Assembly: GCF_013373365.1 (NCBI RefSeq)
Contig: NZ_CP035925.1
Location: forward strand, 1,054,001-1,118,000
DNA from: Lentibacillus sp. CBA3610
GTDB lineage: Bacteria > Bacillota > Bacilli > Bacillales > Amphibacillaceae
Reading direction: 5' to 3'
DNA: 64,000 bases
Below are positions 1 to 64,000 of this stretch, in pieces. Position numbers and translations under genes: made by a program. The notes beneath the pieces were generated by a model. The model had not been told where the DNA came from and did not search any database. It saw only the letters and a program-made list of their open reading frames with translations. Position 1 is the first letter of the stretch. Each line of letters opens with the position of its first letter.

Positions 1-1
1 A

Positions 2-343
2 AGCCCTGATTATAAGTCGCATCGCACTGATCTCATTCAGTCCGTTACATTTCATAATCCGGAAAGTATGATTGCTTTTTGCCAGGCGATACAGCATAAT
101 TCACCGGTCGATTCTTTTGTGACACCTTATCCAAGTAAAATGCCGGGATACCAGGATGAGGTCATTATGGCAGCAGGCACATTCATCCAAGGTGCCAGCA
201 TTGAATTAACAGCCGACGGACCAATCAGGGAACCTTATACGGCATTTGTGCAGGGTGGATTAACATATGCCCATGTGAAAATTGCACTCGAAGCAGCGGT
301 TGATGCTCTGATTGAACAGGGATTGATGACAGTAAAGAGCTGA
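2..343 (+). CDS. ynbB: YnbB, C-terminal part (PLP-dependent, aluminium-resistance / methionine gamma-lyase-like family)
   Basis: The reading frame is open from the left edge, so this is the last ~113 residues of a protein that begins outside the window. The visible part contains the segment PYPSKMPGYQDEVIMAAG followed by GTFIQGASIELTADGP and a C-terminal helix, as in Bacillus YnbB, a fold-type I PLP enzyme annotated as aluminium resistance protein or cystathionine/methionine lyase-like. The catalytic lysine lies upstream and is not visible. In B. subtilis ynbB precedes glnR-glnA; here glnA follows directly after 122 bp. The family assignment is from recognised sequence; the true substrate is not known. 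Confidence 0.85.
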   Translation, partial: SPDYKSHRTDLIQSVTFHNPESMIAFCQAIQHNSPVDSFVTPYPSKMPGYQDEVIMAAGTFIQGASIELTADGPIREPYTAFVQGGLTYAHVKIALEAAVDALIEQGLMTVKS

Positions 344-465
344 TGACGATATTTAAAAGCTGTCATGGAATCATATTTGCGATACAACATTCAATAGGTT
401 ATGATGAAAACCATATTAAAACTTGCATCCCTTAGATTACAGACTAACAATTGAGGAGGAAAATA

Positions 466-1803
466 ATGGGCTCAGGTTTAACCAGGGAACAGATTGTGAA
501 ACAAATTGAGGAAGAAAACGTTCGATTCATCCGTCTGCAATTTACAGACATGCTGGGAACGATAAAAAATGTTGAAATTCCACTCAGTCAACTGGACAAA
601 GCACTGGATAATAAGATGATGTTTGATGGATCTTCTATAGAAGGCTTTGTCCGTATCGAGGAATCGGACATGTACTTGCACCCTGACTTAGATACATTTG
701 TTGTATTTCCGTGGACGTCGGAAAAAGGGAAAGTTGCCCGATTTATTTGTGATATTTATAACCCGGATGGAACCCCTTTTGCAGGATGCCCAAGATATAA
801 CTTGAAACGAAATCTGCAGAAAATGGAAGAGCTTGGTTTTGATGCCTTCAATATCGGTACAGAACCCGAATTCTTTTTATTTAAACTTGATGAAAAAGGC
901 CAGCCTTCACTGGAGTTAAATGACCGCGGTGGTTATTTTGACCTGGCACCGACAGATTTGGGTGAAAACTGCCGGCGGGATATTGTGCTTGAATTGGAAG
1001 AGATGGGATTTGAAATTGAAGCCTCACATCATGAAGGAGCACCTGGCCAGCATGAGATTGATTTTAAATATTCTGATGCAGTAAAACATGCTGATGATAT
1101 TCAAACGTTTAAACTGGTTGTCAGGACAGTTGCCAGAAAACATAACCTGCATGCAACGTTTATGCCAAAACCATTGTTCGGTGTTAATGGATCAGGTATG
1201 CATGTCAATATGTCGCTATTCAATAATGGCGATAATGCATTTTTTGACAAAGAAGGAGAAATGCAATTAAGTGATATTGCCTATCAATTTACTGCTGGTG
1301 TCATTAAGCATGCAACAAACTTTACGGCCGTGACCAATCCGACAGTGAATTCGTATAAACGGCTTGTTCCCGGATACGAAGCTCCGTGTTATGTCGCCTG
1401 GTCAGGCACAAACAGAAGTCCGTTGGTTCGTATTCCGTATTCACGCGGACTGAGCACGCGTATTGAAGTCAGGAGTGTGGACCCTGCTGCCAATCCATAT
1501 ATGGCCATGTCGGTTTTGCTTGCCAGCGGATTGGATGGTGTTGAGAATCAATTAAGGCCTCCTGAATCTGTTGACCAGAATATTTATGATATGGATAAAG
1601 AAGAACGTGAGCAAAACGGTGTGAAAGACTTACCTGCTACATTAAAAGATGCTTTGGATGTGATGAAGGAAGACGATATTGTTGTCGAATCCTTAGGCGA
1701 TCATCTTTACGAGCACTTTGTTGAAGCAAAAGAAATTGAGTGGGATTTGTTCAGAACAACAGTACACCCATGGGAACGGGAACAATATTTAACAAGCTAT
1801 TAG
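466..1803 (+). CDS. glnA: Glutamine synthetase, type I
   Basis: ATP-dependent ligase that makes glutamine from glutamate and ammonium, the main entry of nitrogen into metabolism; cytoplasmic dodecamer. 445 residues, the usual length. It starts at the ATG at 466 just after GAGGAGGA at 453-460; an upstream in-frame TTG at 451 would place the ribosome site inside the gene. Visible signatures are the N-terminal beta-grasp with [18 protein letters not shown], the ATP-binding [12 protein letters not shown] segment and NRSPLVRIP. Arg63 sits in the FVRIEE loop that in Bacillus GlnA mediates glutamine feedback inhibition, so it is the feedback-regulated Firmicute type. No glnR precedes it and no clear TGTNA-N7-TNACA GlnR/TnrA box was found in the 122-bp leader. 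Confidence 0.98.
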
Positions 1804-1907
1804 TTTTTGAAGAATAGGTTTTGGTATGGTCATCATATACATGTTGAAAGACAACTATACGAATCTGCTGAATACTTAAAAGCTGACAAAAAGGAGCTGA
1901 TAATATA

Positions 1908-2195
1908 ATGGATGCTGGAACTGGCGGAGATGTTGCCGGAGCTTTGTTCGGCCTGCTTTTTATAGGGCTGTATGGTCTTGTTGTCATATTTATACTTGTT
2001 TTGTCCATTGTATTTATTTTTAAGGCTATGGGTTTCATGAAACGCAAAAATGAAATGGACCGGGAGCTTAATGAAAATGTCCGGCAGCTGGTCCACTACC
2101 TTCGAAAAAATCAGCTTGAAGGTCAACAAACGCAAGGACAGCCAAGTGAATCAGAAATTAAATTGAAGAATGAAACTGAAGAGGGGACAGATTGA
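1908..2195 (+). CDS. Small membrane protein with cytoplasmic coiled coil, unknown function
   Basis: 95 residues, preceded by AAAGGAGCTGATAATATA, a good ribosome site. Residues ~10-42 form one long or two short hydrophobic segments (ALFGLLFIGLYGLVVIFILV...), followed by a basic stop-transfer MKRKNEMDRE and a heptad-like charged region to about residue 70, then a polar Gln/Glu-rich tail. This suggests a membrane anchor with a short cytoplasmic coiled coil. I do not recognise the family with certainty; small DUF4083-like Bacillus membrane proteins have a similar layout. It is a single gene between glnA and lexA, ending in the shared terminator at 2297-2340. Confidence 0.75.
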   Translation: MDAGTGGDVAGALFGLLFIGLYGLVVIFILVLSIVFIFKAMGFMKRKNEMDRELNENVRQLVHYLRKNQLEGQQTQGQPSESEIKLKNETEEGTD

Positions 2196-2296
2196 TAGAC
2201 TAATACAATATAGATAAAAATAGAGCTCAAAACGTTACATTTGTGTATTAAGTATTTTTAGTCACTATTTAATTTGCCACAATTATGTATAACCTT

Positions 2297-2340
2297 AAAC
2301 GAGGCTTTCATCAGCTAAATGTGATGAAAGCCTCGTTTTT
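2297..2340. terminator. Bidirectional terminator between the small membrane protein gene and lexA
   Basis: A 17-bp perfect inverted repeat (AAACGAGGCTTTCATCA, then its complement) with an 8-nt loop, followed by a T-run on the plus strand and flanked by A residues that give a T-run for the minus strand. It lies at the 3' ends of two convergent genes. Confidence 0.9.
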
Positions 2341-2962
2341 AATCAATATTTCGATAAAGCCCGATTACTTTTCCTAATATGGTCACATTTTTATAAATGA
2401 GCGGTTCCATGGTTGCGTTTTCCGGCTGCAGACGGACGTGATCTTTTTCTTTAAAAAACCGCTTCACAGTGGCTTCATCTTCTTCGGTCATGCCCACAAC
2501 AATATCACCATTTTGTGCTGTGTTTTGCTGTTTAACAATAACCATGTCTCCATCCAATATACCCGCTTCAATCATACTCTCACCCTCAATGACAAGCACA
2601 AACAAATTTTCGTCAGTTCCTGTAACGGTGCCTGGCAATGGTACAAATTCCTCGATATTTTCCACTGCGGTGATGGGAATACCTGCTGTTACTTTACCAA
2701 TTACCGGAGCATAACGCGGTTCTTCTCTTGGTATGTGACTTTCTTCAGATTGTTCCAGGACTTCTATAGCCCTTGGTTTTGTGGGGTCTCGTCTGATAAA
2801 CCCCTTGCTTTCCAGTCGTGCCAAATGACCATGGACGGTTGAACTGGAAGCTAGCCCGACTGCTACTGCAATTTCCCGGACTGACGGCGGGTACCCTTTT
2901 GCATCCACTTGTTCTTTAATATAGTCGAGAATTGCTTCTTGCCGTTTTGAGAGTTTTGTCAT
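2339..2962 (-). CDS. lexA: LexA, SOS transcriptional repressor
   Basis: Repressor of the SOS regulon that cleaves itself when RecA filaments form on damaged DNA. 207 residues. The winged-helix DNA-binding domain (residues ~1-65, with [25 protein letters not shown]) is followed by the S24 peptidase domain. The cleavage bond Ala93-Gly94 (KVTAGIPI), the catalytic Ser129 (GESM) and Lys167 (TVKRFF) are all present, so the protein should be self-cleavable. It is divergent from a micro-ORF/yneB transcript; its own promoter (2999-3027) overlaps a LexA box, consistent with autorepression. Confidence 0.98.
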
Positions 2963-2998
2963 CTATTAAACACCTCGCACATAATATTTATTGAGAAA

Positions 2999-3027
2999 AG
3001 TATACCATGGATTTTTAAAATAGACAA
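2999..3027 (-). promoter_or_regulatory. lexA promoter
   Basis: On the minus strand TTGTCT (3027-3022), a 17-bp spacer and TATACT (3004-2999) fit a sigma-A promoter reading into lexA. The -35 overlaps the LexA-type box at 3025-3038. Confidence 0.75.
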
Positions 3028-3038
3028 ACATTCGTTCG
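3025..3038. promoter_or_regulatory. LexA box 1 (lexA-proximal)
   Basis: CAAACATTCGTTCG matches the Bacillus LexA box core GAAC-N4-GTTC with one change (AAAC). It overlaps the -35 of the lexA promoter, as expected for autorepression. Confidence 0.7.
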
Positions 3039-3046
3039 AAAAACTA

Positions 3047-3074
3047 TTGACAAGATCGTACGTTCGTATATAAT
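3047..3074 (+). promoter_or_regulatory. SOS promoter of the micro-ORF-yneB transcript, with LexA box 2
   Basis: TTGACA at 3047-3052, a 16-bp spacer and TATAAT at 3069-3074 form a near-perfect sigma-A promoter. The spacer holds GATCGTACGTTCG (3054-3066), a one-mismatch LexA box, so bound LexA would cover the promoter. Confidence 0.85.
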
Positions 3075-3082
3075 AGTATATA

Positions 3083-3096
3083 CGAACAATAGTTCT
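3083..3096. promoter_or_regulatory. LexA box 3
   Basis: CGAACAATAGTTCT has the exact GAAC-N4-GTTC core and lies at about +3 to +15 of the rightward promoter. Three boxes in 72 bp indicate tight repression of the divergent promoters. Confidence 0.9.
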
Positions 3097-3124
3097 TGTT
3101 GAACATTTAAAGGAGATGGCGCAT

Positions 3125-3220
3125 ATGTTTGGAAAATTAACGAAAACTGATATATTCTATTTAGCAGCTTTTGCAGCAGCATTGATATTTTTATATTTTT
3201 CTTTGATAACAAGTGCATAA
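3125..3220 (+). CDS. 31-residue single-span membrane micropeptide in the SOS operon, in the yneA position
   Basis: ATG at 3125 follows AAAGGAGATGGCGCAT, a strong ribosome site. The 31 codons give a short basic N-terminus (MFGKLTKTD) and one hydrophobic span from about residue 10 to 28. It sits between the LexA-controlled promoter and yneB, with yneB starting 21 bp after its stop. In B. subtilis and many relatives this slot is held by yneA, a ~100-residue SOS cell-division inhibitor with a transmembrane anchor and a LysM domain. Here only the anchor-sized part exists and no room is left for LysM. Role in delaying division during SOS is inference from position and regulation; there is no direct sequence proof. 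Confidence 0.75.
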   Translation: MFGKLTKTDIFYLAAFAAALIFLYFSLITSA

Positions 3221-3229
3221 CAGACTTAA

Positions 3230-3880
<651 letters not shown>

Positions 3881-3905
3881 ATATGACGTTATGGAAGTGT
3901 AATAT

Positions 3906-3944
3906 AAAAAGGCAGGAACACACATATTGTTCGTGCCTTTTTAT
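3906..3944 (+). terminator. Terminator between yneB and ynzC
   Basis: AAAGGCAGGAACA pairs with TGTTCGTGCCTTT (one mismatch) and is followed by a T-run. It should separate SOS-controlled yneB from ynzC or leave only readthrough. Confidence 0.75.
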
Positions 3945-3966
3945 TGGTTTTCAGGAGGTTTAAAAA

Positions 3967-4200
3967 ATGTTATCAAAAGAAAAACTTGACCGCATAAATC
4001 AGTTGGCAAATAAGTCGAAAGAAGAAGGGTTAACCGTGAAGGAGCAAGCGGAACAAAAAGACCTTCGGGAAGAATATTTGCAAAATGTTCGCAAGTCCTT
4101 TAAAAACCAGTTTAAGTCAATGACCGTAAAAGATCCGGAGGGCAAAGATGTCACGCCAAAGAAAGTGCGTGATTTACAAAATAGAAACAAAAAGCATTAG
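3967..4200 (+). CDS. ynzC: YnzC, DUF896 family small protein
   Basis: 77 residues after CAGGAGGTTTAAAAA. The sequence MLSKEKLDRINQLANKSKEE and the helix QKDLREEYLQNVRKSFKNQ are the characteristic DUF896 helical hairpin; the tail is basic and disordered. B. subtilis YnzC is in the same place after yneAB and is SOS-induced with them; its function is unknown. Confidence 0.93.
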   Translation: MLSKEKLDRINQLANKSKEEGLTVKEQAEQKDLREEYLQNVRKSFKNQFKSMTVKDPEGKDVTPKKVRDLQNRNKKH

Positions 4201-4212
4201 ACATAATATGAC

Positions 4213-4241
4213 TTGTTACAATGCCAGATTCATTATAGAAT
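4213..4241 (+). promoter_or_regulatory. Candidate tkt promoter
   Basis: TTGTTA (4213-4218), 17-bp spacer, TAGAAT (4236-4241), ending 42 bp before the tkt start. It matches sigma-A spacing with an imperfect -10. Confidence 0.45.
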
Positions 4242-4282
4242 TAGGATGGACATGAATGCTAACAATGGAAAGGGGTATTGCT

Positions 4283-6289
4283 TTGTCAGAATCAATCGAA
4301 CAATTATCCATTAATACAATCAGGACACTAGCTATTGATGCAGTTGAAAATGCAAGTTCCGGTCACCCGGGTCTGCCAATGGGTGCAGCACCAATGGCCT
4401 ACACCTTGTGGACCGATTTTATGACCCATAATCCAAAAAACTCCAAATGGTTTAATAGGGATCGCTTTGTTTTGTCAGCCGGTCATGGATCGATGCTTCT
4501 GTACGGTCTGCTGCATCTGTCAGGTTATGATGTAACCATTGATGATTTGAAATCTTTCCGGCAATGGGATTCACGCACGCCGGGTCATCCGGAAGTCCAC
4601 CATACTGATGGTGTTGAGGCAACGACAGGGCCGCTTGGACAAGGTATCGCCATGTCAGTCGGAATGGCTATGGCTGAGGCTCATCTGGCAGCAACCTATA
4701 ATAAAGAAGATATTTCGATTATCGATCATTATACGTATGCACTCGTGAGTGATGGCGATCTAATGGAGGGGATTTCCCACGAATCCGCATCACTCGCAGG
4801 TCATTTAAAACTGGGTAAACTCATCGCGCTATATGACTCTAATGATATTTCATTGGATGGTGAATTGAATCGTGCATTTTCTGATAATACAGAGGAACGG
4901 TTTAAAGCATATGGCTGGCAGGTTATCCGGGTCGAGGACGGAAATAATCTGAATGAAATCCGGAATGCTATTAAGAAAGCAAAAGAAAATACTGATCAGC
5001 CAACTTTAATCGAAGTAAAAACGGTTATCGGATATGGGGCACCAAATAAATCCGCATCAGCTGCCTCACATGGCGCCCCACTTGGTGAGGATGAAGTTAA
5101 ATTGACGAAAGAGCACTATCAGTGGGAGCATGATGAATTCCATGTACCTGAGGATGTTTATGACGATTTCAGGGAAAAAATTGCTGTAAAGGGTGCAGAT
5201 GCTGAACAAGAGTGGAACCGTTCATTTGAAAGCTACAAGGAAAAATATCCTGAAGCCGGTTCTGAACTGGAACATGCCATAAAGGGTGAACTGCCGGAAA
5301 ACTGGGATAAGAATCTGCCGGTGTACGATACGGACGATGATGCCAAAGCAACACGTGCAACATCCGGTGAAGTACTGAATGAAGTTTCCAAATCTGTGCC
5401 ATACCTTTTCGGCGGCAGTGCTGATTTGGCAGGCTCGAATAAAACAACAATTAAAGAACAGGACGACTTCTCACGCAATAATTATGCAGGTAAGAATATT
5501 TGGTTCGGTGTCCGTGAATTTGCAATGGCCGCAGCAGGAAATGGAATGGCACTGCATGGCGGAATAAAACCGTATGTTGGCACATTTTTTGTGTTCAGTG
5601 ATTACTTGCGTCCGGCGGTAAGGCTGTCGGCAATCATGAATAATCCGGTAACTTACGTGTTCACCCATGATTCGATTGCCGTTGGAGAAGATGGCCCGAC
5701 ACATGAACCAATCGAACAATTACCATCGCTCAGACCTATGCCGGGACTTTCACTTATCAGACCGGCCGATGGCAACGAAGTACGAGCAGCATGGCGGTTT
5801 GCTTTGGAATCCCGGAATAAGCCAACCGCGCTGGTGTTGACAAGGCAAGGACTTCCTGTGTTGGATGGCACAAGGGAAAATGCGTATGAGGGCGTGAAAA
5901 AAGGTGCGTATGTACTCAGTGAAGTGGGCAAAGAGACGCCTGATGCACTGCTATTGGCATCAGGATCGGAAGTTCAGCTGGCTGTAAGAGCGAAAGAAGC
6001 GTTACGTGATAAAGGTATTGAGGTTAATGTTGTCAGCATGCCATCCTGGGATCGATTTAACGAGCAGGATGAAGCTTACAAAAAACAGGTGCTCCCGCCA
6101 AATGTCAAGAAGCGTCTGGCCATTGAAATGGCATCACCGTTCGGCTGGGAAAGATACACAGGTGATGAAGGTGATATCCTGGCAATTGATCGTTTTGGCG
6201 CATCTGCCAAAGGTGATAAAGTCGTTGAAGAATATGGCTTCAATGTTGAGAATGTCGTCAAACATATAGAAGCGTTATTACAAAAATAG
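4283..6289 (+). CDS. tkt: Transketolase
   Basis: Thiamine-diphosphate enzyme that moves two-carbon ketol units between sugar phosphates in the non-oxidative pentose phosphate pathway. About 668 residues. The TTG at 4283 is preferred over the ATG at 4256: GGAAAGGGG ends 7 bp upstream of it and the family N-terminus ([17 protein letters not shown]) begins there. Domains in order: TPP-binding PP domain with [15 protein letters not shown] and SDGDLMEG, the pyrimidine domain with [19 protein letters not shown], and a C-terminal regulatory domain. It is a single-gene unit with a terminator at 6296. Confidence 0.97.
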
Positions 6290-6295
6290 TTTTAC

Positions 6296-6331
6296 CAGGT
6301 GACTTTTCTCTCAAAGAAGGGTCACCTTTTC
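6296..6331 (+). terminator. tkt terminator
   Basis: CAGGTGAC pairs with GTCACCT across a 17-nt loop and is followed by TTTT. Confidence 0.7.
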
Positions 6332-6430
6332 AATTGCACCAATATCGACAAAATTAGTACTTCTTTGCTTCACAGAGTGACAAACTTTTAAATAAGAATC
6401 GGTATAATAGAAGGGAAAGAGGGAGGGATT

Positions 6431-6895
6431 TTGTTGAATCATTACGCCATTTACTGGATAAAAGAAGAATTTGCTCACTTTTTTTATTATCGAAGTGATG
6501 TATTATATCGATTCATTAAAAGTTATGAATATGACCAAAATAGAGAGGACCTCGCTATGCAATTCCGCTATATAACCATAGATATTCCGGAGGAGCTGCT
6601 CATCTCGCGGATTATGAAGTATCAGCCACAACAGGCAGACACCAAAGTAGAAGCGAATAGTGTGAAAATCCATGAGAACATGCGGTATATTTCTTTACAT
6701 ATGGAGCAAAAACGTATAAACTTTCGGGGTGACATCATTCACGATGCAGAAGATTTACTTTTCCCTGCATTACGGTCTTTCCAGCCGTATTTTTTCGTTG
6801 TCGGAGACCGCCCATATGATTTTGGCTGGATTTCTCCGGTCGGTATGGGAAAGTATAAAGACAGGGGCGGACAAGTATTGTATTCTTATCTTTAG
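6431..6895 (+). CDS. sirA: SirA, sporulation inhibitor of replication
   Basis: 154 residues from TTG (6431 or the adjacent TTG at 6434) after GAGGGAGGG. The N-terminus YAIYWIKEEFAHFFYYRSDVL and the C-terminal FVVGDRPYDFGWISPV match B. subtilis SirA (YneE), which is made under Spo0A control and binds DnaA domain I to block new rounds of replication when the cell commits to sporulation. The gene lies between tkt and yneF exactly as in B. subtilis. No Spo0A box was confirmed. Confidence 0.85.
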   Translation: MLNHYAIYWIKEEFAHFFYYRSDVLYRFIKSYEYDQNREDLAMQFRYITIDIPEELLISRIMKYQPQQADTKVEANSVKIHENMRYISLHMEQKRINFRGDIIHDAEDLLFPALRSFQPYFFVVGDRPYDFGWISPVGMGKYKDRGGQVLYSYL

Positions 6896-6939
6896 TTTAC
6901 TATACTGTATGCGAGACAACATGAAGGAGGAAAGCTTTA

Positions 6940-7170
6940 ATGGACGTGATTTGGGTTGTGTTAATTGCAATTTTGGCATTAATTGCGGGCGTTGCACTAG
7001 GCTTTTTTATTGCCAGAAAATATATGATGAACTATTTAAAGAAAAACCCGCCAATTAATGAACAAATGCTGCGCACACTTATGATGCAAATGGGACAAAA
7101 ACCATCACAAAAGAAAATTAATCAAATGATGCGGCAAATGAATAACCAGCAGCAAGGAAAAGGGAAGTAA
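6940..7170 (+). CDS. yneF: YneF, UPF0154 membrane protein
   Basis: 76 residues after GAAGGAGGAAAGCTTTA. One N-terminal transmembrane segment (about residues 4-26) is followed by the conserved family helix [41 protein letters not shown]. This is a widely conserved Firmicute protein of unknown function; adjacent to sirA as in B. subtilis. Confidence 0.95.
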
Positions 7171-7200
7171 CGGAATTTATTAATACAAACATTTGCTAAC

Positions 7201-7236
7201 ATACCCCTGATTATGTCACATAACAGGGGTATTTTA
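7201..7236 (+). terminator. yneF terminator
   Basis: ATACCCCTG (7201-7209) and CAGGGGTAT (7224-7232) form a perfect 9-bp stem with a 14-nt loop, followed by TTTTA. Confidence 0.75.
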
Positions 7237-7351
7237 CGAGTGCAGGAAAAAATTAAGCTTTATAAGTGTCGCTTTATTGTCAAAAACAGTTTCAGGTTCC
7301 AATTGATTTATTTGGTAAAATGTAGACAGGGCATACTGTAGGAGGATTATC

Positions 7352-8059
7352 ATGTCAGAAGAAATTAATGTCTTCATAGCATTTGGAGCGGGATTCCTGT
7401 CGTTTATCTCTCCATGTGTTTTACCACTGTATCCGGCATTTCTTTCATATATTACCGGAATGAGTGTGAATGAGTTAAAAGATGAAAATAAAATGCTGAC
7501 CAGGAAAAGTTTATTACATACGATTTGCTTCCTGCTTGGTTTTTCACTGATCTTTATTATGCTTGGATTTGGTTCCTCCTTTATTTCGGAATTCCTGGAG
7601 GCAAACCGGGATATTATCAGGCAGATAGGTGCTATTTTAATTGTGTTTTTCGGACTTGTTATTGTAGGCGTATTCAACTTTCAATTTCTCATGAAAGACC
7701 GGAAAATCACATTTAAGAATCGACCGGCTGGCTTTTTTGGTTCCTTTTTTATTGGTTTGGCATTTTCGTTGGGATGGACACCTTGTATGGGTCCTATTCT
7801 TGTGATTGTCATTTCACTGGCGGCCACCAATCCCGATCTTGGCATGGTTATGATGATAAGCTATATATTAGGCTTTTCGATTCCGTTTCTCGTGTTATCA
7901 TTTTTCGTTGGAAAGCTATCATGGATCAGACGGCACAGTGCTAAAATTGTCAAAATAGGCGGCTATATCATGATATTCATGGGGGTTGCGCTTTACTTTG
8001 ACTGGATGACCGATCTGACAGCTTTTCTGGCAAGCTTATTTGGATTCAGCGGGTTTTAG
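7352..8059 (+). CDS. ccdA: CcdA, membrane thiol-disulfide electron carrier for cytochrome c biogenesis
   Basis: 235 residues with six predicted membrane spans. The two redox cysteines lie in the repeated motifs FISPCVLPLYPAFLSY and GWTPCMGPIL, the signature of the DsbD/CcdA family. It passes electrons from cytoplasmic thioredoxin to extracytoplasmic thiol reductases such as ResA, needed to keep apocytochrome c cysteines reduced; in Bacillus also StoA for spore cortex. YneN at 14725 could be another client. Good ribosome site GTAGGAGGATTATC. It heads the ccdA-yneI-yneJ block. Confidence 0.96.
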   Translation: MSEEINVFIAFGAGFLSFISPCVLPLYPAFLSYITGMSVNELKDENKMLTRKSLLHTICFLLGFSLIFIMLGFGSSFISEFLEANRDIIRQIGAILIVFFGLVIVGVFNFQFLMKDRKITFKNRPAGFFGSFFIGLAFSLGWTPCMGPILVIVISLAATNPDLGMVMMISYILGFSIPFLVLSFFVGKLSWIRRHSAKIVKIGGYIMIFMGVALYFDWMTDLTAFLASLFGFSGF

Positions 8060-8215
8060 TAGTGAACTGGATTTTTGAAATGCTTTATAATAGATTGAAT
8101 ATAAAATGAAACAAACATGGACAAGAAGCAACAGTTGTCATGTTTAAATGTTTCAATGACGATTATTTTATCGATTGCAGAGGGCCGGCAAAGGTTCTTG
8201 GAGGGGGAATAAAGG

Positions 8216-8593
8216 ATGGCAAGAATTCTTGTAGTCGATGATGCAAATTTTATGCGGGTTACACTTGGAGCTATACTGAAAAAACAAACCCATGATGTTA
8301 TTGCTGAAGCAAAGGATGGGGAGGAAGCCATTAGACTTTACCATGAAATAAGGCCGGATCTTGTCACAATGGATATTACAATGCCGGTAATGAATGGAAT
8401 CAATGCTATTACGGAAATCATAAAAACTGATCCGCAAGCAAAAATAGTCGTTTGTTCTGCAATGGGGCAGCAAAAAGTAGTCGTTGAAGCGATTGAAAAG
8501 GGTGCAAAGGATTTTATTGTTAAACCGTTTGATGAAAATCGGGTTTTGGAAGCGATCAATCATGTACTGCATGACTTTGAACCGATTAATTAG
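8216..8593 (+). CDS. yneI: YneI (CcdB), single-domain CheY-like response regulator
   Basis: 125 residues, receiver domain only, no output domain. Acidic pocket Asp8/Asp9, phospho-acceptor Asp53 (VTMDITMP), Ser81 and Lys103 (VKPF) are all present, so it should be phosphorylatable. The order ccdA-yneI-yneJ is the B. subtilis one; yneI is not needed for cytochrome c synthesis there. No cognate kinase is adjacent, although an orphan PAS kinase gene lies 1.5 kb downstream. Whether these two act together is untested. Confidence 0.93.
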   Translation: MARILVVDDANFMRVTLGAILKKQTHDVIAEAKDGEEAIRLYHEIRPDLVTMDITMPVMNGINAITEIIKTDPQAKIVVCSAMGQQKVVVEAIEKGAKDFIVKPFDENRVLEAINHVLHDFEPIN

Positions 8594-8617
8594 ATGCTGG
8601 GAAAGGGCTGTTGACGA

Positions 8618-9082
8618 ATGTTTTGGCTGGTGGTAAGTACCATTGTTGCAACCTTTATGGCTATTACGATGATCTTCATTCGGTTAAAGGCCTCTCAAAA
8701 GCCGGCATCTGTCAAGAAAATTATATTGCCCCCATTATTTATGAGCACAGGCGCCTTTATGTTTTTGTTTCCCATTTTTCGGGTTGATATGCTTCAAGTA
8801 ATGGAAGCTGTTTTGGTTGGGATTATTTTTTCCGCTTTTTTGATAAAAACATCCAAGTTCGAAATAAAAGGCAGCGATATATATTTAATTCCATCAAAAG
8901 CATTTATTTTTATTTTATTTGGATTATTATTTATCAGGGTTATTATTAAACTGGCGATCGGAGCAAGTATTTCGTTTGGCGAAATGAGCGGAATGTTTTT
9001 CCTGCTTGCATTTGGCATGATTGTATCATGGCGGCTGGCAATGTTGTATAAGTTTAAAAAATTAGAAAAAGAACTTGAATAA
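8618..9082 (+). CDS. yneJ: YneJ (CcdC) membrane protein
   Basis: 154 residues with about four to five membrane spans (residues ~3-20, 36-53, 60-78, 92-113, 120-138) and a basic C-terminus. It matches the third gene of the B. subtilis ccdA-yneI-yneJ cluster (CcdC, DUF1453-type), whose function is unknown. Start at ATG 8618, 25 bp after yneI; a convergent terminator follows at 9177. Confidence 0.88.
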   Translation: MFWLVVSTIVATFMAITMIFIRLKASQKPASVKKIILPPLFMSTGAFMFLFPIFRVDMLQVMEAVLVGIIFSAFLIKTSKFEIKGSDIYLIPSKAFIFILFGLLFIRVIIKLAIGASISFGEMSGMFFLLAFGMIVSWRLAMLYKFKKLEKELE

Positions 9083-9176
9083 TCAGAGCTCCACAAAAAA
9101 ATGGACACTAAATCAGAACATTAAAGTCATGGCTTCTCCCTTTAAGTTCTGCATTCCAATGATTACATCAATATAT

Positions 9177-9226
9177 TAAAATGGCAATGCACCCAACTGT
9201 TTGAGTGGCATTGCCATTTTATTTTT
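9177..9226. terminator. Terminator 3' of yneJ, convergent with yneK
   Basis: AAAATGGCAATGCAC and GTGGCATTGCCATTTT form a ~13-bp stem, A-rich on one side and T-rich on the other, so it can work for both strands. Confidence 0.85.
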
Positions 9227-9283
9227 TCCGGATAATTTTTATATCGAAAAGAGAGTATAAGATTTCGGATGATGTTTTTCAAT

Positions 9284-9344
9284 ACGAAATCGGCCAAATC
9301 GCCGACTTCCACCAATCCGGTCTCTGACTTCAGGCTTCTGAAAA
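9284..9344 (-). repeat. Dispersed hairpin repeat, copy A
   Basis: Contains GAAATCGGC, a 6-nt loop and GCCGACTTC, plus a conserved tail (CCACC-AATC...GGCTTCTG). Related copies are at 48312-48390 and 63048-63117. It begins a few bases beyond the yneK stop, in the same orientation relative to yneK as copy C is to mobA. Confidence 0.75.
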
Positions 9345-9350
9345 GATACA

Positions 9351-9830
9351 TCAGCGTGTTTTCTTATAACGGGCCTTCCAATTATCAGCATAATCGCTGC
9401 GGGATAATTTAAATAAATGATTATAAGGCGCTACATCAATCTCTTTTTCTTTTAATTTTTTCCTTAAAAATTTGTGATCTCTTTTCGGGGTGGCTAAAAT
9501 ATATCCTTCGATCACTATTTCCTGTGTTATTTCATTGTTTTCTTTCTTTAGAGCGACTTCACCTATTTTACCAACAATTTTATGCCTTGCCACATCTCTA
9601 AATAATTCGGGTACTGGTGCTACTAATTCTTCCAGAAGTATTTTTTCATTTTCTCGCCACATATGTTTCGTATTGTTAACATAATATTCTTCCCAGTCCA
9701 TGTTAGAATTCCCGTCTTCTTTTGGCAATTGTTTCAGGAATTTACGAAACATAAAAAATCCGCCGATTCCCATGAGACTAATCAGCAAAATTCCCCATAA
9801 AATAATCAGAATGTCGTCAATTATTGACAT
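9351..9830 (-). CDS. yneK: YneK, DUF2621 membrane-anchored protein
   Basis: 159 residues after AGGTGATAAT. One N-terminal transmembrane segment (residues ~7-30) and a soluble domain containing MDWEEYYVNNTKHMWREN, as in B. subtilis YneK, which is also convergent to yneJ. Function unknown. No signal for secretion beyond the anchor; the soluble part most likely faces the cytoplasm given the basic residues after the span. Confidence 0.88.
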   Translation of the reverse strand: MSIIDDILIILWGILLISLMGIGGFFMFRKFLKQLPKEDGNSNMDWEEYYVNNTKHMWRENEKILLEELVAPVPELFRDVARHKIVGKIGEVALKKENNEITQEIVIEGYILATPKRDHKFLRKKLKEKEIDVAPYNHLFKLSRSDYADNWKARYKKTR

Positions 9831-9961
9831 ATTATCACCTATTTTGATTTTTGAATATATAAAATAACAATAATTTCCTTTAACTTTTAATTTCGATAGG
9901 CTATTATAGTACCATAAAGATAACCGGCAGAGGATGAGAATTTTTTACATTAACGAATAAC

Positions 9962-9980
9962 TGTACTATAATTTAGTACA
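9962..9980. promoter_or_regulatory. Perfect inverted repeat upstream of the histidine kinase gene
   Basis: TGTACTA, a 5-bp spacer and TAGTACA. It lies ~95 bp upstream of the kinase start in an AT-rich gap (9831-10075) that has no other recognisable gene. It may be an operator; no regulator is assigned. Confidence 0.4.
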
Positions 9981-10075
9981 ATTAATGGAGTATTTCATAC
10001 ATAATATTAGCATATATTCGTTAAATTTGTCATATGAATGACTGTGAGTAAATTAATAGGTAAGGAGGGCAAGAG

Positions 10076-11194
10076 ATGATTGACAAATATGGAAAAGAAT
10101 TGTCAGAATTCAACGAAAAAGAACAACATTCAACAACTCCCCGAAACCTTTACGAATTTTACAGTTTGGCTTCGTTACCTTCCTCAATCCTTAATTGGAT
10201 AGACAGAAACATGAACGGAATCATTACGCTATGGGATCAAAGTGGAGCAATTATTTACGTATCGAAATCGGCTGAACGGCTGGTAGGGTACACCGTGGCA
10301 GAAATGATTGGTACAAAATGGTATGAATGGATTTCTCCGGAAGATATCTCATATTTAAAAAAGAATCTGGATGTTATCCAAAGTGCTAAACAAGTTTTTA
10401 ATATTAACATTCAAAATGTGCACGGTAAAAACATCTGGACGGAAAATCAATTAACACCCATTCATGATGAAAGTGGCAACCATTATTATGTTTCTGCCAC
10501 AAAAGACATCACCGATAAAAAAGAAGTGGAAGAAATGATGATTCGGTCCGAAAAAATGTCAGTTGCCGGTCAGCTTGCAGCGGGCATTGCACATGAAATC
10601 CGAAACCCCCTTACATCGATCAAAGGCTTTTTGCAGCTTCTGCAGGCAGGTGTGAACAGAGAAGGCGAATATTATAAAATTATGGTCGATGAAATTGAAA
10701 AAATGGAGTCTATTACATCGGAATTATTATTCATTTCGAGACCGATGACAGATCACAAAGAATTGGAAAATTTACCGGGAATGATTAGTGATGTGGTTAC
10801 ATTACTGGAACCTCAAGCCGGTTTGAAAAATGTAGAGATTCTTTGGCAGCAGGACTTAAATCAGGACATAAATTGTGACCGCTCTCAAATTAAACAGGTT
10901 TTTATTAATCTATTGAAGAACGCTATTGAGGCAATGGAGGATTCCGGATACATAGAAGTCACTAATTACTTGCAGGATAATCAGGTTTTCATCGATATTA
11001 TTGATGAAGGCCCGGGCATACCCGAAGAAGTCATACATAAACTTGGAGAGCCCTTTTTTACGACAAAACAAAATGGAACAGGGCTTGGTCTGATGATTAC
11101 CCGGCAAATCCTGGAACGGCATGGGGGAAAGCTCGAAATACTGCAAAATGAAAAAGCCGGAACCACGTTCAGAGTTGTTTTGCCAAAACCATAA
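10076..11194 (+). CDS. PAS-domain sensor histidine kinase, sporulation-kinase type (KinA/KinE-like)
   Basis: 372 residues after AAGGAGG. A PAS domain spans residues ~42-150 (MNGIITLWDQSGAIIYVSKSAERLVGY) with a PAC segment, then a HisKA domain with His173 in AAGIAHEIRNPLTSIKGFLQL and a HATPase domain (N-box LLKNAIEAM, DEGPGIP, FFTTKQNGTGLGL). There is no membrane segment. The H-box closely resembles KinA/KinE-type kinases that feed the Spo0F-Spo0B-Spo0A phosphorelay, and no response regulator gene is adjacent. In B. subtilis this slot between yneK and citB holds cotM, sspP and sspO. A role in starting sporulation is inference. Confidence 0.9.
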   Translation: MIDKYGKELSEFNEKEQHSTTPRNLYEFYSLASLPSSILNWIDRNMNGIITLWDQSGAIIYVSKSAERLVGYTVAEMIGTKWYEWISPEDISYLKKNLDVIQSAKQVFNINIQNVHGKNIWTENQLTPIHDESGNHYYVSATKDITDKKEVEEMMIRSEKMSVAGQLAAGIAHEIRNPLTSIKGFLQLLQAGVNREGEYYKIMVDEIEKMESITSELLFISRPMTDHKELENLPGMISDVVTLLEPQAGLKNVEILWQQDLNQDINCDRSQIKQVFINLLKNAIEAMEDSGYIEVTNYLQDNQVFIDIIDEGPGIPEEVIHKLGEPFFTTKQNGTGLGLMITRQILERHGGKLEILQNEKAGTTFRVVLPKP

Positions 11195-11537
11195 AATAAA
11201 TGCTCATTAATTCAGTGGAGCGGTTTGCTCCACTGAAAATAAAAAACAAAGGCTAACTATTCGGACGGGTCCTGTGCAGGCACCTTTGTGACACGCGGGA
11301 TAAAAAAATCTTATCACTTTTTATAACTTATTAATATATGTCATTCACCAGGAAACGATTGTTTTATAGAATTATTTCATATAAGATATATTTGTAGGGG
11401 TTTTTTGCCAGATAGAAATAAATCTTTTTATCTGGCATTTCAAATCAGGATTATGCCGTAAGCCTTGGCAAAAATCCGATTTTCTAATCAGCATTAGGGT
11501 ATTGTGACAAAAGATGATAGGGAGGAGTATAGCTTTT
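11195..11537. other. 343-bp gap upstream of citB
   Basis: No gene is seen. A perfect 11-bp inverted repeat with a 5-nt loop (TTCAGTGGAGC at 11211-11221, GCTCCACTGAA at 11227-11237) follows the kinase gene but is followed by A-rich, not T-rich, sequence, so it is a poor intrinsic terminator on the plus strand. The rest is AT-rich leader. Bacillus citB is repressed by CcpC and CodY; I could not locate a convincing CcpC dyad. No ssp genes are present here. Confidence 0.5.
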
Positions 11538-14255
11538 ATGGGTATTGATGCGAAAAAACAATTCGAATTAAATGGCAAAACGTATAATTTTTACCAACTA
11601 AAAGCAATTGAAGATGCGAATCTGGGCAAAATATCCCGTCTTCCTTTTTCTGTTCGTGTGCTGTTGGAATCACTCATGCGCCAGCAGGATGGCCATGTCA
11701 TAAAAGATGAACATGTGGAAGGCTTGTCTAAATGGGGAACAAATAATGGCAGTGGTGTCGATGTACCATTTAAACCATCCCGGATTATCTTGCAGGATTT
11801 TACTGGTGTACCAGCTGTCGTTGACCTTGCTTCATTACGGAAAGCAATGGTTGACATGGGCGGCGAACCGGATAAAATTAATCCGGAAGTACCTGTAGAC
11901 TTGGTTATTGACCACTCTGTCCAAGTGGATCAATATGGTACCCCAAATGCACTTCAGGCAAACATGGAGCTGGAATTTGAACGCAATATGGAACGCTACG
12001 AATTCCTGCATTGGGCACAAAAAGCATTCGACAATTACCAGGCTGTGCCGCCTGCCACGGGAATCGTACACCAAGTAAACCTCGAGTATATCGCAAATGT
12101 TGTGCATGGTCTTGAAAATGAAGACGGCACTTATGATGCATTTCCGGATACGTTGTTCGGAACCGATTCACATACGACAATGATTAACGGTTTAGGCGTC
12201 CTCGGCTGGGGTGTCGGCGGTATTGAAGCTGAAGCCGGAATGCTCGGACAACCATCATATTTCCCAGCTCCGGATGTAATTGGCGTTAAATTTACCGGCA
12301 GTTTCCCACAAGGAACAACAGCAACTGACCTGGCTTTAAAAGTTACACAGGTTCTTCGTGAGAAAAATGTTGTCGGAAAATTTGTCGAGTATTTTGGTCC
12401 CGGGCTAAAGGACATGCCGCTTGCTGATCGTGCAACGATTTCCAACATGGCTCCTGAGTACGGGGCAACGTGCGGCTTCTTCCCTGTTGACGATGAAGCA
12501 TTAAGTTATCTTCGTTTAACAGGACGCAGTGAGGAGCAAATTGAACTGGTAGAAAAGTATTGTAAGGAAAATGATCTCTGGTATTCAGCTGATCAGGAAG
12601 ATCCTGAGTATACTGAAGTTGTTGAAATTAATTTATCAGAGCTTGAACCAAATCTTTCCGGACCTAAACGCCCGCAAGATTTAATTGCACTGTCCGATAT
12701 GAAAGAAGCGTTCAATAAAGCTATTACGGCGCCATCCGGAAACCAGGGCTTTGGCATGGATGAATCGGAGTTTGATAAAGAAGCAACAGTTGAGCATCCG
12801 AACGATGAAACGTCTAAAATGAAAACAGGTGCGCTCGCTATAGCTGCGATTACGTCCTGCACAAACACGTCGAACCCATACGTCATGCTTGGTGCCGGAT
12901 TACTCGCAAAAAATGCGGTAGAAAAAGGTTTGAAGGTACCTGAATATGTTAAAACATCACTGGCTCCAGGGTCTAAAGTCGTTACACGTTATCTGGATGA
13001 TTCAGGGTTACAGGAATATTTGAACCAGTTAGGCTTCAACCTTGTTGGCTATGGATGTACGACATGTATTGGAAACTCCGGTCCTCTGCGCCCGGAAATT
13101 GAAAAAGCAATTGAAGAAAGTGATTTAACGGTTTCTTCTGTATTATCAGGTAACCGTAACTTTGAAGGACGTATTCACCCGCTCGTCAAAGCCAACTACC
13201 TGGCATCACCGCCATTGGTTGTTGCATATGCACTGGCTGGGACGGTTGATGTTGATTTAAGCAAGGATCAACTTGGCACGGATGCAGACGGTGAACCTGT
13301 TTATTTGAAAGATATCTGGCCATCAATGGGAGATATCAAAGATGCTGTTCAATCTTCTGTAACACCGGAGATTTTCCGTAAAGAATACGAAAGAGTATTT
13401 GATTCAAATGAAAAATGGAATGAAATCCAAACGACTGATGAACCATTATTCGAATGGGACAGTGAATCAACATACATTCAAAATCCGCCATTCTTTGAAG
13501 GGTTATCAAAAGAAGCAGGTTCAGTTAAGTCGCTGGATAATCTGCGGGTGATTGGTAAATTCGGTGACTCTGTAACAACTGACCATATTTCACCGGCCGG
13601 AGCTATCGCAAAAGATATGCCAGCTGGACAATACTTACAAGAAAAAGGTGTATCACCGCGAAACTTTAACTCTTACGGATCACGCCGTGGTAATCATGAA
13701 GTTATGATGCGTGGCACGTTTGCCAATATCCGTATCCGCAACTTGCTGGCACAGGGTAAAGAAGGCGGCTATACGACATATTGGCCAACTGGTGAACTGA
13801 TGCCATTTTATGATGCTGCCATGAAATATCAGGAAGACGATACCGGATTGATGGTTATCGGCGGAAAAGATTACGGAATGGGCTCCTCGCGTGACTGGGC
13901 TGCTAAAGGTACAAACCTGCTCGGCATAAAGACAGTCATTGCTGAAAGCTTTGAACGTATTCACCGTTCAAACCTGGTTATGATGGGTGTGCTGCCATTA
14001 CAGTTTGAAAAAGGTGATAGTGCTGATAAACTGGGACTCACCGGCAAAGAAACATATACTGTAGAAATCGATGAAAATGTGAAACCACATGATCGCATTA
14101 AAGTAACAGCTGTTGATGAAGATGGAAACACAACCGAATTTAATGCTGTTGCCCGCTTCGACAGTGATGTTGAAGTTGACTACTATCGCCACGGCGGTAT
14201 TTTACAAATGGTATTGCGGAATAAACTTGAGCCTGCTGATAATGTTGTGCAATAA
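11538..14255 (+). CDS. citB: Aconitate hydratase (aconitase A)
   Basis: Converts citrate to isocitrate in the TCA cycle; without its cluster, Bacillus CitB can bind RNA. 905 residues. The ATG at 11538 is preferred because GGGAGGAG lies just upstream; the in-frame ATG at 11514 precedes that site. The [4Fe-4S] ligands are Cys441 (SCTNTSNP), Cys507 and Cys510 ([12 protein letters not shown]). The swivel domain follows from about residue 690 ([10 protein letters not shown]). Single-gene unit with a strong terminator at 14269. Confidence 0.98.
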
Positions 14256-14268
14256 GCTTAAAAACAGA

Positions 14269-14306
14269 AGCCAATACACCGTACTTATGGTGTATTGGCT
14301 TTTTTT
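14269..14306 (+). terminator. citB terminator
   Basis: Perfect 12-bp stem AGCCAATACACC / GGTGTATTGGCT, 8-nt loop, followed by seven T residues. Confidence 0.95.
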
Positions 14307-14340
14307 GCATAGGCTAATTTAGTAAACCCTGTTGTTTTTA

Positions 14341-14625
14341 ATCTCGCAGTAGATATAAAATGCGACACAGAGTGAGTAAGTCTGTTCGTAGCATTTAGTG
14401 AGACTCTCTAACCTCGCAGCTGGAATATACATGGTGCTCGTCGTGTTGCAAGAGAACTCGTTGATGCAGCACTCCTCGCAACTCGTAGCTTATTCGGTTG
14501 GAGATTTGCTCGTCGCTTTCCGGAGCGGTGTCATTGCACACAAATTTTTGCTATGTCGCAGTTTTGGATCTTTCGGCAAGAGCAACAATCTTTGACAAAC
14601 AGGCTTTGCGCATAAAAGAGGTTGT
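14341..14625. repeat. GC-rich composite repeat R1 filling the citB-yneN gap
   Basis: This 285-bp stretch has no supported gene. It includes the module at 14434-14518 (GTGCTCGTCGTGTTGCAAG ... GCAGCACTCCTCGCAACTCG ... TTGCTCGTCGCT) shared with 58421-58504. Its right side carries CGGAGCGGTGTCATTGCAC, the reverse complement of a segment at the left end of the R3 repeat near 58355, and CAACAATCTTTGACAAACAG resembles the right end of R3. It is a partial or rearranged copy of the same composite element. Confidence 0.75.
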
Positions 14626-14724
14626 TTATGAACAACTTATGACAATAGCTTGTTTAACTTTACATATTCAATAAATAGCAGGTACGATAGAAGTATATTA
14701 ATCGCTATGTTAGGGGATACATTA

Positions 14725-15297
14725 ATGGTTAAACGAGTCTTGGGAGTCGCACTGCTGGTGTTTATGATTAGTATGACAGTAATCAGTTTTACCGATACAG
14801 ATGAAAGTGCAAATAATGCTGAACAAGACAGTTCTGAAGGTGCGGGAATCGTCCCGCCTGGTGAAACAGGGATTGAAGAAGGAAAAGTTGCTCCGGATTT
14901 TGAAGTGGAAACACTTTCGGGGGATACATTCCGATTGTCTGATTTGCGTGGCAGGAAAGTCATCATGAATTTTTGGGCCTCCTGGTGTGGGCCTTGTAAA
15001 GAAGAGATGCCCGAAATGCAGGCGTTTTATGAAGATTACGGCGACCAAGTGGAAGTTGTAGCTGTTAATCTGACCGGAAATGATTCAAGCATTGAAGATG
15101 TCCGTGAATATATTGATCAGAACGGCTATACGTATCCTGTTCCGTTGGATAAGGACTCTGAAATTCAAGATCAATATTCCATTTATAACATCCCAACGAC
15201 TTACTTTATCGGAACTGACGGTAAAGTACAGGAACCACCAAAGCTTGGCCCAATGGATTACGATTATATGGTGGATATGATGGAAAAATTAACATAA
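14725..15297 (+). CDS. yneN: YneN, membrane-anchored thioredoxin-like (TlpA/ResA family) oxidoreductase
   Basis: 190 residues from ATG 14725 (TAGGGGA upstream); an earlier in-frame ATG at 14650 lacks a site. An N-terminal signal-anchor (MVKRVLGVALLVFMISMTVISF) and an acidic linker precede a thioredoxin fold with the WASWCGPCKEE active site and cis-proline segment YNIPTTYFIG. It should work on the outer face of the membrane as a thiol-disulfide exchanger, possibly re-reduced by CcdA encoded at 7352. The position between citB and tlp is that of B. subtilis yneN, whose substrate is unknown. Confidence 0.9.
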   Translation: MVKRVLGVALLVFMISMTVISFTDTDESANNAEQDSSEGAGIVPPGETGIEEGKVAPDFEVETLSGDTFRLSDLRGRKVIMNFWASWCGPCKEEMPEMQAFYEDYGDQVEVVAVNLTGNDSSIEDVREYIDQNGYTYPVPLDKDSEIQDQYSIYNIPTTYFIGTDGKVQEPPKLGPMDYDYMVDMMEKLT

Positions 15298-15397
15298 TAC
15301 TTGGATAAATTTTGAAAGAAATGGCCATACTACTCTTAAATACATTAATTTCAAAAAGAAAGAATTTTTGAATAATGTTAAGAAGGAGTGGATAACG

Positions 15398-15541
15398 ATT
15401 TCTTTAAAAAAGCGATTATCTTTTGATGAACTTGTACAGGAAAACCGTAAAGAAATTTTGCAGGATGAATCAGTTTTAGAAAGAATTGAGCAAAATATGG
15501 AAACAAAAATGCATCAATCTTTAGATAAAGAGCGTGCATAG
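15398..15541 (+). CDS. FbpB-like small basic protein, apparent AUU start
   Basis: 47 codons giving SLKKRLSFDELVQENRKEIL then DESVLERIEQNMETKMH and a short tail. The pattern matches the small Fur-regulated basic protein FbpB family of Bacillus, which helps an iron-responsive small RNA silence targets. No in-frame ATG, GTG or TTG exists before the conserved SLKKR, yet AAGGAG lies at 15384-15388, 9 bp before ATT at 15398, so initiation at AUU is the simplest reading. No good Fur box was seen upstream. Alternatively it could be a non-functional remnant. Confidence 0.65.
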   Translation: MSLKKRLSFDELVQENRKEILQDESVLERIEQNMETKMHQSLDKERA

Positions 15542-15685
15542 CAGGAAATGCCTTGTCCATTTTGGTAAAGATTGCGGCGGCCAATAAGAACGGGCTTTTT
15601 CTTTTGTATATTATCACTGTTTCGGTAAAAAATTAAATTAGACACACCTTTTAAGGTGACATCAAATTGATCAAGGAGGATTTAA

Positions 15686-15910
15686 GTGGCTGATAAATAC
15701 AACAACAAACCTAAACCGGATGACCGAAGTGATAATGTTGAAAAATTACAGGACATGGTACAGGATACCATTCAAAATATTGAAGAAGCTCATGATACGA
15801 TGCAACATAGCTCCGGTGAAGAAAAAGAAAAGATTGAAGCGAAAAACAGACGACGTGAAGAAGCGATTGAAGGTATGCGTCGGGAAATTAAAGATGAGGC
15901 GAAAAAATAA
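15686..15910 (+). CDS. tlp: Tlp, small acid-soluble spore protein
   Basis: 74 residues from GTG 15686 after AAGGAGGATTTAA. MADKYNNKPKPDDRSDNVEKLQ and the following helix QDTIQNIEEAHDTM are typical of Tlp, a minor SASP made in the forespore under sigma-G/F. Highly charged, no cysteine (the old name thioredoxin-like is misleading). It is positioned between yneN and yneP as in B. subtilis. This is direct evidence for an endospore former. Confidence 0.93.
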   Translation: MADKYNNKPKPDDRSDNVEKLQDMVQDTIQNIEEAHDTMQHSSGEEKEKIEAKNRRREEAIEGMRREIKDEAKK

Positions 15911-15914
15911 CGTT

Positions 15915-15949
15915 AACCTCAAGCCATTGAATAATGGTTTGAGGTTTTA
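15915..15949 (+). terminator. tlp terminator
   Basis: AACCTCAAGCCATT pairs with AATGGTTTGAGGTT (one G-T wobble) and ends in TTTT. Confidence 0.8.
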
Positions 15950-16030
15950 ACGTTCATGCAAATACGCCTATTTTAAAAAGAAAATATGATAAACTGTTTT
16001 ATAGACAAACTGATTTAGGGGGAAGCAAAA

Positions 16031-16456
16031 TTGCATAAAACAAACACACCAATTGAAGTAAGATATCAGGAAACCGATCAGATGGGCGTTGTTTACCACG
16101 CCAACTATCTTGTCTGGTTCGAAATCGGCCGTACAAAATATATTGAAAGCCTCGGTCTTACATATACCGATATGGAAAAGCATAATATCGTCTCCCCGGT
16201 GGTTGATGCTCAAATAAATTTTAAAAAACCTGTTCACTATGGTGAAAAAGCAGCTGTTGAAACGTGGATTGATACATATGATGGTATCCGGACTGTATAT
16301 GGCTATCATATTTTCAAGGAAAACGGTGAAATAGCTGTTAGCGGGACGACAAAACATGTGATTGTTCACAAGGAATCTTTTCGGCCAATGTCATTGCGAA
16401 AAGCTTTTCCTGAATGGCATCAGGTATATTTACAGCAAGTGAATGGAGAATCCTGA
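16031..16456 (+). CDS. yneP: YneP, acyl-CoA thioesterase (hot-dog fold)
   Basis: 141 residues from TTG 16031 after AGGGGGAAGC. The N-terminal signature VRYQETDQMGVVYHANYLVWFEIGR is that of 4-hydroxybenzoyl-CoA thioesterase/YbgC-type hot-dog enzymes, including the Asp in the active-site loop. It probably hydrolyses short- or medium-chain acyl-CoA; the substrate is not defined for YneP. Its stop overlaps the start of yneQ (ATGA), so the two are translationally coupled. Confidence 0.92.
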   Translation: MHKTNTPIEVRYQETDQMGVVYHANYLVWFEIGRTKYIESLGLTYTDMEKHNIVSPVVDAQINFKKPVHYGEKAAVETWIDTYDGIRTVYGYHIFKENGEIAVSGTTKHVIVHKESFRPMSLRKAFPEWHQVYLQQVNGES

Positions 16457-16755
16457 TGGCTTTTGGCATTAATCGGAATGAATTGAAAAAATGGAAAACA
16501 GAAGTGGAAAATGGCCATATAAGTTTTTTAACCCATTATTGGATTGATGAACGGTTCCCCGGATGTGATACAGTAACGAAAGTCGGATGTAATGATATGG
16601 AAAAACTGATTGCCTGGGGAGCAAAATATGGGTTAAAACCGAATTGGATTCATAGGGATAAACATCATCCGCATTTTGATTTGTTCGGCGAAAAGCAAGT
16701 AAGCATATTAAGAACTGAGAAGCAGTGGGAACAAATCAACAGGTTTGATTTATAG
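16456..16755 (+). CDS. yneQ: YneQ, conserved protein of unknown function
   Basis: 99 residues beginning at ATG 16456, which overlaps the yneP stop by one base; GGAGA lies upstream. It contains EVENGHISFLTHYWIDERFPGC and a conserved HRDKHHPHFDLFG segment near the C-terminus, as in Bacillus YneQ. The cluster of His/Asp residues could suggest metal binding, but no function is known. A hairpin terminator at 16782 follows. Confidence 0.85.
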   Translation: MAFGINRNELKKWKTEVENGHISFLTHYWIDERFPGCDTVTKVGCNDMEKLIAWGAKYGLKPNWIHRDKHHPHFDLFGEKQVSILRTEKQWEQINRFDL

Positions 16756-16781
16756 ATCAGACTTATTCAAAAATCATGAAA

Positions 16782-16808
16782 AAGAGGCGCTCTGATAACG
16801 CCTCTTAA
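16782..16808. terminator. Convergent terminator between yneQ and yneR
   Basis: Perfect 8-bp stem AAGAGGCG / CGCCTCTT with a 9-nt loop, at the meeting 3' ends of two genes. Confidence 0.7.
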
Positions 16809-17089
16809 TTATAAATGAACGCCGGTTCCTGTTTATTGTCATCCAGCTGGATCGTCAAATCCTTCCCATCGAAATACCAAGCGTCTTTATTTTCCACGAA
16901 GAACGTGATTCCCGCTTTAACCTTTGAAGCATATATATCATCTGGCGTATCATTGCTGACACCTAACGAGAATCCGGGTATTTGTCCGCCAAATCCGTAC
17001 CGGACAAAAAAACGCAAATAGGATTGATCATCCAAATCGAATTCTTCTTTATACCACTTTGCAGCTTCGTTCGTTATGCTTAAATTCAA
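16805..17089 (-). CDS. yneR: YneR, HesB-like (A-type carrier fold) protein without cluster cysteines
   Basis: About 94 residues from a TTG at 17089, 8 bp downstream of AAGGAG; a GTG at 17098 falls inside that ribosome site. The sequence NLSITNEAAKWYKEEFDL followed by YLRFFVRYGFGGQIPGFSLG has the HesB/IscA beta-barrel pattern, but the three cysteines used by true Fe-S carriers are absent. So it is unlikely to carry a cluster in the IscA manner. Function unknown in B. subtilis as well. Confidence 0.88.
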   Translation of the reverse strand: MNLSITNEAAKWYKEEFDLDDQSYLRFFVRYGFGGQIPGFSLGVSNDTPDDIYASKVKAGITFFVENKDAWYFDGKDLTIQLDDNKQEPAFIYN

Positions 17090-17114
17090 ATTGATCACTC
17101 CTTGAGGGACTCGG

Positions 17115-17339
17115 CTATTTTTCTCGTTTTTCAGGTACTAAATCGACACCACCAGCATGAAAAGGGTGGCATTTACTGATTCGCCGCATAGTCAGATAAC
17201 CACCCTTGAGAAATCCAAATCGCCGGAAAGCTTCCAGTCCATATTCAGAACATGTGGGAAAAAACCTGCATGTCGGTGGTTTAAATGGACTGATAGCCTT
17301 CCTGTAAAATTTAATCAGGCCGATAAAGATATATTTCAT
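17115..17339 (-). CDS. yidD: YidD family membrane protein insertion efficiency factor
   Basis: 74 residues. The motif [31 protein letters not shown] is the YidD (haemolysin-like) signature with paired cysteines. YidD is an amphipathic membrane-associated protein thought to assist YidC/SpoIIIJ-type insertion. It starts six bases past the folE2 stop with its ribosome site AAGGATAAATAAT inside the end of folE2, so the two form an operon here. Confidence 0.92.
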
Positions 17340-17344
17340 ATTAT

Positions 17345-18286
17345 TTATCCTTCCTGAAGTTCGTCCTGCACTTTATCATACGTTACTGACGCTATAGCAT
17401 CATGCATATGAATGGACTCTTCATTACGGCATTGAACCTGAAACCTGGTGACAAACGGCATTTCGTATAAATCAGCCGCTACAAGCCGTGTTAAATCTTC
17501 AACGAAACGGGGATTTTCATATGCCTGTTCGGTAACTATTTTTTCGTCAGGCCGTTTTAGAACAGGGTGCAACCTGGCACTGGCATTGCTTTCTGCTGCC
17601 TCGAGCAGAAATTCTTTCCAATCGGTTGTATCCTCATCGAAATCCTCTGCCAATGATACAGTCATGGTAACCTCCCCGCGCTGGTTGTGGGCACTGTATT
17701 CACTGATTTCTTTCGAGCAAGGGCAGAGAGTCGTAATCAGTGATGATAAAGTAGCTTCCACAGTGAATCCTGCGAGTGTATCATAGTTCACACAAATGGT
17801 AACATCCGCATGGTTCATGCCGGAAAGTTCTGATTGAGGGCCCCGGCGCTCATAAAACCACGGAAAACTCACCTTGATTTTGGCGTCCTTTTGGTTTAAC
17901 CGTTCGGCCAGGTCTTTCGTGAATGTCTTAAGTGATTTTAAGTCAATGACAAAACCGATTTGATGAAAAGCCTGAAGCTGCTCTGTAAAACGGCTCATAT
18001 TGGTGCCTTTACTGGATTTATTAATGCTCGATGAAAACTCAAACTCAGCAATTGTTGTTTGTGTTTTTGGCTCGAGGTTACTCGCAACAGTAATCGGATG
18101 TTTTACATTAGCGATTCCAACTGCATCAAGATCAAATAGAAAATCTTCCTTTGTATTTTGTAAATCAGCCATTTTGCTTTTTTCACTTGGTTTTGTTCTA
18201 GGACCGGGCTCGACAGAACCAAATAGTTGATGACGTTGTGCTTTATCCGGTAACTGTTTCTTTAAGATTGTTCTAGCTTTATTCAT
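17345..18286 (-). CDS. folE2: GTP cyclohydrolase FolE2 (type IB)
   Basis: First enzyme of folate synthesis, converting GTP to 7,8-dihydroneopterin triphosphate. 313 residues, family length. The active-site segment [20 protein letters not shown] at residues ~185-203 contains the conserved Cys188/Cys190 and His of the COG1469 (FolE2) family, unrelated in sequence to FolE1. FolE2 does not need zinc and is often Zur-controlled as a backup for zinc-dependent FolE; no clear Zur box was seen. A dihydrofolate reductase gene lies at the right end of the window. Confidence 0.93.
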
Positions 18287-18375
18287 AACGATCTGTGACC
18301 CCTTCCAATTATATCTGTTACTTACATAGTATACTAAAAGTTAAAATAAAGATTCAATTTATTGGTTTCGTATGG

Positions 18376-18957
18376 TTACATCCATGTGATTTTCGGTTCG
18401 GTTTTATTTTTAATCCGCTTGATATTTTCACGGTGACGGTAAAACACAAAAATCGTTAAACCGGCTGTTACGATAATCAGGCCCAAATCCCGAAAAAGAA
18501 TGGAAACAATCACTGCTATGATACCGGTAACCATGGAGGACAGGGAAACATATTTGGAAAAATATAAAGTCATCAGAAATGAGGCTACCATCACAACGAA
18601 TAATACAGGATTAATACCCAAAATAATCCCGCCTGATGTTGCTACAGCTTTTCCGCCATTGAATTTGGCAAATAAAGGATAGGTATGGCCGAGAACTGCA
18701 AATAAACCGATTCCCAATCGAAATGCTTCCACATCGAAAAATAAAGGAAGTACCGTTGCAAGCGTACCTTTTAATATATCTGCCAACGTCACGATTATGC
18801 CGGCTTTCATACCCAGAACCCGGAATGTGTTGGTTGCCCCCAGGTTGCCGCTGCCGCGTTCTCTGATATCAATATTGTAACCAAGTTTTCCGACAATAAC
18901 GCCGGAGGGCAGAGACCCCAATAAATACGCAATAATAGCAAATACGATAAATTCCAT
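18376..18957 (-). CDS. plsY: PlsY, acyl-phosphate:glycerol-3-phosphate acyltransferase
   Basis: Membrane enzyme that makes lysophosphatidic acid from acyl-phosphate (supplied by PlsX). About 193 residues with several membrane spans. The ATG at 18957 aligns with the start of B. subtilis PlsY (18 residues before the SGV motif); a GTG at 18969 is also possible. Conserved loops are [31 protein letters not shown] and [11 protein letters not shown]. The position matches yneS of B. subtilis, transcribed opposite to parEC. Confidence 0.95.
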
Positions 18958-19126
18958 AGCCTTTCCCACTTTCCAGCATATTTTAACTTAACCCTATTCT
19001 ACCATGAAGTGGTGTTTCAAAGAACCTTTATTCGTTGTTATCGAGAAATATAGTTTATAAAATATGAATAAAGGGTATATAATAAAACTCTTCTAAGCTA
19101 AGAATGTTTGTTAAAAGGAGAAGCGT

Positions 19127-20194
19127 ATGATTGAATTCAAGGATGTCAAAAAAGTATATCCCGATGGTACAACGGCACTTAACGATTTTTCATTAAAAAT
19201 AAATGAGGGGGAATTTGTGACATTAATCGGACCGAGCGGCTGTGGCAAGACAACGACTATGAAGATGATTAACCGGCTGATTGAACCGACATCAGGCACG
19301 ATTTACATAAACAATACGAACATTAATGATTATAATATTCATGAGCTGCGATGGAATATTGGATACGTTCTCCAGCAAATCGCCTTGTTTCCGCATATGA
19401 CGATTGAGGAAAATATTGCCGTCGTACCGGAAATGAAAAAATGGAGGCAAAAAGAAATCAGGAAAAGAAGTAAGAAATTGTTGGATATGGTAGGGCTTGA
19501 TCCATCAACTTACAAAGATCGGAGGCCAAGTGAGCTCTCAGGCGGTGAACAGCAGCGGATTGGGGTCATCCGTGCATTGGCGGCCGATCCGGATATTTTG
19601 ATTATGGACGAACCATTCAGTGCTCTTGATCCGATCAGTCGTGAACAACTACAACGTGATATCAGGCAGTTGCAGGAGGAAATCAGGAAAACAATTGTTT
19701 TTGTTACACATGATATAGACGAGGCGCTGGCACTTGGCGATAAAGTTTGTCTCATGAAAGAGGGGCAAATCATTCAGGTAGATACGCCACAGCAATTAGT
19801 TTTGAATCCGGAAACCCAATTTGTAAAAGAATTTATCGGAGAACGTAAATCGCCGTGGCAAACTGCTGTTGATATCATAGCGGACCAAACAGAGGCCAAT
19901 ATCATAACGAAAGCGGCATATGAAGAAGGCAACTACCCGAATCAAGGGGTATTTATCATTAAAGATCAGAAAAACGATTATGCAGGAGCGGTGGCAGACG
20001 GCCGGCCAACAGACGATTTTGCAGTACTAGAAAATAATCTGCCATTATATAAAGCAACAGAAATGTTACAGGAAAGTAACCAGCAAGTATATCCGGTTCT
20101 TAAAAATAATCAGCTGATCGGGACACTGACATACAAAGATATTGTCTCATACTTGAAGCATGAAACAGCTGTGAAAGACGGGGTGATCCGGTGA
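19127..20194 (+). CDS. ABC transporter ATP-binding subunit, osmoprotectant (OpuFA/OpuCA) type with CBS domains
   Basis: 355 residues after AAAGGAGAAGCGT. Walker A GPSGCGKTT, signature LSGGEQQRIGVIRALA, Walker B ILIMDEPFSALD and H-loop VTHDIDEA are intact. Residues ~250-350 form a tandem CBS-type region (QVYPVLKNNQLIGTLTYKDI), used in OpuA/OpuC systems to sense ionic strength or c-di-AMP. It overlaps the next gene by a base (GTGATG). With its partner it forms an importer for glycine betaine, carnitine, choline or a similar quaternary amine; ergothioneine (EgtU) is an alternative ligand for this architecture. Confidence 0.9.
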   Translation: MIEFKDVKKVYPDGTTALNDFSLKINEGEFVTLIGPSGCGKTTTMKMINRLIEPTSGTIYINNTNINDYNIHELRWNIGYVLQQIALFPHMTIEENIAVVPEMKKWRQKEIRKRSKKLLDMVGLDPSTYKDRRPSELSGGEQQRIGVIRALAADPDILIMDEPFSALDPISREQLQRDIRQLQEEIRKTIVFVTHDIDEALALGDKVCLMKEGQIIQVDTPQQLVLNPETQFVKEFIGERKSPWQTAVDIIADQTEANIITKAAYEEGNYPNQGVFIIKDQKNDYAGAVADGRPTDDFAVLENNLPLYKATEMLQESNQQVYPVLKNNQLIGTLTYKDIVSYLKHETAVKDGVIR

Positions 20195-21717
20195 TGGACG
20201 CGTTCATTTCCGTTTTTCAAAACAGGCAGGACATGTTATTGGAAACAATTTGGGAGCATTTACAGGTTTCATTGATTTCATTAATTATTGCGGTAATAAT
20301 TGCAGTACCACTTGGGCTTATACTTACCAGATATCAGCGGATAGCCGAGCCCATTATCGGTCTCTCAGCTATTCTGCAAACAATCCCCAGTCTGGCTGTT
20401 TTGGCCTTTTTGATTCCATTCTTTGGTATAGGTACGACACCTGCTATTATTGCATTAACCGTATATGGCTTGTTACCCATATTACGAAACACCTATACCG
20501 GGATTAATGAGGTGGAGCCGGCATTAAAAGAAGCAGCAACCGGAATGGGGATGAACTCCTTCAAACGATTGACCAAAGTAGAGCTCCCCATTGCCATGCC
20601 TGTTATTATGGCCGGCATTCGGACATCCATGGTTTTAATCATCGGAACCACCACAATTGCTGCGTTAATTGGTGCGGGTGGTTTAGGTGAACTTATCCTG
20701 CTGGGTATTGATCGTGGAGCCGATTTGAATCTTATCCTGCTTGGTGCTATACCGGCTGCTCTGCTTGCTATATTACTGGATTTCATTTTGCGTGGGTTTG
20801 AACGTGTTTCCAGACGGGCAGGGTTTAAATCATTTACGGCAATGCTCGTGATAGCTGTTTTAATTGTTGTTTCACCATTTTTCTTTTCACCGGCAAAACA
20901 GGCAGATCTTACAATTGGCGGCAAGCTCGGTGCTGAACCGGCTATTTTAATCAATATGTACAAACATCTGATTGAGGAAGAAACTGATTTAACGGTTGAA
21001 CTTGAACCGGGGCTGGGAAAAACTGCCTTTGTGTTTGATGCTTTAAAGAATGGCAGTATTGATATTTTTCCTGAATTCACGGGAACAGCTATTGTCACAC
21101 ATTTGGAGGAGGAAACGGACAGTAATGAGGCAAGTGCTGTCTATGAGCAAGCCAGGCAAGGTATGGAAGAACAATATGATATGATTATGCTGGATCCGAT
21201 GGCATACAATAATACATATGCTGTTGTCACAACACAAGAACTGGCAGAAGAGCACAATTTGGAAGCCATCGGTGATTTAAACCGGGTAGAAGATGAGATT
21301 ACCGCCGGATTCACACTGGAATTTAATGACCGGTATGATGGTTATGTCGGTATGCAGGATGTCTATGATCTTAATATTGCCGATGTCCAAACGATGGAAC
21401 CTGGAATTCGCCAGGAGGCATTAGCGAATGGTGAAGTCGATGTGATTGACGCTTATGCAACAGACAGCTATATGGTTGATATGGCCTTGACTATATTAGA
21501 TGATCCCGAAAACCTATTCCCGCCTTATCAGGGCGCCCCATTAATGCGGGAGGATACATTGGACGATCATCCTGAGCTCGCTGACATATTAAATCAGCTT
21601 GGAGGCAAAATAACCGATGAAGAAATGCGCCAGTTGAATTATGAAGTCGATTACGAAGACAGAGATCCGGCAAATGTTGCTCGTGAATACCTGGTGGAAG
21701 AAGGACTTATCGAATAA
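20194..21717 (+). CDS. ABC permease fused to substrate-binding domain (OpuFB/EgtUBC architecture)
   Basis: About 507 residues. The N-terminal half (to ~residue 235) is a permease with about six to seven spans and the EAA-type loop EAATGMGMNSFKRLTKVELP. After a membrane span at ~residues 215-230 the rest is an OpuCC-like binding domain (LTIGGKLGAEPAILINMYKHL, IFPEFTGTA, YATDSY) tethered outside the cell. This domain contains no tryptophan, so any quaternary-amine cage must be built from tyrosines and phenylalanines as in OpuCC. The gene pair sits between plsY and yneT, where B. subtilis has no transporter. Confidence 0.88.
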   Translation: MDAFISVFQNRQDMLLETIWEHLQVSLISLIIAVIIAVPLGLILTRYQRIAEPIIGLSAILQTIPSLAVLAFLIPFFGIGTTPAIIALTVYGLLPILRNTYTGINEVEPALKEAATGMGMNSFKRLTKVELPIAMPVIMAGIRTSMVLIIGTTTIAALIGAGGLGELILLGIDRGADLNLILLGAIPAALLAILLDFILRGFERVSRRAGFKSFTAMLVIAVLIVVSPFFFSPAKQADLTIGGKLGAEPAILINMYKHLIEEETDLTVELEPGLGKTAFVFDALKNGSIDIFPEFTGTAIVTHLEEETDSNEASAVYEQARQGMEEQYDMIMLDPMAYNNTYAVVTTQELAEEHNLEAIGDLNRVEDEITAGFTLEFNDRYDGYVGMQDVYDLNIADVQTMEPGIRQEALANGEVDVIDAYATDSYMVDMALTILDDPENLFPPYQGAPLMREDTLDDHPELADILNQLGGKITDEEMRQLNYEVDYEDRDPANVAREYLVEEGLIE

Positions 21718-21736
21718 CTGAGGGAGGGTATTAAGC

Positions 21737-22153
21737 ATGTCATGGGTAAATCCGTCAAATGAAACTGTAAAAGAGATTTTGGAATCAGCTGAAACGATTG
21801 CAGTGGTTGGCTTGTCAGATAATCCTGAGCGCACGTCATACCAAATTTCAAAAATCATGCAGGATCAGGGGTATACCATTATTCCGGTAAACCCTAAAGT
21901 TGATGAAGTGCTGGGAGAGAAAGCGTATGATTCCTTGACAGAGGTGGATGGAAATATTGATATCATCAATGTTTTCCGACGTTCCGAATTTTTGCCTGAT
22001 ATTGCAAAAGAAGCGGCACAAACGGATTGTCGCATATTTTGGGCACAGCAGGGACTTATCAGTCAAGAAGCCTATGATTATTTACAGGAACGTGAATTTA
22101 CTGTCATCATGGATATGTGTATCAAGGTTGCTCACTCTGTCCTTGTCAAGTAA
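21737..22153 (+). CDS. yneT: YneT, CoA-binding domain protein
   Basis: 138 residues after GAGGGAGGG. Rossmann-type CoA-binding fold: IAVVGLSDNPERTSYQISKIMQDQGYTIIPVNPK is the family nucleotide-binding start, and the conserved C-terminal MDMCIKVAH has the family cysteine. Same place upstream of parE as in B. subtilis. Function unknown; related proteins bind CoA. Confidence 0.93.
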   Translation: MSWVNPSNETVKEILESAETIAVVGLSDNPERTSYQISKIMQDQGYTIIPVNPKVDEVLGEKAYDSLTEVDGNIDIINVFRRSEFLPDIAKEAAQTDCRIFWAQQGLISQEAYDYLQEREFTVIMDMCIKVAHSVLVK

Positions 22154-22168
22154 ACAGGAAAATTGCTT

Positions 22169-22198
22169 GAATGGCCTTCTCAGGTCATTCTTTTTTTG
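22169..22198 (+). terminator. yneT terminator
   Basis: GAATGGCCT pairs with AGGTCATTC (one G-T wobble), loop TCTC, followed by seven T residues. Confidence 0.85.
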
Positions 22199-22280
22199 TA
22201 CTCACGAAAAATTATAGTATACTAATAACCGTGTATGACGATGATATCAGCTTTATACGATATAAGAATAAAATATGCAT

Positions 22281-22309
22281 TTTACATTTACAAACAATTG
22301 TTCTATTAT
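22281..22309 (+). promoter_or_regulatory. parEC promoter with LexA-like box
   Basis: TTTACA (22281-22286), 17-bp spacer and TATTAT (22304-22309) fit sigma-A. The spacer and -10 carry CAAACAATTGTTCT (22291-22304), a LexA-type box with the same AAAC-N4-GTTC variant as the lexA-proximal box. LexA control of parEC has been reported in B. subtilis. Confidence 0.6.
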
Positions 22310-22365
22310 TGAAATTATCATGGGAGAACGTGTATGCTAGTTAAGAAAGAGAGGAGTCGGGCTGC

Positions 22366-24321
22366 ATGGTTAAAGAGTCTTTACAATATACAGATGATTC
22401 GATTCAAGTACTGGAAGGTCTTGATGCCATAAGAAAGAGACCAGGTATGTACATTGGCAGTACTGATCAGCGCGGGCTTCATCACTTGGTTTTTGAGATT
22501 GTCGATAATGCTGTTGATGAATCTTTAGCCGGGTATGGGTCAGTGATTAAGGTAACAATACACCAGGATAACAGTATATCCGTCGAAGATACGGGGAGAG
22601 GGATTCCCACTGGTGTTCATTCCAGTGGAAAGTCCACAACTGAAGTCATTTTCACAGTGCTGCATGCGGGCGGAAAGTTCGGACAAGGCGGCTATAAAAC
22701 AAGTGGCGGGCTGCATGGTGTTGGCGCCTCTGTCGTCAACGCCCTGTCTGAATGGCTGGAAGTAACCATTTTCCGTGATGGGCATAAATATTATCAGCGA
22801 TTTGAAAATGGGGGTAAACCTGCCAGTTCACTGGAAAAAATGGGTAAAACAAATAAAAAAGGAACGATTATTCATTTTAAACCGGATCCTGCTATTTTTT
22901 CGACGACTGTCTATAATTTTGAGACGTTATCCGAACGATTACGAGAAGCGGCTTTTTTGCTGAAAGGGTTAAAAATAGAGTTAGATGATAAGCGGGAACA
23001 GTTAAAAGAGGTGTACCAATTTCCCGATGGACTGGAATCATTTGTAACGTATTTGAACGAAGAAAAAGATACGTTGCATCCTGTCGTTTCGTTTGAAGGG
23101 CAGCAGCAGGAAATTGAAGTTGATTTTGCATTTCAGTTTAATGACGGGTTCGCTGAAAATATCCTGTCTTTTGTGAATCATGTCCGGACAAAGGATGGTG
23201 GGACACATGAATCAGGTGCCCGTACAGCCATCACCCGCGTTTTTAATGATTATGCAAGAAAAAATACATATCTCAAAGAAAAAGAAAAAAATCTGGAAGG
23301 TTCAGATATACGGGAAGGTTTTACAGGAATCGTATCCGTTCGTATCCCCGAAGAAATGCTGCAGTTTGAAGGACAAACAAAAGACAAACTTGGAACGCCG
23401 GAAGCACGATCCATAGTCGATGCCATCGTATCTGAAAAGCTTTCTTACTTCCTGGAAGAGAATCCGGAGTCCGCTGGAGCGCTGATTCGTAAAGCAATCA
23501 AGGCGAAAGAAGCCCGTGAAGCTGCACGAAAAGCAAGAGAAGAATCCAGATCAGGTAAAAAGAAAAAGCGGAAGGAAACAATGTTAAGCGGCAAACTGAC
23601 ACCGGCTCAGTCCAAAAACCCGAAGAAAAATGAACTTTATCTCGTGGAGGGAGATTCTGCCGGTGGTTCTGCCAAGCAAGGACGCGATCGTAAATTTCAG
23701 GCAATTCTGCCGCTGCGAGGAAAAGTGATCAATACCGAAAAGGCTAAAATTCAGGACATTTTAAAAAACGAGGAGATCTCCACCATTATTAATACAATCG
23801 GTGCGGGTGTTGGCGGCGATTTTGATTTGAAAGATGCCCAATACGACAAGATTATCATTATGACCGATGCTGATACTGACGGTGCACATATCCAGGTGCT
23901 GCTTTTGACCTTTTTCTACAGGTATATGCGTCCGCTTGTTGAGGCAGGTATGGTTTATATTGCCTTACCGCCACTTTATAAAATAACGAAAGGTAAAGGC
24001 AAAAAAGAAAAAACCGTTTATGCGTGGAATGATGAAGAAATGAAAAAAACCATTGAAGAATTCAAAAACGGTTATATTATCCAGCGCTATAAAGGTCTTG
24101 GTGAGATGAACGCCGACCAGCTGTGGGAAACTACCATGAATCCGGAAACGCGAACATTGGTCAGAGTGACGATAGATGATCTTGCCAGGGCTGAAAGACG
24201 GGTGACAACATTAATGGGAGATAAAGTGGAGCCACGGAGAAAATGGATTGAAGGCCACGTTGAGTTCGGACTGGAAGAAGACGCTAATATATTGGAGAAT
24301 GATAAAATTCATTCGAAATAA
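22366..24321 (+). CDS. parE: DNA topoisomerase IV subunit B
   Basis: ATPase subunit of topoisomerase IV, which decatenates sister chromosomes. 651 residues. The GHKL ATPase domain carries EIVDNAVDESLAGYG and the TSGGLHGVGASVVNALS loop; the TOPRIM domain has YLVEGDSAGGSAKQGRDR and MTDADTDGAHIQ; ends with the ParE tail YKGLGEMNADQLWETTM. Short relative to GyrB insertions but normal for Firmicute ParE. Followed by parC after 48 bp. Confidence 0.98.
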   Translation: MVKESLQYTDDSIQVLEGLDAIRKRPGMYIGSTDQRGLHHLVFEIVDNAVDESLAGYGSVIKVTIHQDNSISVEDTGRGIPTGVHSSGKSTTEVIFTVLHAGGKFGQGGYKTSGGLHGVGASVVNALSEWLEVTIFRDGHKYYQRFENGGKPASSLEKMGKTNKKGTIIHFKPDPAIFSTTVYNFETLSERLREAAFLLKGLKIELDDKREQLKEVYQFPDGLESFVTYLNEEKDTLHPVVSFEGQQQEIEVDFAFQFNDGFAENILSFVNHVRTKDGGTHESGARTAITRVFNDYARKNTYLKEKEKNLEGSDIREGFTGIVSVRIPEEMLQFEGQTKDKLGTPEARSIVDAIVSEKLSYFLEENPESAGALIRKAIKAKEAREAARKAREESRSGKKKKRKETMLSGKLTPAQSKNPKKNELYLVEGDSAGGSAKQGRDRKFQAILPLRGKVINTEKAKIQDILKNEEISTIINTIGAGVGGDFDLKDAQYDKIIIMTDADTDGAHIQVLLLTFFYRYMRPLVEAGMVYIALPPLYKITKGKGKKEKTVYAWNDEEMKKTIEEFKNGYIIQRYKGLGEMNADQLWETTMNPETRTLVRVTIDDLARAERRVTTLMGDKVEPRRKWIEGHVEFGLEEDANILENDKIHSK

Positions 24322-24369
24322 TATGCAAAACACAAAAGACATTGCAGTATTGTTTTAGGGGGGATTGGT

Positions 24370-26811
24370 GTGGCACAAGCTGAAAATTTTTTGGATCTTC
24401 CACTTGAAGAAGTCTTGGGTGACCGTTTTGGAAGATACAGTAAATATATTATTCAAGAGCGGGCTCTGCCGGATGCCCGGGATGGATTGAAACCTGTTCA
24501 GCGCAGAATATTATATGCCATGAACGAGGAAAAAAATACTTACGATAAAAATTTCCGCAAAGCAGCAAAAACAGTTGGAACTGTTATTGGTAACTACCAT
24601 CCGCACGGGGATAGTTCAGTCTACGATGCGATGGTACGGCTAAGCCAGGATTGGAAAGTACGCAACAGCCTCGTTGAAATGCACGGAAATAACGGCAGTA
24701 TTGATGGGGATCCGCCTGCCGCTATGCGTTATACTGAAGCAAGATTGTCAAGAATCGCTTCTGAAATGCTCCGTGATATTGGGAAAGAAACAGTCGATTT
24801 CATTCCCAATTTTGATGATACGATTACTGAACCGGTTGTTCTGCCGGCTAAATACCCGAATTTGCTCGTTAATGGATCCACTGGTATTTCGGCAGGGTAT
24901 GCAACGGATATACCCCCCCACAATCTGGGAGAAGTCATTGATGCTGTTATCAAGAAGATTGATAAACCTGCCGTTACCGTTGATGAATTAATGCGGGTAA
25001 TGAAGGGTCCTGATTTTCCGACAGGCGGCATTATTCAGGGTGTCGATGGTATACGACAAGCGTATGAAACCGGAAAAGGCAAAATTGTTGTCCGCGGTAA
25101 TGCATCAATAGAAGATATGCGCGGGGACAGACAGCAAATTGTAATCGATGAAATTCCGTATGATGTCAATAAGGCGAATATGGTCAAAAAGATGGATGAA
25201 ATGCGGATTGACCGGAAAGTGGAAGGTATTGCCGAAGTGCGGGATGAAACGGATCGCACCGGTTTGCGGGTTGTCATTGAGCTCAAAAGAGGTGCCAGCA
25301 GTGAAGGTGTCCTGAATTATTTATATAAAAATACAGATTTGCAAGTGACATATAACTTTAATATGGTAGCTATTTATGATAAAACACCTAAACTTCTGTC
25401 ATTACAGCAAATACTGGATTCCTATATTGTTCATCAAAAAGAAATCATAACAAGACAAACCACATTTGATCTGAATAAAGCAAAAGACCGGTCACATATT
25501 GTTGAAGGTCTGATCAAAGCTGTTTCCATTTTAGATGAGCTGATCGCTACGATTCGGGCGTCAAAAGATAAACAGGATGCCAAGAAACGTATCATCAATC
25601 AATATGAGTTTTCAGAAAAACAGGCAGAAGCAATTGTTATGCTCCAGTTATACAGACTTACCAATACGGATGTTACCTCACTGGAGCAAGAAGCGGAAGA
25701 ATTGAAAAAAGAGATCAATAAATTGGAGAAATTGCTTTCCAGTGAGAAAAATCTATTGCAGCATATTAAAAAAGAGCTGAGACAAATCAAAAAAACGTTC
25801 GCTGACGATCGAAAAACCGACATTGAGAATGAAATTGAGGCGTTAACGTTTGATATTGAAGTGACCGTGGCAAGTGAAGACGTGGTCGTATCGGCAACGA
25901 GAGACGGGTATGTTAAACGGACAAGCATTCGTTCATATGGTGCGTCGAATGGGGAAGATTTCGGAATAAAAGATGATGATCATCTTGTTGGATTATTTGA
26001 GGTGAATACGACAGATCATATTCTGTTGTTTACAAATAAAGGCAAGTATATATATCTTCCTATCCATGAATTGCCGGATATCAGATGGAAGGATATCGGT
26101 CAGCACATCTCAAACCTTGTCTCAATTGATCGGGATGAGCGAATCATTCAAACGATCCCGGTGCGGACATTTAAGGATGGCGCGTATCTTGTCTTCTTTA
26201 CTAAAAATGGTATGGTCAAGCGGAGTGAACTTGCCTTGTATAAAGCACAGCGATACTCTAAAGCATTGATTGCCCTTAATCTGAAAGGCGATGATGAAGT
26301 AGTTGATGTGTTTCAAACAAAGGGAAACTCTGATGTGTTTATTGGTTCCAATAAAGGATTTGGCTTATGGTATCATGAATCGGAAATATCCGTTGTCGGA
26401 CAGCGTGCAGCAGGTGTGAAAGCAATCAAGCTAAAGGCGGACGAATACGTTGTGAATGGACAAGTATTTGATGAAGTATCCAATCCATCGATTGTGGTTG
26501 TAACCCAGCGCGGTGCGGCCAAACGAATGACATTAAGAGAATTTGAGAAATCCAGCCGCGCCAACCGGGGATTGATCATGCTGCGGGAGTTAAAAACAAA
26601 ACCCCATCGCCTTAAAGGGCTATATATCGCAGGTGACAATGATACAATATCGTTCAAAACAAGCAAAGATGAAAAGCATAGTATATTCCCCCTTGAATTG
26701 TCGGTCAGTGATCGTTACAGCAATGGCTCGTTTGTCGTTGACAGCGATAATCAGGGTGAGGTTATCGAAGTATGGAAAGAGCCGATTTACGAAAAACCTT
26801 TTGAGGAATAA
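24370..26811 (+). CDS. parC: DNA topoisomerase IV subunit A
   Basis: DNA-cleaving subunit, 813 residues from GTG 24370 after AGGGGGGATTG. The quinolone-resistance region HPHGDSSVYDAMVR has Ser82 and Asp86 at the sites corresponding to Ser80/Glu84 of S. aureus GrlA, without the usual resistance changes at those positions. The active-site tyrosine is in AMRYTEARLS. A coiled-coil and C-terminal beta-pinwheel repeats (RDGYVKRTSIRSYGAS, TKNGMVKRSEL) follow. Co-transcribed with parE; terminator at 26816. Confidence 0.98.
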   Translation: MAQAENFLDLPLEEVLGDRFGRYSKYIIQERALPDARDGLKPVQRRILYAMNEEKNTYDKNFRKAAKTVGTVIGNYHPHGDSSVYDAMVRLSQDWKVRNSLVEMHGNNGSIDGDPPAAMRYTEARLSRIASEMLRDIGKETVDFIPNFDDTITEPVVLPAKYPNLLVNGSTGISAGYATDIPPHNLGEVIDAVIKKIDKPAVTVDELMRVMKGPDFPTGGIIQGVDGIRQAYETGKGKIVVRGNASIEDMRGDRQQIVIDEIPYDVNKANMVKKMDEMRIDRKVEGIAEVRDETDRTGLRVVIELKRGASSEGVLNYLYKNTDLQVTYNFNMVAIYDKTPKLLSLQQILDSYIVHQKEIITRQTTFDLNKAKDRSHIVEGLIKAVSILDELIATIRASKDKQDAKKRIINQYEFSEKQAEAIVMLQLYRLTNTDVTSLEQEAEELKKEINKLEKLLSSEKNLLQHIKKELRQIKKTFADDRKTDIENEIEALTFDIEVTVASEDVVVSATRDGYVKRTSIRSYGASNGEDFGIKDDDHLVGLFEVNTTDHILLFTNKGKYIYLPIHELPDIRWKDIGQHISNLVSIDRDERIIQTIPVRTFKDGAYLVFFTKNGMVKRSELALYKAQRYSKALIALNLKGDDEVVDVFQTKGNSDVFIGSNKGFGLWYHESEISVVGQRAAGVKAIKLKADEYVVNGQVFDEVSNPSIVVVTQRGAAKRMTLREFEKSSRANRGLIMLRELKTKPHRLKGLYIAGDNDTISFKTSKDEKHSIFPLELSVSDRYSNGSFVVDSDNQGEVIEVWKEPIYEKPFEE

Positions 26812-26815
26812 CAGT

Positions 26816-26860
26816 AATAGCAGACAGTATCAGCATTGGATTACTGTCTGCTATTTCCTT
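26816..26860 (+). terminator. parC terminator
   Basis: Perfect 14-bp stem AATAGCAGACAGTA / TACTGTCTGCTATT with a 12-nt loop, then TTCCTTTT. Confidence 0.9.
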
Positions 26861-26922
26861 TTAAAAAAAGCCTATGAAAATCTCCTTTGTATTTTCTGAA
26901 AAATGTGATATAGTGTAGTTGA

Positions 26923-27591
26923 ATGAGGAAGGGAGGGTTTAGAACGGACCTACGAAAAAAAATTATAGATGAAGCATTGATTTTATTTGAAAAATACGGC
27001 TTTCACGGCGTTACAGTTAATCAGATTGTCGATGAAACGGGAACTTCCAAGGGAGGTTTCTATCATCATTTCACAAGCAAAGACGAATTACTGTTTGTCA
27101 TTCACGATGAGTTCATTACGTATGTATTAGAAAAGGCAACGATTGCAACCGAAACATTTTCTGATCCAACTGAAAAGCTGCAGGCGATCATCAAAGATTT
27201 TGTGAAGACATTCGGACTTTACAAACCCCACATTTCGGTTTTTTATCAGGAAAATATTTATTTAAAACCCGAATACGAGAATCGTATCAAGAAAAAACGG
27301 GACCAGTTTAAACACATTTTGCTGAATGCTTTGAGAGAAGGAAAAGCAGCCGGTGAATTCCGCGAAGATCTGCCAGTTGAAATAACGGCAATGGCAATAC
27401 TGGGAATGGTCAACTGGACATACAAATGGTATAAATATTCAGGTGTGAAAACCATTGACGAAATAGGGTCGATTTATGTAGATTTAATATTACGCGCAGT
27501 ATTGAAAACGGATTCATTTTCCGGGAGCTCATATCAAAATTTGCTGATTAACAGCGTCAAGGAGGATTTACAGCGGTTTTTTTATGGGTGA
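26923..27591 (+). CDS. TetR-family transcriptional regulator of the acyl-CoA / carboxylase cluster
   Basis: 222 residues. The TetR helix-turn-helix (IIDEALILFEKYGFHGVTVNQIVDETGTSKGGFYHHFTSKDELL) is followed by a ligand domain similar to fatty-acid-responsive FadR-type repressors. The start is unusual: the only canonical in-frame start is ATG 26923, but the strong site GGGAGGG (26931-26937) lies after it. A possible promoter TTGTAT-16-TATAGT would begin transcription near the ATG. It overlaps the leader of the next gene and probably represses the downstream operon via the palindrome at 27595. Confidence 0.85.
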   Translation: MRKGGFRTDLRKKIIDEALILFEKYGFHGVTVNQIVDETGTSKGGFYHHFTSKDELLFVIHDEFITYVLEKATIATETFSDPTEKLQAIIKDFVKTFGLYKPHISVFYQENIYLKPEYENRIKKKRDQFKHILLNALREGKAAGEFREDLPVEITAMAILGMVNWTYKWYKYSGVKTIDEIGSIYVDLILRAVLKTDSFSGSSYQNLLINSVKEDLQRFFYG

Positions 27592-27594
27592 TAC

Positions 27595-27612
27595 AGACCA
27601 ACCAGTCGGTCT
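27595..27612. promoter_or_regulatory. Candidate TetR-type operator
   Basis: AGACCAACCAGTCGGTCT is an imperfect palindrome with arms AGACC/GGTCT, just after the regulator stop and 27 bp before the dehydrogenase start. Palindromes with GACC...GGTC arms are common operators of TetR-family catabolic repressors. No second copy was found near 26900 or 28850. Confidence 0.45.
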
Positions 27613-27638
27613 TTAATGATTATACGAGGGGGTTTGAC

Positions 27639-28781
27639 ATGAATTTTGAGCTGACAAAAGAACAGACGATGACTCGGAAAATGGTATCTGATTTTGCGGA
27701 GGCAGTCATTAAACCGAGAGCCGTTGAAATCGATAAAGAGGCGAGTTTTCCATTGGATATTTTCGAACAGATGGGGGAGCTCGGCATACTGGGGATTCCA
27801 TTTCCCGAAGAGTACGGCGGCTCAGGCGGTGACACGCTCTCCTATGCCATTGCAGTGGAAGAGGTAGGCAGAGTCTGTGGCAGTACCGGTCTCAGCTTTG
27901 CAGCAACTGTCTCACTAGGGGCAAGCCCAATCTATTATTTTGGAACGAAAGAACAAAAAGAAAAATTTCTGACGCCTATGGCAGAAGGGAAGGCATTGGG
28001 ATCGTTTGGGCTGACGGAACCGAATGCCGGTTCGGACGCCGGAGGAACGAAAACCACAGCAGAGGAAGATGGCGATGATTATATCATTAATGGCGAAAAA
28101 TGTTTCATCACCAATGCGAGTTTCGCCAAAACAATTATTGTCACTGCTGTTACCGGAAAAAATGAACGGGGCAAAAATATCATATCTGCCATCATTGTAC
28201 CAACAGATGCCGAGGGGCTGACCATTACCAGCGACTACGACAAAATGGGGGTACGCGGTTCGGATACCGCTGAGATTGTGCTGGATAATGTCCGGGTACC
28301 GAAAGAAAATCTGCTTGGCGATCCGCAAAAAGGGTTCAATCAATTTCTGTATACGCTGGACGGGGGCAGAATATCCATTGCATCGCTCGGCCTCGGTATT
28401 GCTCAGGCGTCACTCGATAAAGCGCTTGCCTATGCGAAAGAACGCAAACAATTCGGTAAGCCGATATCGGACTTTCAGGCGATTCAATTCAAGCTTGCGG
28501 ATATGGCGATGGAAGTGGAGCTTGCCCGTAATATTGTGTATAAAGCAGCATGGCTGAAAGATCAGGATAAGCCGTTTTCAAAAGAAGCAGCATACGCCAA
28601 GCTTTATGCAACGGAAACAGCCTTCCGGGCAGCGAACCAGGCTATCCAGATTCACGGCGGTTACGGCTACATGCGTGAATATGAGGTGGAAAGGTATTTG
28701 CGTGATGCGAAACTGCTTGAGATAGGAGAAGGGACCTCCGAGGTGCAGCGGATGGTCATCGCAAGACAATTGGGGTGCTAA
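27639..28781 (+). CDS. yngJ: Acyl-CoA dehydrogenase, YngJ-like
   Basis: FAD flavoprotein that oxidises an acyl-CoA to its 2,3-enoyl-CoA. 380 residues from ATG 27639 (CGAGGGGGTTTGAC upstream). FAD/substrate motifs LTEPNAGSDAGGTKTTA, ITNASFA and the C-terminal IHGGYGYMREYEVERYLRD are present. The base is Glu364 in EIGEGTSEVQR, the position used by short/medium-chain enzymes; isovaleryl-CoA dehydrogenases usually have Ala or Gly there. So a short or branched acyl-CoA substrate is likely but isovaleryl-CoA is not proven. First enzyme gene of the cluster. Confidence 0.9.
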   Translation: MNFELTKEQTMTRKMVSDFAEAVIKPRAVEIDKEASFPLDIFEQMGELGILGIPFPEEYGGSGGDTLSYAIAVEEVGRVCGSTGLSFAATVSLGASPIYYFGTKEQKEKFLTPMAEGKALGSFGLTEPNAGSDAGGTKTTAEEDGDDYIINGEKCFITNASFAKTIIVTAVTGKNERGKNIISAIIVPTDAEGLTITSDYDKMGVRGSDTAEIVLDNVRVPKENLLGDPQKGFNQFLYTLDGGRISIASLGLGIAQASLDKALAYAKERKQFGKPISDFQAIQFKLADMAMEVELARNIVYKAAWLKDQDKPFSKEAAYAKLYATETAFRAANQAIQIHGGYGYMREYEVERYLRDAKLLEIGEGTSEVQRMVIARQLGC

Positions 28782-28915
28782 GCTTTTCAAGGCATTAAAT
28801 TACCAAAATAACATAAACAAATATCATATCGCTATACTAGCGGTAAAACCCAAAAAATTGAATTAAGAGAACTTGCAATTGCGGAGATAAGCAGATAGGT
28901 CAATAGGGGGATTCG

Positions 28916-30271
28916 ATGATAAATAAAATATTAATCGCCAATCGGGGTGAAATTGCAGCACGGGTGATCCGAACGTGTAAAAAACTGGGCATTGAAACAG
29001 TTGCCGTCTATTCAGAGGCTGATCAGAAAGCGCCGTTTGTATCAATGGCGGATGAAAGTTTTTTACTGGGTCCGCCGCGTGTTCAGGAAAGCTATCTTGA
29101 TACTGAAAAAATCATGCCGATTGCCAAAAAGTCAGGTGCGGATGCCATTCATCCCGGTTACGGCTTCTTAAGCGAGAACGGTTCGTTTGCTGAAATGTGT
29201 GAGCAGGCAGGGATCCGATTTATCGGCCCTTCTGCTGACGTGATGGAAAAAATGGGAAGCAAAATTGCTGCCAGGGAAGCTATGGAAAAAGCCGGTGTCC
29301 CTGTTGTTCCGGGGACAGACGGAGCCGTTGCATCGTCTGATGAAGCAATCGAAATTGCCCGGGACATCGGCTATCCGATTATGCTTAAAGCGTCCGCTGG
29401 CGGCGGTGGAATTGGCATGCAAGTCGTCAATACCGATCAGGAATTGATAAAAGCATTTGAAAGCAATTCCAAACGTGCCCGGACATTTTTCGGCGATGGT
29501 GCCATGTTTATGGAGAAAAAATTGGATCATGCCCGGCATATCGAAATACAGCTCCTGGCAGACAGTCATGGGAATGCGATTCATTTATTCGAACGGGAAT
29601 GTTCCATCCAGCGCCGAAATCAAAAGGTCGTGGAAGAGGCGCCATCATCATTCATATCGGATGAAACGCGGCAGAGAATGGGGGAAACGGCTGTCAAAGC
29701 GGCTAAAGCGCTTGGATATGTCAGCGCCGGAACGATTGAATTTCTCGTGGATGAACAGGAGAATTTCTATTTTCTGGAGATGAACACACGCATTCAGGTG
29801 GAACACCCGGTCACAGAGGAAATAACCGGGCTGGATATTGTCGAGGAGCAAATCCGCATTGCTGAGGGCAAAGAACTTTCAATTAGGCAATCGGATGTCA
29901 AAATCGATGGTCACGCCATTGAAGTGCGGATTTATGCAGAAGATCCGGAAACCTTTTTCCCATCTCCGGGTCACATTTCGGCATTTGAATTGCCTGATGG
30001 TGAACATATCCGTAATGAAGCTGCTGTGACAGACGGTTATGATGTCACGCCATACTATGATCCGATGATCGGCAAACTGATTGTAAAAGGGGCTGACCGG
30101 AGCGAAGCCATTTCTCTGTTAAAAGAGGCACTGTTAACTTATAAAGTTGAGGGCATTAAAACCAATATTCCAATGCTGAAAACAGTGGCTGATCACGAGC
30201 AATTCAAAAATGGAAATACGACAACAGCATTTGTTGAGACGTATTATTTGCCAATGATTCAAACAAACTAG
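28916..30271 (+). CDS. yngH: Biotin carboxylase subunit of an acyl-CoA carboxylase (YngH-like)
   Basis: 451 residues after ATAGGGGGATTCG. It carboxylates the biotin carrier with bicarbonate and ATP. Motifs: ILIANRGEIAARVIRTCKKLG, AIHPGYGFLSEN, ATP-grasp glycine loop ASAGGGGIGM, ERECSIQRRNQKVVEEAPS and EMNTRIQVEHPVTE. No biotin domain is fused; the carrier is the next gene. The context (carrier, carboxyltransferase, enoyl-CoA hydratase, acyl-CoA dehydrogenase) points to 3-methylcrotonyl-CoA or a related acyl-CoA rather than acetyl-CoA. Confidence 0.92.
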   Translation: MINKILIANRGEIAARVIRTCKKLGIETVAVYSEADQKAPFVSMADESFLLGPPRVQESYLDTEKIMPIAKKSGADAIHPGYGFLSENGSFAEMCEQAGIRFIGPSADVMEKMGSKIAAREAMEKAGVPVVPGTDGAVASSDEAIEIARDIGYPIMLKASAGGGGIGMQVVNTDQELIKAFESNSKRARTFFGDGAMFMEKKLDHARHIEIQLLADSHGNAIHLFERECSIQRRNQKVVEEAPSSFISDETRQRMGETAVKAAKALGYVSAGTIEFLVDEQENFYFLEMNTRIQVEHPVTEEITGLDIVEEQIRIAEGKELSIRQSDVKIDGHAIEVRIYAEDPETFFPSPGHISAFELPDGEHIRNEAAVTDGYDVTPYYDPMIGKLIVKGADRSEAISLLKEALLTYKVEGIKTNIPMLKTVADHEQFKNGNTTTAFVETYYLPMIQTN

Positions 30272-30283
30272 GAGGTCGTTAAT

Positions 30284-30496
30284 ATGACAGAAATTAAGGC
30301 ATCTATGGCAGGCAATGTATGGAAGATTACAGTAGATGAGGGTGAAAAAGTAGAATCAGATCAGGACGTCGTTATTCTGGAGTCTATGAAAATGGAAATA
30401 CCGATTGCATCTGAAACGGATGGTACTGTCAAGGAGTTAAAGGTTTCAGAAGGTGATTTTGTCAATGAGGGAGACGTCATCGCGGTCATTGAATGA
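30284..30496 (+). CDS. yngHB: Biotinyl carrier protein (YngHB-like)
   Basis: 70 residues, a free-standing biotinyl/lipoyl domain. Lys36 in ILESMKMEIP is the biotinylation site. B. subtilis YngHB is the same size and lies beside yngH. 12 bp after the carboxylase; GGAGGTCGTTAAT upstream. Confidence 0.95.
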   Translation: MTEIKASMAGNVWKITVDEGEKVESDQDVVILESMKMEIPIASETDGTVKELKVSEGDFVNEGDVIAVIE

Positions 30497-30509
30497 TTGA
30501 GCTTATGTT

Positions 30510-30539
30510 TGTTCCAGTCTCTTCTGAGGGTCTGGAACA
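30510..30539 (+). other. Intra-operon hairpin between yngHB and yngF
   Basis: TGTTCCAG and CTGGAACA (8-bp stem, 14-nt loop) with no T-run. It may stabilise or partially attenuate the message at the point where yngG (HMG-CoA lyase) would stand in B. subtilis. Confidence 0.4.
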
Positions 30540-30590
30540 GCTGTCTGATCAGCACTTTCAGCCTGAATGCCATGAAAGGAGATGATCACT

Positions 30591-31373
30591 GTGGCATCAC
30601 TTATAAACTATGAAATAAAAGATGGGCACATCGCCGTCCTAACACTGAACCGGCCGGAAGCGATGAATGCGATGTCAAAAGGCCTGCTCGATGAATTAAA
30701 CGAACTTGTTCAAAAGATTAATGGAGACGATGCAATCCGGTGTACCATCATTACCGCCTCAGGTGAAAAAACGTTCTGTGCCGGAGCGGATCTCAAGGAA
30801 CGAAAAGGCATGACAGAGGAGCAGGTAGTCGATGCGGTTCAGTCTATCGGAAGCATTGCAGCAAACATTGAAAATATGAAAATGCCTGTTATAGCGGCCA
30901 TTAATGGTGCTGCTTTTGGAGGCGGATTGGAGCTTGCTCTGGCCTGTGATATCAGAATTGCTGCTGACCACGCTAAGATGGGACTGACCGAAACGTCTTT
31001 GGCTATTATACCCGGAGCAGGCGGAACCCAGCGGCTGCCGCGGTTAATCGGTCCAGGCCAGGCTAAACGCCTTATTTTTTCGGCTAAACCTGTTACAGCA
31101 GAAGAAGCTTACCAATTGGGTGTTGCCGAACAGGTTGCGTCATCGGATAATTTGCTGCAGGAAGCCATTGAAATGGCACAATTGATTGCAAAAAACGGAC
31201 CTGTTGCACTCCGGCAGGCAAAATTGGCTATAAATAAGGGTTTGCAGACTGATATAACAACGGGCTTGTCGATTGAACACTTATGCTATAAAGAAACAGT
31301 ATCAACAGAGGATCGTCTGGAAGGATTACAAGCATTTAAAGAAAAGCGAAAACCTGTTTATCAGGGAAAGTAA
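30591..31373 (+). CDS. yngF: Enoyl-CoA hydratase / methylglutaconyl-CoA hydratase (YngF-like)
   Basis: 260 residues from GTG 30591, 9 bp after AAAGGAG; an ATG at 30582 abuts the ribosome site and is less likely. Crotonase-fold motifs: TFCAGADLKERKGM (oxyanion hole), NGAAFGGGLELALACDIRIA with the first catalytic region, and ETSLAIIPGAGGTQRLPRLIG. In B. subtilis YngF sits in the leucine-type cluster and is proposed to hydrate 3-methylglutaconyl-CoA. Substrate here is inferred from context. Confidence 0.9.
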   Translation: MASLINYEIKDGHIAVLTLNRPEAMNAMSKGLLDELNELVQKINGDDAIRCTIITASGEKTFCAGADLKERKGMTEEQVVDAVQSIGSIAANIENMKMPVIAAINGAAFGGGLELALACDIRIAADHAKMGLTETSLAIIPGAGGTQRLPRLIGPGQAKRLIFSAKPVTAEEAYQLGVAEQVASSDNLLQEAIEMAQLIAKNGPVALRQAKLAINKGLQTDITTGLSIEHLCYKETVSTEDRLEGLQAFKEKRKPVYQGK

Positions 31374-31394
31374 GAGAAGCAGGGAGGAAGAAAA

Positions 31395-32924
31395 ATGAGC
31401 TTTACTGAAGATTTTAAACACCGCGTGGAAACGATTAAACAAGGCGGACAGGAAAAGTACCACCGAAAGAATAAAGAAAAAGGAAAGCTGTTTGTTCGTA
31501 AACGGCTTGAATTATTGTTCGATGAAGACATTGATATAGAAGATGCATTTTTTGCAAATTATATGGATGGCGGCTTACCTTCAGATGGTGTCGTTACAGG
31601 AATAGGAAAGGTAAATGACCAGGACGTCTGTGTCATGGCAAATGATTCCACTGTAAAAGCTGGTTCCTGGGGCAAACGGACAGTGGAAAAAATAGTTCGT
31701 ATTCAGGAAACAGCAGCAAAGCTGGAAATCCCGATGCTTTATCTGGTGGATTCTGCAGGCGCACGCATTACGGATCAAGTTGAAATGTTTCCGGGACGCC
31801 GCGGTGCAGGACGTATTTTTCATAATCAGATCAAATTATCCGGCCGGGTCCCGCAAGTTTGTCTGCTTTTCGGCCCGTCAGCGGCAGGGGGCGCATACAT
31901 ACCTGCATTCTGTGACATTGTTGTCATGGTTGACGAGAATGCTTCCATGTACCTTGGTTCGCCAAGGATGGCTGAAAAGGTTATCGGCGAAAAAGTCAGT
32001 CTTGAGGAAATGGGGGGCGCCAATATGCATTGCTCGGTTTCCGGTGTGGGTGATGTGCTGGTGAAATCCGAGGAGGAAGCCATAACTTATACACGCAATT
32101 ATCTTGATTATTTTCCGGCCAATTTCAGAAATAAGCCGGCCGCCGCTGAGCCGAAAGACGTTAAAGAATTTGAAAAATCGATAACGGAGCTTATTCCGGA
32201 AAACCAGAATGCCCCCTTCAATATGTATGATTTTATCAAGCGAATTATTGATGAAGATAGCTTTTGCGAGGTCAAGAAGAAATTCGCCCCTGAATTAATC
32301 ACCGGGCTTTCGAGAATAAATGGTAAATCAGTCGGCATCATTGCCAATCAGCCGCGAATGAAGGGTGGCGTATTATTTCCTGACTCGGCGGATAAGGGTG
32401 CCAAGTTCATTCAATTATGCGATGCATTTAATATCCCGCTGCTTTTCCTGATGGATGTCCCCGGTTTCATGATTGGTACAAAAGTGGAACAAGCAGGCAT
32501 TATCCGCCACGGTGCCAAAATGCTGGCCATGATGAGTGAGGCCACCGTACCGAAAATCTCAGTCGTTGTACGCAAGGCCTATGGTGCGGGACTTTATGCC
32601 ATGGCCGGCCCTGCATTTGAACCTGATGCCTGCCTGGCCCTTCCGACAGCCCAAATTGCCGTCATGGGGCCTGAAGCAGCTGTTAATGCCGTTTATGCCA
32701 ATAAAATAGCGGAATTGCCGGAAGAGGAGCGGCCCCAATTTGTAAAAGAGAAGCAGGAAGAATATAAAGATAATATCGATATTTACCGCTTAGCATCAGA
32801 AATGGTTATTGACGCCATTATAGACCCGGAAGATTTGAGGGACGATTTGATAAAACGGTATAAGGTATACGAAGCAAAGAACACAACATTCACAGACCGC
32901 AAACATGGTGTATATCCTGTGTAG
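31395..32924 (+). CDS. yngE: Acyl-CoA carboxylase carboxyltransferase subunit (YngE-like)
   Basis: 509 residues with paired crotonase-like carboxyltransferase domains, beta-type N-half (YLVDSAGARITDQVEMFPGRRGAGRIF, FGPSAAGGAYIPAFCD) and alpha-type C-half (LFLMDVPGFMIGTKVEQAGIIRHGAKM, YGAGLYAMAGPAFEPDACLALPTAQIAVMGPEAA split across). It transfers CO2 from biotin to an acyl-CoA. The family covers propionyl- and methylcrotonyl-CoA carboxylases. Last gene of the operon; terminator follows. Confidence 0.92.
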   Translation: MSFTEDFKHRVETIKQGGQEKYHRKNKEKGKLFVRKRLELLFDEDIDIEDAFFANYMDGGLPSDGVVTGIGKVNDQDVCVMANDSTVKAGSWGKRTVEKIVRIQETAAKLEIPMLYLVDSAGARITDQVEMFPGRRGAGRIFHNQIKLSGRVPQVCLLFGPSAAGGAYIPAFCDIVVMVDENASMYLGSPRMAEKVIGEKVSLEEMGGANMHCSVSGVGDVLVKSEEEAITYTRNYLDYFPANFRNKPAAAEPKDVKEFEKSITELIPENQNAPFNMYDFIKRIIDEDSFCEVKKKFAPELITGLSRINGKSVGIIANQPRMKGGVLFPDSADKGAKFIQLCDAFNIPLLFLMDVPGFMIGTKVEQAGIIRHGAKMLAMMSEATVPKISVVVRKAYGAGLYAMAGPAFEPDACLALPTAQIAVMGPEAAVNAVYANKIAELPEEERPQFVKEKQEEYKDNIDIYRLASEMVIDAIIDPEDLRDDLIKRYKVYEAKNTTFTDRKHGVYPV

Positions 32925-32929
32925 GATCA

Positions 32930-32963
32930 AAACCCTTGGAATGAATGCCAAGGGTTTATTTTT
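32930..32963 (+). terminator. Terminator of the carboxylase cluster
   Basis: Perfect 10-bp stem AAACCCTTGG / CCAAGGGTTT, 8-nt loop, followed by ATTTTTCT. Confidence 0.9.
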
Positions 32964-33247
32964 CTGCTCGGTTGTTATAAGGTCTTTTTAGTTAACCATA
33001 ATAATGTTACGTAAATTAGTTTATTTTGAATGTTAAACCTGAAAACTGGAATATGTTATGATAAAGGTAATTGCATTGATGCTCTGCTGATATGTACAAT
33101 GTGGGCTCTGTATTCAAAGAGGTGACAGCAATCAGGATTCAGGACTTCATAATTACCAAACATTAAGCATATGAAGTGTCGACGCAGGCAGTGGTGCTTT
33201 GCTATAATACGATGAGAAGTAGCTTGGATGGAAGGGAAACGAACAGC

Positions 33248-36200
33248 GTGATGATAACAAAAGAAAAACAGACGCATATCACACAGCAGCATTTGGCGGG
33301 CCTATACAAGGTGATGAACGAAAATGGGGATACCAAAAGCGCTGATAAGCTGCTGCAAATCTATCAAAAAATGAATAATCAGGAGTTTATGATCAGTTTT
33401 GCCGGTCATTTTTCCGCCGGCAAGTCCTCAATGATCAATCATCTTTTAGGTCAATCAATCCTGCCGAAAAGTCCGATTCCAACGAGTGCAAATGTCGTTA
33501 AAATAAAATCCGGAAGAGGATCTGCACGTGTCTATACGGACGAAGGCACTATACTTGAATATGAAGAACCGTATGATTTCGATATCATAAAGGATTATGC
33601 GAAACGTAAAGGCAGTATTAAGGAAATCGAGATCAGCACCAAAGAGGCTGTTTTGCCTGTTGGATGCACAATTATCGATACACCAGGCATAGATGCCGCA
33701 GATGATGCAGATCGATTGATTACCGAATCCTCGTTACATCTTGTGGATGCTCTGTTTTATGTCATGGATTATAATCATGTCCAATCAGAAGTTAATTTGC
33801 ATTTCCTGAAAAAAGTGCAGGATTATGGGATACCGGTGTACATGATTATTAATCAAATCGACAAACACAACGAACAGGAGTTGACTTTCAGGAACTTCGT
33901 CGAAAAAATTAAACAAACGTTTGATCAATGGGGCATACACCCGGAAATAATCTATTATTCTTCTTTAATCGAGGCTAATGCGCTCCATAATCAAATAGAT
34001 GATATTAAAATGAAGCTGTTTTCGATGCTTGATACACAAAGAGATGATTTATTTAATATCGAGCGGTCTGTTAATCAGGTTACCAGAGAACATAAGGATT
34101 ATTTGCACCCAGCTTTATGAAGACGAAATGGCAGAAATGGAAACGCCGGATGGACACAATAGAGCAGATGTTCAAGCACGTTTGGGTGAATTGCATGCTG
34201 AAATTGACCGTTTAAACGGTATACCGGATCAGATGGAGAAGGATTTCCTCAATGAATTGAACACCACCCTAAAAAATGCCTATCTCATGCCGGCAAAATT
34301 GCGCGACACAGCCCATTTATTTTTGGAATCCCGGCAGAGTGATTTTAAAGTCGGGTTATTTGGATCAAAGAAAAAGACTGAGGAAGAACGGCATAAACGG
34401 GAGAACGATTTTTTAACCGGATTGCAGCAAAACATCGAAACTTCTGTTCAGTGGAGACTCCGGGATAAATTGCTGAATCTGCTTCATGATTATGGGCTTT
34501 ATAACCAGGAACTGACACAGCAGATACAAAACATATCCATAACTTATGATTCCGAATCACTTAAAGCGTTAATCAAACCGGGCGCAACCGTGAACGGCGA
34601 CTATGTTCTGCACTATACCGAAGATGTTAGTCATGATGTGAAAAAAACGTATAAACAGGAAGTACTGAAACTCATGGATTCTGTTCATGATGAAATGACC
34701 CGTAAAATAGCCGAAGAGTCCGCTGCATATGAGTCAGAACGTGATAAACTGGAGCAAATCCATAAACAGCAAGAAACACAGGAATCGTTAAAAAATAAAC
34801 TGCAGGAACAAATTCATAAAGTGGATGCAGCCTTAGCTGAACCACAGCCAGATACAGATATATGGGCATTAATAAAGGAGAATCTGGCGGCAAAACAGGG
34901 ATCTGTCACACAGGCAGCGTCATTTCCTGTCAGGGAAACAATCGAACCTGACATTACGGAAACGAATGATCAGCCTGCTGAAAAGCCGGTGTATCCGGTT
35001 CAAACTATTTTACATGATCTGGAAAAGACAACAGATACGATTTCAGACTTGCCAGGATTTCGATCTATTATTGATGATTTGAAACGAAAACATGACAGGC
35101 TGAACAACCGCACATATACGATTGCTCTGTTTGGAGCATTCAGTGCCGGAAAGTCGTCACTGGCCAACGCTTTAATCGGTGAACACATTTTTGCCATCGG
35201 CGCCAAACCGACAACAGCCGTCACATTAATCGCATTCATCCGGTAACGGTCAAAGCGGGCACGGAACTGTAGTCGTGAAATGAAAGACGAAACAAAGCTC
35301 GTTAATGATCTGACATCACTGGTCAGTCAATTTTCACCAAAAGCGGATAATCTCGATGAGTTGCTGAATTGGATAACCGAGCGTCATATTCATCAGAGTG
35401 ATCAATTGCATAAAACACATCAGGCATACCTGGCTGCCATTTTGAATGGCTATGAATACAGCAGAGCTGCAATTGGTCAGGAAAGGACCATTCATTTAGA
35501 CGACTTTGCCGCCTATGTGACCGATGAAACAATTGCTTGTTACCTGGAATCAGTTGACCTTTATTACGATTGTTCATTGACGAGGGAAGGGATTACACTG
35601 GTCGATACACCTGGTGCGGACTCGATTAATGCCAGGCATACCAATGTCGCGTTTGATTATATTAAATATGCAGATGCGATTCTTTATGTCACGTATTATA
35701 ATCATGCCTTTTCTCGCGCTGACAGAGATTTTCTAATGCAGCTCGGCCGGGTGAAAGATGCCTTTCATCTGGATAAGATGTTTTTTATCATGAATGCTTC
35801 CGATCTTGCGCAAGATGCATCGGAACGTCGTATGGTGCAGCAATACATTGAAGAACAGCTGACGACTTTAGGCATCCGCTTTCCAAGATTGTTTCCGGTT
35901 TCGAGCAAACAATCGCTTGAGGAAAAACGTCATGACAAAGTATTAAATGACCAAATGGAATCGTTTGAAGCGGCATTCGATCATTTTATCCATCACGAAT
36001 TAGCTTCGATTACCATTCAATCAGCTGTCCGGGATATCCAGCGGGCAAAACAGGCAGTGCGGCAGTATCTGGATTCTCTTCAGATGAATGCTGAAGAGAA
36101 AGAGCAGGCACGCAAGGAATTGATGGAAAAACAATCATCTCTGCAGAAACTGGCTGATGAAATCGACACTGGTTTATATGAACAGAAAATCAGCCAAAAA

Positions 36201-36887
36201 TTAGAGAAACAATTATATTATGTGCTTGAACGCTTATCGATCCGGTTTCATGATTTATTCAAGGAAACGTTTAACCCGGCTACAATCACGGGTTCGGGTA
36301 AAGAAGCTAAACAGCAATTGGAAAACTGTTTATGGAATCTGCTTGATTACACAGGCTATGAGCTATTACAGGAACTGCGGGCTGTTTCACTGCGAATCGA
36401 ATCATTTATATATGATTTGAAGCAGGAGGTTTACCTTGACTATACCAGTAAAAGCAGCAACATTGACCATGCTTTTCTGCTGCCTGATTTTGAAGAATCG
36501 GAGCTGTCGACACCTGATTATGAACAGGCGTTTTCAAACCTCGACGCCCAAACATTCGAGAAGGAATTGAAGCAATTTAACGGGACGAAAGCATTTTTTG
36601 CTAAAAATGAAAAGGAATCAATGAAAGAAAATCTTTTTAATCGTTTATACCCTTTTGCAGATAACTATATTGCTGAAAACCATAAAACAATGCATGCAGC
36701 TTATATAAATCAATGGAACGCTATAATAGACTCTATCAAACGATTTATTGCGGATCATGTTGAAAACTATATTGATAACCAATTGCGGATGATTACTGAC
36801 CAATCGATTGACTTGAATACGTTAAGCGAAAAACATGATATGCTCAATAAGATTTTAACGGAATATGAGGAGATGAAAGCAGAATGA
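33248..36887 (+). pseudogene. dynA: Bacterial dynamin DynA (YpbR), reading frame broken by indels
   Basis: Double dynamin-like GTPase, a fusion of two DLP modules of ~1200 residues that protects membranes against pores and phage. The first GTPase has GHFSAGKSSM and DTPGIDAADD; the second has GAFSAGKSSLANALIG and DTPGADSIN. Two problems break the frame. An extra C in CACCC at 34108-34110 shifts the frame at HKDYLH|QLYEDEM. Between ~35225 and 35280 the homologous reading (NRIHPVTVKA, then GHGTVVVK, then MKDETK) moves through all three frames, consistent with three one-base losses, leaving a TAA at 35244. The rest of the coding sequence looks well kept. Start GTG 33248 or ATG 33251. Either a recent pseudogene or sequence errors. 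Confidence 0.85.
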
Positions 36888-37756
36888 CGACAAAGCACCA
36901 TAATATTATGCTGGTGGATGGCATGGTGCTGCTTTTTCGCGGGTTTTTTGCCACAGCATTCACAGGAAATTTTATGAAAACCAAGAGTGGCATGCCGACT
37001 AATGGTGTTTATCAATTCATGCGCTACTTTCTTAATGCAGCCGATAAATTCGCACCGACACATATAATTTGCTGCTGGGATATGGGGAGCAAGACGTTCC
37101 GTACTGATTTATATGACGGGTACAAGGCAAACCGGTCAGAGCCGCCTGAAGAGCTGATTCCGCAATTTGATCTTGTGAAGGAAGTTGTGGAAGCTTTTGC
37201 TATTCCTAATATCGGTCTGGAAAACTTTGAAGCAGATGACTGTATTGGTACACTGGCAAAGGAGTACTCGAAAGATCATGACGTTCTGATTTTAACCGGT
37301 GACCAGGATATACTGCAGCTTGTTGATGACGGTATCAGTGTAGCCATTATGCGTAAAGGAATCGGCAACTATGAAATTTTTAAATCGGAAACGTTTGTGG
37401 AACAAAAAGGTATAAATCCAAAACAAATAGTTGATTTGAAGGGGTTAATGGGTGATACGTCGGATAATTACCCTGGCGTTAAGGGAATAGGTGAAAAAAC
37501 AGCTTTAAAGCTGATTCAGGAATATAAGTCGGTTGATGAGGTTCTTGAAAACATGGACAAGCTGCCAAGAGGTGTCCAAAAGAAAATTCGGGAAAACATC
37601 GATATGCTTCATTTATCAAGACAACTGGCAGAGATCAGATGTGATATTTCAGTTGCCTGTACACTTGATGATGCGGTATGGCAATACGACAAGCATATTG
37701 TGGAAGAAAAATTTGCGGATTTGGAATTTGGGAATTTAGTAAAACTTGTCAATTAA
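36884..37756 (+). CDS. ypcP: YpcP, 5'-3' exonuclease (FEN-like)
   Basis: 290 residues, related to the 5' nuclease domain of DNA polymerase I; removes RNA primers and flaps. Motifs: LVDGMVLLFRGFFA, FEADDCIGTLA, LTGDQDILQLVDD with metal-binding Asp residues, and the helix-hairpin-helix DTSDNYPGVKGIGEKTA. Its ATG overlaps the dynA stop (ATGA), as ypcP neighbours ypbR in B. subtilis; ypbS, which lies with them there, is not seen. Confidence 0.95.
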   Translation: MTTKHHNIMLVDGMVLLFRGFFATAFTGNFMKTKSGMPTNGVYQFMRYFLNAADKFAPTHIICCWDMGSKTFRTDLYDGYKANRSEPPEELIPQFDLVKEVVEAFAIPNIGLENFEADDCIGTLAKEYSKDHDVLILTGDQDILQLVDDGISVAIMRKGIGNYEIFKSETFVEQKGINPKQIVDLKGLMGDTSDNYPGVKGIGEKTALKLIQEYKSVDEVLENMDKLPRGVQKKIRENIDMLHLSRQLAEIRCDISVACTLDDAVWQYDKHIVEEKFADLEFGNLVKLVN

Positions 37757-37832
37757 ATGGGAAGACATTTAAAAAGCCCTGTCTTTCCTGGATATCAGCA
37801 GTGAAAGCCAGTTTATCATGTTGTTCTTAACC

Positions 37833-37952
37833 CCGCAGCCCGAATACACTCCGCTTTCCGCGGGTGCCCCGTGATCCTCCTCGCTCGTACCTCGCTGCGG
37901 GGTCTCACACTGGTCACTGTCCCCACAGGAGTCTACGTGTATTCGGGCTGCT
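37833..37952. repeat. GC-rich composite palindromic repeat R2
   Basis: The 303-bp gap between ypcP and ctaA contains this element and no gene. Its ends form a perfect 15-bp inverted repeat GCAGCCCGAATACAC / GTGTATTCGGGCTGC. Inside are the family blocks CTTTCCGCGGGTG, CCTCCTCGCTCG, GCGGGGTCTCAC and CACAGGAGTCTACGTGTATT. Related copies are at 58366-58550, inverted at 58613-58723, and partly at 14341-14625. Confidence 0.85.
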
Positions 37953-38059
37953 CAGTGCATAAAATATATCTTTCAACTTATTCCAAAAGTAACAAACTCT
38001 AAGAAAACACCCTACTCATAAAAACAGGTGATGGTAAGCATAGATGAGCTGCCATATTG

Positions 38060-38911
38060 TTACTTTCCGTATATCACTCTTGCTTCGACCATAATCGCAA
38101 ACAGCAGTGTTGCAACAGCCAAATGTAAAACAGCCATGGATAATGAGACAAATGAAAGGATCGTTAAAATACCGACAATGATTTGTACCAGGACAACGAT
38201 AAGTGCCAGCAGCATGCGTTGTTTTAGAATGGTTTCATTCGTTTTATAGACTTTATACACGAGATAAATGATATATCCTGTTACAATTAGGGCTAAGACA
38301 CGGTGTCCTGTCTGCAATAGTTGCGGGAGTGAAATGGGCAAAAATGAATTTTCGGTACAGTTGAGCCAGCCACAGCTTAGACCGATTTCCTCATGTTTTA
38401 TGTATGCGCCAAGTCCGATGGTTGCAAATAATAAAATGATGATAGCGTTTAAGTGTTTTGTGATCACCGGTTTTGGAATTATATAGAGATGTTGATTCGG
38501 TTCATTCCGCCAAAACCAGATTAATAGTGCCATAAATATCATCGCGATCAGCAAATGAATGGTAATAATGATTGAAGGCAAATGATAAAATACGACAATG
38601 GCACCCATGATTAATTGCAGCGCGAGCAATGCAATCATCCAATTGGCTGCTTTCCGTTCGAGGCTGCTATTGTTTTCCCGTTTGACTTTCATAAACAAAA
38701 ACAGACTTATAATAAATAAAACAGCACCAATCACGCGGTGCCCAAATTCGATCAGTGTTTCACCTTCCAAATTCGGTATGACTTTCCCGTTACATAATGG
38801 CCAGTCCGGACCACATCCCATCCCGGATTCAGACGATGCCACATACCCGCCGAATACGATCAGCAAATATGTCAAAATCAATGTCACAAAGGCTAATAGT
38901 TGTTTAGTCAA
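38060..38911 (-). CDS. ctaA: Heme A synthase (CtaA/COX15)
   Basis: Membrane enzyme that oxidises the C8 methyl of heme O to make heme A for cytochrome aa3/caa3 oxidases. About 283 residues from the TTG at 38911 (GGAAAGGG ~10 bp upstream). Eight spans in two four-helix halves; the conserved loop GGYVASSESGMGCGPDWPLCNG with two cysteines, the matching second half cysteines (GLSCGWLNCTEN), and heme-ligand histidines EFGHRV, TIHLL, QTGHRV and VLHLA are all present. It is divergent from ykqA. ctaB is not adjacent within the window. Confidence 0.93.
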   Translation of the reverse strand: MTKQLLAFVTLILTYLLIVFGGYVASSESGMGCGPDWPLCNGKVIPNLEGETLIEFGHRVIGAVLFIISLFLFMKVKRENNSSLERKAANWMIALLALQLIMGAIVVFYHLPSIIITIHLLIAMIFMALLIWFWRNEPNQHLYIIPKPVITKHLNAIIILLFATIGLGAYIKHEEIGLSCGWLNCTENSFLPISLPQLLQTGHRVLALIVTGYIIYLVYKVYKTNETILKQRMLLALIVVLVQIIVGILTILSFVSLSMAVLHLAVATLLFAIMVEARVIYGK

Positions 38912-39060
38912 AACTGACACCCTTTCCAGAAAAAATAAGTACCCAGAATAGTGTAGCAAAGTTGGAAAAAAATGAAGTGTTCTATATCACTCGGCAGACA
39001 ATTTTACAAATGTTTAGTATGATGAAACATATAATGAAATGCTTGAAAGGGGAAAGAAGG

Positions 39061-39906
39061 TTGCCATATCTATTTGTCTATGGAACGTTGCGGTACGGCG
39101 GTAAAAACCACCATTTATTAAACAGTGCCCGCTGTATTTATCATCAATGCCAGGTGAGCGGATTATTATATGACACCGGCAAAGGGTATCCGGTTTTGCA
39201 AGAAAATACATCTGATTGGGTTTATGGTGAACTTTACAGCATAACTGAATTTCAGCTGAGAGAAATTGACCAGCTGGAAGGGGTGGCAGGGGATAAACCT
39301 GAAAACCTGTTTCGTCATGTGACAGCTCCGGTCTCTAATGATATCGGCGAACGATACCGTGCCTTTGTTTATACAGGAGGACATATACCACATCATGATT
39401 CGAACCATATTCCATCCGGAGATTGGCTCGTTTATAAATACCTGAACCAGAATTCCTTGCTTTATTTCGCTTATGGTTCCTGCATGGATGATGATCGTTT
39501 TAAAAAGGCTGGTGTTGTCGATTATTTTACGAATGTGAGAGGCAGAGGTGTTGTGGGTGGCTTTGAATTTCAGTTTTCCAGAAAAACGGATGATGGCGGC
39601 AAGGCAGATTTAATTGAGAATAACAGAGAAAGCGTGGAAGGAAAAGTTTATGAAATACCGCTCGATGCAATTGATTATTTATATGAACGGGAAGGTGTCC
39701 ATACCAGTTCATACAGGCCGGCTATTGTACCGGTAACATTAAATGGCTCAGTTTATCAGTCCATAACATTTATTGGTGTCAGCAAATCAGCCGAAACAGC
39801 TCCGACCGAATTGTATGGAAACGAAATTGTCAGAGGGGGAAATGGATATTTGAGCCATGCCTATTTACAAAAAATCCGGGGAAAAATCAGCCGATTGAGC
39901 ACATGA
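39061..39906 (+). CDS. ykqA: YkqA-like tandem gamma-glutamylcyclotransferase-fold protein
   Basis: About 281 residues from TTG 39061, directly after AAAGGGGAAAGAAGG; the upstream in-frame extension lacks support and this start gives the family length. Two GGCT (AIG2-like) domains occur in tandem: YLFVYGTLRYGG at residues ~3-14 and LLYFAYGSCMDDDRF near residue 138, each the substrate loop of the fold. The general acid Glu of the first domain is probably in DQLEGV, of the second in YEREGV. Function in Bacillus unknown. Confidence 0.85.
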   Translation: MPYLFVYGTLRYGGKNHHLLNSARCIYHQCQVSGLLYDTGKGYPVLQENTSDWVYGELYSITEFQLREIDQLEGVAGDKPENLFRHVTAPVSNDIGERYRAFVYTGGHIPHHDSNHIPSGDWLVYKYLNQNSLLYFAYGSCMDDDRFKKAGVVDYFTNVRGRGVVGGFEFQFSRKTDDGGKADLIENNRESVEGKVYEIPLDAIDYLYEREGVHTSSYRPAIVPVTLNGSVYQSITFIGVSKSAETAPTELYGNEIVRGGNGYLSHAYLQKIRGKISRLST

Positions 39907-40026
39907 TTGTTCTTTAGGTTCTTTTCGTAAACTTTTGCAGGCTTCTTTCATAATGATTGGTATCATGATAAGCTTCCATTAGGGAATGGTAAAAGTAAAT
40001 CGAACGAAAAGAAGGTGGTCACCATC

Positions 40027-41337
40027 GTGTTTACACAGCGGGAAATTTATGAATGGCAAAAACAGTACCCAATACTGAAGGATATTGTTCATTTAAATCC
40101 TGTATTTTGGATGAACCCGAATCTTAAAAAAATGAATGAGACGACATCCCTGCCTTTAACACGTGATGATATAGAAGAGGCGGAATCACGGTGGCAGCGT
40201 TTTGCTCCGTTTCTGGCAAATGAATTTCCTGAAACACGTGACAGTAACGGCGTGATTGAATCACCTCTGAAGGAAATCAACAGTATGAAAGAAACTCTCT
40301 TTCCATCAATAATCGATGGGAGATTGTATCTGAAGTGTGATCATGAATTGCCGATTGCCGGATCGATTAAAGCCAGAGGCGGCATTTATGAAGTTCTGCA
40401 ACATGCTGAAAAATTGGCACTGGAAGCGGGAATGGTGCATAAAGATGATAATTATGATGTCTTTTCAAGTGAGCGGTTTAAGTCGTTTTTCAGTCAATAT
40501 TCAATAGGTGTTGGATCAACCGGGAATCTTGGATTGAGTATCGGCATCATCAGTGCAAAGCTTGGTTTCCATGTGTCTGTATACATGTCACTTGATGCGA
40601 AACAATGGAAAAAAGATTTACTTCGTGAAAATGGTGCTGAAGTGCTGGAATTTGAAGGGGATTTCGGTGAGGCCATTTCTGCAGGCAGAGAAAAGACAAG
40701 GGCGGCACCGAATGGTTATTTCGTTGATGATGAAGATTCCAAGCATTTATTTTTGGGCTATAGTGTTGCTGCCCTACGGCTGAAGGAACAATTGAAAGAT
40801 GAGAGTATAAGGGTTGATGCCGATCATCCATTATTTGTTTATCTGCCTTGTGGTGTCGGTGGATCACCAGGCGGTATTACGTTCGGATTGAAGCAGGTTT
40901 TTGGTGATCATGTTCATTGTTTTTTTGCTGAGCCGACCCACTCACCATCTGTTTTGATCGGGCTAGCAACCGGGGAAATGGATAATGTCAGTGTACAGGA
41001 TTTTGGTATCGATAACCGGACAGAAGCGGATGGATTAGCTGTCGGACGGCCGTCCCGTTTTGCAACAGTGATCAGTGAGCAATTGGCAAGCGGGATTTAT
41101 ACAATGGCGGATGATGAATTGTATCGTCTGCTTGCCGATCTTGCTGACAGTGAAGGTATCTATCTGGAACCATCTGCAACAGCGGGGCTGATTGGACCCG
41201 AACGGATTTCCACGTATATCAGGGAAAAAAATATCGATACCAGCAATGCTGCCCATATTGCATGGGCAACTGGTGGTTCGCTTGTGCCGGCAAAGGATAT
41301 GGAAATGTTTTATAATAAAGGGAAGAGCTTGAGATAG
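40027..41337 (+). CDS. dsdA: D-serine dehydratase (D-serine ammonia-lyase)
   Basis: PLP enzyme that turns D-serine into pyruvate and ammonia. 436 residues from GTG 40027 with GAAGGTGG upstream. PLP lysine in LPIAGSIKARGGIYEV, phosphate-binding GSTGNLGLSIG, the metal/active-site segment NRTEADGLAVGRPS and the C-terminal WATGGSLVP are typical of DsdA. No DsdC regulator or DsdX transporter is adjacent. It is followed after 15 bp by a cysteine synthase gene, so both probably form one operon. Confidence 0.93.
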   Translation: MFTQREIYEWQKQYPILKDIVHLNPVFWMNPNLKKMNETTSLPLTRDDIEEAESRWQRFAPFLANEFPETRDSNGVIESPLKEINSMKETLFPSIIDGRLYLKCDHELPIAGSIKARGGIYEVLQHAEKLALEAGMVHKDDNYDVFSSERFKSFFSQYSIGVGSTGNLGLSIGIISAKLGFHVSVYMSLDAKQWKKDLLRENGAEVLEFEGDFGEAISAGREKTRAAPNGYFVDDEDSKHLFLGYSVAALRLKEQLKDESIRVDADHPLFVYLPCGVGGSPGGITFGLKQVFGDHVHCFFAEPTHSPSVLIGLATGEMDNVSVQDFGIDNRTEADGLAVGRPSRFATVISEQLASGIYTMADDELYRLLADLADSEGIYLEPSATAGLIGPERISTYIREKNIDTSNAAHIAWATGGSLVPAKDMEMFYNKGKSLR

Positions 41338-41352
41338 AAAGGTTGTTTTATA

Positions 41353-42273
41353 ATGAAAGTCGCTCAAAATATGACAGAATTAATTGGCGAAACGCCGGTT
41401 GTTAAACTGCATCATGTTGTACCCGAAAATGCGGCCGATATATTTTTGAAACTGGAATCATTTAATCCGAGTAAAAGCGTCAAAGACCGTGCAGCGTACA
41501 GCATGATTAAAATGGCCGAAGAAGAGGGACTTGTTAAACCGGGTGCAACAATTATTGAACCGACCAGCGGGAATACCGGTATAGGCTTGGCAATGAATGC
41601 GGCAGCAAAAGGCTATCGGGCGATTATGGTGATGCCGGATAACAGTACACAGGAACGCCGTAATATTTTGCGGGCGTTTGGTGCAGAGGTAGTGTTAACA
41701 CCAAGTGAGGAAAAGATGCCCGGGGCAATTAAGAAAGCAAATGAATTGCACGAGGAAATCCCGAACAGTTTTATTCCGCAGCAATTTGAAAATCGTGCCA
41801 ATCCGGATATTCACCGGTCAACGACGGCCCTGGAAATATATGACCAAATGGATGGGGAACTGGATGCGTTTGTTGCGACTGCAGGAACAGGTGGGACTAT
41901 CACTGGAACAGGTGACGTATTAAAAGAAAAGTTACCTGATTTACACATTGCCGTTGCTGAACCGGAGGGATCGCCAGTATTGTCCGGAGGGAAGCCGGGT
42001 TCACACAAACTCGTTGGAACCAGTCCCGGATTTGTTCCGGATATCTTAAACACATCTGTATATGATGAAATTTTGCAAATTGACGATGAAGATGCAGTTG
42101 ACATGTTCAAATATCTCCCCCAAAAAGAAGGAATTTTTATAGGTCTATCAGGTGCTGCTGCCGTGTATGCGGCCGTGAAAGTTGCCAAACGGCTTGGAAA
42201 AGGCAATAAAGTATTATGTATGGCACCTGATACTGGCGAACGTTATTTAAGTATGAATTTGTTTGACGAATGA
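41353..42273 (+). CDS. cysK: Cysteine synthase (O-acetylserine sulfhydrylase)
   Basis: PLP enzyme joining O-acetylserine and sulfide to cysteine. 306 residues. PLP Lys44 in NPSKSVKDRAAYSMI, substrate loop PTSGNTGIGLAMNAA, and the phosphate-binding TAGTGGTITGTGDVL are intact. B. subtilis has cysK far from dsdA; the pairing here links serine breakdown to sulfur assimilation, but whether it is physiological is unknown. No T-box or S-box leader is present. Confidence 0.95.
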   Translation: MKVAQNMTELIGETPVVKLHHVVPENAADIFLKLESFNPSKSVKDRAAYSMIKMAEEEGLVKPGATIIEPTSGNTGIGLAMNAAAKGYRAIMVMPDNSTQERRNILRAFGAEVVLTPSEEKMPGAIKKANELHEEIPNSFIPQQFENRANPDIHRSTTALEIYDQMDGELDAFVATAGTGGTITGTGDVLKEKLPDLHIAVAEPEGSPVLSGGKPGSHKLVGTSPGFVPDILNTSVYDEILQIDDEDAVDMFKYLPQKEGIFIGLSGAAAVYAAVKVAKRLGKGNKVLCMAPDTGERYLSMNLFDE

Positions 42274-42300
42274 GCAGTTTTTAAAAGCTGCTCATTCTTC
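42268..42300. terminator. cysK terminator
   Basis: Perfect 10-bp stem GAATGAGCAG / CTGCTCATTC, overlapping the cysK stop, 10-nt loop. Confidence 0.8.
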
Positions 42301-42304
42301 GTTA

Positions 42305-42412
42305 TTAATGTGTGCTCCAATAATAAATTCGCGGCAGGCCCCAATAAATCCAGTAATCATGTAGAAGATAACCTCCGACAAAAATAATCATTTGCCAATC
42401 AAGATGTTTCAT
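42305..42412 (-). CDS. 35-residue Trp/Tyr-rich membrane micropeptide
   Basis: ATG at 42412 follows CGAGGAGGAACGGT, an ideal ribosome site. The product starts MKHLDWQMIIFVGGYLLHDY and ends YYWSTH; four Trp and five Tyr in 35 residues with a hydrophobic centre (residues ~8-17). It has its own stop before the cysK terminator, convergent with cysK. I do not recognise the family. Similar tiny coat or membrane peptides are common in spore formers; the function is unknown. Confidence 0.6.
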   Translation of the reverse strand: MKHLDWQMIIFVGGYLLHDYWIYWGLPRIYYWSTH

Positions 42413-42498
42413 ACCGTTCCTCCTCGACTTTTTGTCTTATTGATTATGCTATTTTCTTGTAAACTTGTCTAAGAACCAGCATTTTTATGGCAGCTATC

Positions 42499-42526
42499 AC
42501 AGGTCTTTTTGTGGGGGCATATAGTA
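42499..42526 (+). promoter_or_regulatory. Candidate sigma-K (mother-cell) promoter
   Basis: ACA at 42499-42501, 15-bp spacer, GCATATAGTA at 42517-42526 fits the AC...gCATAnnnTA pattern of sigma-K. It lies 36 bp before the next gene. One base short of the usual spacer, so tentative. Confidence 0.4.
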
Positions 42527-42561
42527 TTGCGTAAGTTTTGAATTCAGTCAGGGGGAGAATG

Positions 42562-43191
42562 ATGTATTCAACAAATCCATATTTCAGAAATGTGTATCCT
42601 TATGCTTACAGTCCTAATGGTATCCAGCCTTATAATTTTACGTATACTGATTACCGGCAGCAGCCAATCAGTGGGCAGGCTACATGGACAGAAGGCGGAC
42701 AACTTACCCAATGCGGCATTCCGTGGTCGGATAATTTATACATGACTGCAGCAGTTGGGGAAAATTCCCCGTATCAATGCGGGCAGACAATTCAAATCAC
42801 TTATCCGGCCACAGGAAGATCCATTTTAGTGGAAGTTGTAGATCAGGTGCCTGGTTTCCCGGATAATCGACTTAATGTACACCGCAGAGTATTTGAAACA
42901 TTAGGTGCCAATCCGCAGCAAGGCGTCATCGATATTCAAATGACGCCGGTCTCAAATTTGGAGCAGCAGCAATGGGGGAGATATTTATTGGAAATTGTCC
43001 AAACGGCTTATTCAGGTTACAATGTGAACGAATACAGCTTTGTTGGCAAAACAGAGGAGTCCCCATCACGGGTGAGGGAAACATATGAATACGTCCTGCA
43101 TTCATCCCAGGAAACAATAACAGTAAGAGCAAGTGTTCTTTATAATCCAAATAACAATCGGATTATTTCGTTTGATGTAAATGAAGTTTGA
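42562..43191 (+). CDS. RlpA/barwin-like beta-barrel plus DUF3889 protein, possible spore-coat component
   Basis: 209 residues from ATG 42562 (GGGGGA 5 bp upstream). A Tyr/Pro/Asn-rich N-terminus (residues 1-35) precedes a double-psi barrel-like region ATWTEGGQLTQCGIPWSDN ... YQCGQTIQITYPATG ... VVDQVPG, with two cysteines that could pair, and then a DUF3889-type domain from about residue 140 (YSGYNVNEYSFVGKTEES). No signal peptide. The possible sigma-K promoter and Tyr-rich N-terminus suggest a coat protein; this is inference. Confidence 0.75.
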   Translation: MYSTNPYFRNVYPYAYSPNGIQPYNFTYTDYRQQPISGQATWTEGGQLTQCGIPWSDNLYMTAAVGENSPYQCGQTIQITYPATGRSILVEVVDQVPGFPDNRLNVHRRVFETLGANPQQGVIDIQMTPVSNLEQQQWGRYLLEIVQTAYSGYNVNEYSFVGKTEESPSRVRETYEYVLHSSQETITVRASVLYNPNNNRIISFDVNEV

Positions 43192-43231
43192 TTTTCGTAT
43201 ATAACAAAAGAACTTAAGTGACTTTAAATGG

Positions 43232-43272
43232 TAACGAACAGTATTTTTCACTGTTCGTTATTTAATTTTTTA
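43232..43272 (+). terminator. Terminator after the DUF3889 gene
   Basis: Perfect 11-bp stem TAACGAACAGT / ACTGTTCGTTA with a 7-nt loop, then TTTAATTTTTT. Confidence 0.9.
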
Positions 43273-43356
43273 AAAATTTACACCAAAGACTAAAAAGTAT
43301 GATATAATAAAGGGGAACATACGATCTGAATAATTAACTTAATGAAGGATGATAAT

Positions 43357-44274
43357 ATGGCTAGTGAAACGGGAAAGACAAGAAAACGAACACTTGCAAC
43401 CGAAAAGGTGATAAGTTTATACAAGGAAGGTATGAGTACAACAGAAATTGCTGCAATGGCTAACGTTTCGTCCAGATACATAAGTAAGTTGCTTAATCAA
43501 AACAAAGTAGAATTAAGACCACGGGGAAGCTGGAAAAGAAAATATATATTTAATGAGAATTACTTTAAGACATGGTCGGAAAATATGGCCTGCATACTGG
43601 GATTTTTTATAGCTGATGGCACAGTGGCACGTGGAAGTCAGTTTATCAGTTTTGCACAGAAAGAAAAATATATTCTTGAGCATATTAAAAAAGAGATTGC
43701 TTCTGAGCAGCCTATATACCAACATAAAAAGACGGGTGTTTACATCTTGAATTTCAACAGTAAAATCATGAAAGAAGATTTAATGCAGATTCATGGTGTC
43801 ATGCCAAATAAATCAAGCTCTATTGAGTTTCCGGAAGTGCCTGATAAGTACTTGAGTCATTTTATCAGGGGTTATTTTGATGGGGATGGTCATGTTAACT
43901 ATGAAAAGTATACTGTCACGTTTGCAGGTGGTTCTGAAAAATTCATGAAAACTTTAATAAATATTTTGTCTAATAAAGGCTATAGAACTCAATTTGTTAC
44001 TCAGGGTAAAAACTTTCGAGTACATATAAGGGGCAGAAAATCCATTAAACGATTTTCAGATTGGATCTATAATGATAGGAACAATAATCTTTATTTAAAA
44101 CGCAAATATGAGAAGTTTGCAGAAGAAAAGCTGGATATTGAACAATTAAAAGACAGCAAAGATGTAAATACGGTTGAAGCTATTGCGAGTCGTAAAATAA
44201 GGGGAAACTTAAGTGTTCAGTTCATTATTTTTTCATACTCGCATTTACATAATACTTATTATAGGAATCTGTAA
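43357..44274 (+). CDS. Free-standing LAGLIDADG homing-endonuclease-like protein with N-terminal helix-turn-helix
   Basis: 305 residues from ATG 43357 (AAGG 7 bp upstream). An N-terminal resolvase-like HTH (VISLYKEGMSTTEIAAMANVSSRYISKLL) is followed by two LAGLIDADG helices: ACILGFFIADGTV near residue 75 and HFIRGYFDGDGHV near residue 170, each with the acidic residue needed for cleavage. It therefore looks like an active two-motif monomer. It is not inside an intron or intein here. Its C-terminal ~15 residues look unrelated and may be a fused or truncated end. Its target is unknown; a decayed citrate synthase fragment lies 77 bp downstream. Confidence 0.85.
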   Translation: MASETGKTRKRTLATEKVISLYKEGMSTTEIAAMANVSSRYISKLLNQNKVELRPRGSWKRKYIFNENYFKTWSENMACILGFFIADGTVARGSQFISFAQKEKYILEHIKKEIASEQPIYQHKKTGVYILNFNSKIMKEDLMQIHGVMPNKSSSIEFPEVPDKYLSHFIRGYFDGDGHVNYEKYTVTFAGGSEKFMKTLINILSNKGYRTQFVTQGKNFRVHIRGRKSIKRFSDWIYNDRNNNLYLKRKYEKFAEEKLDIEQLKDSKDVNTVEAIASRKIRGNLSVQFIIFSYSHLHNTYYRNL

Positions 44275-44350
44275 AATATTTTGTCTTAAAAAGAAGTATA
44301 CTTATGATAGTGAGACAACTGAAAAAATCTCGGTGCAAAACAAACATGAT

Positions 44351-44584
44351 TTATAGCGTGATTGATTTACTTTTTACATTATCCAGCATATCATTCATCT
44401 CCATAATTTTCTTTTTTAATGTTTCTGCTCGCGGATCAACTGTTTTATAGACGCGATGCCCGAATCCCATAATACGTTTTTTTGTTATTGAGTTTCTTGT
44501 GAATGATTTCACTTATTTTATCTTCTGTATTAATCCCTTCCATTATTTGATGATTCCGCCTGGTGCACCGCCATGCATGGGCAT
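44351..44584 (-). pseudogene. Decayed internal fragment of a citrate synthase gene
   Basis: Reading the minus strand gives MHGGAPGGIIK, then in a second frame MEGINTEDKISEIIHKK, then in a third frame RIMGFGHRVYKTVDPRAETL followed by ~25 residues and a stop. HGGAPGG and GFGHRVYKTxDPRA are the active-site histidine regions of citrate/methylcitrate synthase. Two frameshifts (near 44545-44550 and in the T-run 44477-44483) and loss of both ends show it is a relic. The flanking gap 44275-44640 holds nothing else I can recognise. Confidence 0.85.
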
Positions 44585-44646
44585 TTCATTGTCAATATGA
44601 AATGGAAAATCAGTTTGCAAAGTTTATCTCTGATTTCCACTTCAGT

Positions 44647-44680
44647 TAAAAAACAAAAAGCAACCAAATGGCTGCTTTTA
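44647..44680 (-). terminator. yhfW terminator
   Basis: On the minus strand AAAGCAGCCA and TGGTTGCTTT pair (one wobble), followed by TTTTTGTTTTTT. Confidence 0.8.
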
Positions 44681-46207
44681 ATCCAAATCCACTTTGTTCA
44701 ACGGTTCTTTTGCCGGGCCTTCAATGACTTCGCCTGTGTAAGAATATCTGGATCCGTGACATGGACAATCCCAAGTACGGTCACCCGAGTTCCAGTTCAC
44801 TTCACAACCAAGATGTTTGCATGTTGTGTCAACAGCATACAATTCATTATTTTTGTCTTTATAAACGCCGGTTCGCTGTCCGTTAACACGTGTCACTGTA
44901 GCGTTGTCAGATTTCAGGTCCTTCACATTATCATTGGTATATTCAAGTTTTCCGCGAATCATATGTTTTGCAACATCGGTATTCATCTTTGTGAATTGTC
45001 GAAAGTCCGGATCTGCCTGGAAACGAGATGGTGCGTACAGTTCGCTATAGGGATTATCTTTGCAAAGAATCCGGTTACTAATGAGTTGGGCTGCGATTGT
45101 ACCATTTGTCATACCCCATTTACGATAACCGGTCGCAACAAAAACGTTTTCCTCATCCTTTGTAACCGGTCCGATATAGGGCAGCTTGTCCATTGTTGTT
45201 AAATCCTGTGCAGACCACCTGTAAACGAACTCGGATATGCCAAATTTGTTTTCGGCAAATTCCTGGAGTGCTTCGTAATACTTTATGGTTGATTTGCCCT
45301 GGCCCGTTTTATGATTTTCCCCGGCAATCAGCCACAATTCCTCACCATCCATGGTGGCAGATCTGATTGATCGTGTAGGTGATTCAGCATTGATATACAT
45401 ACCGCCGGGAAATTGTTCCGGTGTTTTGACAGCAACGATATAAGATCTTTCCGGGTACATTCTGGCGGGATAAAACCCCCCGCCATCATAAAACGGAAAA
45501 TGGGACGCCTGAATAGCGTAATTGCAGTTGATCCGGTGTCCATCTCTGGTTACAATTGACGGATGTTTGTTATGTTCAATATCTGTCGCCGTTGTTTGCT
45601 CGTATATTTCCAGCCCATTCTTAACAGCTTCGTCGACAAGGACTTTTAAATATTTAAGCGGGTGAAACTGTGCCTGTTTGTCCATTTTCAATGCGGATTC
45701 AACCGGGATGTCAAGTGGCATACCGCTCGTTAATTCACCTGGGATGTCAAGCTGCTCATATGCCTTCATTTCCGTTTCCAGCTGGGATACATAATCATTT
45801 GAATTGGTAAAAATGTATGCATCCTCTTCCCGGTAGTCACAATCGATATGGTGTGTTTCGATGGTGTCTTCGATAAACTGTTTGGCATCCATACCAGCCT
45901 GGTAATACTGGGATGCTTTATCTTGACCAAAATGCTGGATGAATTCATCGTAAATGATACCATGCTGGGCAGTTATTTTGGCAGTCGTGTGCCCTGTCAC
46001 GCCATTTAAAAGGTAACCTGCATCGATTAATGTAACCTTCTTGCCCTGTTTACTCAGCAAATAGGCTGCTGTAATACCGGTGATTCCACCGCCGACAACG
46101 GCGACTTCCGTTTTAATAGATTCGTTTAGCTTTGGAAAATCAGGGAGTGAAACAGAATCTCTCCAGAAGGCTTGCGGAAATTGCGGGATATTGCCGGATT
46201 CGGCCAT
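44678..46207 (-). CDS. yhfW: YhfW-like FAD oxidoreductase fused to a Rieske [2Fe-2S] domain
   Basis: 509 residues, the same length as B. subtilis YhfW. The N-terminal DAO-type FAD domain begins with VAVVGGGITGITAAYLLSKQGKKVTLID and a GHTTAKITAQHG loop. The C-terminal Rieske domain (from ~residue 425) has ligands in CKHLGC and CPCHGSRYS. Soluble, without a Tat signal. It probably passes electrons between a small-molecule substrate oxidised at FAD and the cluster; the substrate is unknown. Confidence 0.92.
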   Translation of the reverse strand: MAESGNIPQFPQAFWRDSVSLPDFPKLNESIKTEVAVVGGGITGITAAYLLSKQGKKVTLIDAGYLLNGVTGHTTAKITAQHGIIYDEFIQHFGQDKASQYYQAGMDAKQFIEDTIETHHIDCDYREEDAYIFTNSNDYVSQLETEMKAYEQLDIPGELTSGMPLDIPVESALKMDKQAQFHPLKYLKVLVDEAVKNGLEIYEQTTATDIEHNKHPSIVTRDGHRINCNYAIQASHFPFYDGGGFYPARMYPERSYIVAVKTPEQFPGGMYINAESPTRSIRSATMDGEELWLIAGENHKTGQGKSTIKYYEALQEFAENKFGISEFVYRWSAQDLTTMDKLPYIGPVTKDEENVFVATGYRKWGMTNGTIAAQLISNRILCKDNPYSELYAPSRFQADPDFRQFTKMNTDVAKHMIRGKLEYTNDNVKDLKSDNATVTRVNGQRTGVYKDKNNELYAVDTTCKHLGCEVNWNSGDRTWDCPCHGSRYSYTGEVIEGPAKEPLNKVDLD

Positions 46208-46300
46208 ATTATCAATCCTTCCAACTATTATTATTCACTGTTTGTTATTTTCACTCATTGATCAGATTTTATTCTTCAGGTTTAATCCGGATTATCAGGG

Positions 46301-46328
46301 CAAAAAAATCGGGAATTTCGCCCGATTT
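46301..46328 (-). terminator. yaaN terminator
   Basis: AAATCGGG (46306-46313) and CCCGATTT (46321-46328) form a perfect 8-bp stem; on the minus strand it is followed by TTTTTTTG. Confidence 0.85.
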
Positions 46329-46333
46329 AAGTG

Positions 46334-47494
46334 TTACTTTAATTCCAATAGTTTATTTTTCAATTCATCTTCCATGCCGATCAATTCCTTCTCGGCCTCG
46401 TTGCGTTTTTTTCGTCCTTCCGTTTGAATCTGCATCGTTTCTTCTATAGTGTTCACCAAATTTTCCTGCGTCTGTTTCAAAGTTTCAATATCGACCAGTC
46501 CGCGTTCATTTTCTTTTGCCGTTTCGACTGAATTAGTTTGAAGCATTTCGGAATTCTTCAAAAGCAGATCATTCGTGGTTTGGGATACTTGTTTTTGTGC
46601 CTCCATGGCATGGCGCTGCCGGATCAGCGTGAGTGCAATGGCAATTTGATTCTTCCAAAGCGGGATGGCTGTCAGGATTGATGATTGGATCTTTTCCACG
46701 AGTGCCTGGTTTGTATTTTGAATAAGACGAATCTGTGGTGCTGTTTGGGTCGTGATTTGGCGGCTCAGCTTCAGATCATGCACACGCTTGTCCAGACGTT
46801 CAGCAAATTGCACCACGTCATTCACTTTTTGTACATCCATCTGATCCCCCGTCTGTTCAGTTTTACGTTTTAGCTCAGGAATAAGCTGCGTTTCCAATTC
46901 TTCACGTTTTACCTCGCCTGCTGCAATATAAATATTAAGCGCATCAAAATATTCCTTATTTTTGTCAAACACTTGTTGAAGCAAGTCATTATCTTCGGTG
47001 AGAACGCCTTTATAATTATCAAGCTTAACACTGATCCGGTCTATTTGGGCGCCGGTTTTTTGATATCTGGAAAGAATCTCATTTACAGAATTTGAAATTT
47101 TTCCGAATATACGTGATAATACACCACGTTTCTCAGGTTTTAGTTCACCCGGATTAACCTGCTCCAATTTTTTCATCAGGTCCTCCAGAATACTGCCGAT
47201 TTCATTTGTATCATTTTTTTGCACATGTTCGAGCATCGAGTGGGAAAAGTCGAGTAGTTTCGACTGTGCCTCTGTTCCGTATTGTGTAACGGACTGATAA
47301 TTATCAGGATCAATTTGCTTTGCCAGCTGCAGGGCTTTCTGGCGGCTATCTTCGGTTAACGTATCAATGAGTTTGGCCTGCTTGTCCGATTTGTAGCCGT
47401 TGTTATTCACTTGTTGATCTTGTGTCCCGAATGGGTTTGCTAATAAGTCATCATTTAAGTCATTTGAGTTCTGGAATTTATCATGTTCGTTCAT
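46334..47494 (-). CDS. yaaN: YaaN, TelA/toxic-anion-resistance family protein
   Basis: 386 residues, almost wholly helical and charged. It has the TelA-family core ([54 protein letters not shown] in pieces of the conserved block) and C-terminal coiled coil. Named for tellurite resistance in plasmids, but the Bacillus chromosomal protein has no proven role. Its start overlaps the xpaC stop by 4 bp; the xpaC-yaaN pair is conserved in Bacillus. Confidence 0.93.
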
Positions 47495-48135
47495 TTTAAT
47501 GCCTCACTTTCACGTTTACGTACTTTTTCAAATGATTGATTAGCTACATCCAGTTCAAATTGCAGTGTGTTAACATCATCATGCAGCATCACATGCAAAT
47601 CTTTTTTAACTGTTTCACTTAATCGAGTGATCGTTTGCCCTGTATCCTTCAGTGACTGATTGATTTCGTCAGAACGGGATGGCTGTGATTTCAGATAAAC
47701 ATATTTCTCCATTAATGCCACAAGTGAATCCAAATGCTTATAGTAGAATGGCTCTGCCTGGTAAAAGCGGATCGGTTCCTTTTTCGTGTTGGCATAAATT
47801 TTCCGGACTGTTACGAGTATTTCAAAGTATTTTTTGGCTTGCTGCAGATTACGGATACTGTATAATGTCCGCTGCAGACGTTTAATTTTTGCCTTTGCCT
47901 CATTAAGATTTTCTCTGATATATTTATATTCTTTCCTGGTAAGACCCTTCTGCCGCAAGTAGCGAAAAAACATGACCTCTTTTGTCAAAAAATAGCTTGC
48001 TCCCCCACCAGCGACAGCATACAAACCTGACATCAGCAAGGCCGCATCAAATGCGAAAAAACTGATTAAGCCTGTTAAAACGGCAACCGATGTCCCCATC
48101 GTTGCCCGGAAGATAAAATAAAAAAATCGTCGCAT
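47491..48135 (-). CDS. xpaC: XpaC family membrane protein
   Basis: 214 residues. Two adjacent membrane spans (residues ~13-50, [26 protein letters not shown]...) and a long cytoplasmic helical domain ([21 protein letters not shown]). It matches XpaC, named for hydrolysis of 5-bromo-4-chloroindolyl phosphate in B. subtilis, an assignment that has little mechanistic support. Co-transcribed with yaaN, suggesting a membrane-anchored complex with the TelA-like protein. Confidence 0.9.
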
Positions 48136-48311
48136 ATATGTCAGCTCCTGTTACGCATAAAAAACGTTGTCACGTCTTAGAATCTCATTATGTTAGTACG
48201 TAATGTTAGTACGTAAAGCACCAGTAGAAAGTTTCATAATTCCATTTTAAACATGTTTGGTCAATTTTCCAACAAAATAATACATAACGTAACATAATTG
48301 TGGATAGAAAA

Positions 48312-48390
48312 ACTCAGACCTGGACGCGCCTTGCCAGAGGTCAGATGCCGGAAGTCAGACTTGGAGAAATCGGCGAGACAGCCGATTTCT
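48312..48390 (+). repeat. Dispersed hairpin repeat, copy B
   Basis: GAAATCGGC, 6-nt loop, GCCGATTTC (48366-48389) with a GAAGTCAGAC-type flank. It lies in the 352-bp gap between xpaC and the narI terminator, which otherwise shows no gene; direct near-repeats TTAGTACGTAA at about 48195-48220 are also there. Confidence 0.75.
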
Positions 48391-48436
48391 GTGTTAAAAC
48401 ATCACGCTGTATTTTTATACTTTTCTCTTCAAAATC

Positions 48437-48480
48437 AAAAAAGAACTGAAAGCAGGATTATCTGCTTTCAGTTCTTTTTT
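48437..48480 (-). terminator. nar operon terminator
   Basis: Perfect 19-bp stem (AAAAAAGAACTGAAAGCAG and complement) with a 6-nt loop, T-run on both sides, just after the narI stop. Confidence 0.95.
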
Positions 48481-48487
48481 CGCTGTT

Positions 48488-49183
48488 TCAGCTGCTTTTC
48501 TTTTTGTATTGTGACCTTGAACGATATTGCTGCGGAGCTCTTGCCGGATATGTTACCGGCACGCTGTAAAAATGAACCAGTGATGTAAAAGGTATTGAAG
48601 CAAACAGACCAAAACCAAGCAGCGTATGCAATTTAAAAAGGAAAGGTACACTGGTCATCAAATGGTACTGCGGATCCAATGCAAATAAACTTCTGAACCA
48701 TGGTCCAATTGATGTGCGGTAATCAAATTCCTGCGTCGTATCATTTTGAAATAACATCATATAGACACCAATCCCTGAAATGACCAAAAGTGCTATCACT
48801 GAATAGTAGTCTGAAAAACTGGCATGGACTCTGACCGGATTATATACAATTTTCCGGAACAAAAGAATGATCAGACCAGCAATGGTCATTAAGCCGGCTG
48901 TCAAACCGCCATAAAAAGCTCCGAAATGATAAACATCATCCGATACGCCAATTGCATGATAGAACTCCATCGGGATAACAATTCCCATTATATGTCCGAA
49001 GAATGCGGCAATAATACCCACATGAAAAAGCGGGGAGCCAATTCTCAGCCATTTTTTCTCAAAGAATTCAGTTGAAGGTGCTGCCCAGCTTAATTGGCGA
49101 AATGCAAAACGGTATAACAGACCTAATATCATGATAATTAAGGATGCATAAGGGAAAATAACCCACCAGAAAACTTCATTCAC
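48488..49183 (-). CDS. narI: Respiratory nitrate reductase gamma subunit (cytochrome b)
   Basis: Di-heme b membrane anchor that takes electrons from menaquinol and passes them to NarH. 231 residues, five spans. Heme-ligand histidines are in PLFHVGIIAAFFGHIMG (helix 2) and in the later KLHTLLG and SLVHFYSVP region. Start is a GTG, with GGAGTGG upstream. A large hairpin separates it from narJ. Confidence 0.96.
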   Translation of the reverse strand: MNEVFWWVIFPYASLIIMILGLLYRFAFRQLSWAAPSTEFFEKKWLRIGSPLFHVGIIAAFFGHIMGIVIPMEFYHAIGVSDDVYHFGAFYGGLTAGLMTIAGLIILLFRKIVYNPVRVHASFSDYYSVIALLVISGIGVYMMLFQNDTTQEFDYRTSIGPWFRSLFALDPQYHLMTSVPFLFKLHTLLGFGLFASIPFTSLVHFYSVPVTYPARAPQQYRSRSQYKKKSS

Positions 49184-49204
49184 ATGCCACCACTCCTTTT
49201 AATT

Positions 49205-49249
49205 AAGAACGCCTCAGCAGAAGGATTGTACCTTCTGCTGAAAGTTCTT
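49205..49249 (-). other. Hairpin in the narJ-narI spacer
   Basis: CAGCAGAAGG / CCTTCTGCTG form a perfect 10-bp stem with a 6-nt loop, and outer arms AAGAAC / GTTCTT extend it. No strong T-run follows on the minus strand, so it is more likely to stabilise or attenuate than to terminate. Confidence 0.6.
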
Positions 49250-49252
49250 TAC

Positions 49253-49855
49253 TCAGCCATACATGATTGGAAACGGCAATTCTTCCAAATCTGCTTCTTC
49301 CCGTTCGAACTCCAGCTTTGCAATTTCCTTTTTGGTTGGTTCTGGAAATACAACTTCCATTAATAGCTGCAAAAGGTTGTAATATGGGTTCTCATCAGGC
49401 AGATTTTTCATGATCCGCTGAACAGCAACCGCAAGACGTTTGATTAACCGCTCATTATCCTGACTCTCCGGTGCAACAGCGAGGAATTCAAACAGCATTG
49501 GGATATAATCTGCCAGGTCGTCATCAATCCTTTCATAGCCAGCCTGCTTGATGATATTTTGCAATCTGATAAGGGCTGCCCCCCGTTTGCTGCTGTCACC
49601 GAGTTCATGAGCAGTCAGGTAAAGACCATTTTTAGCCCGGAGATCAAAAGTTGACACATACATCTCTCTTAAATCCTGAAGTGAGAAAAGGTTAAAGATA
49701 GATACGATAGACTTCAGACGGTCGCGTAACCGTGATGTTGTCATATTGTCTTCGATGCTATCGTTAATATCTCTCAGATCACCTCTGAAATCGTCCTCAG
49801 GATACGCGAGTAAGCGGGACCCTATTACCAATAACGTGCGTTCCTGACTATCCAT
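49253..49855 (-). CDS. narJ: Nitrate reductase assembly chaperone
   Basis: 200 residues. TorD/NarJ-family helical chaperone that holds apo-NarGH while the molybdenum cofactor and Fe-S clusters are inserted. Segments LLVIGSRLLAYPEDDFRGDL, MYVSTFDLRAKNGLYLTAHE and the conserved DDLADYIPMLFEFLA are typical. Its ATG overlaps the narH stop. Confidence 0.95.
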   Translation of the reverse strand: MDSQERTLLVIGSRLLAYPEDDFRGDLRDINDSIEDNMTTSRLRDRLKSIVSIFNLFSLQDLREMYVSTFDLRAKNGLYLTAHELGDSSKRGAALIRLQNIIKQAGYERIDDDLADYIPMLFEFLAVAPESQDNERLIKRLAVAVQRIMKNLPDENPYYNLLQLLMEVVFPEPTKKEIAKLEFEREEADLEELPFPIMYG

Positions 49856-51348
49856 TATCTGTTACCTCCGATAAGGGATGCCATACCTTCCGGCGGTGCA
49901 AGATCCTCAAGACTGCACGCTCCTTGCTGGTAATAGAGATCATCATCCATTTCCCTTCTGCCGGTCGGGATAACAAATCGTTCATTATATTTGGCAATGC
50001 CCAGCAGACGAGCCATGTCTTCAAGTTCTTCAGGTGTTGTATTGGCTTCTTTCAGCAGTTCACTTTCTCTGAATTCATCGACACCGCCTACTGTTTTTCC
50101 GCGCATATGCACCCGCATAGCTGTTAATTTAAGCAATACTTTACGGATGAGTTCGGTGTCATCAGCCGCCAGAATCGAAGCAAGATACTCTACCGGAATC
50201 CGCATTTGGTCGATAGCCGGGATATAGCCATCTGTATCCAGATCATCTTCGTTTGTAATATGATTCATAATTGGACTGAGCGGCGGTACGTACCAAACCA
50301 TTGGCAGTGTACGATATTCCGGATGTAATGGCAGAGCGATTTTCCATTTAATCGCCATTTTATAGATTGGTGAATTTTGTGCGCCTTCAATCCACTCATC
50401 ATTGATCCCCGCTTTACGTGCTTCTTCAATCACCTCAGGATCAAATGGATCAAGGAATACAGATAGTTGCGATTCATACAGATCTTGTGGATCCTCAACA
50501 GAAGCTGCCTCTTTTACGCGATCCGCATCGTACAACACGACACCGATATAGCGGATTCTTCCGACACATGTTTCTGAACAAATTGTCGGCATTCCTGCCT
50601 CAGTCCGTGGATAGCAGAAGTTACATTTTTCGGCTTTGTGTGTATTCCAGTTATAGTACACTTTGTGATACGGGCATCCGCTCATGCAAAAACGCCAGCC
50701 GCGGCATGCTTCCTGGTCAACCAGAACAATGCCATCTTCATCGCGTTTGTACAGTGCACCTGATGGGCATGAAGCAACACATGACGGGTTCAGGCAATGT
50801 TCACAGATTCTCGGTAAATACATCATAAATGTTTTTTCATATTCCAATGAAATATGTTCCTGCAGTTTTTCGACAGTCGGATCCTGTGATACGGTTTCAG
50901 TGCCGCCTGCCAGGTCATCATCCCAGTTCGATCCCCATTCCGGTTTGTCGATATACTCACCTGTGATAGCGGACTTTGGACGGGCTACAGGCAAATTTTC
51001 GCTCTTAGGACTATCGATTAAATGTTCATAGTTATATGTCCACGGCTCATAATAATCATCCATTGTCGCCATGTCCGGATTGTAAAAAATGTTTAATAGC
51101 TTGGAAATGGGTCCTCCGGCTTTAAGCTGCAGTTTTCCATTTTTAAGTGTCCATCCGCCTTTAAACCGTTCTGTATCCTCCCAGCGTTTTGGATAACCGG
51201 TGCCTGGACGGGTTTCCACATTATTGAACCACATGTATTCGGTTCCCGGCCGGTTGGTCCACGTATTTTTACACGTTACAGAACAGGTGTGACAGCCGAT
51301 ACACTTATCCAAATGCATTACCATTGCGACTTGTGCTTTAATTTTCAA
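49855..51348 (-). CDS. narH: Respiratory nitrate reductase beta subunit (Fe-S)
   Basis: 497 residues. Electron-transfer subunit with four clusters, ligated by CIGCHTCSVTCKNTW, CEHCLNPSCVASCPSG, CRGWRFCMSGCPYHK (Trp marks the [3Fe-4S] site) and CNFCYP...CSETC. Overlaps narG by 11 bp at its start and narJ at its end, so translation is coupled. Membrane-bound on the cytoplasmic side via NarI. Confidence 0.97.
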   Translation of the reverse strand: MKIKAQVAMVMHLDKCIGCHTCSVTCKNTWTNRPGTEYMWFNNVETRPGTGYPKRWEDTERFKGGWTLKNGKLQLKAGGPISKLLNIFYNPDMATMDDYYEPWTYNYEHLIDSPKSENLPVARPKSAITGEYIDKPEWGSNWDDDLAGGTETVSQDPTVEKLQEHISLEYEKTFMMYLPRICEHCLNPSCVASCPSGALYKRDEDGIVLVDQEACRGWRFCMSGCPYHKVYYNWNTHKAEKCNFCYPRTEAGMPTICSETCVGRIRYIGVVLYDADRVKEAASVEDPQDLYESQLSVFLDPFDPEVIEEARKAGINDEWIEGAQNSPIYKMAIKWKIALPLHPEYRTLPMVWYVPPLSPIMNHITNEDDLDTDGYIPAIDQMRIPVEYLASILAADDTELIRKVLLKLTAMRVHMRGKTVGGVDEFRESELLKEANTTPEELEDMARLLGIAKYNERFVIPTGRREMDDDLYYQQGACSLEDLAPPEGMASLIGGNR

Positions 51349-54300
51349 GCCAATCTACCTCCTTTAAAGCTCTGATGACCGCTATTGTATCCCGTTGATG
51401 GCCAGTCGGTCCGTAATAGTTAAAACCATAGCTTAATTGTGAATAGCCACCAATCATATGTGTCCCTTTAAGTGTCACACGGGTTACACTGTTATGGGTT
51501 CCACCACGCTTTTTGCCGCCGTTTTTAGTGATGGATGTTGCCGGTACGCCTAATGTCCGGTCCTGTGCGTGGTACATATAGGCCATGCCTTTTGGTATCC
51601 TGTAAGTTACAACGACTCTTGCTGCAATCGCACCATTACGGTTGTAGACTTCAACAAAATCATTATCCTTAAGATCAATGGAATGGGCATCATCTTCATT
51701 CATCCAGATGGTCTGCCATCCTCTGAACAGTTGTGACATAGGGGTTGTATCCGTAAACATCGTATGGATTCCCCATTTTTGATGTGGCGTCAAATATCTG
51801 ACCGTAATTGATTTGTTGTCATTCTCCTCTACGCCTTCCTCTTTTTTCAGGAATGGCCCGAAGCGTAATGGTGGTAAATACAATGGCAGTCCTTCGCCAT
51901 AATCAAGCATCATTTCATGATCAAGATAAAAACTTTGCCTTCCGGTAAGCGTCCGCCACGGAATGTTATATTCGGTGTTAACGGTAAATGGTGAATAACG
52001 CCGATGATCCTTTTCCAAACCGCTCCATACCGGAGTTGAAATGGCATTGCGCGGCTGAATGCTCAAATCTCTCAGTGTGTGATCTTCCTCTGCACGTGGC
52101 TTCGCAATGTCCTCCAGTTTTTGTCCTGTTTTGGCTTCGAGTGATTTCCATCCGGCAACAGCTCTTTTGCCGTTAGTCGCACCGGACATCGCCAGAATGG
52201 CATTGATAGCCTGTTCGTCCGTGTATAAATCCGGACGACCTTTTCCAATGCCGTCACGCCTCGATTTACCGAGCCTGGTCTCCAGTTCTTCATAGACTTC
52301 TTCACCCGGTATTGTGACACCTTTACCGCCATAGCCGTTTTTGATTAAAGGTCCAATTGTGGTCATTTTTTGATAAACATTCGGATAATCGCGTTCGACC
52401 ACTTTCAGGCTTGGCATCGTTTTGCCTGGAATAGCCTCAACTTCACCTTTGCGCCAGTCTTTCACTTTACCGAGCGATTGGGCAATTTCACCAGGTGAAT
52501 CATGGCCAAGCGGTGATGCTACAATTTCTTCCGTTTTCGGTAGATGTTTTTCTGCCAGCTCTGAAAATACTTTACCGATTTCACGGAATGTATTCCAGTC
52601 ACTTTTAGCTTCCCACGGCGGTGAAATAGCTGCATTGAACGGATGGACGAATGGATGTAAATCCGTACTGCTGATATCATTTTTTTCATACCAAGTTGCT
52701 GCCGGCAGGACAATATCGGAAAACAGGCCTGAACTAGTCATTCGAAAGTCAACACTTACTAATAAATCTGCTTTCCCGGTAGGTGCCTCACCTTCTGTAT
52801 TAACCGTTTCCGGCTGCCATGAATTTTCCGGTTCAGCCAACACCTGATTGTCACCGCCAACCAGATGTTTGACAAAAAACTCATGTCCTTTGCCACTGTC
52901 ACCAAGCAGGTTGGAACGCCAATTAAAAAATACTCTTGGGAAGTTTCTTGGGTCGTCAGGATTTTCGATTGCCCAATCGATTTGTTCATCTTTGATTTGC
53001 CCGACAACATCATCAATAATCTCCTGTTCAGTTTGTGCTCCCCTCTCACGACTTTCCTTTACGAGATCAATAGAGTTTTGGGAAAACTGCGGATATGATG
53101 GAAGCCAGCCCAATCTTGCAGCCAGTGCATTTAAATCAGCTGGATGCATCGCATTATATTTACTTCCCCATTCTGTTAGCTCAGGTTCTTCCGGTATTTC
53201 TTCATAACGGAACTGATCGGTTATGAAATAAAAGTAAGATGTGCCGTTTTGGTGCCGCGGCGGTTTTTGCCAGTCGCCTGCAAACGCCACTTGCTGCCAG
53301 CCTTCCTGAGGCCGAACCTTTTCCTGGCCGACATAATGTGCCCATCCGCCACCATTGACACCTTGTGAACCTGTTAACAATACGAGATTCAGAATAGCGC
53401 GATAGATTTGGTCACTATGAAACCAGTGATTGGTTCCGCCACCCATGGCAATCATTGATTTCCCTTTTGTACGTTCAGCATTGTCCGCAAATTCTCTGGC
53501 TACCTTGATCACATGGTTTTTATTTACCCCTGTAATGGATTCCTGCCACGCCGGTGTGTATGGTTTCGGATCGTCATAGTCTGCCGGATAGTCACCTGGC
53601 AGGTTCCGGTCAATACCTGTATGTGCCATCATCAGATCATAGACAGTCGTTACTTTTACGGTATTACCGTCAGCATCCTGAATGTGTTTGACAGGGACCC
53701 CGCGTTTGACAATATCGCCTTCCTTTTCTGCAAAATAAGGAAAGCTTACCATCACCGTTTCATCTGATTTGTCTATGAAACTAAGTTCCGGATCAATCAA
53801 ACTGCCATCCTCTTTATCTAATTGAAGATTCCAATTGCTGCCGTCATCCCAGCGGAAGCCCATACTGCCATTCGGCGCTGTCAGTTGACTCGCCTGGGAA
53901 TCCCATACTAATGTTTTCCATTCACCGAGGTCATGCGCGTCATTTATGTCGGATGCACGCAGGAAGCGGTCACTGCGGTATTCATCATTTTGTTCATTCA
54001 CGGTAACTAAGTATGGCAAGTCGGTGAACTTCTTGGCGTAATCTATAAAATAAGGTGTCTCTTTATCAACATAAAATTCTTTTAAAATAACATGGGTCAT
54101 CGCCATAGCAAGTGCTCCATCAGTTCCGGCCTTTGCAGGAAGCCAGATGTCAGCAAATTTTTCATATTCTGCGTAGTCCGGACTGACACCGACGACTTTG
54201 GTACCGTTATACCTTGCTTCCACCATAAAATGTGCATCAGGTGTACGGGTTTGCGGCAGGTTAGTTCCCCAAATGATAAAGTATTTGGAGTTGTACCAGT

Positions 54301-55036
54301 CAGCACTTTCCGGTACGTCTGTCTGCTCACCCCATACTTGAGGAGAAGCTGGCGGTAAATCAGCGTACCAGTCGTAAAAGCTTAAAATTGTTCCACCGAT
54401 TAACGATAGAAAACGGGTCCCAGCTGAATAGCTGATCATTGACATTGCCGGGATTGGACTGAATCCGGCAACACGATCAGGTCCATATTTCCTGATCGTT
54501 TGGATGCTGGCACTGGCAATCATTTCGGACATGTCCTGCCAGGTTGCCCGTACGAAACCGCCTTTTCCGCGAGCCCGTACATATTGCTCACGCTTCTCAG
54601 GGTTCGTGACGATGTTTTCCCACGCTTGTACCGGGTCATTGCTGTTAGCACGCTCTTCTTTCCATAACTCATATAAGTCACTGCGCACATATGGATATTT
54701 GACCCGGATTGGGCTGTAAGTATACCAGGAAAAACTTGCTCCCCTTGGACATCCGCGTGGTTCGTATTCCGGAAAATCATCACCTGTGCTTGGATAGTCT
54801 GTCTGCTGCGTTTCGGACGTGATGATGCCGTCTTTAACATAAATTTTCCAGCTGCATGAACCAGTACAGTTCACACCGTGTGTTGAACGTACAACTTTAT
54901 CATGCTGCCACCTTCTCCGGTATATATCTTCTGAATCACGCGGGCGCGGGCTTTCCTCAGTCCAGCCCTCATTCAGTTTGTTTCCGGTTTTGACGTGCTT
55001 CAATTTTTCAAATAATTTATTTGTGTTTTTTCTCAC
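51338..55036 (-). CDS. narG: Respiratory nitrate reductase alpha subunit (molybdenum)
   Basis: Reduces nitrate to nitrite at a bis-MGD molybdenum site, cytoplasmic face. About 1232-1238 residues. GTG 55036 has AGGGGG 9 bp upstream and is preferred; ATG 55054 is in frame but lies over that site. The FS0 cluster motif HGVNCTGSCSWKIYVKDG is at residues ~53-70, and NLPQTRTPDAHFMVEARYNG and YYGPTGHQRDT near the end are typical of NarG. The start overlaps the stop of the 97-residue gene upstream. Confidence 0.97.
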   Translation of the reverse strand: MRKNTNKLFEKLKHVKTGNKLNEGWTEESPRPRDSEDIYRRRWQHDKVVRSTHGVNCTGSCSWKIYVKDGIITSETQQTDYPSTGDDFPEYEPRGCPRGASFSWYTYSPIRVKYPYVRSDLYELWKEERANSNDPVQAWENIVTNPEKREQYVRARGKGGFVRATWQDMSEMIASASIQTIRKYGPDRVAGFSPIPAMSMISYSAGTRFLSLIGGTILSFYDWYADLPPASPQVWGEQTDVPESADWYNSKYFIIWGTNLPQTRTPDAHFMVEARYNGTKVVGVSPDYAEYEKFADIWLPAKAGTDGALAMAMTHVILKEFYVDKETPYFIDYAKKFTDLPYLVTVNEQNDEYRSDRFLRASDINDAHDLGEWKTLVWDSQASQLTAPNGSMGFRWDDGSNWNLQLDKEDGSLIDPELSFIDKSDETVMVSFPYFAEKEGDIVKRGVPVKHIQDADGNTVKVTTVYDLMMAHTGIDRNLPGDYPADYDDPKPYTPAWQESITGVNKNHVIKVAREFADNAERTKGKSMIAMGGGTNHWFHSDQIYRAILNLVLLTGSQGVNGGGWAHYVGQEKVRPQEGWQQVAFAGDWQKPPRHQNGTSYFYFITDQFRYEEIPEEPELTEWGSKYNAMHPADLNALAARLGWLPSYPQFSQNSIDLVKESRERGAQTEQEIIDDVVGQIKDEQIDWAIENPDDPRNFPRVFFNWRSNLLGDSGKGHEFFVKHLVGGDNQVLAEPENSWQPETVNTEGEAPTGKADLLVSVDFRMTSSGLFSDIVLPAATWYEKNDISSTDLHPFVHPFNAAISPPWEAKSDWNTFREIGKVFSELAEKHLPKTEEIVASPLGHDSPGEIAQSLGKVKDWRKGEVEAIPGKTMPSLKVVERDYPNVYQKMTTIGPLIKNGYGGKGVTIPGEEVYEELETRLGKSRRDGIGKGRPDLYTDEQAINAILAMSGATNGKRAVAGWKSLEAKTGQKLEDIAKPRAEEDHTLRDLSIQPRNAISTPVWSGLEKDHRRYSPFTVNTEYNIPWRTLTGRQSFYLDHEMMLDYGEGLPLYLPPLRFGPFLKKEEGVEENDNKSITVRYLTPHQKWGIHTMFTDTTPMSQLFRGWQTIWMNEDDAHSIDLKDNDFVEVYNRNGAIAARVVVTYRIPKGMAYMYHAQDRTLGVPATSITKNGGKKRGGTHNSVTRVTLKGTHMIGGYSQLSYGFNYYGPTGHQRDTIAVIRALKEVDWLEN

Positions 55037-55310
55037 CTGATCCATCCCCCTCATATTGAGCTTCGATTGGATTGAATCTGTCTCCTAATATCCGGAAGCT
55101 GCCTTCTCCTTCTTCCAGCTCTTCAAGAAATACTTTGAAATTTGGCACATTGGAGGCAACCAGTATTAACCGTTCCAATGTTTCGTACGACTTAACGTCA
55201 TAAATAGCTTCTATAATTTTTGGAGGAATATCACCAAACCGCATTTTAAGAATAGAAAGCAAATCCTCACGATCCTGGACAATATTTGCTTCATCTTCAA
55301 ATAAAAACAA
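55017..55310 (-). CDS. Small acidic protein of the nar operon, DUF4351-like motif, unknown function
   Basis: 97 residues, very acidic. The central stretch LLSILKMRFGDIPPKIIEAIYDVKSYETLERLI resembles the helical RFG-x-P repeat seen at the C-terminus of Rpn/DUF4351-type proteins, here without a nuclease domain. It overlaps the narG start, so it is translationally coupled to narG. I do not know a matching gene in B. subtilis. A role in nitrate reductase assembly or regulation is suggested only by context. Confidence 0.75.
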   Translation of the reverse strand: MFLFEDEANIVQDREDLLSILKMRFGDIPPKIIEAIYDVKSYETLERLILVASNVPNFKVFLEELEEGEGSFRILGDRFNPIEAQYEGDGSGEKKHK

Positions 55311-55349
55311 TCTTAAAGCCCCCTTTCGATGAGAAGTTCCTTGACGTTT

Positions 55350-55673
55350 CTATGTTGGCCTCATCATCTTAAAGTAATCGGCAATCATAACTTCTTTACA
55401 GGCATCTCCAAGTTCTTCTATAAATCCGGATTCATCAGTATCCATTTTTTCAATGGCTTCACTTGAAAAATGCTTTGATTTTCGATGTGAAAACCCATCA
55501 CCGAAGTAAATGATGACCTGATAACCTGAATCCTCGGTTACTGCTTTTGCCTGGATATCATAGGGATGAATGTTATGTTGTTCTTCCAATTGTTTGGTTA
55601 TTTCATTATATAAATTTGGCAAAATGATTCGCATAGGTTGCTCACGCCCGGATGATGTTTCATCAAAGCTCAA
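55350..55673 (-). CDS. Unknown 107-residue protein of the nar operon
   Basis: Starts at TTG 55673 with TTGGAGGTG 7-8 bp upstream. The protein is mixed alpha/beta (MRIILPNLYNEITKQLEEQHNIHPYDI ... YQVIIYFGDGFSHRKSKHFSSEAI) with no cysteines and no membrane span. Family not recognised. It sits between the hemerythrin gene and the DUF4351-like gene with short gaps (~35-40 bp), all under the Fnr box at 56247. Confidence 0.75.
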   Translation of the reverse strand: MSFDETSSGREQPMRIILPNLYNEITKQLEEQHNIHPYDIQAKAVTEDSGYQVIIYFGDGFSHRKSKHFSSEAIEKMDTDESGFIEELGDACKEVMIADYFKMMRPT

Positions 55674-55707
55674 TGCATTTCACCTCCAAGTTAAAATATT
55701 ATCTCAA

Positions 55708-56124
55708 TCAGTGATCAGGGAGTACTTCCATTTCCTTCTCATTATGCAATTCATCAACAATAATCAGGGACTGGAAACGTTGTATGATCGCATCGTTTAT
55801 ACCATTCTCAGGAAGATCCTGTTTAATTTCACTGACAATGATTCGTAATAAATCATGATCGCGTGTCAAAGCGACAATATCGTCTTTTACTTCCGGGTTT
55901 TCCTCCACCAGATCTTTATATAACCCTTCTTCCTCCGCGTCTGCGTGGGCAAGTGTTCGTGTTTCCCATTGTTCAACAAGAACGTATGCTAATTCCAATG
56001 CTTCCTCTTTCTGATTATTTTGGTGAAGATTGTCGAGCATGTTTGTTAATTCGATGGCTTCATTTAATGCTGCTTCATGAATAGCACTATGACTGTCTGC
56101 ATGTTTTAAGGCAGGACCAGACAT
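55708..56124 (-). CDS. Hemerythrin-like HHE domain protein, first gene of the nar operon
   Basis: 138 residues after GAGGAGGTGAAATA. Helical bundle with His12/His16, His60 with Glu65 (HADAEEEGLY), His90 and His127/Glu131 placed for a di-iron site. Related single-domain proteins bind O2 or NO or help repair Fe-S clusters (YtfE/ScdA family, though that is larger). Leading a nitrate-reductase operon, a role in nitric-oxide or oxygen handling during nitrate respiration is plausible but unproven. Confidence 0.85.
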   Translation of the reverse strand: MSGPALKHADSHSAIHEAALNEAIELTNMLDNLHQNNQKEEALELAYVLVEQWETRTLAHADAEEEGLYKDLVEENPEVKDDIVALTRDHDLLRIIVSEIKQDLPENGINDAIIQRFQSLIIVDELHNEKEMEVLPDH

Positions 56125-56219
56125 TATTTCACCTCCTCTTTGCAGTCAAGCTGAAATATCACCATTGGCAGGTGCTTCTTATTGTTTTTCAGCATATCAT
56201 GCAGTCAAATGAGTAACAA

Positions 56220-56262
56220 TTAATATCTCAACAAGATTTAAACTTATGTGATAATTATCACG
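56220..56262 (-). promoter_or_regulatory. Fnr-dependent promoter of the nar operon
   Basis: TGTGATAATTATCACG at 56247-56262 matches the Fnr box TGTGA-N6-TCACA except its last base. On the minus strand TATTAA (56225-56220) has its centre 32 bp from the box centre, which is the class II arrangement (box at -41.5). It lies ~120 bp before the hemerythrin start. Confidence 0.75.
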
Positions 56263-56340
56263 GAATTTTAGTAACAGGATTGTCGAAAATTCATTTGATT
56301 TATGACATATTTTTTGGTATAAGGGTAAAAATTGGATAGT

Positions 56341-56369
56341 TTTAAATAAAGAATGTGCGGCTATATAAT
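56341..56369 (+). promoter_or_regulatory. Acylphosphatase promoter
   Basis: TTTAAA (56341-56346), 17-bp spacer, TATAAT (56364-56369), 30 bp before the start codon. Confidence 0.6.
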
Positions 56370-56398
56370 ATAAGGCACTAATCATAAAGGAGACGATA

Positions 56399-56671
56399 AT
56401 GATGCATGCACATATCATCGCAAACGGGCGTGTTCAAGGTGTCGGTTTCAGGTATTCGGCACAACAGTACGCCAAGGAATATAACTTAAATGGATGGGTT
56501 CAAAACAAATCTGACGGCAGTGTTGAATTGGAAGTGGAGGGCAGTGACAGTCAGGTTCATTCATTTATGACTGACCTGGAAAGTGGGTTCAGCCCATTTA
56601 TTCGGATTGAGGATATGCAGATAGATACGCAGCAAGAGGAAAAGGGCTACAAGACGTTTTCTATCAGATAA
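56399..56671 (+). CDS. yflL: Acylphosphatase
   Basis: 90 residues after AAAGGAGACGATA. Hydrolyses acyl-phosphates. The family loop GRVQGVGFRYSA has catalytic Arg18 and the second motif GWVQNKSDGSVELEVEG has Asn36. Same family as B. subtilis YflL. Small cytoplasmic ferredoxin-like fold. Single gene, facing a ferredoxin gene across a shared terminator. Confidence 0.95.
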   Translation: MMHAHIIANGRVQGVGFRYSAQQYAKEYNLNGWVQNKSDGSVELEVEGSDSQVHSFMTDLESGFSPFIRIEDMQIDTQQEEKGYKTFSIR

Positions 56672-56672
56672 G

Positions 56673-56707
56673 AAAAGCCGCTTGCCATGACAGGCAGCGG
56701 CTTTTCC
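56673..56707. terminator. Bidirectional terminator between acylphosphatase and ferredoxin genes
   Basis: AAAAGCCGCTTGCC pairs with GGCAGCGGCTTTT (one bulge); T-runs on both strands. Confidence 0.9.
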
Positions 56708-56947
56708 CTAATTTTCCCGGAAAAATTTGGCGTTCAGTTCAATAAATTTCTCTTCTTCTTCCGGTACGTCATCTTCCATATAAATGGCTTCCACCGGACA
56801 AACAGCTTCACATGCTCCACAGTCAATACAGATATCCGGATCAATATAGAACATATCCTTACCTTCTTCTATACAATCAACAGGGCAAACTTCCACACAT
56901 TCGCCTGATTTTTCATTTATACAAGGTGATGTAATGACAAATGCCAA
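56708..56947 (-). CDS. Seven-iron-type ferredoxin
   Basis: 79 residues. Cysteines 9, 17, 21, 25 and 40, 43, 46, 50 give the C-x7-C-x3-C-P and CIDCGACEAVCP pattern of Bacillus [3Fe-4S][4Fe-4S] or [4Fe-4S]-type ferredoxins, with an acidic C-terminus. A general low-potential electron carrier; its partner is unknown. Ribosome site GGGAGGAGATTTGC. Confidence 0.93.
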   Translation of the reverse strand: MAFVITSPCINEKSGECVEVCPVDCIEEGKDMFYIDPDICIDCGACEAVCPVEAIYMEDDVPEEEEKFIELNAKFFREN

Positions 56948-57092
56948 GCAAATCTCCTCCCTTAAAGATTCAAACCAACATAACTTCTTATAAACATATT
57001 ACAGAATATGTCTGCCGGTTTCAAGCGAGATAACACGTACATGGCGAAGATACATAGAATTTATTATCCTGATATATGAGGAGAGATAAATT

Positions 57093-58273
57093 ATGGAAGT
57101 TGTCATCCGTCCCAATGATTCCTTCTGGTATTACAGTGAATTATTTGATGTTCCACTGGTTCTGATTGAACAATCAAATCCACAATTAAACACTTATCAG
57201 TTAGCGGTCGGTCAGGCTGTGCAGATACCCGGTTATATGGCGCATTTCTATCAAGTATCTCCAGGTGATACGTTATGGCGTCTTGCAATGACACGAAATA
57301 TCCCGGTCGATATGCTGCAATTAGCAAATCCGGGTATTGATTCGGAAAGTTTGCAAGCCGGTCAGCAAATTGTCATTCCGGAACGTGTGAATGATCTGAT
57401 TCTAATAGATTTTGATCATTATACATTTGATAAAATGATACGCGATATCAATCGTTTACTTAGTGTTTATCCATTTATTTTTCAACAGGCAATCGGAAGC
57501 TCAGTCCTGGGAAAAGATATTATCGAATTGCAGATAGGCACAGGAAACAAACACGTTCATCTGAATGGATCATTTCATGCTCAAGAATGGATAACAACAT
57601 CAGTCATTATGCGCTTTATCGATGAATATGCACGCTCACTGACGAACCGGATGCCAATAAGGGGGATGAATGTACTTCCTTATCTTTTTGAGACAAACTT
57701 ATCTGTTGTTCCAATGGTTAATCCGGATGGCGTCAATTTGGTACTGGACGGTGCATCGGCAGCCGGACCTTACCAGGATGATGTGTTAGAGCTAAACAAT
57801 CAGAATCCGGATTTTTCGAACTGGAAAGCAAACATTACCGGGGTTGACTTGAATAACCAGTATCCGGCACTTTGGGACGGAAGCAGCACGAAAACTGATC
57901 ACACAACCGAGAGATATCTGGTCCAAATCCATTGTCGGAACCTGAAGCCGATAGCATGGCAAATTTAGCCAGGGAACGGAACTTTTGCGTGTTAATGCAC
58001 TCCCATACCCAGTGAAGTCATCTACTGGGGTTTGAAGGACTGGAACCACCTGTTGCACAAGATATTGTCAATGAATACAGTCGTCTGAGCGGTTATCAGC
58101 CCATACGGTATGTAGACAGTTATGCAGGTTATAAAGACTGGTTTATCCAGGAATTCAGACGTCCCGGCTATACCGTTGAATTGGGAACTGGTGTGAATCC
58201 GCTGCCATTTCGACAATTTGAAGAAATTTATCAGGAAACGTCGGGGATTCTCCTGGCAAATCTTTATTTATAA
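57093..58273 (+). pseudogene. LysM-M14 zinc peptidase (gamma-D-glutamyl-diamino acid endopeptidase type), frameshifted
   Basis: Two N-terminal LysM domains (MEVVIRPNDSFWYYSELFDV ... and HFYQVSPGDTLWRLAMTRN) precede a carboxypeptidase-fold domain with zinc ligands in GSFHAQEW and MHSHTQ. The intact frame stops at 57968, but homology continues: GPNPLSEPEADSMANLARE in another frame from 57920, then GEVIYW and GFEGLEPPVAQDIVNEYS in further frames to a stop at 58273. At least three indels (57890-57920, near 58012, and one G lost in the run at 58027-58030) are needed. Such enzymes cut peptidoglycan peptides during spore or wall turnover. Either decayed or mis-sequenced. Confidence 0.82.
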
Positions 58274-58281
58274 AAGGGCCT

Positions 58282-58830
58282 TTTCATAAACCTAGCTGCT
58301 GTTTAATTTCGCAGTTGATATAGATTGCGGCACACTGAAAAATTTAAGTGCAATGACACCGCTTCGGAAATACACTTCGCTTTCCGCGGGTGACCCGTGA
58401 GCCTCCTCGCTCGTTCCTGTGTGCTCGTCGTGTTGCAAGTGTGTTCGGCGAAGCAGCACTCCTCGCAACTCGCAGCCTACTCGGTGGATGTTTTGCTCGT
58501 CGCTGCGGTCTCACATTGGCCACTTTCCGCAGGAGTCTCCGTGTATTTCCTCCGCTGGTGTTGACTTTCTGTAGATTGAATCTTCTCCACTAGAACAGAA
58601 CACGACACGAAGCTGCGGAAAAATGCGACACTCCTGCGGAAAGGACAGTCTGAAAGACCCGCAGCGAGCGGTTTGCGAGCGAGGAGGCTGAGGCGTCCCC
58701 GCGGAAAGGGAGTATTTTTCCGCAGCGATGAACTAGCACTCAGGCCCTGATAGAATGGGAGGAAGACATTCTTTATGGATTTTGTGGCAAGAACCACAAT
58801 CTTTTGGAAAACAGCCTTATAAAATAAATG
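58282..58830. repeat. GC-rich composite repeat R3: two inverted copies plus nested module
   Basis: The 584-bp gap after the M14 gene carries no gene. Copy 1 (58366-58550) is bounded by GGAAATACAC / GTGTATTTCC and contains CTTTCCGCGGGTGACC and CCTCCTCGCTCG, interrupted by a nested module (58421-58504) also present in R1. Copy 2 (about 58613-58723) is inverted and bounded by TGCGGAAAAAT / ATTTTTCCGCA. Its right end resembles the right end of R1. Potential to form large cruciforms or RNA hairpins is obvious. Confidence 0.85.
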
Positions 58831-58836
58831 AAAAAA

Positions 58837-58861
58837 ATAACGGGCATGCGCAGCCCGTTAT
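58837..58861 (-). terminator. Terminator of the DUF6501 gene
   Basis: Perfect 9-bp stem ATAACGGGC / GCCCGTTAT with a 7-nt loop, followed on the minus strand by TTTTTTTC. Confidence 0.85.
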
Positions 58862-59064
58862 CCGATCTCTTTAAAATAGTCCTTATAAAATCCGCCGATC
58901 CGATTACTATTATCGATAATGAAGTAAAATTCGTCCGTTTCATTTTTGACATCGTATTGCTTGCCCGGCGTTAATTTATTGTGAACGATAAATTTTTCGG
59001 CGTCCACATGAACACATTCAATTGTTTTAATCGTTTCATTGCCTTCCCATTTTAAATGTATCAT
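58858..59064 (-). CDS. DUF6501-like small conserved protein
   Basis: 68 residues from ATG 59064 after TTGGAGGATAAC. All-beta small protein (MIHLKWEGNETIKTIECVHV ... EFYFIIDNSNRIGGFYKDYF). It looks like the DUF6501 group of Bacillaceae. No function known. The ATG at 59088 in the same frame has no ribosome site. Confidence 0.75.
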   Translation of the reverse strand: MIHLKWEGNETIKTIECVHVDAEKFIVHNKLTPGKQYDVKNETDEFYFIIDNSNRIGGFYKDYFKEIG

Positions 59065-59106
59065 GTTATCCTCCAACCTTGTTAACATAATTATATTATC
59101 GTCAAC

Positions 59107-60060
59107 TTAATCGAAAAGGTGTAAATAATTTTCATAACCCTTCTCTTTCATCTCTTCTTTTGGTATGAATTTCATCGCAGCTGAGTTCATGCAATAGCGT
59201 AATCCACCTCTGTCTTTTGGGCCATCATTAAAAACATGCCCCAAGTGTGAATCGGCATTCTTGCTTCTGACTTCAGTCCTGATCATGCCGTGACTTGTGT
59301 CCGTATTTTCCTCAACCCGGTATGGATCAACAGGTTTGGTAAAGCTTGGCCAGCCGCAATTCGAATCAAATTTTTCCTGTGAAGAGAACAGGACATCGCC
59401 TGAGATGATATCGACGTATACACCTTCTTCTTTATGATCCCAATACTCATTTGCAAAAGGCTGTTCCGTGCCGTTTTCCTGTGTAACATTATACTGGATT
59501 GGTGTGAGTTTTGCCTTTAACTCAGATTTATCGGGACGCTGCTTCCAGTTTTCTTTAATAAAGTCTTCTCTTCCTGATCCTTTTTTGTACAGGCGATAAT
59601 GAAATGACTGCTTTTTGTAATAGTCCTGGTGTGCTTCCTCAGCCCTGTAAAACGTCTGCGCAGGTAGAATTGGTGTAACAATCGGTTTAGAGAATTTGCC
59701 GCTTTGTTCCAGCTTTTGTTTGGATTGTTCAGCTATTTGCCTTTGAGCCTCATTATGGTAAAAAATAGCTGTCTGATACGATTCACCTCTATCATTAAAC
59801 TGACCGCCGGCATCGGTTGGGTCAATTTGCTGCCAAAACGTATTAACAAGTTCGTCATATGGCATTATATCAGGGTTAAATGTGATTTGAACTGCTTCCA
59901 CATGGCCGGTTGTATCAGAGGATACCTCCTCATATGTGGGATTTTCGACGTGGCCCCCGGTATAACCTGACACAATATTCTCAATACCTGGGCGCTCATC
60001 AAATGGCTCTACCATACACCAGAAGCATCCACCTGCAAATGTAGCTAATTCAGTCGTCAT
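59107..60060 (-). CDS. msrAB: Bifunctional peptide methionine sulfoxide reductase MsrA-MsrB
   Basis: 317 residues from ATG 60060 (GGAGGTATACT upstream). N-terminal MsrA with catalytic Cys12 in [13 protein letters not shown] reduces Met-S-sulfoxide; the C-terminal MsrB (from ~residue 175) with CGWPSF and the catalytic Cys in [11 protein letters not shown] reduces Met-R-sulfoxide. The zinc CXXC pairs of some MsrBs are absent. B. subtilis has separate msrA and msrB genes; a fusion also occurs in other bacteria. Confidence 0.95.
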
Positions 60061-60164
60061 AGTATACCTCCATTTTACCAATATCCTATGCCTATTTTTT
60101 CGTTTTTAACAGAAAAAATCAAATCATGTGCCTGGAAAGGAATGAAGGCTGTTAAAAAATACAT

Positions 60165-60620
60165 TTAAATGAACAATTTAGGCGTTGATTCACCTGACTT
60201 TACCGTCTCAAATTCCATCTCATCCAAGTTGTCTTCTTCCGGATCCGCATCTGTTATGTCTATTCCTTCTTCACTTTCGGGCTGGTCTTCACTAACAGCA
60301 CTCTCGGCTGTTTCCTCAGAATCGTCCTCGTTTAATGCTTTCACCAGTTTGAAAAGCATTGGCAGGTTTTTTACCATTGGTCCGTATTGTTGAACAAGTG
60401 GAGCAGTTTGCTGGACGACGTTTAATACCTGTTGTGCGTTACCCAGTTTTTGTGATAAACCACTAATTCGCTCCGGTGTTAATAGACTTTGGGGAGCCTG
60501 GGATGATAAAAGTTTCTGCAACCCCCCTGGTGCTTGCTGCGGAGGTGGTCCTCCCGGGAAAAAACCATCACGTGTCATCATGCCGCTATTCGGCTGTTGT
60601 TGCTGGATAGGCCATACCAT
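60165..60620 (-). CDS. YqfQ/VrrA-like protein
   Basis: 151 residues after AGGAGGATCATAATG-type site. A Pro/Gln/Gly-rich N-terminus (residues 1-36, FFPGGPPPQQAPGG), a helical core (LGNAQQVLNVVQQTAPLVQQYGPMVKNLPMLFKLVKAL) and a very acidic tail, as in the YqfQ family of Bacilli (VrrA in B. anthracis is known for variable repeats). No function is known; possibly spore-associated. Confidence 0.75.
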   Translation of the reverse strand: MVWPIQQQQPNSGMMTRDGFFPGGPPPQQAPGGLQKLLSSQAPQSLLTPERISGLSQKLGNAQQVLNVVQQTAPLVQQYGPMVKNLPMLFKLVKALNEDDSEETAESAVSEDQPESEEGIDITDADPEEDNLDEMEFETVKSGESTPKLFI

Positions 60621-61006
60621 TATGATCCTCCTCTATAGGTGAAGTCACTTAGGTTATTATACGTCGTGACTATATAATAGTGTAGGCGTTTATCCGGCAA
60701 GTCGCTGATAATTAATGTGGCATTTCATGAATTCATAAATGTTTGGCAAATGAATATTTCCCGGGCAACCGCATAAGCCTACATAATATTACATTGCCAA
60801 CGAGGATTTTGGCGAATAATCAGGAATGCTGTTACCCTCCCCCATTTCAATTACAAAAACCGGTCCATAGGTCGGAGAAAAAATTGATCAAACGTTTGTT
60901 TTAAATTGTGTGCTGTTAAATATGTGTCCTCACTATTCGTTTAAGCAAAATATATTGCTGGAAATCGAACCCATGTTCTTGTATAATAACGTTTGAGGTG
61001 AATAAA
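60621..61006. other. 386-bp gap before the yolD-like gene
   Basis: No gene seen. It contains the 10-bp palindrome CAAACGTTTG at 60889-60898 and, at its right end, the LexA-type box at 60966 and a -10-like TATAAT at 60982-60987. Confidence 0.5.
60966..60979. promoter_or_regulatory. LexA box upstream of the yolD-like gene
   Basis: CGAACCCATGTTCT has the exact GAAC-N4-GTTC core and lies next to TATAAT (60982-60987), 28 bp before the start codon. Confidence 0.8.
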
Positions 61007-61351
61007 ATGCCAAGAGATCGCGGGAGTATTAAATGGTCATCGTTAATGTTACCGGAACACGCAGAGCTGTTAAAGGAGATGTGGGAAAATGATGGTGAGA
61101 GAATAAAGCCCAATCTCGATGAACAACAGTCAGAACTGCTGAATGCTCAACTGCTGGAGGCCTTTGAATTTCAAGTCCCTGTTTGTCTGCAGATATATGA
61201 AAATGGCACAATAGCAGAAGTGACAGGAGTCCTCAATAAATTAGACTCTCAAACAGGTCATGTCATCCTGAATAGATTTAGTGAGCCGGATAAGCGAATT
61301 GCTTTTCATAACATCCTTTCAATTGGATGTTTATATGACCAGTCCGGCTGA
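61007..61351 (+). CDS. YolD-like family protein, SOS-regulated
   Basis: 114 residues from ATG 61007 with GAGGTG upstream; a GTG at 60998 lies in that site. The N-terminus PRDRGSIKWSSLMLPEHAELLKEMW and the beta-rich C-terminal domain are typical of YolD, whose genes in Bacillus usually precede a Y-family DNA polymerase (yqjX-yqjW, yolD-uvrX). No polymerase gene is adjacent here. The LexA box supports SOS induction. Confidence 0.88.
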   Translation: MPRDRGSIKWSSLMLPEHAELLKEMWENDGERIKPNLDEQQSELLNAQLLEAFEFQVPVCLQIYENGTIAEVTGVLNKLDSQTGHVILNRFSEPDKRIAFHNILSIGCLYDQSG

Positions 61352-61364
61352 TTCCGGAACTAGT

Positions 61365-61580
61365 CTATTTGATCCCGCTTTGTACTGTCCCATAGCCTCA
61401 TTCAAAAACGGCTAGAGCATTTGTGAACGGCTGTTCCACTCGAGGGTAATTGCTGATTTCATGATAATCAGCAGACTGCTTCGGAAAGTCGTGATCAAAA
61501 AACATCCAGTCAGCCAAACGACTTTTATCGTCCGTCTCCCTTCCTCTGTATGTTAATGCATAATGATAAAATGAACGCAT
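61365..61580 (-). pseudogene. yozE: YozE-like protein, C-terminus frameshifted
   Basis: The first 60 codons (RSFYHYALTYRGRETDD ... LADWMFFDHDFPKQSADYHEIS) match YozE/UPF0346, a ~73-residue helical protein. The frame then stops at GAA-TGA where the family has F-D-E-A-W. Reading on with two one-base corrections (61382-61400) gives EAWDSTKRDQID and a stop at 61365. So it is an intact gene with sequence errors or a late truncation. Function of YozE unknown. Confidence 0.7.
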
Positions 61581-61604
61581 GCTTTACTGTAAGCCCCCCA
61601 CTGC

Positions 61605-62369
61605 CTAAACAAGATTATCACTCTCCATAAATTCCCGATGTTTTTTCATCTTTTTCCGGTAAACAATCCCGGAAAGATAAATGCTGATTTCATATAAAAG
61701 AATCAAAGGCACAATTGCAACAAGCTGTAAAATAAAATCCGGCGGTGTAATGAATGCACCGATAATAACAAGTATCAGATACGCGTACTTTCGCGTTCTC
61801 CGCATGAATTCCGGTGTTATTATCCCCAGACGTGTCAGAAACATAGCGATAACCGGAATTTCAAAAAATATAGCAAACGGAATGACAATCCGGAATAACA
61901 ATTTGAAATACCGGTCGTATGTGAAGATTTCATTGAACATTCCTTCGTTTAAGGAAAGTAAAAACGGTATAATCAATTCCACAAACGCAAGATATCCGAA
62001 GACAAGGCCAGTGATAAATAAAATAAATATCACCGGTATATACACCAGTGTTGCCCTCCGCTCCGGTTTGGTCAACCCGGGTCTGATAAACAGCCAGGTC
62101 TGCAGACATAATATCGGCAAAGTCCCGATAAACGCTGTAACAGCAGCCAACGTTAAATAAACGGATATCAAATCAGTCAGACCGGTGACACTTAATTTGA
62201 ACGGTAAGTCACTTTCTATAAAGCTATAAATCACATCAACATATATAAAACCAATGACAAAAAATATAACAAAAAAAACAGCTGTTACGATAAGACGATT
62301 TCTGAGTTCAGACAGATGCCCTATGACGTTCATCTCTTTTTCATTTTCAAATTGCTGTTCTTCAGACAT
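61605..62369 (-). CDS. tatC: TatC, twin-arginine translocase core subunit
   Basis: 254 residues, six spans. Binds RR signal peptides of folded exported proteins. Signatures are MNVIGHLSELRNRLIVTAVF at the start, RPGLTKPERRATLVYIP in the periplasmic loop region, FAIFFEIPVIAMFLTRLGI and AFITPPDFILQ. Ribosome site GGGAGCGTGAACC. It lies downstream of two tatA genes in what should be one operon. Confidence 0.97.
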   Translation of the reverse strand: MSEEQQFENEKEMNVIGHLSELRNRLIVTAVFFVIFFVIGFIYVDVIYSFIESDLPFKLSVTGLTDLISVYLTLAAVTAFIGTLPILCLQTWLFIRPGLTKPERRATLVYIPVIFILFITGLVFGYLAFVELIIPFLLSLNEGMFNEIFTYDRYFKLLFRIVIPFAIFFEIPVIAMFLTRLGIITPEFMRRTRKYAYLILVIIGAFITPPDFILQLVAIVPLILLYEISIYLSGIVYRKKMKKHREFMESDNLV

Positions 62370-62436
62370 GGTTCACGCTCCCAATCCAAGCATAAAAGAA
62401 GATGTAAGGTAATCCCCTACACCTTCGTTAAGCAGC

Positions 62437-62625
62437 TCATTTCTTTGATGATTGATCACTGTTATCGGAATCATCTGAACCTATATTTTTGGTCGCATTT
62501 TTGAATTCCTTTAGTGAACTCCCGACAGCTTTACCGATTTCGGGTAATTTGGACGGCCCGAAAACGATTAATGCAATAATGAGAATTAAAATTAACCCGG
62601 GAATACCGATACTGCCTAATCCCAT
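62437..62625 (-). CDS. tatA: TatA, second copy
   Basis: 62 residues. [42 protein letters not shown]-terminal span, FGP hinge and amphipathic helix of TatA, then a polar tail. 19 bp after the first tatA and very similar in the first 40 residues, so a tandem duplication. Confidence 0.95.
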
Positions 62626-62644
62626 TTATAATCACTCCGGATGA

Positions 62645-62857
62645 TTATTTATTTTGATCATCTTTCTTCACAATGTCTTTTGTTTCTTTGACTTCATCAG
62701 AAACATCGCTCGTTAAATCCTGTGTTGATTTTTTGAATTCACGTAATGTATTCCCGGCAGCCTTTCCGATTTCCGGAAGCTTCTTTGGCCCGAAAATAAT
62801 CAATGCAATCACTAAAATCAAAATTAATCCAGGAAAGCCGATACTGCCTAATCCCAT
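62645..62857 (-). CDS. tatA: TatA, first copy
   Basis: 70 residues, the same layout ([20 protein letters not shown]) with a longer charged tail. TatA oligomers form the translocation passage with TatC; no TatB is needed in Bacilli. Having two TatA next to one TatC leaves open whether they form distinct translocases. Confidence 0.95.
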
Positions 62858-63047
62858 TTATGACACCTTCTTTAAGTATATTATAATATATCCAGCAGAA
62901 AACTCACGATTCCAACGTTCAGACATTCGACTGCGGACAGCCTTAAGTTGATAAAAGTGTAACATGAGCGGATGCTTTTAGGCAACTTAAAACCAGGATG
63001 ACTATCTGATAAGGCAGGTATAAAATTCAGGGGTGATATTTTAAACA

Positions 63048-63117
63048 TAGAAATCGGCTAACTCGCCGATTTCCACCCAATCTGATCTTTTACTCCTGGC
63101 TTCTGGAAAGACGAGGT
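63048..63117 (-). repeat. Dispersed hairpin repeat, copy C
   Basis: GAAATCGGC, loop TAACTC, GCCGATTTC (63050-63073) followed by CACCCAATCTGATC...CCTGGCTTCTGG. It lies just after the mobA stop, in the gap between tatA and mobA. Confidence 0.8.
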
Positions 63118-63704
63118 TAGGCCTGAGTTTTTCGTTTCGCCATTTCGTATTGTTCCGGATAATTCATGTTAAAAAAATGCTTATCCAAAATATACTCAGG
63201 GATGCCGCTATAATCAGTTACATAATTAACCGTTATAGAGTCGAATAAAGCCCTGATTTTACGCTGGTCGTTGTCAAGCAGCTTTTGGATTTTCGGCAGT
63301 ACATTTTTTGTATATACACCTGATAATGGGTGCATTCTGTCATGATACACCGGAATGACGGCCTCAGCTTGATTCAACGATTGGACTAAATACCGGTAAA
63401 CGTCCTGATGGACAAATGGCATATCACATGCAGCAAATACATAAACATCTGCCTCTATATGATGAATAGCTGATTCTATTCCAGCCAAGGGTCCCATGTT
63501 TTCGTATCTGTCCTTGTATAAATCCAGCTCAAGAAATTGATAGGTTGCCGGCTCATTTGTAATAACCGCTAAGTGATGGGCGTATTTTTTTAATTCATCA
63601 GCAATATGTTCAATAGCGGACTTCCCATCAATTTCCAGTAATGATTTGGTCTTCCCCATCCGGGATGATTGACCGCCCGAAAGGATGACGCCACAGATTT
63701 TCAT
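63117..63704 (-). CDS. mobA: Molybdenum cofactor guanylyltransferase MobA
   Basis: 195 residues. Attaches GMP to Mo-molybdopterin to give the MGD form that NarG needs. Nucleotidyltransferase motifs GVILSGGQSSRMGKTKSLLEIDG and AACDMPF, with the ENMGPLAGIESAI substrate loop. It fits functionally with the nitrate reductase operon 7 kb away, although no other moa/moe genes are in the window. Confidence 0.93.
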   Translation of the reverse strand: MKICGVILSGGQSSRMGKTKSLLEIDGKSAIEHIADELKKYAHHLAVITNEPATYQFLELDLYKDRYENMGPLAGIESAIHHIEADVYVFAACDMPFVHQDVYRYLVQSLNQAEAVIPVYHDRMHPLSGVYTKNVLPKIQKLLDNDQRKIRALFDSITVNYVTDYSGIPEYILDKHFFNMNYPEQYEMAKRKTQA

Positions 63705-63716
63705 ACTTCACACACC

Positions 63717-64000
63717 CTATCGATCATATTGCAGGAAGTAATAGTCATAAGGGTTCTTATTGTCTTTTAACCCTTTTTCCTTAGCTGTTAATTGCCATTC
63801 TGCTTCTTTAAAATCAGGGAAATATGTGTCCCCCTGAAAAATCTCATCAACCCACGTAATATACATGCGATTGGCATGTGGCAGAAACTGTTTGAAAATA
63901 TCTCCGCCGCCAATCACAAACAATTCATCATCCGGTTGCTGACTATTCCAGTCTAAGACGGTTTTCGTATCACGGATGACGTCAATCCCTTCCGGAAATT
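63717..64000 (-). CDS. dfrA: Dihydrofolate reductase, C-terminal part
   Basis: The frame is open to the right edge, so the gene starts outside. About 93 residues are visible: FPEGIDVIRDT, then FVIGGGDIFKQFLPHANRMYIT with the NADPH-binding GGG motif and FPDFKEAEWQLTAKEKG. Reduces dihydrofolate to tetrahydrofolate. It lies 13 bp upstream of mobA on the same strand. Confidence 0.92.
   Translation of the reverse strand, partial: FPEGIDVIRDTKTVLDWNSQQPDDELFVIGGGDIFKQFLPHANRMYITWVDEIFQGDTYFPDFKEAEWQLTAKEKGLKDNKNPYDYYFLQYDR

Follow-up and report, generated by a model that had tools for sequence, protein, structure and literature searches.

The systems closest to the locus analyzed here are the SOS-controlled membrane proteins YneA of Bacillus subtilis, SosA of Staphylococcus aureus, SidA of Caulobacter crescentus and TisB of Escherichia coli. 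YneA comprises some 100 residues with a LysM/extracellular domain, and its gene lies beside lexA, divergently transcribed, under LexA boxes and, in many relatives, upstream of yneB. TisB is described as a 29-aa, hydrophobic membrane toxin under SOS control, belonging to type I and paired with istR-1. The transmembrane (TM) segment of YneA is reported to bind TM7 of FtsW, with K5, E6, F10 and F14 given as critical residues and the FtsW variants V204F and P206L as escaping its action (PMC13396833). The same account has the anchor of B. subtilis YneA reaching FtsW and the divisome once LysM is removed, but leaving division unblocked (PMC13396833). SosA is reported to require its extracellular C-terminus for activity (PMC6851548), and the 29-residue SidA to inhibit division through an interaction with FtsW (PMC4211646).

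In the window (64,000 nucleotides of the Lentibacillus sp. CBA3610 genome), lexA (2339..2962, minus strand; 207 aa, 95% identical to the locus in Lentibacillus halodurans) is separated from the resolvase-like yneB (3242..3880, plus strand; NF049883, 347.6 bits, E 2e-104) by an interval containing a 31-codon open reading frame (ORF; 3125..3220, plus strand) that encodes MFGKLTKTDIFYLAAFAAALIFLYFSLITSA, with its ATG at 3125 and its stop codon at 3218-3220, 21 bp from yneB and on the same strand. These coordinates agree with an earlier note on this DNA, made from the sequence alone, which had placed an ORF of this length between lexA and yneB. A ribosome-binding site (AAGGAG; 3110..3115, plus strand) lies 9 nt upstream of ATG 3125, a spacing that fits this codon as the start; an alternative in-frame ATG at 3116 would yield 34 residues but directly abuts the ribosome-binding site, and a similar ATG occurs in locus L004 and is absent from most of the 77 relatives' loci. 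The peptide ends right after its hydrophobic stretch, supporting the single membrane span that the note had proposed, and together with three relatives it returned no match in Pfam or NCBIfam up to E 1. Downstream of yneB lies a DUF896 gene (3967..4200, plus strand; NF002711, 73.7 bits, under its cut-off of 112), which by gene name we take to be ynzC-like. Two side observations concern the surroundings of the ORF: in Lentibacillus salicampi (L005) some 230 additional bases separate the peptide from yneB, and on the far side of lexA the window contains a 95-residue single-TM ORF (1908-2195) for which no convincing NCBIfam match was obtained.

The ORF is preceded by a predicted promoter, TTGACA-N16-TATAAT (3047..3074, plus strand), with its -35 element at 3047-3052, its -10 element at 3069-3074 and a 16 nt spacer. 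Three predicted LexA boxes surround these elements: one upstream of the -35 (3026..3037, core AAACATTCGTTC, 7/8), one between the -35 and the -10 (3054..3065, core GATCGTACGTTC, 7/8) and one just past the -10 (3084..3095, core GAACAATAGTTC, 8/8). Three or more LexA cores scoring at least 7/8 were present in all 78 lexA-yneB intervals inspected (the window and 77 related loci), versus 0.04 per interval after shuffling, and a TTGAC-N16-19-TANNNT promoter was found upstream in 69 of them. The near-consensus promoter covered by LexA boxes that the note had described is thus borne out. A genome-wide scan with the LexA-box pattern allowing one mismatch showed no enrichment (45 places, whereas the reversed control gave 115).

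The micropeptide resembles SidA in size (31 versus 29 residues), in its single span and in its SOS control, so that the likeness of size and topology drawn in the earlier note stands and extends to regulation, with a hydrophobic span and LexA boxes accompanying the 31 residues; Caulobacter crescentus is a distant lineage. SidA acts on FtsW, which is the target proposed here for the micropeptide. The 77-aa SosA is likewise lexA-adjacent, SOS-controlled and TM-anchored, and has no LysM domain, but it carries an extracellular C-terminal segment, whereas the micropeptide ends with its hydrophobic stretch.

Conservation and distribution of the micropeptide

The sample of relatives comprised the best 80 of at least 536 genome stretches encoding a lexA relative. 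A version of 30 to 35 residues was found at the same place in 77 of these 80 lexA-yneB intervals, the exceptions being L031, L056 and L060. Two rules, one based on hydrophobicity alone and the other on a motif of D/E, F16 and Y24, returned the same 77 loci, indicating that the motif rule cost no row. Across 39 independent nearest pairs, the in-frame pN/pS was 0.32 and dN/dS 0.24, compared with pN/pS values of 0.91 and 1.44 for the same DNA read in the two alternative frames. Purifying selection maintains the ORF at the protein level, which rules out a chance ORF and settles the two checks proposed with the original observation, conservation between lexA and yneB and the codon substitution pattern. 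The presence of a lexA-adjacent ORF for a predicted SOS micropeptide is hence confirmed. No earlier description of it was found in searches of the open-licence literature on YneA, LexA/SOS, yneB and phage FtsW inhibitors.

Residues D9, F16 and Y24 were invariant in 52 aligned peptides selected without a residue rule, and likewise across 73 distinct peptides, with position 12 occupied by Y or F and position 20 by F, I or L. This pattern shows a weak helical period (p 0.03 at 100 degrees, with a slightly higher score at 170 degrees).

A search of 397 genomes of the order with a profile of the peptide (A1) matched 56, of which 49 were judged credible: 16 of the 17 listed in family f1, 8 in f45, 16 in f50, 1 in f72 and 8 in f76. 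The remaining seven, with E-values of 7e-4 to 0.01 and odd frames, were excluded, along with a few weak second matches. At the level of the class, profile A3 matched seven of 398 genomes, all of them in carrier family f1. The ORF upstream of lexA was then classified in 83 rows of the order, window included, at roughly one or more per family. The LysM type, assigned by a sequence motif rule and extended by eye to L216 and L219, accounted for 54 rows, the micropeptide for 11, a TM segment with a LysM-less tail for 8 and other TM-only ORFs for 3, with no ORF in the remaining 7. A TM+LysM YneA hence occupies the lexA locus in most other families sampled, and the micropeptide here, in support of the replacement of YneA that the note had claimed for the lexA-yneB interval.

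A quick tree built from LexA in 113 rows placed 38 carriers together with 5 ORF-less rows in one group (SH-aLRT 99), and the distinction between carriers and the rest required a single change once the ORF-less rows were put aside. The micropeptide marks one clade on this tree. The carrier-clade rows without the peptide are L031, L056, L060, L196 and L197; two Amphibacillus loci retain LexA-like sequences in a gap of roughly 400 bp.

Other LysM-less ORFs, of 28 to some 94 residues, were observed at the lexA locus in L166, L230, L224, L203, L199, L200, L223, L225, L169, L170 and L180, and three of these are bare TM segments. The TM-only rows L166 (f60), L230 (f80) and L224 (f75), one genome each, fall among LysM rows and require three changes on the best LexA tree, of which supported branches force one. 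The LysM-less ORFs outside the carrier clade may represent separate losses of LysM; a rough motif scan in the three forward frames of nine such loci from other lineages found no clear LysM remnant.

Copies in prophages and viral contigs

Seven additional copies were found by profile elsewhere in six genomes, and all seven keep F16 and Y24, together with D or E at position 9. Prophage-like early regions that include repressor-like HTH genes contain five of them (L158, L159, L160, L162 and L163); this context was established by family search for L158 and judged by eye for the other four. The neighbours of L158 include RecT-like, SbcC-like and DnaD-like proteins, an HTH regulator and a YqaH-like protein (PF17448, E 8e-4, under the cut-off). 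L161 adjoins ORFs that by eye are integrase- and repressor-like. The seventh, L164, is a second copy in the window's own genome (at about 3700 kb), N-terminally extended and with no clear phage neighbours. A third, apparently degraded copy (L366) was observed in the same genome at about 3840 kb.

Three pattern scans of viral contigs returned 26, 90 and 17 stretches, which overlap, and reading frames identified real homologs in L246, L258, L284, L290, L305 and L346, the peptide of L290 being the same as in a genome already counted. The patterns required D9, F16 and Y24, so that these copies are no evidence for the conservation of those residues. L246 adjoins a KilAC/Bro-N antirepressor, and L258 (IMGVR_UViG_3300023301_001715) carries a type B DNA polymerase and a 27-residue homolog near the contig end; we take this contig to be phi29-like. 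One prophage copy gave weak matches to PHROG 12200 (E 1e-4) and 29100 (E 0.019), phage proteins of unknown function, the former with a model of 53 residues; each was matched by only 2 of 18 aligned peptides, and a search of 61 order genomes with phrog_12200 returned a single poor match, located within a frame of 673 aa. In tblastn searches, neither five short peptides queried against phages nor the window peptide queried against plasmids gave a match even at E 10, a weak negative given the shortness and partly low complexity of queries of this kind. Judged by the profile and pattern matches, copies of the micropeptide are carried by some prophages and viral contigs.

Relation to YneA and FtsW

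The micropeptide gene shares with yneA its divergence from lexA under predicted LexA boxes, and the N-terminal TM anchor is represented by a hydrophobic segment in 77 of the 80 loci. The extracellular LysM domain was not found, the ORF stopping right after the TM segment at some 31 residues; by domain content, the micropeptide is not a YneA. In an alignment made by eye, its K7, Y12 and F16 correspond to the critical K5, F10 and F14 of B. subtilis YneA, but the critical E6 has no acidic counterpart.

The genome of the window was also inspected for a full-length yneA at another locus with SOS control, and none was found. It contains 15 LysM matches, the smallest in an open frame of 200 aa, and a YneA-sized LysM protein was accordingly rejected; judged by coordinates, none of the 15 has a LexA box just upstream. 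A frameshifted YneA with a LysM remnant was likewise rejected in the carriers, the gap between the peptide and yneB being too short in most of them.

A profile of 73 peptides was run over a set of 54 YneAs plus some 2400 further TM ORFs, of which 1781 sequences received a score. Micropeptide copies took the 36 best scores, some loci being represented twice among them. Among the next 20, 11 were lexA-adjacent YneA-type ORFs, versus 71 of 1745 overall (p 3e-11, kinship ignored), and the best single YneA match, L211, reached only E 0.016. This preference of the profile for the TM segments of lexA-adjacent YneA-type ORFs indicates that the micropeptide is probably what remains of a YneA pared down to the membrane anchor, and not a peptide of separate origin. 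Considered along with the common location, regulation and gene downstream, the ranking is most simply explained if the micropeptide descends from a YneA that lost its LysM domain.

FtsW was compared in 84 genomes, using proteins picked by BLAST and the length of the stretch from the QPD motif to the RF-type motif after TM7. The best matches to the FtsW model were assumed to be SpoVE-type proteins and the next ones FtsW, an assignment that also took their spacing into account. This stretch spanned 55 or 57 residues, the short form, in all 21 carriers, and 53 residues in all 29 SpoVE-type paralogs. Among 45 LysM genomes it was of 57 residues or less in 13 and longer in 32. FtsW was short in all six genomes whose YneA anchor reached 5 bits or more against the micropeptide profile, two of them with FtsWs of the 53-residue type that are uncertain as orthologs, versus long in 32 of the other 39. 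The 5-bit split (Fisher p 2e-4) used a cut chosen after the scores had been seen; without a cut, the Mann-Whitney p was 0.02. A test of independent pairs yielded one supported pair, too few to count either way, and the genome of L166 combines a TM-only ORF with the long form of FtsW. The short stretch in carriers is consistent with a changed contact at the known YneA site, and lineage alone could explain it. In the window's genome, a further tandem pair of FtsW-model matches (G000:C1:495609-497840) was observed beside the assigned FtsW and SpoVE.

Proposed function of the micropeptide and alternative explanations

We lean, by a modest degree, towards the view that this clade inhibits division during the SOS response by means of the micropeptide, which would derive from YneA and act on FtsW through the helix only, in the manner of SidA. 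Cleavage of LexA would derepress the micropeptide, which would insert in the membrane with its positive N-terminus in the cytoplasm. Its D9, Y12, F16, L20 and Y24 would then pack against FtsW at TM7, where B. subtilis YneA binds, and the helix would hold septal wall synthesis off, with no LysM domain involved, until degradation removes the peptide once the damage is repaired. Prophages and viral contigs would carry such a peptide presumably to halt division of the host for their own ends. The step from FtsW binding to a block of division is one that we infer, and it runs against the truncation result in B. subtilis. More tentatively, and at rather less than even chance, a whole clade of Bacillota may run its SOS division checkpoint with a bare helix of some 30 residues that stops FtsW by helix-helix contact alone, FtsW and the peptide having changed together so that LysM became unnecessary, and phages, including a phi29-like one, may have captured the inhibitor to arrest division of the host.

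The truncation result is also what gives some weight to a different, rather unlikely possibility, that the micropeptide binds TM7 of FtsW without inhibiting it, either modulating it mildly or serving as a decoy against full-length inhibitors, an activity that phages might prefer: in B. subtilis, the YneA TM segment alone is reported to contact FtsW and leave division unblocked (PMC13396833). A decoy, however, would have no YneA-sized LysM protein in the window's genome to compete with, nor a LysM ORF at lexA in any of the 11 carrier rows, and the confinement of the seven class-level A3 matches to carrier family f1 speaks against this reading as well. The partner might instead be a different SOS-response membrane protein, such as a checkpoint protease, as the membrane proteases CtpA and DdcP are reported to degrade YneA (PMC13396833); the resemblance to FtsW-binding anchors and the length pattern of FtsW, both indirect, make this improbable.

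A SOS toxin akin to TisB, causing membrane depolarisation and dormancy instead of a block of septation, would match the micropeptide in size, SOS control and hydrophobicity as TisB is described, but appears unlikely. Several division inhibitors of Gram-positive bacteria are reported to be encoded beside lexA (PMC6851548), the TM segment of the micropeptide resembles YneA anchors, and positions 2200-4300 of the window returned no Rfam match up to E 1, a search that an undescribed antisense RNA would escape. The short distance to yneB in the window would also suit a leader ORF that merely tunes yneB translation and has an inert product. Selection at the amino-acid level and the prophage-like and viral-contig copies, which show no yneB among the nearby ORFs listed, render this reading very improbable.

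The micropeptide adds a family of proteins of some 30 residues, four members of which gave no Pfam or NCBIfam match. A TM-only lineage under strong selection, together with phage-borne copies, offers a natural setting in which to ask whether one helix is enough to shut off the FtsW polymerase. If the proposed activity is true, the micropeptide would amount to a genetically encoded inhibitor of minimal size, directed at an enzyme essential for wall synthesis.
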